From the IMG/VR virus record IMGVR_UViG_3300049846_000915, positions 1-31,069 of that record: a DNA stretch of 31,069 nucleotides. One strand, written 5' to 3'. The notes under the pieces were generated by a model. It was given only the letters and a program-made list of their open reading frames with translations, ran no database searches and was not told the DNA's origin. Source of the stretch: a virus. Both the position numbers and the translations under genes were made by a program. Below are positions 1 through 31,069 of the stretch, in pieces; the stretch's first letter is position 1; every line of letters starts with the position of its first letter.

Positions 1-20
1 CCCCGACCCCGACCCCGACC
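1..20. repeat. Hexanucleotide tandem repeat (CCCCGA)3 at window edge
   Basis: Three perfect CCCCGA units followed by CC start the window. The array may be longer, because it is cut by the edge. The complementary strand is a run of GGGG separated by TC, which could in principle form a G-quadruplex. It lies downstream of the last minus-strand gene and has no coding role that I can see. It could also mark an assembly end. Confidence 0.7.
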
Positions 21-47
21 GGTATTTCTGCTTAAGTCCGCGCATGA

Positions 48-311
48 CTATTTAAGGACCGTAAAGGATTCGATTGACGCTGTTTGCACATACAGCGCAT
101 TGGGTAGCCTTTGCGCGTCTTTCCACGCCTTGTCCGTGAATGCGCCCGTCTCATAGACGATAGCGGCATCTTCCAGTAAAACGCAAGTAGAGTTCACGCC
201 GGTTAAATTGCCGGTATAAATATAATTCATGCAAAACAGTGTTACGCGTTGTCCTAAGAGTGCGTTCAGGCCCTCGCCTTCAACTTCTTGGACTTGAAGT
301 AGTTTTTTCAT
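48..311 (-). CDS. Small protein with Sm/LSm-like sequence pattern, 87 aa
   Basis: The start is the ATG at 311 (MKKLLQ), because AAGGAG lies 5 bases upstream; the open frame reaches 353 but that extension has no ribosome site. The segment LLGQRVTLFCMNYIYTGNL, followed by GVNSTCVLLEDA, resembles the Sm1 pattern (a G-x-x-V strand, then Y-x-G-x-L and a turn before a hydrophobic strand). This suggests a small beta-barrel of LSm type, which in known families binds RNA. I recall similar conserved proteins of unknown function in bacteria and phages but cannot name a family. It is the last gene of the leftward early-type block. The function is not established and the Sm-like fold is an inference. Confidence 0.75.
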   Translation of the reverse strand: MKKLLQVQEVEGEGLNALLGQRVTLFCMNYIYTGNLTGVNSTCVLLEDAAIVYETGAFTDKAWKDAQRLPNALYVQTASIESFTVLK

Positions 312-349
312 GGATACTCCTTGTGGTGGTGTATTATAAGGTCTCAAAT

Positions 350-553
350 TCACTCGCCAGCTAAACCTAGCGGCGGACTTGGCCGGTGTATCACTGTAGT
401 TGAATCCTTGGCGATTCGTTTCTTTATATCGCGCACCATCCAGTCTAGCTCATTGATCGCATCTCGCATTGTGTCGTTGGTCGCATCATGGCCCCTGCGC
501 CAGACCCGAGAGACGCGTTCGGCTGCGGTGATAAGTCGGTCCAGGTCGTTCAT
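350..553 (-). CDS. Small hypothetical helical protein, 67 aa
   Basis: The start is ATG 553 (MNDLDRL), with AAAGGAGG about 8 bases upstream, one of the strongest ribosome sites in the window; the longer frame to 583 is therefore not used. The protein is charged and predicted helical (DRLITAAERVSRVWRR, then INELDWMVRDIKKRIAKD), ending in a short Pro-rich tail. Its start overlaps the stop of the preceding gene by 4 bases (ATGA). No family is recognised. Confidence 0.7.
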   Translation of the reverse strand: MNDLDRLITAAERVSRVWRRGHDATNDTMRDAINELDWMVRDIKKRIAKDSTTVIHRPSPPLGLAGE

Positions 554-717
554 GGTTGCGCCTCCTTTCGCAGTTGATCCCACGCAATCTTAGCGCAATG
601 GGTCGCTTCTTCGTAGTTCGGTGACGTGCCGCTCATGCGTTCGTTTAGGTCTATGTCCGAGATCACCCACATCCATAGCGGGTCGGAGTGAATGATGATA
701 ATGGCTAGGTCGTTCAT
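550..717 (-). CDS. Small hypothetical protein with W-x-W core, 55 aa
   Basis: The frame starts at ATG 717 with GAGG 4 bases upstream and overlaps both neighbours by ATGA, at 714-717 and 550-553, so it is embedded in a coupled operon. The protein begins MNDLAIIIIHSDPLWMWVISD and continues with an acidic helix (NYEEATHCAKIAWDQLRKEAQ). The layout of an aromatic strand (LWMWVISD), a polar turn and an EA-rich helix is shared with the 62-aa protein at 2562-2750 (WEWFLVDG, then DAVNEARQAF). That fits a short alpha/beta fold found in many tiny phage proteins, but no function can be assigned. Coding status is supported by coupling at both ends. Confidence 0.7.
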   Translation of the reverse strand: MNDLAIIIIHSDPLWMWVISDIDLNERMSGTSPNYEEATHCAKIAWDQLRKEAQP

Positions 718-1112
718 GGTGCCTCAATGTAAACGGTTATCATCCTACGCCCAAACTGCAACGCGGACCAATGCGTCTTGAATCGCAAGTCCAGCCGCGT
801 TATCCCGTTCCTGCGCCAGTCGGATCGTAGTGCGCCCCCACGATCGTCAATAGGAAACCATCGCTCACTCGCGCGCGACTCGGATAGGTACCCAACCTCT
901 GCCGGAATCCAGACCCGAGAGCCGAGCGGAAGGTTCGGGCTAGCCGCGACTCCGTACGGTACGCGGTTCGTGTTGGTTCCGTTTGCGGTGCGCTCGGTTC
1001 GTACGTCGCAGCATAGGGCGCACGGGCAATAGGCGGTTGCGATTACGGTCAACCAGCGTCCTTCCTGCGCGTGGGATAGGGTGGCGATTAGGGTTAGGAT
1101 TAGTACGCGCAT
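714..1112 (-). CDS. Secreted 3D-domain protein (possible lytic transglycosylase)
   Basis: The 132-aa protein starts with a signal peptide (MRVLILTLIATLSHA, probable cleavage after SHA), followed by a domain matching the 3D family (named for three conserved aspartates, seen in MltA- and YuiC-like double-psi beta-barrels). Visible hallmarks are ATAYCPCALCC at residues 25-35, GVAASPNLPLGSRVWIP at 54-70, DDRGGA at 89-94, LDLRF at 107-111 and QFGRR at 119-123. Members of this family act on peptidoglycan, so a role in lysis or wall remodelling is plausible. No other endolysin was recognised in the window. It overlaps the preceding gene by 13 bases and the next by 4. The cysteines at 29, 31, 34 and 35 are typical of the family's N-terminal motif. 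Family call is fairly sure; enzymatic role is inferred. Confidence 0.85.
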   Translation of the reverse strand: MRVLILTLIATLSHAQEGRWLTVIATAYCPCALCCDVRTERTANGTNTNRVPYGVAASPNLPLGSRVWIPAEVGYLSESRASERWFPIDDRGGALRSDWRRNGITRLDLRFKTHWSALQFGRRMITVYIEAP

Positions 1113-1360
1113 TTAGCGTCCCGGTCAATGTCGGCGCACAGCCTGTCCGCTTCCTCAATCGCATTGCGTACGCGGCGCACTTCGTCTGCGATCACACCTG
1201 AGTCTGCGATTGGCTCTAGCTGTCCGATTGCTACCGAGTCTATGTGGACGGTGAGCATTTTGCCGAGTACAATACGCGCCTGGCACAGCAAGTTTCGGTA
1301 CGCTTTCGCTTCGCGTTCGGCTGCGCTTTGGCGGGGGGTGGCTTGGTAGCGGGGGATCAT
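1100..1360 (-). CDS. Hypothetical helical protein, 86 aa
   Basis: It starts at ATG 1360 (MIPRYQATP), where the codon overlaps the stop of an 18-codon mini-ORF (ATGA). The protein is largely helical: SAAEREAKAYRNLLCQARIVLGKML, then a short linker and ADEVRRVRNAIEEADRLCADIDRDA. A two-helix charged coil of this sort is common among accessory proteins of phage early regions. Its 3' end overlaps the 3D-domain gene by 13 bases. No family is recognised. Confidence 0.7.
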   Translation of the reverse strand: MIPRYQATPRQSAAEREAKAYRNLLCQARIVLGKMLTVHIDSVAIGQLEPIADSGVIADEVRRVRNAIEEADRLCADIDRDAKCAY

Positions 1361-1413
1361 GTTAGGTCTGCGATTTGGACACGAAATTGTTTACGGAATT
1401 GTTCTAGGTTCAT
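1357..1413 (-). CDS. Candidate 18-aa leader-like peptide
   Basis: The ORF MNLEQFRKQFRVQIADLT starts at ATG 1413 behind GAGGGG (spacing about 4) and is joined to the gene on each side by ATGA overlaps. It may be a genuine micropeptide or simply a translational bridge that carries ribosomes from the replication-like gene into the 86-aa gene. It is too short for recognition. The evidence is the ribosome site and the double overlap only. Confidence 0.4.
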   Translation of the reverse strand: MNLEQFRKQFRVQIADLT

Positions 1414-2105
1414 ATACCCCTCGCTTCACGGTGTTTCTTGAATTCACTAGGCCATTGAATGCCCGGCTTGGCCTGCTCAATGATTTCTCGGACGGTCTTA
1501 GGTTTCAATCCTTTACAGACCACGCGCCATTCGTCAAGGATGGATTCGCCTGCGCGGTCCGTTTTGCATCGGTTCTCTTTTAAGAATTCTCTCAAGCCGT
1601 CGTCTGCCGTCTTCCCCTTTTCCCCTACCTCCTGCGCGGGTGGGGGATCTGTCCTCTCCTGTCCTGTTATGTCCTGTCCTGTCCTGTCCTGTGCGCCCGG
1701 TAAAATCCCGTCGTCCGCCGGAACTCTGGCGTGAGTCGGGAGATTGTCACAAGTGCTTGCTAGTTCTAGTTCTTCAAGCCAGCCTAGTTCCATTAGGCGC
1801 GGAATAGCCTCGGCCAGTATACTTTCCGGCACTCGGGTAATGCGGCTGATGGATTTATAATCATGCGCTAACTTCCTACCGCCTAAATCTCGTATCAACG
1901 CGCCCCTTGGGGAGCACTTGGCGGCAAGCTGGAGGATGGCCGTCCATGCGCCAAAATGTGCGCAACCGTTCGGGTGGTCCATCAACTCAGTGTACCCGTC
2001 TCCTTCCTGCTTGGTGGGTAGTGCGATCCAGGGTAGGTGTTTCAGCTTACGGCTTTCGCTTGTCTCAAACTCAGCGGCGAAACCACGAACATTATAGTAC
2101 TTCAT
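1410..2105 (-). CDS. Replication-initiator-like protein (phage replication protein O type)
   Basis: The start is ATG 2105 (MKYYNVRG) with a GGGGG ribosome site 7-8 bases upstream; the product is 231 aa. Residues about 20-115 look like the winged-helix module of phage replication/replisome-organiser proteins: KLKHLPWIALPT, then WTAILQLAAKCSPRGALIRD, a helix-turn-helix-like stretch (YKSISRITRVPESILAEAIPRLMELGWLEE) and a polar linker. The linker contains the low-complexity segment DRTGQDITGQERTDPPP, encoded by a pentanucleotide array. The C-terminus (AGESILDEWRVVCKGLKPKTVREIIEQ) is helical and may bind a helicase or primase partner. The early-type operon context fits. Assignment to the Rep_O-like group is by layout, not by any catalytic motif. 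Confidence 0.55.
   Translation of the reverse strand: MKYYNVRGFAAEFETSESRKLKHLPWIALPTKQEGDGYTELMDHPNGCAHFGAWTAILQLAAKCSPRGALIRDLGGRKLAHDYKSISRITRVPESILAEAIPRLMELGWLEELELASTCDNLPTHARVPADDGILPGAQDRTGQDITGQERTDPPPAQEVGEKGKTADDGLREFLKENRCKTDRAGESILDEWRVVCKGLKPKTVREIIEQAKPGIQWPSEFKKHREARGI
1651..1690. repeat. Pentanucleotide array GTCCT, 8 units, within coding sequence
   Basis: Eight 5-base units are visible: GTCCT CTCCT GTCCT GTTAT and then four perfect GTCCT units at 1671-1690. On the coding strand it reads AGGAC and encodes the linker of the replication-like protein. Because the unit is not a multiple of three, gain or loss of one unit by slippage would shift the frame. Confidence 0.85.
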
Positions 2106-2565
2106 CAAATGCCCCCTTTAGGCGCGTCTTGGCCTCATCCTGCTCCTTCCGCGCCTCAGCCTCAGCCTCCATCGCCAGGGCTTTCCAGCGTTCGGCTTCC
2201 GCAGCCTTGGCCTCGGCGGCATAGCAACGGGCCACATGAGCCTCGTTATCTTGTCGGATTATTTCCCGCTCCCGCTCCGCTGCCTCCACCCGTGCGCGGA
2301 GTTCGGCAATCGCTTTCTCCACCGCTTCCCCAATATATGCCGGGTCCGCTGCGTCTGGATCGGATTTGTCGTACCCAATGGCACGGTACGCTTTAGCCGT
2401 GGATGCGAGGTAAACGCCAGAGTCACGCTCGTTGCGCTCCGCCTCCCGCTCCGCTGCCTCCAATCGGTCGAGGAGGTCAAAGAGGTCGTTGCGATTCTCC
2501 GCCAATATCGCCTCCGCCAATATCGCATCAGAAATAATCTTGCGCAGGTGTTGGGTGTCGGTCAT
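2092..2565 (-). CDS. Alanine/glutamate-rich coiled-coil protein, 157 aa
   Basis: The frame starts at ATG 2565, overlapping the upstream stop by ATGA. Nearly the whole protein is predicted coiled coil: DLFDLLDRLEAAEREAERNER, then AYIGEAVEKAIAELRARVEAAERERE and AAEAKAAEAERWKALAMEAEAEA. Residues 35-75 (GVYLASTAKAYRAIGYDKSDPDAADPAYIG) form a less helical insert. A 15-base tandem duplication (around 2504-2530) gives ILAEAILAE. No enzymatic motif is seen; such proteins occur in phage early regions with unknown roles. It ends by overlapping the replication-like gene by 14 bases. Confidence 0.75.
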   Translation of the reverse strand: MTDTQHLRKIISDAILAEAILAENRNDLFDLLDRLEAAEREAERNERDSGVYLASTAKAYRAIGYDKSDPDAADPAYIGEAVEKAIAELRARVEAAEREREIIRQDNEAHVARCYAAEAKAAEAERWKALAMEAEAEARKEQDEAKTRLKGAFDEVL

Positions 2566-2750
2566 GGCAGCGCCTCAATCTTTCCGGCTAACGCAAAGTC
2601 AAACGCTTGGCGAGCCTCATTTACGGCATCGTGGATGTCTCCGCATGCGCCATACCTAATGACATCGCCTTGGCCATCGACTAGGAACCACTCCCAGCCA
2701 GCCATTTTGCAATAGAGGTTGATGGTAAGATCCGCTCGCTCGTAGGTCAT
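2562..2750 (-). CDS. Small hypothetical protein with W-x-W core, 62 aa
   Basis: The frame begins at ATG 2750 and overlaps both neighbours by ATGA. The sequence has a short hydrophobic start, then GWEWFLVDGQGDVIRYG (beta hairpin) and DIHDAVNEARQAFDFAL (helix). This strand-hairpin-helix order matches the 55-aa protein at 550-717, so the two may be distant paralogues. No function is recognised. Confidence 0.75.
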   Translation of the reverse strand: MTYERADLTINLYCKMAGWEWFLVDGQGDVIRYGACGDIHDAVNEARQAFDFALAGKIEALP

Positions 2751-2986
2751 TTGTTGGCCCTTTTATTTCGCTTCTGCTTTCGTGGCGCTTTTATTTTCTT
2801 CCATACGCCATCGCACACGCATTTCAGACAGTACTCTAGTGGATATAGCTTGCCGTACCCCGGTAGACGGCGACCTCTCTTAGTGTGCAGCCACGCACGT
2901 TTCCCGCGTACCTCCATGGCAAGGGAGTCGTCACCGAATCCGTTTACGTGAGTAAAAAACAGACTTCGCTCAAGTTGTTTTTTCAT
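2747..2986 (-). CDS. Small basic protein, 79 aa
   Basis: The start is ATG 2986 (MKKQLERS) with AAGGA 7 bases upstream. The middle (HVNGFGDDSLAMEVRGKRAWLHTKRGRRLPGYGKLYPLEYCLKC; residues about 13-56) is followed by a strongly basic tail (KKIKAPRKQKRNKRANK). A CLKCVC cysteine cluster lies before the tail. The basic tail suggests nucleic-acid binding, but no family is recognised. It is coupled by ATGA to genes on both sides. Confidence 0.7.
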   Translation of the reverse strand: MKKQLERSLFFTHVNGFGDDSLAMEVRGKRAWLHTKRGRRLPGYGKLYPLEYCLKCVCDGVWKKIKAPRKQKRNKRANK

Positions 2987-3120
2987 TTGCTTTCCTTGTT
3001 CAGCGCAGCGGCGAGGGCGGCACGCATGGCAGCTAGATTTCGCTCCCTCAGCGTGTTGCCTTGGTAGTCGGCTTCGTTCCAGTCTAGGGCTTTATCGAAT
3101 GCCTTCCGCGCCTCAACCAT
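2983..3120 (-). CDS. Small helical protein, 45 aa (55 aa if TTG start at 3150 is used)
   Basis: The frame ends in an ATGA overlap with the 79-aa gene. It encodes MVEARKAFDKALDWNEA, then NTLRERNLAAMRAALAAALNKESK, consistent with a two-helix protein. The ATG at 3120 has no clear ribosome site. A TTG at 3150 overlaps the TGA of the upstream 98-aa gene and would add MTHLNQNRDR, so translational coupling from that gene is possible. The TTG lies inside the first copy of the 18-bp repeat. Confidence 0.55.
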   Translation of the reverse strand: MVEARKAFDKALDWNEADYQGNTLRERNLAAMRAALAAALNKESK

Positions 3121-3141
3121 GCGGTCGCGGTTCTGGTTTAG

Positions 3142-3159
3142 GTGTGTCAAACAAGTTCG
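3142..3159. repeat. 18-bp direct repeat, copy 1 (3' side of the 98-aa gene)
   Basis: GTGTGTCAAACAAGTTCG is identical to 3503-3520. This copy contains the last codons and stop of the 98-aa gene and the possible TTG start of the next gene. Confidence 0.9.
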
Positions 3160-3443
3160 TCTGTCTCGTAATCCTTAAGTGACGCTTCTACTATCTTTTT
3201 GCTAATGTCTGCGATGGCGGATATATCACCACGACAAGCGTGGTAGTAGCCGCAAAAATTCCAGTGAGCGCATCCTTCCCAATTTACGCGGCACCTACCT
3301 AGCAGGTCATCGTCTTCACGCGAATCGGGATCATATACATCGGGGTACCATACCCTCCACTCTATAGACTTGAAGTGCTCGGTAGACCTAATGCCTTCTG
3401 CAACTAGAACGGCATTTTTTATGGTTAAGATAGGTTTGTTCAT
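3147..3443 (-). CDS. Cys/Trp-rich hypothetical protein, 98 aa, bracketed by direct repeats
   Basis: The protein starts MNKPILTIKN at ATG 3443; no strong ribosome site is visible. A central stretch has four cysteines with spacing C-x6-C-x5-C-x5-C (RCRVNWEGC, then HWNFCGYYHAC), which could bind a metal or form disulfides, flanked by acidic DPDSREDDD and a C-terminal helix (ISKKIVEASLKDYETDE). The gene is more AT-rich than its neighbours and lies exactly between two copies of an 18-bp direct repeat. It has its own upstream region with a possible promoter and operator. Together these suggest an inserted accessory gene. No family is recognised. Confidence 0.7.
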   Translation of the reverse strand: MNKPILTIKNAVLVAEGIRSTEHFKSIEWRVWYPDVYDPDSREDDDLLGRCRVNWEGCAHWNFCGYYHACRGDISAIADISKKIVEASLKDYETDELV

Positions 3444-3472
3444 GCAACCACACTAGCAAACCGATAAAACTA

Positions 3473-3511
3473 TAGACAAGTGATGTCTAAAATGAAAGAT
3501 ATGTGTGTCAA
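3473..3511 (-). promoter_or_regulatory. Candidate regulated promoter with TAGACA inverted repeat
   Basis: Reading the minus strand, TTGACA (3506-3511) is followed after 16 bases by TAGACA (3484-3489), a weak -10. That -10 is one arm of the inverted repeat TAGACA-5 bases-TGTCTA (3473-3489), the geometry of an operator over a promoter. It would drive the 98-aa gene and the early-type block to its left. The -35 match is perfect but the -10 match is poor. Confidence 0.35.
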
Positions 3512-3520
3512 ACAAGTTCG
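3503..3520. repeat. 18-bp direct repeat, copy 2 (5' side of the 98-aa gene)
   Basis: Identical to 3142-3159. This copy is intergenic and carries the TTGACA box of the candidate promoter. The two copies delimit a 361-bp segment. Confidence 0.9.
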
Positions 3521-3546
3521 CGTTATAGGTTTATAAGGCGATAAGA

Positions 3547-4587
3547 TTAAGGCGGTGGCTGAATTATCCCGCCCGGTGCGACTCGGTTGCGCGTGCTGGA
3601 AAACCACGGCAGCGGCACGTCAGTACGCGGACCTAGGAACCCGTCAATTACTACTTGCGTCACGTAACCGGTTGGCGATCCGATTGGTTCTTGCCAAATA
3701 TAGAATATCTGCGGGATTCCATCTGCCGGTGGAACCAATTCGCCAAGGGTAATGTCAACCGTAATAAGCGGATCACTGACACTAGCGTACGTATGGTTGA
3801 CCGCAAATGTCGCTAACTGCGTAATGGTCGCAGGCGGTCCGTTCTCGGTCCATGGGTCGTCCGTGATATCTTGGCAACCAATAAAGAAAGTCTCGGCGCA
3901 TGGCAGGGACGGGCCGTTATTCGCTGGCGTTAGCGTCAACTTAGCGCCCCTAAATCCGATATGCGAAGTAGAGAGCGCACTAATTCTATAAGCCTCCCAC
4001 GCGTTCGCCCCGCCCATCCATGGCACGTAACTAAATAAATAGTTATCAAGACTGACCCCTAGTGCCTTGTCGTTCAAGTTCATGGGTGCCCATATAGATC
4101 GCGCCAGACCCTCATCGGTAGTCGTGTCGAGTAAGACCCCGTTAGGTGCGCGGTGGTTCCAAGAAAAGCCTTCCATGGGAGTGCTACCAATTACATCACC
4201 TGGATACGCGTACCCAATACCGCACCGACCGACCGGCGTATACCCATCCGGAAGCGTACGCGGAACTGCGGTATACCATTCCTTATCGCCGCCACCATCG
4301 GCAAGCGTTTGCCGCCAGACGCGCGTACGTACCCCGTACAAGTTATCCTTGTCAAACGCTATCCCTTCCTCGTCCTCGTCGTAGGGCCATGGGACAACCT
4401 CGGTCAAGCAATCAGTATAGCCCTCTATTGCCGCCTCGCCCTCGCCAATCGTATTAGCTCGCGCAGGGTTCATCGCGCCCAATGTGCCGATGCCGTAAAA
4501 TACTGATATAGCCTCGTCTCCTAGCGTGCTGCCAACGCTACGAATCCAGGGATTTGGCGCTGGCGTTTGCGCATTAGTAAAGTCCAC
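3547..4587 (-). CDS. Putative distal tail/appendage protein, 346 aa
   Basis: The start is GTG 4587, supported by AGGAGGG about 9 bases upstream. The protein is rich in Gly, Pro, Thr and aromatic residues, has a low lysine content and no membrane segments, as expected for a virion surface protein. It contains repeated strand-turn segments (GVRTRVWRQTL, GRCGIGYAYPGDVIG, GFRGAKLTLTPANNG) and ends in a Pro-rich tail. It is the last gene of the tail operon, behind the hub candidate. I do not recognise a domain; the tail role is inferred from position and composition. Confidence 0.65.
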   Translation of the reverse strand: MDFTNAQTPAPNPWIRSVGSTLGDEAISVFYGIGTLGAMNPARANTIGEGEAAIEGYTDCLTEVVPWPYDEDEEGIAFDKDNLYGVRTRVWRQTLADGGGDKEWYTAVPRTLPDGYTPVGRCGIGYAYPGDVIGSTPMEGFSWNHRAPNGVLLDTTTDEGLARSIWAPMNLNDKALGVSLDNYLFSYVPWMGGANAWEAYRISALSTSHIGFRGAKLTLTPANNGPSLPCAETFFIGCQDITDDPWTENGPPATITQLATFAVNHTYASVSDPLITVDITLGELVPPADGIPQIFYIWQEPIGSPTGYVTQVVIDGFLGPRTDVPLPWFSSTRNRVAPGGIIQPPP

Positions 4588-4614
4588 GATACCGCCCTCC
4601 TGCGCTAGTCACGA

Positions 4615-5010
4615 TTAGCCAACCGGATACGCGACGACATGCCCACCACCCGCAACCGGAATAAGTACCGGGTCGCCAACCCATACCACGTCACCCTGGA
4701 ATAACGCGTTGCGGAAGCTGCCCCGGTCATCGTTCACAACCAGAACGTAACCCTCTATTGCGACCCCGTTCACGCTCAAGGTTCCGCGCCCGATTCCGTC
4801 TGTAAATGAGTCTTGCGCGTCGGGGTCGTATGCCGCTGGAACACTGGCCATCACCCCGTTATCGTAGTAGTTTACGCCGTCTTGGCCGGTTTCTAGCGTG
4901 TTGCCTTTGTCGATGGTTACTGATTTATACGCCCGACGCGGTAAAATAACATCGGCACGCTGAGTCACGCGGCGGTTTACGTCTTTGAGATCCTTGCGCG
5001 TTGCTCGCAT
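4615..5010 (-). CDS. Hypothetical tail-operon protein, 131 aa
   Basis: The start is ATG 5010 (MRATRKDLKDVNRR), since AGGAGGG lies 7 bases upstream within the end of the preceding gene; the longer frame to 5031 is not supported. After a basic N-terminus the sequence becomes beta-rich (SVNGVAIEGYVLVVNDDRGSFRNALFQ, then DVVWVGDPVLIPVAGGGHVVAYPVG), like a small OB- or barrel-type domain with a GDPV turn. This kind of small beta protein is frequent next to tail hubs. No family is assigned. Confidence 0.65.
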   Translation of the reverse strand: MRATRKDLKDVNRRVTQRADVILPRRAYKSVTIDKGNTLETGQDGVNYYDNGVMASVPAAYDPDAQDSFTDGIGRGTLSVNGVAIEGYVLVVNDDRGSFRNALFQGDVVWVGDPVLIPVAGGGHVVAYPVG

Positions 5011-5011
5011 A

Positions 5012-7258
5012 TCAGACCCTCCTGAAATCAAGGTCTTGCCAGTCGGTTGTCCAAGTTGTTACCCCGGCCTCATTGTCGTAGATGAATGAGCTGACCGGAG
5101 TCATCAGCCGCAACCGTTGCCCGTTCGCTCTGAGGTAGGTAACTACCTTACCCACGTCCGGATAAATCACGCCGCCGCCGTCGTACTCAGCACTACTCGC
5201 AACGTCGCCGCAGCACCGCAACGACCAAGAGCAACCACGCCTAATTGGTTCGTCGCTTTGGTTACCGAGTAGATCGTAGAGCGGACCGTACCACGCAACC
5301 GCCAGCGCATGCAATCTCGCTAGTGGTGCTCGGTCGTCGCGTAAGATATTCTGGACGCTACCAGCCGCCGCACGCTTGCCGGGTGAACCGTCTGCTGTCG
5401 TCCGGTCGGCTGCGTTCAAGTCCCAAATAGCGGAAGGGTGCGCCATCCATAGGTGCAAGCCTTCGTGGTAGATGGTCTTTCGTCGCTTGCCGGTCTTGTC
5501 GCCGGTCGCCATTCGCACCCGGTGCGGAAGACGTAGCGCACACGTCACCACGAAAGAGTTATATTGCGCCTTCGCCCCGGTGTTGCCTATAGTTTCATAA
5601 TAAAAGAATCGGTAGCCCTCGTCTGCCGATGAAGTCTCAAATAGGAAACCGTCCGGCATAACTCGGGGAGATGCCGTCTCTCCAAATTCCTTGAACTCTA
5701 AATACTCGTCGTCATCTATCCGGACAAAGTACCGGACGTGCGAGCGTGCCGGGTCGCCACCATAAACCGATGCCGCATCACCGTCGTACCGGACCGGAGA
5801 GTTCTCGTAATTGTATCCAATAAAAATAGGTACGTCATCAAGTATGGAGATAGTGGCCGGGCTTGTGTCCGTCGTGTCACCAAATCCAATAGCCCCGGCA
5901 TCGCTGCATCGGTAGTCACAGCGGCTAGCCTTTGCTCCGTTACCGTCCCCAACCTCGCAAGTAAAACCACGCTTGAGCCGGTGAAGTTGTAACACGTCCC
6001 GCCATTTATCCTCGGTCCGGTTGATCGGGTCAAGGTCGCGGAATGCCGTTTCTTGTGAGTCTTTCCAACCTTTTTCTAGTGTGCCGTCCTCGTAGGAGAG
6101 CGTCACTAGAACCTCTATCGGTTCGCCCATAGACTCTAGGTAGTCAACCTGGTATTGTTCAGCTTGTCCGATCTGCAACGAGCCAGGGACGAATCGGTGG
6201 TCGCCAATTAGGTCAACCTCTACCGAGGTATTATTGCTCTGCGCCCCGGCTCCAGGTATGGTAACCTGTGATCCGCCCGGTTCGTCATATGTGATGGTAT
6301 CGTATATTTGCGCGTAGGCTTTTAGAATTGGCGTAACCGGTCCATCCTCGCCAGCCTGCGTAAACTCGCACCGCACCGCACCACGACCACGCCCACGGTC
6401 AACAATGCGTAAGAGTAAGTCCCATGCCGTATCGCCCGGGTTTACTTCCCATGAGCTTGTCCCGCCGAATAAATCAGTAGCGCCGGTCAATTGCCAGAGC
6501 GGCTCACCTGGCGGACGTGATGCTGCTAGTAGATGATTGATAACCTGCAAATCGGTCCAAGTCGTACCTGCGCCCGGCAGCGAGTGAAGCATGGCGGTCG
6601 CGCCGGATTTCGTGGTATAGGTACCGCTTGCGGCGTCTCGGTTTCCCTGGATGCGCGAACCTTCCGGACTTACATTGTACCCTGGATGGCCATACGCGTT
6701 GGCTATAGTTGTACTTCCACCCTTGAAACCGTGGCTATCTAGTGGCCAACGCTTAAGACGGTGTAGTGACTCTATGCAATGGTATGTGCGTTGGCCGGAT
6801 GGTATCGGAGACGCACCCCAACCTTCGTCCGTCTGATACTCGCAAATGCCCCACCATACCGATTGCCATACAGGGCTAGATGTGTCTCCACCTGGATACA
6901 CCGGGGCCATTTGGATAATTATTTCATGCCCAGCCAGGTCTGGCACTCCATCTAGACCGGCATCCGGGTCCCATTGTTGCCCCTGTTGCTGCTCGTATGC
7001 TTGTTCTTGGCTCTCCCCTACGATCTTGCTCCCGAAAATACCGTACCGAAACAAGAGGACAGCATTCCCAAGCTGCGGCAAGAGCGCACGGCTATACGAT
7101 TGCAGAATAAACCCGGACGATTCCGGGCGGGTGCTTTGCATTATTTGTTTAGCCCACCCTCCGCTACTATTCCCGCCAGAACCAGCTCCCCATGTAGGGC
7201 GGTATATAACGCGGAATAACGGCCACTCTTGCGCTTCTAGCGGTAGCGTAATGGTCAT
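5012..7258 (-). CDS. Large tail protein, candidate tail hub/baseplate component, 748 aa
   Basis: It is the second longest minus-strand virion gene. The segment NPGDTAWDLLLRIVDRGRGRGAVRCEF (around residues 270-300) is typical of tail hub proteins of the gpD/gp27-like class, in which a domain after the LysM-like step is marked by a G-x-x-x-W-D-L-L motif; this is recognition by pattern. The C-terminal third contains YHEGLHLWMAHPSAIWDLN and a beta-rich end (RLRLMTPVSSFIYDNEAGVTTWTTDWQDLDF). The N-terminus (EWPLFRVIYRPTW) is beta-rich with no signal peptide. It follows the tape-measure candidate by two genes, where hub genes usually lie. Cleavage or enzymatic activity is not evident. Confidence 0.6.
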   Translation of the reverse strand: MTITLPLEAQEWPLFRVIYRPTWGAGSGGNSSGGWAKQIMQSTRPESSGFILQSYSRALLPQLGNAVLLFRYGIFGSKIVGESQEQAYEQQQGQQWDPDAGLDGVPDLAGHEIIIQMAPVYPGGDTSSPVWQSVWWGICEYQTDEGWGASPIPSGQRTYHCIESLHRLKRWPLDSHGFKGGSTTIANAYGHPGYNVSPEGSRIQGNRDAASGTYTTKSGATAMLHSLPGAGTTWTDLQVINHLLAASRPPGEPLWQLTGATDLFGGTSSWEVNPGDTAWDLLLRIVDRGRGRGAVRCEFTQAGEDGPVTPILKAYAQIYDTITYDEPGGSQVTIPGAGAQSNNTSVEVDLIGDHRFVPGSLQIGQAEQYQVDYLESMGEPIEVLVTLSYEDGTLEKGWKDSQETAFRDLDPINRTEDKWRDVLQLHRLKRGFTCEVGDGNGAKASRCDYRCSDAGAIGFGDTTDTSPATISILDDVPIFIGYNYENSPVRYDGDAASVYGGDPARSHVRYFVRIDDDEYLEFKEFGETASPRVMPDGFLFETSSADEGYRFFYYETIGNTGAKAQYNSFVVTCALRLPHRVRMATGDKTGKRRKTIYHEGLHLWMAHPSAIWDLNAADRTTADGSPGKRAAAGSVQNILRDDRAPLARLHALAVAWYGPLYDLLGNQSDEPIRRGCSWSLRCCGDVASSAEYDGGGVIYPDVGKVVTYLRANGQRLRLMTPVSSFIYDNEAGVTTWTTDWQDLDFRRV

Positions 7259-7260
7259 GG

Positions 7261-7671
7261 TTAGAACTCAGTCGGGACGATTACCCACGTTGCTACGAGA
7301 TGCGCGGTCCCGGTTGCTCCGTTGCCCACAGCCGGGCCAGGAAATGCCGTTGCCTCTACCGCTTCCACATGCGCGTCCTTGGTCGCATAGGATGCCACGT
7401 CAATGGATTGCTCTAGCCGTACCAACTTACCCTTGAAACTTTCGGCCAGTTCCTTTTTGTCTAAAGCGTCGGCGTAATTCGTGCAATCCGTCACGGTAAA
7501 AAAGCGCATACGTTCATATTGACGAAAGATAACGCGCCAACGTCTGCCATTTACACCCGGCGTTTCTAAGACTTCCTCTTGCGGTACCGGCTCAAAGTTG
7601 GGTCCGCCTTGGTCGCTACGTGCGACTAGGAACGAGATTGACTTGCCCTTGTAGTACATCGCGCCGGACAT
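7261..7671 (-). CDS. Putative tail protein, 136 aa
   Basis: The frame begins MSGAMYYKGKSISFLVARSDQ at ATG 7671, with AGG 5 bases upstream. It is a compact beta-rich protein (GRRWRVIFRQYERMRFFTV, then VRLEQSIDVASYATKDAHVEAVEATAF and TAHLVATWVIVP). Its place between the tape-measure candidate and the hub candidate suggests a distal-tail-like role. Two bases separate it from each neighbour. No family is recognised. Confidence 0.65.
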   Translation of the reverse strand: MSGAMYYKGKSISFLVARSDQGGPNFEPVPQEEVLETPGVNGRRWRVIFRQYERMRFFTVTDCTNYADALDKKELAESFKGKLVRLEQSIDVASYATKDAHVEAVEATAFPGPAVGNGATGTAHLVATWVIVPTEF

Positions 7672-7673
7672 GG

Positions 7674-8594
7674 CTACCTGCTCGCTTCGGGGCTAAATGT
7701 TGGTTGGGTTTTGGTTTGCCTAAACTCGCTCACTACATCAGAGCGTAAACGAATAAGTTCATTAACTATGCGATTGTTAGATATGTCTCTAGGGTCGCCA
7801 CCGCCACCGGCTGCGCGAAGTGCTTTGTCTGCTATTACCGCAGCTTCATCTCCTAACCACCCTTGAGCAACGGAAACCGGCCCACCTGGATCTCGGGCGG
7901 CTGTTACCCTCATGGCTGATCGGTCGGCACGCACAGCGCCGCCCTGTAGAACTAAGTTCTTTTCCTCCGCTATTCTTGCGGTTTCATCATCAAGCCTGCC
8001 CTTTAGTCCAAGGAATGCGGGTGACATTGGATCAGTGAGAGCGGTCTGAATACGCTCAAACTGACCCTTGCCTTTCGCTAACAGTGAACTCAGAGACGAT
8101 CCCTCGGCGATTCCGCTAATCAAATCTTGCCCGCCTGTGCCGAAAGCGAACTCTCCGAACTTAGTGAATGCAGCCAACGCTTGCTCGGCTTCTTCTGGCT
8201 TGAGCGCAACTCTACGTTGTTTATTTGCATCAGCTAAAGATTTAGCGAAAGCCGCCTTTTGTTCTGCTGTAGTTCCTCCCCGCGCCGAGGATAAACTTCT
8301 AGTAGTTGCATTGATATCACGTACCCCAAGACTGCCTAGGCTAGTTGCTAATCCTAATGCACGGTCACCGGCAGACACAGAAACGCCAGCGGCTTTATCC
8401 ATCACACTAGAAACCGCACGCCCGGCAGCGTTCAACGCTCGGTTCAGTAACTCAACCTTGATGATCGACTTACCGACCGCATCTCCAATGTTCGCCGCGC
8501 TCCTGGCGGTTTTCTTGTTCGCGGCATCGGCACGCGCCATGCCTGCGATATATTCGGCAACGTCTGCCGCTACTCTAAAGACTGCATCGGCCAT
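7674..8594 (-). CDS. Candidate tape-measure-like protein, 306 aa (short)
   Basis: The start is ATG 8594 with AAGGAGG about 8 bases upstream; the stop of the previous gene overlaps it by one base (TAATG). The protein starts with a helix like those of tape-measure proteins (ADVAEYIAGMARADAANKKTARSAANIGDAVG) and continues with Ala-rich helices and a low-complexity middle (SSARGGTTAEQKAAFAKSLADANKQRR). It has no transmembrane stretch and is far shorter than usual tape measures (commonly 600-1500 aa). If it is one, the tail would be very short; otherwise it may be a remnant or another helical tail protein. Confidence 0.5.
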   Translation of the reverse strand: MADAVFRVAADVAEYIAGMARADAANKKTARSAANIGDAVGKSIIKVELLNRALNAAGRAVSSVMDKAAGVSVSAGDRALGLATSLGSLGVRDINATTRSLSSARGGTTAEQKAAFAKSLADANKQRRVALKPEEAEQALAAFTKFGEFAFGTGGQDLISGIAEGSSLSSLLAKGKGQFERIQTALTDPMSPAFLGLKGRLDDETARIAEEKNLVLQGGAVRADRSAMRVTAARDPGGPVSVAQGWLGDEAAVIADKALRAAGGGGDPRDISNNRIVNELIRLRSDVVSEFRQTKTQPTFSPEASR

Positions 8595-9157
8595 TATGCT
8601 GCCCTCCTTCCGCTCACCACGCCAGACGGACGGGGGCTAGCCATCTGTGGCCCGTACCCGTTTGCGATCTGTTGCGGCATGACTTTGGAAAAGACTTCAA
8701 CTATGCGTTGTAGTTCTAGTCTCGGCACGTAGGTAATCGTCGCGGCGGTATGTTTGCGCACGGCATGACCCAGCGGGATACGCACGGTCAATACTTGCTT
8801 GCGACTCGTGGCAACGGACGCCAACCGCCAACGCGAGAGCGCAGCCTTACGCATTTCGCCACGGTAAACCAAAGGCATCGGCTGCGGTGCTACTGCTCGT
8901 TTCGTGTCGTCTTGTGAGTCGGTAAGTTGTCGCTTGGCCGTCTCCCATGCTGCGCTCGGGTTATATCGGAGTGCGGTGCGTGCGTAGTTGGTGAAGCGTT
9001 TGGGTAAGAATAGGTTCGCCCAAAATGCGCCTGCCGCGTCTAGTGAATTGCGTATAACCTCGTTCTGACGCTTGCGCGAAAACAAGACCATGAACTTCCG
9101 GTTAGCTTCAATTTGAACGCTGATAGGACCGTTCTTGAGGGAGTATACCCGCGCCAT
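8594..9157 (-). CDS. Hypothetical tail-operon protein, basic, 187 aa
   Basis: ATG 9157 follows GGAGG with spacing about 7. The protein is rich in Arg, Ala and aromatic residues: ANRKFMVLFSRKRQNEVIRNSLDAAGAFWANLFLPKRFTNYARTALRY (residues 18-65), then ALSRWRLASVATSRKQVLTVRIPLGHAVRK. It lies between the tube-proximal genes and the tape-measure candidate. No family is recognised; it may be a tail assembly or connector protein. Confidence 0.6.
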   Translation of the reverse strand: MARVYSLKNGPISVQIEANRKFMVLFSRKRQNEVIRNSLDAAGAFWANLFLPKRFTNYARTALRYNPSAAWETAKRQLTDSQDDTKRAVAPQPMPLVYRGEMRKAALSRWRLASVATSRKQVLTVRIPLGHAVRKHTAATITYVPRLELQRIVEVFSKVMPQQIANGYGPQMASPRPSGVVSGRRAA

Positions 9158-9159
9158 GA

Positions 9160-9753
9160 CTAGCCCTCCAACCTTGGGGTTAGACCGGATGCCGCGTACA
9201 AGGTCGCGGCCACTAGCGCATCATCCAATAAGCCAAGTCCCGCGACCACATCAACCGATATATGGTTGACGGTCGCTAACAATTCAGCAGACCACCGGCA
9301 GGCTAGCTGCATAGGTAATCCGGTATTGTCTGCCACGCTCGCTACCAATGCCGCACGCGCAGCCTTTGCTACTGCCTCTGCCTTGGCTTGCTCTGGCGTT
9401 AGTGCTGGCAGGAAGTCCGGACCGTAGGAGGTTCTAAATTGCCGGTCGCCGCTACTGGACAGCACACAAGGCACGACCCAGCTGCGCCCCTTGAGGTCCG
9501 ATGCAAACGTAGTCGGGCACCATTGTTGATCTATGGCTAGTGCGCTCGGATCAAATCCCTTGAGGATCGCCGCCTTGATTCCGCCGCCAATCGGCACCCA
9601 CTTAGCATCCGGTTGCTCCCCTACGAATACGCCGGAACCGATGCCCCACCATCGCCGCTGGTGACCATCTCTGCGTTGTAGGTCCCGCGCTCCATCCAAC
9701 CATGCGGGAGGGGCTGCGTCTTCTCTTGGTTTCGTTTCTTCATAGAGGATCAT
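9160..9753 (-). CDS. Hypothetical protein in the tail-chaperone position, 197 aa
   Basis: It starts at ATG 9753 overlapping the tube candidate by ATGA. The N-terminal half is rich in Trp, Gly and charged residues (RRWWGIGSGVFVG, KWVPIGGGIKAAIL) and the C-terminal half is a helical Ala-rich region (LTPEQAKAEAVAKAARAALVASVAD). Its position between tube and tape measure is where tail assembly chaperones usually sit, but I see no slippery heptamer for a programmed frameshift at its 3' end. The function is not assigned. Confidence 0.6.
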   Translation of the reverse strand: MILYEETKPREDAAPPAWLDGARDLQRRDGHQRRWWGIGSGVFVGEQPDAKWVPIGGGIKAAILKGFDPSALAIDQQWCPTTFASDLKGRSWVVPCVLSSSGDRQFRTSYGPDFLPALTPEQAKAEAVAKAARAALVASVADNTGLPMQLACRWSAELLATVNHISVDVVAGLGLLDDALVAATLYAASGLTPRLEG

Positions 9754-10670
9754 GGTACGGCTGGCACGGTGGCAGACGCGGAATAGGCGATGGGGTGGGT
9801 CGCTGACGTGGAAGTGGCCAAGAATTCGATCCCCTGTCTAGCTATACTGCCCTGGTCTGAACTGAGGTCAAGGGGGTGGGCACGACCGGCAGCGATTGTC
9901 AAGCTAATTGCGCTCGCGGCGGTATCGCTGACTAACCCGGTAGTGGCATCGAATCGGCGGAAGTATTGCACCACGTTTGAGCTAATGCTTGCGCCGTTGA
10001 GTCCGAGCGCATTGCATACCGCCTGTGGGTCTGTGTGCTCGGCAAATATGCGCGGGGTAGAGTCTAGTTTGCGTCCTACCTTGGGGTACCGGTCGCCGTC
10101 TGATCGCTCGGCAACGAAACCTTGCGCGAGATCGAAACCGGCAGAGCGCAGGCCAGGGTAAACCGTCCCATTGATTGATACCGGTCCCATCGTGTGTAGA
10201 TCCGGTTGCCCAGCGAGACTAGGTAGCGCATTGTTAGAGGTCTGCACTAGCGGAAACGTGGTGGAGTCGTCCGCTAACGGGTGAATTTCCACGGTTGCCA
10301 TCAAGAGTCCGTCTTGATCTACGCTCGCGCCCGTAATGAACGCATGCGCAACGGCACCGGAGTCTAAGGCGAACTTGGTGTGATCGCTGGATGCCGAGCG
10401 GATACCGTCCGAAAACTTGGCCAAGTAGATTTCAAATGCGGTTAGCTTGGTCAGTCCGAAACCGCCCGAGAGTGCCGCGTAGATTGGCGCAAAGGGTCCG
10501 CTCACGACCACGCGAGGGGTAGCGCCGGGCACGCGCACCAGAGACGGGTACGGGTTGCCGCTATGAAAGTCCATCTCGGCTAGGATGCCAGGCGAGAACC
10601 CTACCGACTTGATCGCAATAACGGTTGACCCGAACTTGCAAGGGGCGAGAGAATATAAGGTTGCGGTCAT
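9750..10670 (-). CDS. Candidate tail tube protein, 306 aa
   Basis: The protein begins MTATLYSLAPCKFGSTVIAIKSVGFSPG and is beta-rich throughout (ATPRVVVSGPFAPIYAALSG, LLMATVEIHPLAD, SAISLTIAAGRAHPLDLS). It follows a tail-completion-like gene with an ATGA overlap, which in siphophage and myophage operons is the usual position of the tail tube. It is a little longer than most tube proteins (150-250 aa), so it could carry an extra domain. Assignment rests on position and composition. Confidence 0.5.
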   Translation of the reverse strand: MTATLYSLAPCKFGSTVIAIKSVGFSPGILAEMDFHSGNPYPSLVRVPGATPRVVVSGPFAPIYAALSGGFGLTKLTAFEIYLAKFSDGIRSASSDHTKFALDSGAVAHAFITGASVDQDGLLMATVEIHPLADDSTTFPLVQTSNNALPSLAGQPDLHTMGPVSINGTVYPGLRSAGFDLAQGFVAERSDGDRYPKVGRKLDSTPRIFAEHTDPQAVCNALGLNGASISSNVVQYFRRFDATTGLVSDTAASAISLTIAAGRAHPLDLSSDQGSIARQGIEFLATSTSATHPIAYSASATVPAVP

Positions 10671-11083
10671 GGTGTTAGCCCGTGTGAGATGGTGGCAGAT
10701 ACCCCGTACAACGTTTCACCGGCTGCGGACTTGGCCTCACCTATACCGGTTGCGGTCATGCCGTCCGCTTCTCTGAATGGTATTCCAGTGTCAGGGGTCA
10801 TCAGTTCGGCAAGAATAGATTGCGCTAGCGTTTCCAGATTGCCGATGGTGTCGGCCTTCCAAATCGTAAAGAATAAGTCACCAGAGCGAACCGGCGCGGC
10901 TCCTTCTGCGTACTTCGTGAATTGTTGCGTACCAAATCCTAGGACCACATAGGGGCCAGACGTGCCCTCTGGTGCTTCGGGGTACCAGACATTAGACGAA
11001 AGCCCAGCCGACACCCAAGACGCACACGCCTGTAGCTGCGTAGATAGCTGCGTAATAATTGGCGGCGGGTTAGTTAGGCTCAT
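10667..11083 (-). CDS. Tail completion/terminator-like protein (DUF3168-like), 138 aa
   Basis: The segment SNVWYPEAPEGTSGPYVVLGFGTQQF (residues about 30-55), followed by RSGDLFFTIWKADTIGNLETLAQSILAEL, resembles the DUF3168/HK97 gp10-like tail terminator group, which joins head and tail. A helix precedes the beta region and a final strand (GETLYGVSATISHGL) ends the protein. It overlaps both neighbours by ATGA and lies just upstream of the tube candidate, which fits. Recognised by pattern only. Confidence 0.6.
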   Translation of the reverse strand: MSLTNPPPIITQLSTQLQACASWVSAGLSSNVWYPEAPEGTSGPYVVLGFGTQQFTKYAEGAAPVRSGDLFFTIWKADTIGNLETLAQSILAELMTPDTGIPFREADGMTATGIGEAKSAAGETLYGVSATISHGLTP

Positions 11084-11439
11084 GCGAAGTTGCCCCGGTC
11101 CGGTGCTCGCTTCGTTACCTTGATGCGAGATAGGGTGAGAATCTGTTGCTGCTCGGTCTTTACGCCCTCAACCGCCCACTTCTCGTTATTGGCGTCCTTT
11201 ATGAAGTACCCGCGCACGATAGCAGGCGACAGCGGGCCCTTGGCGGTCGCGGTCTGCTGAACCTCACCGGCTTGTGTTTGTTCTTCGAATACTGGAGCCG
11301 GTACACGATCAATAGTCAAAACCCACCCGGTAAGCGTGGTATAGGTACCGCCAACCGTTGTTGCATACGATAGGGACTCGCTCCTCTTGTCCGAGAGCAA
11401 CGAAAGCCCAGCCGCTAACATGGTGGATTGTGCGCTCAT
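11080..11439 (-). CDS. Putative head-tail connector protein, 119 aa
   Basis: A short helix at the start (MLAAGLSLLSDKRSESLSY) is followed by beta strands (WVLTIDRVPAPVFEEQTQ, AIVRGYFIKDANNEKWAVEGVKTEQQQILTLSRIKV). This is the usual layout of small head-tail joining proteins, and the gene precedes the tail terminator-like gene. It overlaps the lipoprotein gene and the next gene by ATGA. No family is named with confidence. Confidence 0.6.
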   Translation of the reverse strand: MSAQSTMLAAGLSLLSDKRSESLSYATTVGGTYTTLTGWVLTIDRVPAPVFEEQTQAGEVQQTATAKGPLSPAIVRGYFIKDANNEKWAVEGVKTEQQQILTLSRIKVTKRAPDRGNFA

Positions 11440-12014
11440 CGTTTCGCCAAATGCTCCACAGCCGCACGCACAATCGGCACATCAAGCATTTGCTGGACGT
11501 GCGCCGGTAGCGTACCCGGTGGCAAGGTCTTGATCGCATCCAGAATCGGACCGACGTGCTGCGCGGCCTGTTGTGCCATCGCGGCGGCTTGGTCGGCGGC
11601 TTTCTGATCTTTGGTGGACATTACCGTCCACGCGAAGTCTGCCGCCATTTTAACGATGGGTCCGCCACCTGGAATCAAAGGCGCAACGATACGCAATAGC
11701 CCTAGCGCAGCGACACCAGCCCCACCAACTGCCGCCCAAAATCCCCAGCGTGCCGGTTCGGGTGGTGCGGATTCCGCGTACCCCTTCACGTCCGCCTTGA
11801 TGCGCTCCTTCGTCCACTCTGCCGCAGGCCAGTCCGCCGAGTTCACACCAGAGACGGCAGGCAAACGCGCATCCACGCCAGCGAGTATCGGCGCGGCTTC
11901 CGGTGCGACTTCGGCGGCTGCGTGGATTCCGGCACGCGCATCGGCTGCGACCTTGGCACGGTCATCGGACGCGCAACCGCAGAGGACTAAGAGGAATACG
12001 AGTAAGTACCTCAT
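11436..12014 (-). CDS. Phage lipoprotein with internal membrane segment, 192 aa
   Basis: The N-terminus MRYLLVFLLVLCGCASDD is a lipoprotein signal with lipobox LCGC, acylated Cys probably residue 14. A Gly/Ala/Leu stretch (WGFWAAVGGAGVAALGLLRIVAPLI, roughly residues 88-112) could be a membrane segment, and the C-terminal 70 residues are helical and Ala/Gln-rich. It overlaps by ATGA a gene for a membrane-anchored coiled-coil protein. The pair recalls an outer- and inner-membrane lysis pair (o-spanin and i-spanin), though an o-spanin normally lacks a second hydrophobic segment. Lysis or superinfection control are both possible; the lipoprotein signal itself is clear. Confidence 0.7.
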   Translation of the reverse strand: MRYLLVFLLVLCGCASDDRAKVAADARAGIHAAAEVAPEAAPILAGVDARLPAVSGVNSADWPAAEWTKERIKADVKGYAESAPPEPARWGFWAAVGGAGVAALGLLRIVAPLIPGGGPIVKMAADFAWTVMSTKDQKAADQAAAMAQQAAQHVGPILDAIKTLPPGTLPAHVQQMLDVPIVRAAVEHLAKR

Positions 12015-12301
12015 GGCTTGCGCATCTCCTTTAGCATCTCTTGCAGGATCGTTTCAATGCGTTCAAATCTGCGCTCCATTGCGTCAAGCGTCTTTTCCCG
12101 CGCCTTGTCTGATGCCTCTTGCGCTTTACTTGCCGCGATCTGCTCGCTTTTGATTACGGCAATTGCGGATTCGTGCGACCATAGCGTACCATGCGCGAAC
12201 CCTACGGCACCAGTCAAGAGCAAGCCTGCGCCCCATGTCGCTACTCGCTTTATGTCAAGTTGCGTTATGCCTGGCTTTTTGTCTAAGGATTCGGTGGCCA
12301 T
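12011..12301 (-). CDS. Membrane-anchored coiled-coil protein (holin or i-spanin candidate), 96 aa
   Basis: After 20 polar residues a single membrane segment is visible (VATWGAGLLLTGAVGFAHGTL, about residues 20-40), followed by a long helical region (IKSEQIAASKAQEASDKAREKTLDAMERRFERIETILQEMLKEMRKP). One membrane span followed by a periplasmic coiled coil is the plan of Rz-type i-spanins and of some XhlA-type lysis accessories. The adjacent lipoprotein gene, joined by ATGA, strengthens a spanin-like reading. The start follows the small fibre-partner gene by one base. Confidence 0.6.
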   Translation of the reverse strand: MATESLDKKPGITQLDIKRVATWGAGLLLTGAVGFAHGTLWSHESAIAVIKSEQIAASKAQEASDKAREKTLDAMERRFERIETILQEMLKEMRKP

Positions 12302-12302
12302 G

Positions 12303-12623
12303 TTAATCGTCCTTGAATATCTGTCGCAGTAAGTACAGGCTTGCCGCTAGCGTTGTCCTAACCTCGCTAGCAGTTGCCGTATCGGGGTTATAAGATCGGC
12401 ACAAGGCAATGGCCTGCTGGCGTTTGTTTAGCTCGGCGTTTTCTGCCGCTATTTGTGCCTGTTCGCGTGATGGGTCGATCTTCCATGTGTTAGCGTTGCT
12501 GTCCCAGCGCACCTGCACACCGGGGACATTTCGCGGAGGCTCAATAGGAACAGACCTCGCTCGCGTGCTGTCTTCATGCCAGCCCAAAAGCCATCCTTCT
12601 TCGTCGTGTTGGTAGTATCTCAT
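12303..12623 (-). CDS. Putative tail fibre assembly/partner protein, 106 aa
   Basis: I place the start at ATG 12623 (MRYYQHDEEGWLLGWHEDS), five bases after the fibre stop. The open frame extends to 12716 but that part lies inside the fibre gene. The N-terminal half has the Trp-rich repeated look of fibre assembly or tip partners (GWLLGWHEDSTRA, VQVRWDSNANTWKID) and the C-terminal half is helical (EQAQIAAENAELNKRQQAIALC). Being directly downstream of the large fibre is the normal location for such chaperones. The ribosome site is weak, so translational coupling is likely. Confidence 0.6.
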   Translation of the reverse strand: MRYYQHDEEGWLLGWHEDSTRARSVPIEPPRNVPGVQVRWDSNANTWKIDPSREQAQIAAENAELNKRQQAIALCRSYNPDTATASEVRTTLAASLYLLRQIFKDD

Positions 12624-12627
12624 GGGT

Positions 12628-15552
12628 TTACCAGTCTGCCATTTGGATGTGACCGAATAGACTAAAATTAAGACCCCCAAGAGCATACCGGTAGTTTCCG
12701 GAGTCCCAGCCTGCAACGCTAACTGTCGTGGTGGTACGAAGCGCCATGCCTTCGACGGTTGTAGTTCCGCCCGTTCCTGACGTTAGATTGCCGTAGCCCA
12801 CACAGACCACGCCCCACGTTGCGGAATCTGTAGCTGAGAGACTGAGGCTAGTAATAGTTGAAAGCGACGAATCCGCCGCCCCGATGGGCAGGGTCAGGAT
12901 ATAAGACCCCGTGCCACTGGTTCCTGCCGTGGTCTGCCGGTAACGGTAAACAACCTCACAATGCGTGCCGATTCGCCGCCACTTGAGCGAGTCAACGGAT
13001 ACCGTCCCCTTGGAGGGATTGAGCGTTGTGGCCGTGATCGTCGGCGTTGAGGCAGTAGCCCATGGAGTATCGAGATTGAGAACAAGCGGCTGCCAGTCGG
13101 TGCCGTCCCATTGCAGGACAACGCAATTCGTGTGCAATAAAATCAAGTAACGGGTGCGACCCGCGATCTTGACGGTGCCGCCAGCGTCCAACTTATATTG
13201 CTTATCTGCTGCCGCATTATCTTTGACGTAGAAACCGAGCACGTCTCCAGTGGTCGGAGACAGGCCGGAAATAGTGATGGTGTAGTCTGCCGAGGTTCCG
13301 CTAATGACGTGCCAAGTGTTGAGGGTCGCGGATGTTGCGCTGGTTATGGAAGTCGGGCTAATCGAGCTAAAGCGAGCCAATGCGCTGGCTAGACGTGCAG
13401 CCGGGACGGTTCCTGTACTCAGGTCACTTGCGCTGCCGCTGGTAGCGATTGCCGCTAGCCCCAAAATGGTCCTGGTTTGTGCTGCCGTTAGGTCTTCTGG
13501 ATCACCTGTGCCTGCCGTCGTTCTGCCCTTAATGGTCTGCGTTGCCATGTTGGCAAGCTTGGCATTTGTCACAGCGGCAGCGGCAATGGTTGTTGCGTTA
13601 CTGCCAGCAGATGCGGTAATATCCCCGGTCAGAGCGGCACGGGAAACCGTTGGATTTCCTGCAGTTCCGTTTCCGTTCGTTACCGTAATAGATGAGTCAC
13701 CTGTCAGCGTGCGAGCGTTTGAGGTTGAGCCATTACGGATAACGATTCCATCTGCGCCAGGGTCGGGCACGCATGTTGAGCTAAGAGTCGTACCGGACAT
13801 GGAAAGCCCGGTGCTGATTGATATTTCTTCTACATCACCAGCGCCAATAGCAGCGCCTCTGCCCAGCAATTTACTTGCCGCACTTACGTCCTGTATCTTT
13901 GCGTATGAAACCGCCGCATTGTCAATGGTCCAAACTGTTCCGCTGCTGCTTACGGTAATGTCACCCTTGTCACCGTCACTTATGCCGCCACCACTGGCAT
14001 TAAGCGTGGTGCCGCTCATAGATAGGTTGGTGCCTAGCGTAATTTCCTCAACGTCACCGGAACCAGCGGCGCTACCACGTCCAAGCAACTTACTATCTGC
14101 AGAAACATTCTGCATCTTAGCGTAAGTCACAGCGTCATTAGCGATGGTAGTAGCGACAGCGCCTTCGCTTGTCGTCACGTCGCCAGTTAAATCTGGCATG
14201 CGAGCGTCAGGGATAATTCCTGCGCTCAAATCGGCAGCGCTTCCGCTCGTAGCGATAGCAGCTAAACCAAGGATCGTGCGAACCTGCGCTGCTGTTAAAT
14301 CCTCAGGATCGCCAGTGCCAGCAGTAGTGCGCCCCTTGATGGTTTGCGTTGCCATGTTTGCCAACTTAGCGTTGGTCACGGCATCGCTTGCAATCGTAGT
14401 TGCTACTGCCCCTTCGCTTGTAGTTACGTCTCCAGTTAAATCCGGCATCCTTGCGTCTGGAATAATTCCAGCGCTGAGGTCGCTTGCGCTTCCACTGGTG
14501 GCAATTGCAGCAAGTCCAGAAACGTCACTAGAAGTAATCGCAAGCACTGCCTTGGCCTGCGCTGCGGTTAAATCCTCTGGATCGCCCGTGCCTGCGGTTG
14601 TTCTGCCTTTGATGGTTGCAGTTGCTACGTTTGCAAGCTTCGCGTTTGTTACCGCATCGTTGGCAATGGTCGTTGCAACCGCACCTGCGCTGGTGGTAAC
14701 GTCTCCCGTTAATGCTGGCATACGCGCAGCCGCAACGGTTCCTGCGCTGAGGTCAGACGCACTGCCGGTTGTTGCGATAGTGGCCAAACCGGAAACATCG
14801 CTTGCGGTAATTGCTAAGACGCTCTTGGCTTGCGTAGCCGTTAGGTCTTCTGGATCTCCTGTGCCTGCGGTCACGCGCCCCTTAATGGTGGCGGTTGCCA
14901 TGTTCGCTAGCTTGGTGTTCGTAACCGCATCGCTGGCAATGGTCGTTGCCACTGCCCCCTCTGAGGTGGTTACGTCCCCCGTTAAGTCTGGCATGCGTGC
15001 GTCAGGAATGATTCCAGCAGACAAGTCTGCCGCACTTCCACTGGTAGCGATGGTGGCAAGGCCAGAAACATCACTGGCAGTAATGGCTAGAACGCTCTTG
15101 GCCTGAGTCGCAGTCAAGTCTTCTGGATCACCAGTTCCGGCAGTAACGCGTCCCTTAATGGTCGCAGTTGCTACATTTGCCAGCTTGGCATTTGTGACTG
15201 CATCATTAGTAATGGTCGTGGCGTTGCTGTCAGCAGATGCAGTTACGTCACCAGTTAGTGCCGCACGGGTAATCGTTGGATTTGCGCTGACACCGTTGCC
15301 ATCAGCCACGGTAATTGACGTGCTACCGGTTATGGTCCGTGCCGTTGTGGTGTTGAGCGCAGTACGAACCACGACACCATTTGCGCCTGGGTCTGCTAGT
15401 GCGCTGCCGCTTATCTGCGCCCAGCTTGAACCGTTATGACGATACCATGATCCACTGTAGATAACAAGGTCATCAAGCGCGCCGTCAAGTGGTAGACTTG
15501 CTACCTCTGGTATGTTTACTCCTTTAGGCCCTAGATGCGCTGCGTCTTTCAT
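12628..15552 (-). CDS. Repeat-rich tail fibre protein, 974 aa
   Basis: The start is ATG 15552 (MKDAAHLGPKG), sharing ATGA with the preceding gene; a GTG at 15570 is a less likely alternative. The first 100 residues form an attachment region. A series of about six degenerate 80-90 aa repeats follows, each built on LTGDVTTS-x-GAVATTI, then DAVTNAKLAN, TIKGRTTAGTGDPEDLTA and GSASDLSAG, a pattern widespread in phage fibres and side tail proteins. A shorter module with LLGRGSAAGSGDVEEI occurs twice in the middle. The last 250 residues, without repeats (TRYLILLHTNCVVLQWDGTDWQPL, then KWRRIGTHCEVVYRYRQ), are the probable receptor-binding tip. The repeats keep the protein sequence while using different codons. 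Confidence 0.85.
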   Translation of the reverse strand: MKDAAHLGPKGVNIPEVASLPLDGALDDLVIYSGSWYRHNGSSWAQISGSALADPGANGVVVRTALNTTTARTITGSTSITVADGNGVSANPTITRAALTGDVTASADSNATTITNDAVTNAKLANVATATIKGRVTAGTGDPEDLTATQAKSVLAITASDVSGLATIATSGSAADLSAGIIPDARMPDLTGDVTTSEGAVATTIASDAVTNTKLANMATATIKGRVTAGTGDPEDLTATQAKSVLAITASDVSGLATIATTGSASDLSAGTVAAARMPALTGDVTTSAGAVATTIANDAVTNAKLANVATATIKGRTTAGTGDPEDLTAAQAKAVLAITSSDVSGLAAIATSGSASDLSAGIIPDARMPDLTGDVTTSEGAVATTIASDAVTNAKLANMATQTIKGRTTAGTGDPEDLTAAQVRTILGLAAIATSGSAADLSAGIIPDARMPDLTGDVTTSEGAVATTIANDAVTYAKMQNVSADSKLLGRGSAAGSGDVEEITLGTNLSMSGTTLNASGGGISDGDKGDITVSSSGTVWTIDNAAVSYAKIQDVSAASKLLGRGAAIGAGDVEEISISTGLSMSGTTLSSTCVPDPGADGIVIRNGSTSNARTLTGDSSITVTNGNGTAGNPTVSRAALTGDITASAGSNATTIAAAAVTNAKLANMATQTIKGRTTAGTGDPEDLTAAQTRTILGLAAIATSGSASDLSTGTVPAARLASALARFSSISPTSITSATSATLNTWHVISGTSADYTITISGLSPTTGDVLGFYVKDNAAADKQYKLDAGGTVKIAGRTRYLILLHTNCVVLQWDGTDWQPLVLNLDTPWATASTPTITATTLNPSKGTVSVDSLKWRRIGTHCEVVYRYRQTTAGTSGTGSYILTLPIGAADSSLSTITSLSLSATDSATWGVVCVGYGNLTSGTGGTTTVEGMALRTTTTVSVAGWDSGNYRYALGGLNFSLFGHIQMADW
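13390..15270. repeat. Degenerate internal repeats of the fibre gene, about 250-270 bp per unit
   Basis: About six units encode nearly the same 80-90 aa block, but the DNA copies differ strongly at synonymous positions. For the 16 codons at 13480-13527 and 14287-14334 the amino acids are identical (GRTTAGTGDPEDLTAA) while 13 of 16 codons differ. Boundaries are approximate. Confidence 0.75.
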
Positions 15553-15791
15553 TTGCGCACCATTCGGCACTTGATTAGCAACTTACGCCACCACGACACG
15601 CTTGCTTTTTTGCGCGTCGAATTGTCGTAGAGGTTGAGCCATCCATTTGTCTTTGGCGACCAAATATGCAACTCACCGGCATCCTTTCCGGACTTAGGTA
15701 CCCATAACTGACCGGCTTGAGGGTTTTTGGGTTCCTCGCTCGGTTCTAGGATCATGTCGGAAAATAGCGGCACGGCTACGGCTCCGACCAT
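15549..15791 (-). CDS. Small fibre-region protein, 80 aa
   Basis: The protein contains EEPKNPQAGQLWVPKSGKDAGELHIWSPKTNGWLNLYD in the middle (cited as residues 19-56), a motif of a short beta module often found in phage fibre or chitin-binding-like segments (P-x-x-G-x-L-W, then G-W). The C-terminus is basic (KKASVSWWRKLLIKCRMVRK). It overlaps the previous gene by 16 bases and the fibre by ATGA. A later ATG at 15755 is an alternative start. It probably takes part in fibre assembly or attachment. Confidence 0.6.
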   Translation of the reverse strand: MVGAVAVPLFSDMILEPSEEPKNPQAGQLWVPKSGKDAGELHIWSPKTNGWLNLYDNSTRKKASVSWWRKLLIKCRMVRK

Positions 15792-16195
15792 TTAGACAAG
15801 ACAAAGCGCAGGCGAATAGGAACCGCCACGCTGTTGTCCGTTGCTATTTTTACCTTTACCAAATCGGCGGTAGTCGCAACCGACCATGTTATACCAGCGG
15901 CACCAACGCTAGTGGCTGAGTCTGAAACGGATGGGCTAGACGCATCCCCTGCAATCTGCAATACACCCTTACGGCATATTCCGCTGCCTCGGGTGATTAC
16001 GTAGCTCATTTCACCGCCTCTGTATTTAGCTAGTGAGAACTCCGCACCGGTCACTTCGGTTGCGCTAGTGTTCTCTGGTAGCGTAAATACAGAGGACAAC
16101 TCAGAGACACCGGCAGGCTTCCAAACGCCACCAATAAAGGTCCATACAGAACCTTCTTCTGGCTTGGTTGGTAAATTTGCCGATGCCGGAAACAT
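15776..16195 (-). CDS. Putative virion appendage protein, 139 aa
   Basis: The N-terminus has the module LPTKPEEGSVWTFIGGVWKPAG, related in pattern to the one in the next gene. A beta-rich, Ser/Thr/Val-rich body follows (SSVFTLPENTSATEVTGAEF, SYVITRGSGICRKGVLQIAG, LVKVKIATDNSVAVPIRLRFVLSKW). It looks like a small jelly-roll or collar-type surface protein. It is four bases downstream of the preceding gene. No family is recognised. Confidence 0.6.
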   Translation of the reverse strand: MFPASANLPTKPEEGSVWTFIGGVWKPAGVSELSSVFTLPENTSATEVTGAEFSLAKYRGGEMSYVITRGSGICRKGVLQIAGDASSPSVSDSATSVGAAGITWSVATTADLVKVKIATDNSVAVPIRLRFVLSKWSEP

Positions 16196-16199
16196 GGGT

Positions 16200-16619
16200 T
16201 TAGTATTCCCCGACGTTGAAGCTGAAATGCGTTTCCTGTGTCACCGTGGTCTGCACGTCAATGATTTCGCCGGGGGCCAGGAATTCATTGAGTACAATCT
16301 TACCAGAGTCGTAGCCGGGTACGGTGGTGCTGACAGTCACAGCCGACACGCTTCCTGACTTGATAAGGTACCGAGTGCCGCCCGATTTCTTGTAGATCAA
16401 CCAAACCGCCGCCGAGCTTGTGACCGGTACGCGGACAACCACGTCTTGCACAATCGCGCCTTGACCTGCCGTTGAGGCTGGGGCGGATGCTGCGGCGGCT
16501 GTGTATGCCGTTACAATGTTTGTACCGGTTGCGCCGGTCTGGTCGGTTTGTGCGGTGGTAGCCTTAGCTAATGCTGAGGTCACATAGCGCGGGGTTATAG
16601 GGAGGGTATTTGCGGCCAT
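16200..16619 (-). CDS. Putative virion structural protein, 139 aa
   Basis: The start is ATG 16619 with AAGGT 5 bases upstream. The protein is rich in Ala, Thr and Val, without membrane or signal segments (TTAQTDQTGATGTNIVTAYTAAAASAP, then VVRVPVTSSAAVWLIYKKSGGTRYLI, then GKIVLNEFLAPGEIIDVQTTVT). Its final section resembles that of the plus-strand protein at 23233-23664 (PAGYKIYVTF), so both may share a small beta-sandwich fold. It is probably a virion surface or fibre-base protein. Confidence 0.6.
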   Translation of the reverse strand: MAANTLPITPRYVTSALAKATTAQTDQTGATGTNIVTAYTAAAASAPASTAGQGAIVQDVVVRVPVTSSAAVWLIYKKSGGTRYLIKSGSVSAVTVSTTVPGYDSGKIVLNEFLAPGEIIDVQTTVTQETHFSFNVGEY

Positions 16620-16627
16620 GACTTACC

Positions 16628-16837
16628 TTAGTACGTAAACGGGTTGGATTGACGACGCGGGGTGTCTGGAAGTGCGCTGAGTATCTGACCGGGGTTAGTT
16701 GCGGACATAATGCGGACGCCAAGGGGGCCGGTTAGTGCTGGTGCGACAACCGACACCACGGCAATTTGGTTCTGTTCTAGCTGCTCAATACGCGCCAGCA
16801 TTTGCGATGCGGTTAGGGGTAGGAATATCTCGCTCAC
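16628..16837 (-). CDS. Small hypothetical structural protein, 69 aa
   Basis: I place the start at GTG 16837, overlapping the upstream stop as GTGA, with GGAGGG about 10 bases upstream. The GTG at 16855 would extend further into the preceding gene. The product starts MSEIFLPLTASQMLARIEQLEQNQ (a helix) and continues with APALTGPLGVRIMS and a Pro/Arg tail. It may be a connector or trimerising segment of an appendage. No family is recognised. Confidence 0.55.
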   Translation of the reverse strand: MSEIFLPLTASQMLARIEQLEQNQIAVVSVVAPALTGPLGVRIMSATNPGQILSALPDTPRRQSNPFTY

Positions 16838-17571
16838 GACGTTGTGGCCCTCCACTTGATCGTCAGCGCAATCTCACCGATAATCGCGGTCTTGGTGCCC
16901 TCAGTTGCGCGAAGGTGGGCGGTACAGGCTAGCGACTTGGCACCATCCGGCACATTGAGCGCAGACGGGAAAGCGTCCAAGACTGCGCGGACCACTCGGT
17001 TCCCGCTGGTGTCGCTGGTGATACTTTCGGTCAGTCCGCCCACGGTTGCGGCTTGGTCGGCGTCGGTCGTGTTGAGCTTGATTTCAGCTAGAAGCGTGTC
17101 GATTGCGGCGAGTGACGCGGCACCGATATACGTTAGCGCAGCCTCAGTTACGGCAAAGTCTAGGATGATACTATCGCCCATGTAGATTTCGGCGCTATCT
17201 GCCGTTGTTACCGGGGTCAACGCCACACCGTTACTGGTCGCTATGAGTGACCCGATTGCGTCGGTATCGTATGAGAAACCTTCTCCGCTAAACTCGGCAG
17301 GCGCAGCATAGTATTCAATACTTGGCTTGACGACTGGACACGTCCATACGCCAGACGGTATGATAAACCGAATAGGGTGCCTACCCTCTGAATCACCCGC
17401 ACTTTGCAGAGTCCAGGTCGGTTGACTACTGAGTGCTACATCGTCTTCATCGTACCAGATCAGATCCCAACCGGCTGCCTGCATTGCCGCTTTAGTGGCA
17501 TATGACAAAGGAACGCCGGTCGGGCTGAAAAGGTAGATAGCCTGCGGGATTTCGTCGCCAGTGATCGACAC
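16834..17571 (-). CDS. Putative neck/appendage protein, 245 aa
   Basis: The GTG start at 17571 is supported by GGAG 8 bases upstream. The N-terminal domain (IYLFSPTGVPLSYATKAAMQAAGWDLIWYDEDDVAL, then RHPIRFIIPSGVWTC) is beta-rich with Trp and Tyr. The middle carries DSIILDFAVTEAALTYIGAASLAAIDTLLAEIKLN, and the C-terminal domain is again beta-rich (SLACTAHLRATEGTKTAIIGEIALTIKW). It follows the decoration protein after an 80-base gap. A neck, appendage or decoration role is plausible but not recognised. Confidence 0.6.
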   Translation of the reverse strand: MSITGDEIPQAIYLFSPTGVPLSYATKAAMQAAGWDLIWYDEDDVALSSQPTWTLQSAGDSEGRHPIRFIIPSGVWTCPVVKPSIEYYAAPAEFSGEGFSYDTDAIGSLIATSNGVALTPVTTADSAEIYMGDSIILDFAVTEAALTYIGAASLAAIDTLLAEIKLNTTDADQAATVGGLTESITSDTSGNRVVRAVLDAFPSALNVPDGAKSLACTAHLRATEGTKTAIIGEIALTIKWRATTS

Positions 17572-17651
17572 GGCAGATGCTCCGGATTAGGTACAAAGTC
17601 GGCGCTGGGGGATACCCAACGCCGAGGTGATGCGCCGGGCATCCGGTCAGC

Positions 17652-18008
17652 TTACGATGCGCTGACGTTGAGTCCGGTCATCCACGCATCAACGGTCGTT
17701 GCCGAGGTTGACGCGGCGGCGATAGCGAAACCTACCAACGTGTTGCCGGTGGCGTTCGGGGTCGCCTTCTTGGTCGATGCGTCCATGTACACCTTATCGC
17801 CCACGGCAAAAGACTTGCCAGTGCCGGTGTTCTTGGTGATCGTGACAGCGCCATGAAGCGCCATCTTGCAATCCGCTGATGCCGCAACCGTTTCGCGTGC
17901 GACGGCATAGCAGTCAGTAATGTTGTAGATCAAACCACGGGTATAGCCACCAGTGGGGGCGGTGAAAACTACGTCACCAGAGAAATTTGCGCGGTCGCCT
18001 GCGGCCAT
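17652..18008 (-). CDS. Capsid decoration-like protein (DUF2190-type), 118 aa
   Basis: ATG 18008 follows AGGAA at spacing 7. The protein matches the DUF2190 group of phage capsid-associated proteins: KTG- and GDKVY-type motifs are visible in TGTGKSFAVGDKVYMDASTKKATPNATGNTLVGFA, preceded by GAVTITKN. Members of this group are thought to decorate or stabilise the HK97-type capsid. It lies directly downstream of the capsid fusion, the normal place for a decoration protein, with a hairpin between them. Confidence 0.75.
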   Translation of the reverse strand: MAAGDRANFSGDVVFTAPTGGYTRGLIYNITDCYAVARETVAASADCKMALHGAVTITKNTGTGKSFAVGDKVYMDASTKKATPNATGNTLVGFAIAAASTSATTVDAWMTGLNVSAS

Positions 18009-18040
18009 GATATGTTCCTTAGAGTGTTGGGGTAGATAGC

Positions 18041-18065
18041 GCGGGGAGGTTGTTAGCCTCCCCGC
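18041..18065 (-). terminator. Strong hairpin downstream of the capsid gene
   Basis: A perfect 9-bp stem (GCGGGGAGG with CCTCCCCGC) encloses a 7-base loop, 7 bases after the capsid stop. No U-tract follows, so it may not terminate. It could instead protect the capsid mRNA 3' end or pause transcription before the decoration gene. Confidence 0.5.
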
Positions 18066-18071
18066 TTAGGC

Positions 18072-20108
18072 TCAGGTCGTCGCCTGTTGAGCACCGGGGA
18101 TAACCTTGGTGCTGCCATCGGTTGTCGTGAACCAGAACAAATCAGCTTCAAACACATCCATGATCTTCCAGTTCTTAGCGAAGACAGAACCGGCGTCGTA
18201 TTCCATGACCTGCGGACCGGACATGCCAGCCAGCTCGGTCAGGACCAGACCATCAACCAAGTTCGGGTCAGCGATCACGTAGTAGCTTGTCGTGCTGTAA
18301 CCGGTGATCGTGGAAGCTTCCAACCAGGGACTAACAACCAGTTCAGCTTGACCCGAGTTGCTGACGATCTGACCCGGAGCTTGGTTGAGCAAGCCAGCGA
18401 GGTACAGACCGGCAGTTGGACCGGCCAAGTAGAACTTCGCCATGTTGCCGGTTGGATTGCCATCCAAGCCGGTCTTCTGTTGCAACGCGGCATTAGCTTT
18501 GCCGATGTTCGCACGGGCGGCGGCGATCAAGTCGCCGGTCGTGTAGACAGGGGTGCAACCAGAGGTCGTGTTGCTGGTCCAGGTTGATGCGTCCGTGGTA
18601 GCCACGCCGCGCAGGAACTTCTGAATCAGACGCTTTTCGCGGGACTTCTGCGCAATCGCGCCAGCCTTGCGGAGTGAACTATCGAACGAGGCGGTATCGT
18701 CATTGACGAGAGCCTGGAACGAGAGCGACAGGGTGCCGCCCCAAGCCTTGAGCGCAGAACTATACGCGCCTTCGGTCTTTGTCAGTTCGGGAGCGGCGAT
18801 ATTTTCCGCGACTTCCTGCAAGTTTGCCGTGCCCATGCCGCCCATGTAGAAGGTCTTGAAGTCGGGGGCCTGGCGGGTTTCGTAGATCGGCGCACCGGAC
18901 GCACCAACCAGACCCTTGGGCGCGGACTCAAAACCCTTAGCGATGGTCTTGCTGATAGCGTTGAGCATGACAAAGCTGGGGAAGCTGGCGACGCTGATAT
19001 TGCCAGCGCCACGCAGGCCAGACACCATATCCCGGTTGCCCAAGATGAAGTGCGCGAGGTCTTGTTTCGTCCAATCTTCCGAGCCACGAATGCCCATCTG
19101 GCGAGCATAGCGGCGTGCAATTTCAGTCAGGTTGCGACCGGCGTATGGGTTGCCGTCCACCTTGACTTGCTGACCGGCGCGAGCCTGGATCGCAAGCTGG
19201 ATAGCATCCCGTTGCTTGTCGGCGTCTTCCTCGCCCATCTGGACGCGAACAACCGACTCTTTCGGCTCGGCTTTCGAACGGTTGGCAAGGTCGCGTAACA
19301 TTTTCTTGTCGGCTTCGGCATCGCTCATGCCGATGTAGTCGCTGGCTTTCAGGCCATGCGATTCGGCGCGAACAGCGATTTCGCGGTCCCGTTTCGCCAC
19401 GGCATCGCGCTCATTTTCGCGTGCCTCGGGGGCGAAGTCGGCGGCGGGTTCTTTGCCGTCTTTGTGGAGTGAGCGCAGGCTATCAACCTGTTCGTCGGTC
19501 AGTTTCTCAAAGAGAAAGCCGCGAGCCTTAAGCCAAGCCATGAATTGCATACGGGTCCCCTGTGGCTTATGGCCACTATTTGTAAGGTGATCTGGTAAAG
19601 AGCGTGAACGTAGTCCAGCCGCGTCATCGGCGGGAATTGGAGTAAGTGAAGCTTCAAGCAAACGCCAAGAATTTACCGTCAACGTGCGTGAGTCTCGGTC
19701 GTAGTGCGTGTCTTTTTCCGAGTAGTGGTAGCCAATCGACACACCACGCAATGCGCCGGATTCGATGGCATCAATGACCGTGATTCCGCTGTCCATTCGG
19801 GCGTCTGGCAATAATTCCGCGTCAATTTCCATTTCGTCGCCCACGACTCGTATTGCCGTAATCGGTCCAACAATGCGGTTCGGGTCATGGTTCACCAGTA
19901 ACGCTTTGGCGGCATCGCGGCTAATGGCGGAATCTTTGTGCACCAAGACTTCGCGGAAGTTGCCCCAATCTACTGCACGACTGGTACTGGCTACCATCGT
20001 GAGAGCCTTGCGCTTTTTGTCGCCTTCAACAACCTCGCGAACTTTCACGCCAGCGTTGAAGCGGCGGAACATGGCGGCGGAATTGTCTCGTCTGCGCGTT
20101 GGCATCAT
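18072..20108 (-). CDS. Prohead protease-major capsid protein fusion, 678 aa
   Basis: Residues about 30-165 are an HK97-type prohead serine protease (peptidase S78): the catalytic His is likely H74 in LLVNHDPNRIVG, the Ser S124 in GALRGVSIGY, and E152 in LLEASLTPIPA is the probable acid residue. A charged linker (about 187-300, rich in E, K and R) resembles the delta/scaffold domain. From about residue 330 the major capsid domain follows, with FKTFYMGGMGTANLQEVAEN and LSLSFQALVNDDTASF of the type seen in Mu gpT-like and HK97-fold major capsid proteins. The first ATGs (20108, 20105) lack a ribosome site, while Met187 at 19550 has one (AGGGG, spacing 6). Full length may therefore be made at low level, with a separate capsid product from the internal start. 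It stands alone in its orientation, back-to-back with the gpW/portal operon. Confidence 0.9.
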   Translation of the reverse strand: MMPTRRRDNSAAMFRRFNAGVKVREVVEGDKKRKALTMVASTSRAVDWGNFREVLVHKDSAISRDAAKALLVNHDPNRIVGPITAIRVVGDEMEIDAELLPDARMDSGITVIDAIESGALRGVSIGYHYSEKDTHYDRDSRTLTVNSWRLLEASLTPIPADDAAGLRSRSLPDHLTNSGHKPQGTRMQFMAWLKARGFLFEKLTDEQVDSLRSLHKDGKEPAADFAPEARENERDAVAKRDREIAVRAESHGLKASDYIGMSDAEADKKMLRDLANRSKAEPKESVVRVQMGEEDADKQRDAIQLAIQARAGQQVKVDGNPYAGRNLTEIARRYARQMGIRGSEDWTKQDLAHFILGNRDMVSGLRGAGNISVASFPSFVMLNAISKTIAKGFESAPKGLVGASGAPIYETRQAPDFKTFYMGGMGTANLQEVAENIAAPELTKTEGAYSSALKAWGGTLSLSFQALVNDDTASFDSSLRKAGAIAQKSREKRLIQKFLRGVATTDASTWTSNTTSGCTPVYTTGDLIAAARANIGKANAALQQKTGLDGNPTGNMAKFYLAGPTAGLYLAGLLNQAPGQIVSNSGQAELVVSPWLEASTITGYSTTSYYVIADPNLVDGLVLTELAGMSGPQVMEYDAGSVFAKNWKIMDVFEADLFWFTTTDGSTKVIPGAQQATT
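19548..19561 (-). promoter_or_regulatory. Internal ribosome binding site and ATG in the capsid fusion
   Basis: On the minus strand AGGGG, six bases, then ATG at 19550 occurs in frame at codon 187, exactly between the protease and the scaffold/capsid part. The translated product would be 492 aa, beginning MQFMAWLKARGF. The outer start has no such site. Confidence 0.65.
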
Positions 20109-20135
20109 GGCAGGCTATATGGTTTGCATATGCTC

Positions 20136-20189
20136 AAAATTGTTTGTTTCACAATTACGGCACTAGGTAATTGTGTAAAAAACAATTTT
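20136..20189. promoter_or_regulatory. 23-bp inverted repeat between the divergent head operons
   Basis: Arms at 20136-20158 and 20167-20189 match at 21 of 23 positions around an 8-base loop, in an AT-rich stretch. Each arm contains TTGTG plus an AT-rich tail, which resembles a pair of -35 boxes. On the plus strand TTGTGT (20171-20176) lies 18 bases before TACTAT (20195-20200), a plausible promoter; the minus-strand counterpart TTGTGA (20149-20154) has only weak -10 candidates. The site may be a shared operator for the capsid and portal genes. Confidence 0.6.
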
Positions 20190-20219
20190 CAGCTTACTAT
20201 TTCCGCCTACCATTTTGTG

Positions 20220-20450
20220 ATGGCACGAACTGCGGCATCCATACAGGCGGAAATTGACCGTCTGGAAACCTTCCTATCTAGTGAAGCGACCACAATTCAG
20301 AGCACCTCGGCGGACGGTACCTCAGTAACGCATATAAACCGGAAACAGGCTGAGGACCGTCTAGACCGTCTCTACATCCAACTAGGCCGCGCTAATGGAA
20401 CCTCGCCCATGTTCCCGCGTGGAGTCGTTACCGGGCTGGGTAGACGATGA
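20220..20450 (+). CDS. Head-tail joining protein (lambda gpW-like), 76 aa
   Basis: The start is ATG 20220 (MARTAASIQAEIDRL); the open frame continues upstream to 19938 across the inverted repeat and into the capsid gene, which is not credible. The protein has the gpW plan: an N-terminal helix (QAEIDRLETFLSS), a short beta hairpin (SADGTSVTH), a second helix (RKQAEDRLDRLYIQL) and a basic tail. In lambda, gpW seals the portal channel after packaging. It overlaps the portal gene by ATGA, matching the lambda W-B order. No Shine-Dalgarno site precedes it. Confidence 0.75.
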   Translation: MARTAASIQAEIDRLETFLSSEATTIQSTSADGTSVTHINRKQAEDRLDRLYIQLGRANGTSPMFPRGVVTGLGRR

Positions 20451-22420
20451 AACGTAAAAGCAAACCGTCCCTTTTCTCGGTAGCTAAACGTTGGGTTTCC
20501 GCTCCATTCAAGAAACGCGGACTTTACGACGCGTGGATGAGCACTAGCGACTACCTCGGGCTACCCGGCGGCGGTGGCTATCAAGTCCTAGATCCTCAGC
20601 GTAAAATGATAAACGGGCTACAGAGGCAACTTGCCAGCTATAGCGCAAACGAACTCGCAAGCCTGAGTCTACCGCAGCTTCGCGCCCTATGCCGTAAGCT
20701 GGAACGCGAGAACGCAACCGCCCGTGCCGCTGTTGAGGCTGGGGTGGCGTGCTTCGTCGGTACCGGGATTGCACTGGAACCGGACACGGGGGATAAGACC
20801 TTAGACAAGTTGCTTGCGGCTGAGTTTAAAGACTGGTGCGCCGGTTGTGATGTTACCGGTACTCGCTCCATATACGACCTACAGGCGGAAGGTTTCCGGT
20901 CGTGGTTCCTTGCTGGTGAGCATCTTTGGCGGTTCGTCGTTTTGCCCGAGTTAGTCGATCAAGGTAAGATTCCGCTGGCGATTCTGCCGCTAGATAGTGA
21001 ATGGATCTGCCACGGCATACCGGAAATAAAGAGCGAAACGCTAACCCGTGTGGCTGGCCTTGAACTAGACAAGTATGCGCGTCCGATTGCTTACTGGCTT
21101 AAGAATCCGGAAGAAACTGGAAACGATAAAGCTGAGCGTGTTCCTGCTGAACAAATCGCCCACGGTTTTGAGCATCGCAGACCATTACAGAATCGCGGGG
21201 AGCCTTGGCTTGCGCCGGTAATTGAGCGCATCCACCAAGAGGGCGACCTAATTGACACTGAATTAAAGGCCGCCATCAACTGCTCAGGTATTGCCGTAGT
21301 TATTACGAGCGACTATCACCAGCCGCTAGACGACGGTACAAGCGACGATCAACGCACAGACGGAACCGCAACGGACCCGGCACAGGAAATCGGTATCGGT
21401 TCGGTTGCGCGTGCGCTGCCTGGCGAACAAGTCCAGGCTTTCTCGCACAACCGGCCCGGCCAACAAATCGCGCCATTTACCGGACTCCTGCGCGGGTCCA
21501 TCGCCGCGTCTTGCCGTATCTCGCGCCGGTTCCTAGATAGTGACTATTCGCAAGCTAATTTCAGTAGCCAACGCGCCGACGAACAAGACCACCAACGCTT
21601 ACAGGCTCCGGTTCGTGAATCGTTCGGCCATTCAACGATTGGCGCGGCTTACCTCAAGGTGCTGCCTTACTTATGTGCTAAGATTGGTAAGGCGGTCCCG
21701 GTCCGTAAAGCGTACCGCCTCCTGCCCGATGGCCAACCGTACGTCAATCCGGTTGACGACATTCGCGCAGTCTGCTTGGCGGTCGCTGCCGGTCTGACTA
21801 CGTGGGAAGCTGAGATTGCCAAACGCGGCGGTGATCGTGATGCGGTATGGGCACAGCTTGCCAAGGAACATCAAGAGGCGCAGCGTCTCGGACTCAATCT
21901 GAATCTCTCAGGAAATAATAGCGCACCGCAGCCACAGGCGGAACCAAAAGACGATGCGGAACAAGAGGACGGCGCGGAAGACGATACGGAAGACGACACA
22001 GAGGACGATGAAGAAATGAAACGCGCCGACTTCTTAGAAGGTCTGCGGACTATCATGCAAGCGAATAAGCCAGCCCCAGCGCCTGCGCATGAGGTAAGGG
22101 TTATAAACGAGACGCGCATGGACGAAAAGACGGCGGAAATAATGGGTCGCGCTATTGCCGAGAATACGCGTAAGATTGAGATACCAGCAACCGTCGTCAA
22201 CGTCCCCGCGCCAGTGGTAAACGTAGCTGCGCCAACGATTCGCAACGAAATCCCAGCACAGCCGCCAGCACTTGCGCCGATTGTCAATGTTGCTGCGCCT
22301 AACGTGACTGTGGCTGCGCCTAATGTTACGGTTGAAAATCAGACCATTGTACCTCAGCGCAGCATACGCGCATCACAGCAACGCGACGGCTCGCTATTGC
22401 TTGAGCCACAAGGGGAATAA
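20447..22420 (+). CDS. Portal protein (lambda gpB-like), 657 aa
   Basis: The portal is identified by length, by its place directly after the gpW gene and by gpB-like segments: TARAAVEAGVACFVGTGIAL (residues about 90-110), then AEGFRSWFLAGEHLWRF, ILPLDSEWICHG, RRFLDSDYSQANFSSQRADEQDH and a YLKVLPYLCAKIGKAVP region. It makes the dodecameric ring through which DNA enters the capsid. Residues about 500-525 are a run of Asp and Glu, followed by Pro/Ala/Val repeats (VVNVAAP, NVTVAAP) not found in lambda gpB and likely an extended flexible tail. Translation is coupled to gpW by ATGA. Confidence 0.85.
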   Translation: MKRKSKPSLFSVAKRWVSAPFKKRGLYDAWMSTSDYLGLPGGGGYQVLDPQRKMINGLQRQLASYSANELASLSLPQLRALCRKLERENATARAAVEAGVACFVGTGIALEPDTGDKTLDKLLAAEFKDWCAGCDVTGTRSIYDLQAEGFRSWFLAGEHLWRFVVLPELVDQGKIPLAILPLDSEWICHGIPEIKSETLTRVAGLELDKYARPIAYWLKNPEETGNDKAERVPAEQIAHGFEHRRPLQNRGEPWLAPVIERIHQEGDLIDTELKAAINCSGIAVVITSDYHQPLDDGTSDDQRTDGTATDPAQEIGIGSVARALPGEQVQAFSHNRPGQQIAPFTGLLRGSIAASCRISRRFLDSDYSQANFSSQRADEQDHQRLQAPVRESFGHSTIGAAYLKVLPYLCAKIGKAVPVRKAYRLLPDGQPYVNPVDDIRAVCLAVAAGLTTWEAEIAKRGGDRDAVWAQLAKEHQEAQRLGLNLNLSGNNSAPQPQAEPKDDAEQEDGAEDDTEDDTEDDEEMKRADFLEGLRTIMQANKPAPAPAHEVRVINETRMDEKTAEIMGRAIAENTRKIEIPATVVNVPAPVVNVAAPTIRNEIPAQPPALAPIVNVAAPNVTVAAPNVTVENQTIVPQRSIRASQQRDGSLLLEPQGE

Positions 22421-22422
22421 GC

Positions 22423-22860
22423 GTGGTCAGTTACAATAAATTCCAAGACTTTTCAGAACAGCTTATTCGTGGCGTCCACGATTTTGACGCGCATACGTTC
22501 AAGATTGCGCTTACCAATACCGCACCGGTTGCTACTCAGGCTAGTTTAGATACGGTCACAAACCACCCGGCACCAGCCGCGACTAATGGCTATACCGCAG
22601 GCGGAACCGCAACAACCATAACGATTAGCGAAACGACCGGAACCACGACCGTTAGCGGCACACAAGTAGTATTTACTGCCTCAGGCGGAAACCTTGGACC
22701 GTTCCGGTATGCGATCCTTTATGACGACACGGCAACAAGTCCGGCTGATGCTCTGATTGCGTGGTGGGACTACGCAAGCAACGTCACGCTTGCCGATGGC
22801 GAGACGTTCACCGTCAAGTTTAACGATGCCAATCCTGGCACGATCTTTACCCTGGCCTAA
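22423..22860 (+). CDS. Phage structural/surface protein, 145 aa
   Basis: GTG 22423 has AGGGGA about 7 bases upstream. The sequence has recurring features of a small phage protein family that I recognise by pattern: a helical start (NKFQDFSEQLIRGVHDF), THxFKIALTN-like strands, NGYTAGGTATTIT, VVFTASGGNLGPFRYAILYDD, then IAWWDYASNVTLADGETFTVKF. This is a beta-rich virion protein likely to belong to the fibre or decoration class. It is the first of five appendage-type genes downstream of the portal. Confidence 0.7.
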   Translation: MVSYNKFQDFSEQLIRGVHDFDAHTFKIALTNTAPVATQASLDTVTNHPAPAATNGYTAGGTATTITISETTGTTTVSGTQVVFTASGGNLGPFRYAILYDDTATSPADALIAWWDYASNVTLADGETFTVKFNDANPGTIFTLA

Positions 22861-22863
22861 CCT

Positions 22864-23223
22864 ATGCCCGGTCCCTTTCTCTACTCAGACCGAGTAAAAG
22901 ATACCACGACCACAACCGGCACGGGAAATATCACGCTTTCCGGTACTGCTCCGACCGGCTACCAAGACTTCAACACAGCCTTCGGTACCAACGCTTATTT
23001 CCATTACTGCATAGCTCTTGGGTCTGAATGGGAGGTCGGTATCGGCTACTTGTCGGCATCTACCACGCTCGTCCGCGATAGCGTGCTAGAGTCCAGTAAT
23101 AGCGATGCTGCTGTAAACTTCTCCGCTGGAACCAAGGATGTGTTCTGCACCATCGCCTCACAGAATCCAAACAACCTGCGTGGGCAATACTACGCTTGTG
23201 CTCGCGCTACCTGCATGCCCTGA
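22864..23223 (+). CDS. Phage structural/tail protein, 119 aa
   Basis: The protein begins MPGPFLYSDRVKDTTTTTGTGNITLSG and continues GYQDFNTAFGTNAYFHYCIALGSEWEVGIGYLS, then DSVLESSNSDAAVNFSAGTKDVFCTIAS. This order of motifs (RV-x-D-T-T-T-TGTG, SEWEVGIG, VLESSN) is common in phage tail or head-fibre proteins. It has no membrane segments. The start has no clear ribosome site and follows the previous stop by three bases. The receptor role is not proven. Confidence 0.7.
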   Translation: MPGPFLYSDRVKDTTTTTGTGNITLSGTAPTGYQDFNTAFGTNAYFHYCIALGSEWEVGIGYLSASTTLVRDSVLESSNSDAAVNFSAGTKDVFCTIASQNPNNLRGQYYACARATCMP

Positions 23224-23232
23224 GAGTGACCT

Positions 23233-23664
23233 ATGCCCGGCCCAAATAACTACCCAATCTACACGAAGGCTGCTGATGTACAGTGGGTGGAGTCATGCAC
23301 AGCCGCGAACAATACGGTAGACCTTACCAGCGGAACCAGCTACCTCGCCTTTACGGCAGACGCCACGAACGGCGGATTCATACGAGAAATCCGCGTCAAG
23401 GCTAACCCGGCCAACAATACAGCCGCAACCGTTGCGCGATTCTGGTTGAATAACGGCAGTACAACCGGAACAGCGGCTAACTCCGCAATGATTGGTGAGC
23501 TTGGTCTTCCAGCTACCACGGCAAGCGCAACGAACGCAATGCCAGACTTCATCTATCCAGTGAACATGCCTATCCCGGCTGGCTATAAGATTTATGTAAC
23601 CTTCGGCACTGCGCCCGGCGGCTCGGGTGAGTTCACCGTAACGGTGTTCGGCGGGAAATACTAA
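23233..23664 (+). CDS. Phage structural protein, beta-sandwich type, 143 aa
   Basis: ATG 23233 follows GAGAG with spacing about 7. The protein is rich in Thr, Asn and Ala: LTSGTSYLAFTADATNGGFIREIRVKANPANNTAATVARFWLNN, then PDFIYPVNMPIPAGYKIYVTFGTAPGGSGEFTVTVFGG (cited by positions 30-75 and 105-142). The motif PAGYKIYV and the general layout match a family of small phage surface proteins. It resembles the minus-strand protein at 16200-16619. Probable surface role. Confidence 0.7.
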   Translation: MPGPNNYPIYTKAADVQWVESCTAANNTVDLTSGTSYLAFTADATNGGFIREIRVKANPANNTAATVARFWLNNGSTTGTAANSAMIGELGLPATTASATNAMPDFIYPVNMPIPAGYKIYVTFGTAPGGSGEFTVTVFGGKY

Positions 23665-23666
23665 CC

Positions 23667-24608
23667 ATGTCAATGGACGCCTTTGGCTTTCCAGATAATG
23701 CCATATCCCGCGTGCAACGGTTTTATGCGAACCAGTACACCGGAGCAACGACAGCGTGGCAAATCTGGACCAAGCCGACCGGATGTGCAATGGCCTCCAT
23801 TATCTGCATTGGTGGTGGGTCTGGCGGCGGTGGCGGATGCGGTGGCGCGGCTGGCTCTGCCCGTGGTGGCGGTGGCGGCGGCGGGTCTTCTGGCATTTCT
23901 CGGTATCTTTACCCGCTAGAGTTCCTGCCGGATAATCTCTATATTTTGGTCGGTTCTGGTGGTGTTGGTGGCGCGGCTGGCTCGTCTGGTAGCGGCGGAA
24001 CCAGTGGCGCGGGGCAACTTTCTTATGTGAGCCTGTATCCTAATACGGCAGCAAATAATCTTTTTGCCGTCTCTGGTGCTGCCGCCGCAACCGCAGCAGC
24101 GGGAGGTACAAACGCTGGCGGCGGTACATCTGGTGGCGCTAGCACCATCGCAACCGTTGCCGGTGCGGTGTTTTCTCAGTGGGCGGTCTGTACCTTCCTT
24201 GCTGGTCAGGCTGGCTCTGCCGGTGGTGCTCAAACCGGCGCAAACGGAGCGAACATCACGGTTGGAACCGCCGCGATGATCCTAGGTGGAACCGGTGGCG
24301 CAGGAACAACGAGTGCTGACTTTACGGGCGGAATCTTTTCCGCAGTAGCTAATACTCCATTTATTGCAACCACAGCGGCGGCAGGTGGCGTGGCTGGTGG
24401 CAATGGTTTCCGCTACGGCAAGTTCCCGCTGATCTATGGCGGGTCTGGTGGCGGTGCGTCCAATACTGTTGCTGGTGGCGCAGGTGGAAGCGCAGGAACT
24501 AACTCCATGCTCTTTGGTGCTGGTGGTGGCGGTGGCGGTGGTGGCGTTACAACTGGCGGACGTGGCGGAGACGGCGGCGGCGGAATCGTGATTATTACCT
24601 GCTGGTGA
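23667..24608 (+). CDS. Glycine-rich adhesin-type receptor-binding protein, 313 aa
   Basis: Residues 45-300 are dominated by Gly, Ala, Ser and Thr with long GGGGGG runs (positions about 51-75 and 285-310), ending GGGIVIITCW. Gly-rich loops on a polyglycine-II-like scaffold are typical of T4 gp38-type adhesins, which determine host range. An N-terminal stretch (ISRVQRFYANQYTGATTAWQIWTKP) would anchor it. It lies in the fibre block behind the portal. Short glycine-coding repeats make it prone to recombination. Confidence 0.75.
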   Translation: MSMDAFGFPDNAISRVQRFYANQYTGATTAWQIWTKPTGCAMASIICIGGGSGGGGGCGGAAGSARGGGGGGGSSGISRYLYPLEFLPDNLYILVGSGGVGGAAGSSGSGGTSGAGQLSYVSLYPNTAANNLFAVSGAAAATAAAGGTNAGGGTSGGASTIATVAGAVFSQWAVCTFLAGQAGSAGGAQTGANGANITVGTAAMILGGTGGAGTTSADFTGGIFSAVANTPFIATTAAAGGVAGGNGFRYGKFPLIYGGSGGGASNTVAGGAGGSAGTNSMLFGAGGGGGGGGVTTGGRGGDGGGGIVIITCW

Positions 24609-24611
24609 TCC

Positions 24612-25004
24612 ATGCTAGGCAACGGACCACTTAGCGCAAATCCGCTTAGTACGCTACCTAGTTCTCTGGCGGCATACACCATAAATGCCGAGCCTGGATC
24701 ATTTTCGCTAACCGGCTCTGGTGCATCCACGCTTTACGGTCGGCAAGTAGTCGCTGGTGCCGGTTCGCTATCTGTAACCGGGGCAAACGCGAGCACTTTA
24801 GCCGGGCGAATTTTGCAATCCGGCGCAGGCTCGCTCACGATTACAGGGGCAGGCGCAACCTTGACTTACTCAACCGGGGCCACTTCTAATACCGCAAACA
24901 GTAGCGGCGTACCGGTCGGCATGCCATTAGTTCCGCAGCCTAGACCGTGGCAGAAAGACGCTCGGTGGTTGGCTGCGGTGTTCGTTGGCGGGGGAATTCG
25001 TTAG
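24612..25004 (+). CDS. Repeat-containing phage surface protein, 130 aa
   Basis: Three copies of a 22-24 aa repeat are visible: AEPGSFSLTGSGASTLYGRQVV, AGAGSLSVTGANASTLAGRILQ and SGAGSLTITGAGATLTYSTG (residues about 27-90; each written in full is no more than about 22 residues). Such repeats (G-S-x-S-x-T-G-x-x-A-S-T-L) are found in phage surface proteins. A Pro-rich tail (GVPVGMPLVPQPRPWQ) follows. The stop codon overlaps the stop of the convergent minus-strand zinc-ribbon gene by 3 bases. Confidence 0.65.
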   Translation: MLGNGPLSANPLSTLPSSLAAYTINAEPGSFSLTGSGASTLYGRQVVAGAGSLSVTGANASTLAGRILQSGAGSLTITGAGATLTYSTGATSNTANSSGVPVGMPLVPQPRPWQKDARWLAAVFVGGGIR

Positions 25005-25264
25005 TCTAATGACCGTGCCTGCGCCGGTACATGGTCGTACCTGCGTCCGCACGCCTGGCATTGCACGTTCGCTACGATCACGCCAGAATCTATCCGCCGC
25101 CATTTCGGATCAGTTGATCGGCGTGGCTGTGCGCGTCCGCAGCATGGCGGGTTGCGTAAGGGCAGGATCTCAAACGCTTCGGTATTGATCTCTGCCGGCT
25201 GGCATGTCGGCGCGGCTTCCGGTGTCGGTGGTCGCCCACGTCCACGCTTTTCGGTCTGCGCCAT
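25001..25264 (-). CDS. Small zinc-ribbon protein with AT-hook-like motif, 87 aa
   Basis: The start is ATG 25264 (MAQTEKRGRGRPP); a TTG at 25288 is an alternative. The N-terminus carries GRGRPP, similar to an AT-hook. The C-terminal half has CC at PPCCGRAQ and CQAC at VQCQACGRRYD, about 25 residues apart, a zinc-ribbon-like arrangement, preceded by DPKWRRIDSGVIVANVQ. Small zinc-ribbon proteins at the edge of phage cargo or lysis regions are often transcription regulators (Ogr/Com-like), but the spacing here does not match those families exactly. It is the last gene of the cargo operon and ends tail-to-tail with the plus-strand fibre gene. Confidence 0.6.
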   Translation of the reverse strand: MAQTEKRGRGRPPTPEAAPTCQPAEINTEAFEILPLRNPPCCGRAQPRRSTDPKWRRIDSGVIVANVQCQACGRRYDHVPAQARSLD

Positions 25265-25284
25265 TCGGTTATTTGGTGTAAGTG

Positions 25285-25827
25285 TCAAGGGTCGATCCTT
25301 TCAATGGTTGTGCCCCGGCTGCGAATCATGGCAAAGGTATAGGCAATGTCATTTTCCTCGCGCTCCCAACGTTCGGCGGTTCGGTCCTCGCCCTTGTATC
25401 CGCTCGCGTCAATGGTGCTGATCGACTTGCGACCGTCCGCACCGTAGAGGGTAATTGCGGTTGCGCCTAGCTGTTCGGCAAAGCATAAGGCAGACTGAAC
25501 GCCCCAATTGATTGGCCTGCCCTCTTTCGTATGCTGGTGGATTAGCGCGATATTTTCCCATGTCAGGATTGCTAACGGATCGTTGTACCGTAAAATAAAA
25601 CGTTTGGCATCATCGTAAGCATCTGGCGCAACAAGAAAGCCGTGGCGTGGTTGTTTGAGGTCGTCGCCAAATAAACCGCGGTACCACACCTTATCCGGAG
25701 CGCATACCCAATCGGAACTAACGACCTTCGCCGCCGCGTTTACGGCTATAGTTGTGTCGTACTCAATGGTTCGCTCTGACCATCGGCGCACCAATGACTG
25801 ACCGGGGCAGCAAATTGCTATTTTCAT
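25285..25827 (-). CDS. DUF115/MptE-like or GT42-like protein, 180 aa
   Basis: The protein starts MKIAICCPGQSLVRRW, with a GxSL-type motif near the N-terminus, followed by IAVNAAAKVVSSDWVCAPD and by NWGVQSALCFAEQLGATAITLYGADG. These steps (GPSL-like, then N-x-A, then D-W, then an SG/G-V-x-x-A-L helix and L-x-G-x-D) match the shared fold of DUF115/MptE-like proteins and GT42 sialyltransferases, in which they contact the nucleotide and the acceptor. The C-terminus ends with a helix-strand (AYTFAMIRSRGTTIERI), as in GT42. Given the CMP-sugar synthetase gene in the same operon, a transferase that uses its product is an attractive inference; catalytic residues are not proven. Confidence 0.55.
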   Translation of the reverse strand: MKIAICCPGQSLVRRWSERTIEYDTTIAVNAAAKVVSSDWVCAPDKVWYRGLFGDDLKQPRHGFLVAPDAYDDAKRFILRYNDPLAILTWENIALIHQHTKEGRPINWGVQSALCFAEQLGATAITLYGADGRKSISTIDASGYKGEDRTAERWEREENDIAYTFAMIRSRGTTIERIDP

Positions 25828-25828
25828 G

Positions 25829-26092
25829 TTAGATTGAGTCCTGTACTATTTTCTGTAATGTCGGCACTAGTATACACTTTGGTTCTTCAACCGCTTTCTT
25901 GGTAAGTAAGTAGGAATACACTGAATCTAAATGCCAAGCCACTATTGCGTTGTAACCTTTTGTAAATGCGGCTATGCTCATGGATAGATTGCGCATCATA
26001 AGACTTGGCGGTTCTTTTATAAGCTTCCTCCATTCGTGCTTATTTACGGGTGACTGTAGACGGTATGCGTTTATATTCATTGTTCCGTACAT
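25829..26092 (-). CDS. Hypothetical protein of AT-rich composition, 87 aa
   Basis: The frame starts at ATG 26092 (MYGTMNINAYRL); ATG 26080 is an equally possible start. The protein is mixed helical (EWRKLIKEPPSLMMRNLSMSIAAFTKGYNAIVAWHLDSVYSYLL, residues 20-63 of the longer form) and contains no recognisable motif. The gene is clearly richer in A and T than the neighbouring operon genes, a sign of recent acquisition. One base separates its stop from the next start. Confidence 0.6.
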   Translation of the reverse strand: MYGTMNINAYRLQSPVNKHEWRKLIKEPPSLMMRNLSMSIAAFTKGYNAIVAWHLDSVYSYLLTKKAVEEPKCILVPTLQKIVQDSI

Positions 26093-26138
26093 CCGTTGAT
26101 GTGGTAGACCATGTGATAAGGAAAGTTATTTAGTCGCA

Positions 26139-26246
26139 TCATTTCCGCTTGCCCATAATCTTGTAGAAGACGTACCATAGAAGTGGAATCGTAATAAGCG
26201 CGAACGGCCCAGCGATCATGCAAAAGATTATCTCGACGGCGGTCAT
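26139..26246 (-). CDS. 35-aa single-span membrane protein
   Basis: The sequence MTAVEIIFCMIAGPFALITI continues as PLLWYVFYKIMGKRK. It has one hydrophobic span (about residues 4-29) and a positively charged C-terminus, so by the positive-inside rule the C-terminus stays in the cytoplasm. Its ATG shares one base with the TGA of the upstream gene (TGATG), consistent with translational coupling. No ribosome site is visible. It may be a holin-type or pump-accessory micropeptide, or a membrane anchor for the sugar operon. Confidence 0.55.
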   Translation of the reverse strand: MTAVEIIFCMIAGPFALITIPLLWYVFYKIMGKRK

Positions 26247-26464
26247 CACGAGACTGACCACATCAGCGGCGGTGGAACCGGACGCATCCCAGCGGCGTGC
26301 AATTCATCGCTCAGGATTCGATATGCGGCCAGATTGCGCTCGTTGGCGATCTCACATGCGAGATAGGCCCCGCACCCGAGGTGAGCAATTCGCCATAAGA
26401 TTCCCTTCTCTGCGAGTATATCGTCTGGCGTCCACTGGTCCATGCTAACAACCACTTCGTTCAT
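26246..26464 (-). CDS. Hypothetical protein, 72 aa
   Basis: The start is ATG 26464 (MNEVVVSMDQWTPDD), sharing ATGA with the CMP-sugar synthetase stop; the frame up to 26548 is a shadow. The protein has a helical middle (LAEKGILWRIAHLGCGAYLACEIANERNLAAYRILSDELHAAG, residues 19-61) and a Pro-rich end. Two cysteines lie in the middle. It is not recognised; the coupled position suggests participation in the cargo pathway. Confidence 0.6.
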   Translation of the reverse strand: MNEVVVSMDQWTPDDILAEKGILWRIAHLGCGAYLACEIANERNLAAYRILSDELHAAGMRPVPPPLMWSVS

Positions 26465-27186
26465 GCGTCCACCTGCCCGTTGATGCTGTATACGAGATGA
26501 TGCCGGAAATCCGAGAACGCGGACAACTCGCCATGCAAGCAGCGCCACAACCGCCTCGCCTCGTCGAATTGTTCCGGTGTGTCAATGTCCAGTGTTGCCC
26601 ATGACGGTAATTCGGTCACAAGTAGCGGTAAGCCCCAGCGTTTACCCTCCGAAACCGCAGCCCGATCCCCGATTTGAACCGTGTTTATCTCCTGAAATGC
26701 GTGGAAATTGCAGTCTTGGGAGCGTGGATAGGGGCCTGGAAACCACCCATTTTCGGCTCCCATGCCGCTGATTTTCCATGTCCAAGGCACGGTAACGGCC
26801 ATAGTTATAGCCCCACGCGCCCTCATTTTTACCACTTTTTGCACCATTTCGCGTATTAGATGCGGGGTCCGGAGCGGGGTTGCAGGCTGGAGCGTTACAA
26901 CGTAGTCATATACTGCACCGTTCTGCTCGCATTCCTTGAGCGCATGCTGTACGGTTCTAGATAAACTGTCTGGTTCGCCTTGGCTCAGGTGTGCGGGTCG
27001 GTTTACGACCTCGGGAACTGGCCACTCAGGCGAATCAGACGACACCACCACTCTATCGCACACCCCGCTAGAGATTGCCGCATCATATGCGTGCATAACT
27101 AGCGATTTTCCGTCAATCTCTTGCCAGTTCTTGCGCGGGATTCGCTGCGAACCCGCACGCGCAGGGATTACGCACAAGACTTTCAC
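26461..27186 (-). CDS. CMP-sugar synthetase family protein (NeuA/KdsB-like), 241 aa
   Basis: GTG 27186 overlaps the methyltransferase stop (GTGA). The N-terminus IPARAGSQRIPRKN (residues 7-20) is the signature of the acylneuraminate cytidylyltransferase family, where it grips CTP. VVSSDSPEW (47-55), LQPATPLR (99-106) and a C-terminal DIDTPEQFDEA follow in the order usual for the family. These enzymes activate nonulosonic acids (Neu, Leg, Pse) or KDO by forming the CMP-sugar. Length (about 230 aa) is normal for a single-domain member. The sugar cannot be told from sequence. Such a gene in a phage suggests modification of the virion, of host surface glycans, or of DNA by a sugar. Confidence 0.85.
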   Translation of the reverse strand: MKVLCVIPARAGSQRIPRKNWQEIDGKSLVMHAYDAAISSGVCDRVVVSSDSPEWPVPEVVNRPAHLSQGEPDSLSRTVQHALKECEQNGAVYDYVVTLQPATPLRTPHLIREMVQKVVKMRARGAITMAVTVPWTWKISGMGAENGWFPGPYPRSQDCNFHAFQEINTVQIGDRAAVSEGKRWGLPLLVTELPSWATLDIDTPEQFDEARRLWRCLHGELSAFSDFRHHLVYSINGQVDA

Positions 27187-27704
27187 GCGAAATCCACCAC
27201 GATAGCGAAACGGTCGCGGCCTAATGGGCGAATCATCATCTCGGACCGGTGAGCTACGTTGCGGATTCGTTCACCCCACCAGCCAGCGTCCTCTTGGATT
27301 AGGTGAAGTTCGACCTTTTCGCCGTCTACCGTGTGTACGTCTGACATGTTCGCAATCGTGAAGATAAAACCGTACGTTGCCAGATCGCGCATTTCAACCA
27401 GTACACGGTCGATTTTCGACTCATGGATATGCTCCAATACGTCGCAGCTAATCACATAGTCATATTCACTGGACAGCATATTGCGACCCAGGCCGGGATC
27501 GTAGCCCCACGCTTTGCCGCTAGTTTTTGTGTTGATGTGGTTGACCAAGTGACCACGACCGCAACCGTAATCTAGGAAGGTCGCGGGGCATCGGTCGATA
27601 ATATCTGGCAGAATTTCACGGGCGCACTTCATACCATCCGGCATGTACCCATTCTCATAAAGCCAGCGGTAATCCGCCAGCGTGGCAAGACGCGGAACGT
27701 TCAC
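27183..27704 (-). CDS. SAM-dependent methyltransferase, 173 aa
   Basis: I set the start at GTG 27704 (NVPRLATLADYRWLYENGY), overlapping the upstream stop as GTGA; the frame reaches 27779 but that part lies within the preceding gene. Motif I is FLDYGCGRGH (residues 43-52), where SAM binds, and YDYVISCDVLEHIHES contains the post-I acidic and motif II region. This is a class I Rossmann methyltransferase of the UbiG/Methyltransf_23 group that commonly modifies small molecules or sugars. It is shorter than many stand-alone members. In this operon it may methylate the sugar whose activation the next gene performs, or a related nucleotide; this is inferred. Confidence 0.85.
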   Translation of the reverse strand: MNVPRLATLADYRWLYENGYMPDGMKCAREILPDIIDRCPATFLDYGCGRGHLVNHINTKTSGKAWGYDPGLGRNMLSSEYDYVISCDVLEHIHESKIDRVLVEMRDLATYGFIFTIANMSDVHTVDGEKVELHLIQEDAGWWGERIRNVAHRSEMMIRPLGRDRFAIVVDFA

Positions 27705-28138
27705 GGTTTCTTGACGTGTGCGACGTGGCGGCATTCGCGCTCCCAGCCTGGATGACGGTCTGCTAACTCCTTGAGACATACCCGCGCATTCGGGTCCGGT
27801 TTCGGGTTGCGGGTGATCTTTGTGCGAAATCGAGAGACGCCACGGCTTGCGAGGTAATCCACAACCCGACCGATAGATGGAAAACCGTTCGCCATTTTGT
27901 ACGCGACGATTTGCCGGGCGGCTACAGGTTGCCGGTCTTCTTCCAATGCGTGCAAGCGTAACGGGTTGGCAAGCCTTTCGTTGATCGCATTGGTTACGCG
28001 GTTCATGTAGATATGTAATCGGTGGTCAACTTCTAGTTCGCGGCGAGGTTCGTCCTCGGTTGCGGCTATAGACTTGCGTGCGATTGGCGTGCATTCTACG
28101 TCTTGAATGAACTCGTCGGGAAGTATTGTATTATTCAT
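27701..28138 (-). CDS. Hypothetical first gene of the cargo operon, 145 aa
   Basis: The start codon at 28138 lies 7 bases beyond the -10 of promoter P2, which would place the transcription start on or next to the ATG (leaderless mRNA). The protein has an acidic/polar N-terminus (DEFIQDVECTPIARKSIAATEDEPRRELEVD), a helix (YMNRVTNAINERLANPLRLHALEEDRQ), and then QIVAYKMANGFPSIGRVVDYLASRGVSRFR, which looks like a helix-turn-helix or other nucleic-acid-binding segment. It overlaps the methyltransferase by 4 bases. No family is recognised; its location suggests a regulator or the first enzyme of the cargo operon. Confidence 0.65.
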   Translation of the reverse strand: MNNTILPDEFIQDVECTPIARKSIAATEDEPRRELEVDHRLHIYMNRVTNAINERLANPLRLHALEEDRQPVAARQIVAYKMANGFPSIGRVVDYLASRGVSRFRTKITRNPKPDPNARVCLKELADRHPGWERECRHVAHVKKP

Positions 28139-28144
28139 TTGGGC

Positions 28145-28172
28145 ATTGTATGCGGGGTTCGGGGCGCGTCAA
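28145..28172 (-). promoter_or_regulatory. Promoter P2 for the cargo operon
   Basis: On the minus strand TTGACG (28167-28172), 16 bases, TACAAT (28145-28150). Each box differs from the sigma70 consensus at a single position. The 28138 ATG lies where transcription should start, so the first message may be leaderless. The -35 box is part of the duplicated 16-bp block. Confidence 0.7.
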
Positions 28173-28183
28173 GATTGGGTTTT
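28168..28183. repeat. 16-bp direct repeat, copy 1 (upstream of P2)
   Basis: GTCAAGATTGGGTTTT, identical to 28369-28384. Read on the minus strand it is AAAACCCAATCTTGAC and includes most of the -35 box of P2. Confidence 0.9.
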
Positions 28184-28202
28184 TAGTTATAGAAACGACA
28201 AA

Positions 28203-28225
28203 CCCCAGCGGTTAGGCTGGGGTCT
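28203..28225 (-). terminator. Intrinsic terminator
   Basis: Perfect stem CCCCAGC/GCTGGGG around a 6-base loop (28203-28209 and 28216-28222), extended by three flanking pairs, and followed on the minus strand by TTTGTCGTTTC, a moderately U-rich tail. It lies downstream of the terminase gene and P1 and upstream of P2. It would end the terminase mRNA and the candidate RNA. Confidence 0.7.
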
Positions 28226-28287
28226 GGCGTCCTCATCGGCTTGGTAGGCTTGGCCCACCGCACTTAGAGCGCATGATTCGGTCCCCT

Positions 28288-28309
28288 GTATTCAGTGGCC
28301 ACTGAATAC
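28288..28309. repeat. 22-bp perfect palindrome
   Basis: Half-site GTATTCAGTGG followed directly by its reverse complement, without a spacer. In DNA this is a perfect two-fold site of the type bound by dimeric regulators or cleaved by type II enzymes (it contains TGGCCA). In RNA it could make a 9-bp hairpin with a GGCC loop. Confidence 0.9.
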
Positions 28310-28345
28310 CAGGCAGATTGCCCCGAACGCAATCTTTAGGCTGGT

Positions 28346-28373
28346 ATTATATGCCATTTAGATACCCTGTCAA
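28346..28373 (-). promoter_or_regulatory. Promoter P1, perfect sigma70-type consensus
   Basis: On the minus strand TTGACA (28368-28373), 16 bases, TATAAT (28346-28351), both perfect. It is directed at the candidate RNA and the terminator at 28203. The -35 region overlaps the second copy of the duplicated 16-bp block. Confidence 0.75.
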
Positions 28374-28384
28374 GATTGGGTTTT
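28369..28384. repeat. 16-bp direct repeat, copy 2 (upstream of P1)
   Basis: Identical to 28168-28183. The two copies occupy the same place relative to the -10 boxes of P1 and P2, so a bound regulator could act on both. Confidence 0.9.
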
Positions 28385-28416
28385 GATACGTTGTATAAGT
28401 TATGAATCTTCATAAG

Positions 28417-30408
28417 TTATCGTCTTGGCCCTACGGTTCCGATTCGGCCGTATTTCGGTTTGCTGCGGGTTGCGGCTACGGTTTGGATGCCAGCCCTAAA
28501 CCGAGACAAGGCCAGAGCGTACCCGAAAACGTCCAACCAGTCGTGGCGGCGGCCTGAAACTTCCTTCCAATGCGCGGGAATTATTGTGCCGTCCGGTTTC
28601 TTCGTCTCGGCTACCCATACCTTACCACTCAGGTGTAAAAGTAAGGGTTCTTTAGATCGCAGTCCACGGGGCAGCATACCGGACGCGGGGGAGTAAGCTG
28701 GACGCAATAGGGACGCGTGTACCCAGCGGCGGACGGTATCTGAAAAAATGTTATGCAAGTATATGGGCCATCCGTCCGGCTGGCGCAATTCCACGAACGC
28801 TTTAGCCTCTGGCGGTAGGTCAGGGATTAGTTTACCGAGTCGCTTGAATCCTTCCTTATCGGCACCACGTACCGCCTGCCACCCACGCATGCCGCGTAGC
28901 CAGTTCACGATTTCGCTTGTTACGTCACCGTCACCAACGTCAATCCCGCGCATAATTGGAACCATTGCCTCGTCGCGGCCTTCCTTGCGCCAGCCTTGGT
29001 TGAATTTCGCGTCAAGTTCTACGTTCACGCGGCGGCGGTCGGCTGCGGTTGGTGGTCTTGTTGCTTGTCCGTTTGCATATGGGACTAAGAGTTCGTACCC
29101 CCAATCAACCACACACCACCGGTCATCTGGACCGATACCCGCCACGCCCCAATAATGCCGGTCGTCCTGCACGTCAACCGCCGCGACGAGATGCGTTACC
29201 CAATGTGGGACTACTCGCTTGTCGTAATCGCTAGCCATTGAGACTAGGGCTAATCCTTCGTTGGTAATGTCAGCTGCGCCAACCGGGTCTTTGAATGGTC
29301 GGCAGAGTTGGTCACGGTGGAATGAGCGCATCGGACCGTAATCTTGCTTGGCTAGTGCTCTAGTTGCTCGCCAGTGTTCCGCCGCAAGTTGGCCCATGCT
29401 TCGGAGACTAGAATCGAGTCCGGTCCATAATAGTCCGAACGCAACGGTCAGTGGTTCGGCTCCAATTACTGCGCCGGTCTTCTGGTCAACCTGCTGCCCG
29501 CTGTGTACGCAGCGCCAGTCACGCAATGCGCGTTGACGGTCGTCCTCGGTCCATAACACGGCACAGCCAGCACAGGTATAGCGTGCGCTTGCGATTGCCG
29601 CTGGCTCGTCTGTGTCCGAGTAGCTCACACGCTCCCACTCTAGGGCTTGCCAGTGTCCGCAATGGGGACATTTGAAATGCAAGCGGGTTTCAGTCGATTC
29701 TCGGTAAAAGGCCAGAATTATACTAGCGTCTTCGCCCTCATCGCCGTCCAGCTTGACGGTGGAGGTTAGAATTCGTATTGCCTTGTCCCCGTAGCTGTCG
29801 GCGCGTTTCAAGACTAGCTCAACGCGGTGCCGACTCGGGAAGCTGTCAACCTCGTCCACAGCCACTACCGCCGCAGTCACCGCAGCCTGTGCGCTTTCGC
29901 TTGAACCGCCGCCAGGGATTAGGTACAGGGTCCCCGCTCTTGCGTTAGTCTTTGGGTCGCGGAAGGTCACGAACTTAGGGGTCTGACTGCCCTTGCTGCC
30001 TTGTCCGCGATCTGGCAACCAGGCACCATAACCGGACTTGGCAATGGACGGTTGCAGCTTTCCGGCCCAACCCTCTTGCAGCTTTGTAAGCGTTGGTTGA
30101 CTATAGACGCACGGTTGACGTAAGACGGTAAGCGAACGCAAGAGCGGGACTAGAACGGTACTAAGACTCTTGCCGGTCTGGACCGCGCCAACCGCAATGA
30201 TGCGTTGCCACCGCCCGCTTGCTATTTCGCGCATGATTGCGTGGTGGGCGGGGTCGGCTTCCGGAGTATAACGCGAGTCGGCTAGCGGACCATCGGGAAT
30301 GGTGATCGTATGGCAATAGTCAGCGTACCCGATGGGACGCTGGGGCGGGAGCGCAACCGCCCGAGCTTGCCGGTTGAGGGCGGACAGGTCTGCGAATCCG
30401 TCACTCAT
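28417..30408 (-). CDS. Terminase large subunit (GpA-type), 663 aa
   Basis: This is the ATPase-nuclease that packages DNA into the procapsid. It has a Walker A-like loop GAVQTGKS (residues 74-81), a Walker B VVAVDEVDSF (181-190) with catalytic Glu, a zinc-ribbon-like pair CPHC (247-250) and CAGC (279-282), and a C-terminal nuclease domain whose first acidic residue is likely in LVAAVDVQDD (around 412), with further acids in GIDVGDGDV and HDWLDVFGYAL. This is the terminase_GpA family of lambda; such phages generally cut at cos sites. Its ATG overlaps the stop of a tiny ORF (ATGA). It is on the opposite strand from gpW and portal, which is unusual. Confidence 0.95.
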   Translation of the reverse strand: MSDGFADLSALNRQARAVALPPQRPIGYADYCHTITIPDGPLADSRYTPEADPAHHAIMREIASGRWQRIIAVGAVQTGKSLSTVLVPLLRSLTVLRQPCVYSQPTLTKLQEGWAGKLQPSIAKSGYGAWLPDRGQGSKGSQTPKFVTFRDPKTNARAGTLYLIPGGGSSESAQAAVTAAVVAVDEVDSFPSRHRVELVLKRADSYGDKAIRILTSTVKLDGDEGEDASIILAFYRESTETRLHFKCPHCGHWQALEWERVSYSDTDEPAAIASARYTCAGCAVLWTEDDRQRALRDWRCVHSGQQVDQKTGAVIGAEPLTVAFGLLWTGLDSSLRSMGQLAAEHWRATRALAKQDYGPMRSFHRDQLCRPFKDPVGAADITNEGLALVSMASDYDKRVVPHWVTHLVAAVDVQDDRHYWGVAGIGPDDRWCVVDWGYELLVPYANGQATRPPTAADRRRVNVELDAKFNQGWRKEGRDEAMVPIMRGIDVGDGDVTSEIVNWLRGMRGWQAVRGADKEGFKRLGKLIPDLPPEAKAFVELRQPDGWPIYLHNIFSDTVRRWVHASLLRPAYSPASGMLPRGLRSKEPLLLHLSGKVWVAETKKPDGTIIPAHWKEVSGRRHDWLDVFGYALALSRFRAGIQTVAATRSKPKYGRIGTVGPRR

Positions 30409-30491
30409 CTTTTACTTTTTCTCAGTCTACGAGGTAGATGATGCTCCCACTTACACGCGGGTTTCATGCCAGCTACAGATACTTTTATCAT
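30405..30491 (-). CDS. 28-aa basic ORF between the terminase genes
   Basis: The ORF MIKVSVAGMKPACKWEHHLP continues as RRLRKSKR. It starts five bases after the small terminase stop and ends by an ATGA overlap with the large terminase start. Its basic tail (RRLRKSKR) may bind nucleic acid. No strong ribosome site is seen. It may be a real micropeptide or a relay for translational coupling of the two terminase genes. Confidence 0.4.
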   Translation of the reverse strand: MIKVSVAGMKPACKWEHHLPRRLRKSKR

Positions 30492-30495
30492 GGGC

Positions 30496-30897
30496 TTACC
30501 CATTCGCTATCCGTTGCCGCACTAGCAGACATTGCGCCTCAATCGTCGATCTGATCTGGTCGCGCATGCTGGCGGGAATCTCGGGCGGGAGTGCGAGCGT
30601 GCATGCGTGTGGGAGTTGGTCTAGTTCGGATACCCAGCGCAGGTGTTCGGCTTCCAGGTTGTCTCGGACTTGTGCGGCCTGGACCAACGTGCCCTTGAGC
30701 GTGTCTAGTTCTAGTTGCCGCTTGAGTGCGTCTAGCTGCTCAGTGTCCGCCTTGGCCTGCTGTAGACGTAGCGTTGCGTCCTCTAGTGACTCGTCGGGGT
30801 TTGCGCGACGGTCTACGCCAGAGGGGAGGCGCGGGTATATGTTCTTGCGACCTGCAAGGGACTGGTGCGCTGGCGTTAAGTTTTCGCCTCTGGCCAT
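30496..30897 (-). CDS. Putative terminase small subunit, 133 aa
   Basis: The start is ATG 30897 (MARGENLTPAHQSLAGRKN), a base after the stop of the 51-aa gene; the frame to 30915 uses a TTG inside that gene. The protein has a basic N-terminus, then a long coiled-coil-like helix (DESLEDATLRLQQAKADTEQLDALKRQLELDTLKGTLVQAAQVRDNLEAEHLRWVSELDQL, residues 36-96) and a C-terminal helix. Position immediately upstream of the GpA-type large subunit, and the charged coiled coil, suggest a small terminase (DNA recognition) subunit; a classical helix-turn-helix is not evident. A DUF1441/Nu1-like relation is possible but unproven. Confidence 0.6.
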   Translation of the reverse strand: MARGENLTPAHQSLAGRKNIYPRLPSGVDRRANPDESLEDATLRLQQAKADTEQLDALKRQLELDTLKGTLVQAAQVRDNLEAEHLRWVSELDQLPHACTLALPPEIPASMRDQIRSTIEAQCLLVRQRIANG

Positions 30898-30898
30898 G

Positions 30899-31054
30899 TT
30901 ACAGGGGTATCCCAATTAATACGCCCACGCCCACGCCAACAACAAACGCCACCCATATACGCCAAGTGCCAAAAGAGCAATAGCTGTAATTATAGTTTGT
31001 TTGCCACCTGCTGTCCCATGTGGAATTATGCTGGTTGGTCGGTTCTTTGTCCAT
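30899..31054 (-). CDS. 51-aa membrane protein upstream of the terminase genes
   Basis: ATG 31054 has AAGGA at spacing about 7. The sequence MDKEPTNQHNSTWDSRWQTN is polar, then YNYSYCSFGTWRIW, and the C-terminal part VAFVVGVGVGVLIGIPL forms one membrane segment. It stops one base before the small terminase start. Its size and single span fit holin-like or other small phage membrane proteins, but the position upstream of the terminase is not typical for a holin. Function not assigned. Confidence 0.65.
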   Translation of the reverse strand: MDKEPTNQHNSTWDSRWQTNYNYSYCSFGTWRIWVAFVVGVGVGVLIGIPL

Positions 31055-31069
31055 GTTTATATCCTTGGT

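Follow-up and report, generated by a model that had tools for sequence, protein, structure and literature searches.

The window, that is the whole stretch of DNA analysed here, is a linear virus record of 31,069 bases, possibly a fragment. It mainly holds structural and packaging genes. The source is an unusual, environmental phage, from a lineage with almost no sequenced relatives. On the minus strand, the genes of the small (TerS) and large (TerL) terminase subunits are followed by a cassette composed of a promoter (P1), a region encoding a predicted RNA, an intrinsic terminator and a second promoter (P2), and then by a cargo operon (Table 1). The cassette fills the longest intergenic gap of the gene set; the runners-up are 214 bp and 112 bp long, and the 214-bp gap may contain a short ORF (16628-16855). 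The preliminary description of this DNA had singled out the cassette as the only long non-coding gap.

The structure model of the first cargo protein is uninformative (pLDDT 38). Within cargo genes 27779-25285, the cytidylyltransferase is nearest to the PseF and KdsB models, yet stays under their cut-offs, and no family was found for the 180-residue protein. This set of genes looks like a sugar modification set.

Table 1 Features of the cassette and of its surroundings, in minus-strand order
Feature	Coordinates	Strand	Remarks
Terminase small subunit (TerS)	30496-30915	-	
Terminase large subunit (TerL)	28417-30408	-	Upstream of the cassette
Promoter-RNA-terminator-promoter cassette	28416-28139	-	278-bp gap between TerL and the cargo operon
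Box 1, AAAACCCAATCTTGAC	28369-28384	-	Overlaps the P1 -35; identical to box 2
P1, sigma-70-type promoter	28346-28373	-	TTGACA-16-TATAAT; 12/12 consensus match
Predicted untranslated RNA	28190-28341	-	About 145-152 nt; four hairpins and the terminator
Hairpin 1	28316-28335	-	AGATTGC-GTTCGGG-GCAATCT; begins a few nt into the predicted transcript
Perfect 22-bp palindrome, GTATTCAGTGGCCACTGAATAC	28288-28309	either	
Candidate 13-codon ORF, MRSKCGGPSLPSR	28233-28274	-	ATG at 28274
Intrinsic terminator	28199-28226	-	11-bp stem, 6-nt loop; interrupted U-tract
Box 2, second AAAACCCAATCTTGAC copy	28168-28183	-	Overlaps the P2 -35
P2	28145-28172	-	TTGACG-16-TACAAT; 10/12 consensus match
First cargo gene	27701-28138	-	145 aa; no relative found
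Remaining cargo operon	25001-27779	-	Methyltransferase, CMP-sugar cytidylyltransferase-like protein, small ORFs, 180-aa ORF, CxxC protein

The perfect promoter and the second, near-consensus one announced in the preliminary description were both recovered on the minus strand, where they had been placed. Among 1000 Markov copies of the whole window, 3 contain a 12/12 site, and in one of the 1000 such a site is joined within 260 bp by a second one of 10/12 or better in the same orientation. When the gap itself was shuffled, a 12/12 site appeared once in 20,000 sequences and two co-oriented sites of at least 10/12 appeared in 51 of 20,000. Because a 12/12 promoter is rare in both kinds of control, the promoters are beyond chance. 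The distance from the -10 element of P2 to the cargo ATG is 7 nt and no Shine-Dalgarno sequence precedes this ATG, which argues that the mRNA started at P2 is most likely leaderless, a prediction made from sequence.

The two promoters have more in common than their consensus elements. An exact 16-bp repeat, absent from the preliminary description, forms the boxes that cover both -35 regions, and GCATANAATNCC is common to the surroundings of the two -10 elements. The combined box and -10 pattern has no equally good match elsewhere in the window. The identity of the boxes suggests that one factor reads P1 and P2, or that both are copies of one promoter module.

The palindrome had also escaped the preliminary description. 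It is the longest of the window, the next one having 12 bp. In 60 Markov windows the longest palindrome reached 20 bp and none reached 22. The element may be the core of a second RNA hairpin or a DNA operator. In a rival reading, the whole cassette may be a switch acting at the DNA level. A regulator of the phage would then bind both boxes, an inverted 9/12 copy of the box and the palindrome, the hairpins would arise as by-products, and the P1 RNA would be no more than a terminated leader. The exactness of the repeat at P1 and P2 and the perfect palindrome argue for such a switch, as does the inverted third copy, located near the P1 start (28328 on the plus strand), although about 0.3 box copies at 9/12 are expected by chance in a gap of this size. 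In addition, CCCAATCT corresponds to one arm of a dyad that flanks promoters in unrelated phage contigs. However, the scan that found these contigs, run with the box and -10 pattern on viral contigs, gave 9 matches that represent about 3 independent sequences, which is close to the number expected by chance according to a rough estimate; the 9 matches were not counted as homologues of the cassette. The transcribed strand also folds better than its complement (see below), and no regulator was identified, the model of the first cargo protein being of no help. We regard DNA-level switching as the main rival to the moron junction proposed below, at well below even odds.

In the unrelated contigs (L006-L013), the promoter lies within the dyad ATACCCAATCT-TGACAATAAATC-AGATTGGGTAT, upstream of differing genes. 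This dyad looks like a repeated operator.

Transcription from P1 would start near 28341-28337. An RNA of about 145 nt is the natural reading from this promoter and no ORF longer than 26 aa is found on the RNA strand of the predicted transcript, in agreement with the transcript of about 140 nt without convincing ORF that had been proposed. Two stem-loops had been proposed as well, but the predicted fold has four hairpins in addition to the terminator. The whole predicted transcript folds with an energy of -66.5 kcal/mol (z = -4.1, compared with -1.6 for the opposite strand). After removal of the terminator, z rises to -2.35. In a scan of the whole window using fewer shuffles, the terminator-free RNA has a z value of -1.7, equalled by about 11% of 110-nt stretches. 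Much of the fold signal therefore comes from the terminator and the structural case for the body of the RNA is weak. The loop of hairpin 1 could pair with a downstream CCGAAT; among shuffled linkers, 3.4% offer an equally good pairing. Moreover, a self-complementary GGCC loop could allow two copies of the RNA to dimerize. A search of the window with Rfam 15 returned nothing at the gathering cut-off (best sub-threshold E = 0.57), and a tRNA and tmRNA search gave no match. The earlier statement that no known RNA family is recognised thus holds at gathering and at relaxed thresholds.

The intrinsic terminator announced in the preliminary description was recovered: its stem is trailed by TCGTTTCTAT, and the T-run is found on the minus strand only. 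Five terminator-like sites were counted in the region for 5.3 expected, a number that is not above chance, and among the sites listed the stem retained here is the strongest. Its U-tract is interrupted (UUUGUCGUUUCU). An interruption of this kind is unfavourable for a small RNA of the Hfq type.

Two forms of attenuation at this terminator were considered. In the first one, raised in the preliminary description as an attenuator leader, alternative base pairing would control termination. No antiterminator fold was found to compete with the terminator: the best fold that lacks the terminator stem is 23 kcal/mol less stable. The cargo also possesses a promoter of its own downstream. A base-pairing attenuator is accordingly disfavoured. 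In the second one, ribosomes translating the candidate 13-codon ORF would control the terminator. An AGGGGA motif is located about 8 nt before the ATG of this ORF, and its stop codon lies a few nucleotides ahead of the terminator stem. However, the ORF has no run of regulatory codons, the same 23 kcal/mol stands against a competing antiterminator and P2 would bypass the control. A leader peptide attenuator is very improbable.

The 5' part of the predicted RNA recalls the HK022 put RNAs, in which a pair of 5' stem-loops binds RNA polymerase and counteracts termination. As in putL, two stem-loops one nucleotide apart are predicted near the 5' end of a transcript made from a strong promoter. putL and putR, identified in the HK022 genome from their resemblance to each other, were used to build a covariance model. 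In the gap, this model scores no higher than 2.7 bits, as compared with 93 and 75 bits for the true putL and putR, and no sequence match was found either. HK022 put was rejected on these scores. Since a terminator also directly follows the stem-loops here, a put-like activity of the P1 RNA is highly improbable. The functional put RNAs themselves have fold z values near zero, so a weak z is compatible with function. There is a slim chance that the P1 transcript is a new phage RNA that targets packaging or the polymerase of the host and has no sequence relationship with put or pRNA. Its functional parts would then be the pair of 5' stem-loops, a possible pseudoknot between loop and linker, and the GGCC loop, which is self-complementary. 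For a packaging role of the P1 transcript, its position is the sole point in favour. The likeliest role for the predicted RNA would be that of a regulatory small RNA.

Relatives were searched in IMG/VR viral contigs, scanned by TerL, capsid, portal, a portal alignment, the first cargo protein, the palindrome and the promoter pattern. In parallel, 84,980 prokaryote genomes were scanned by TerL and a portal motif, and the cassette itself was compared by blastn with phages and plasmids. None of the viral, bacterial, phage or plasmid collections scanned yielded a relative of the cassette. One close relative was obtained, a 6.5-kb contig (L004) that carries the portal and capsid genes and ends before the cassette. 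Its portal is 81% identical over the best segment. The last gene of the cargo operon, coding for the CxxC protein, is similar to the first, cut gene of L004.

The two sequences differ in gene order where window positions 20109-25004 are set against L004 positions 1-2060. In L004, the CxxC gene, a small gene, the portal gene and the capsid gene follow each other on a single strand. In the window, the small gene, the portal gene and five further genes are inverted relative to the CxxC and capsid genes. This difference may be an inversion, a mosaic or a misassembly. A 20-nt near-palindromic repeat of L004 flanks the inverted stretch (AAATAGTGCAGACACTATTT at 135-154 and AAATAGTGCAAACACTATTT at 1977-1996). 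At the inversion breakpoint of the window, between the divergent capsid and portal genes, is an AT-rich inverted repeat with 30-nt arms (20129-20196), which is the strongest fold of the window (z about -6). The portal of the window (20447-22420) is also extended at its C-terminus, by about 150 residues that include an acidic stretch and repeats resembling VNVAAP; L004 does not have this extension.

Four reference phages that have the same gene set, S-LBS1, CRP-831, RcDormio and Mano, are distant relatives (about 25% identity). In these phages, TerL is directly followed by a small gene and the portal gene. In the window, the cassette and a number of cargo genes come in between, behind TerL. Because of this insertion, seen in none of the four reference phages, the layout of the region fits a moron as defined in PMC2629481. 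It also has promoter and terminator signals of its own, namely P2 and the terminator upstream of it. We propose as the best-supported reading, with a probability of about 0.5, that the cassette forms a control junction where moron-like cargo has been inserted behind the terminase genes.

According to this proposal, one intrinsic terminator would close the minus-strand packaging transcript (TerS-TerL) and would also end the short P1 transcript. The strong P1 would produce an abundant untranslated RNA with a hairpin near its 5' end and the terminator hairpin at its 3' end. P2 would then start the leaderless mRNA of the cargo, which encodes the methyltransferase, the CMP-sugar cytidylyltransferase and others. 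The modest fold of the terminator-free RNA, the interrupted U-tract and a cassette without any homologue in the collections scanned count against the moron junction with its P1 RNA, and the palindrome and the repeated boxes fit DNA-level control equally well. Should this RNA be produced, it would be a candidate small RNA of a sparsely sequenced lineage. The cassette would then also illustrate how inserted genes can be insulated compactly from a late operon, with one terminator ending two transcripts and a leaderless promoter immediately after it. Otherwise, the region provides a neat illustration of moron control.

Known phages have control regions that resemble the cassette. Small phage RNAs of the same general type have been described, and oop and 6S have been reviewed (PMC12197685). 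As in the lambda 6S (pR'-tR') and oop (pO) units of lambdoid phages, a strong promoter is followed here by a short untranslated RNA and an intrinsic terminator. The P1 product would probably resemble 6S or oop as a stable small RNA. No sequence similarity to these units was found and no Q is known in this phage. The cassette is also placed differently, behind TerL and ahead of cargo that has its own promoter.

As at the lambda pR' late leader, the strong promoter, the short RNA and the terminator precede genes, in the same order. At pR', Q binding and terminator readthrough have been described (PMC6266700). The terminator studied here could similarly be conditional: P1 would always be on and give a short terminated RNA, until a later phage antiterminator permits readthrough and raises cargo expression. 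However, the cargo has its own promoter past the terminator, no Q gene was seen among the scanned genes of the window, which is possibly a genome fragment, and no qut-like site could be defined. A conditional terminator of this type is unlikely.

Among the closest known counterparts of the proposed moron junction is the P22 ant moron, which comes with the sar antisense RNA (PMC2629481). The insertion site and the cargo are different, the genes inserted here being putative sugar-modification genes. In both cases, genes expressed independently, by prediction in the window, are placed in a morphogenesis operon, together with an RNA in the P22 case.
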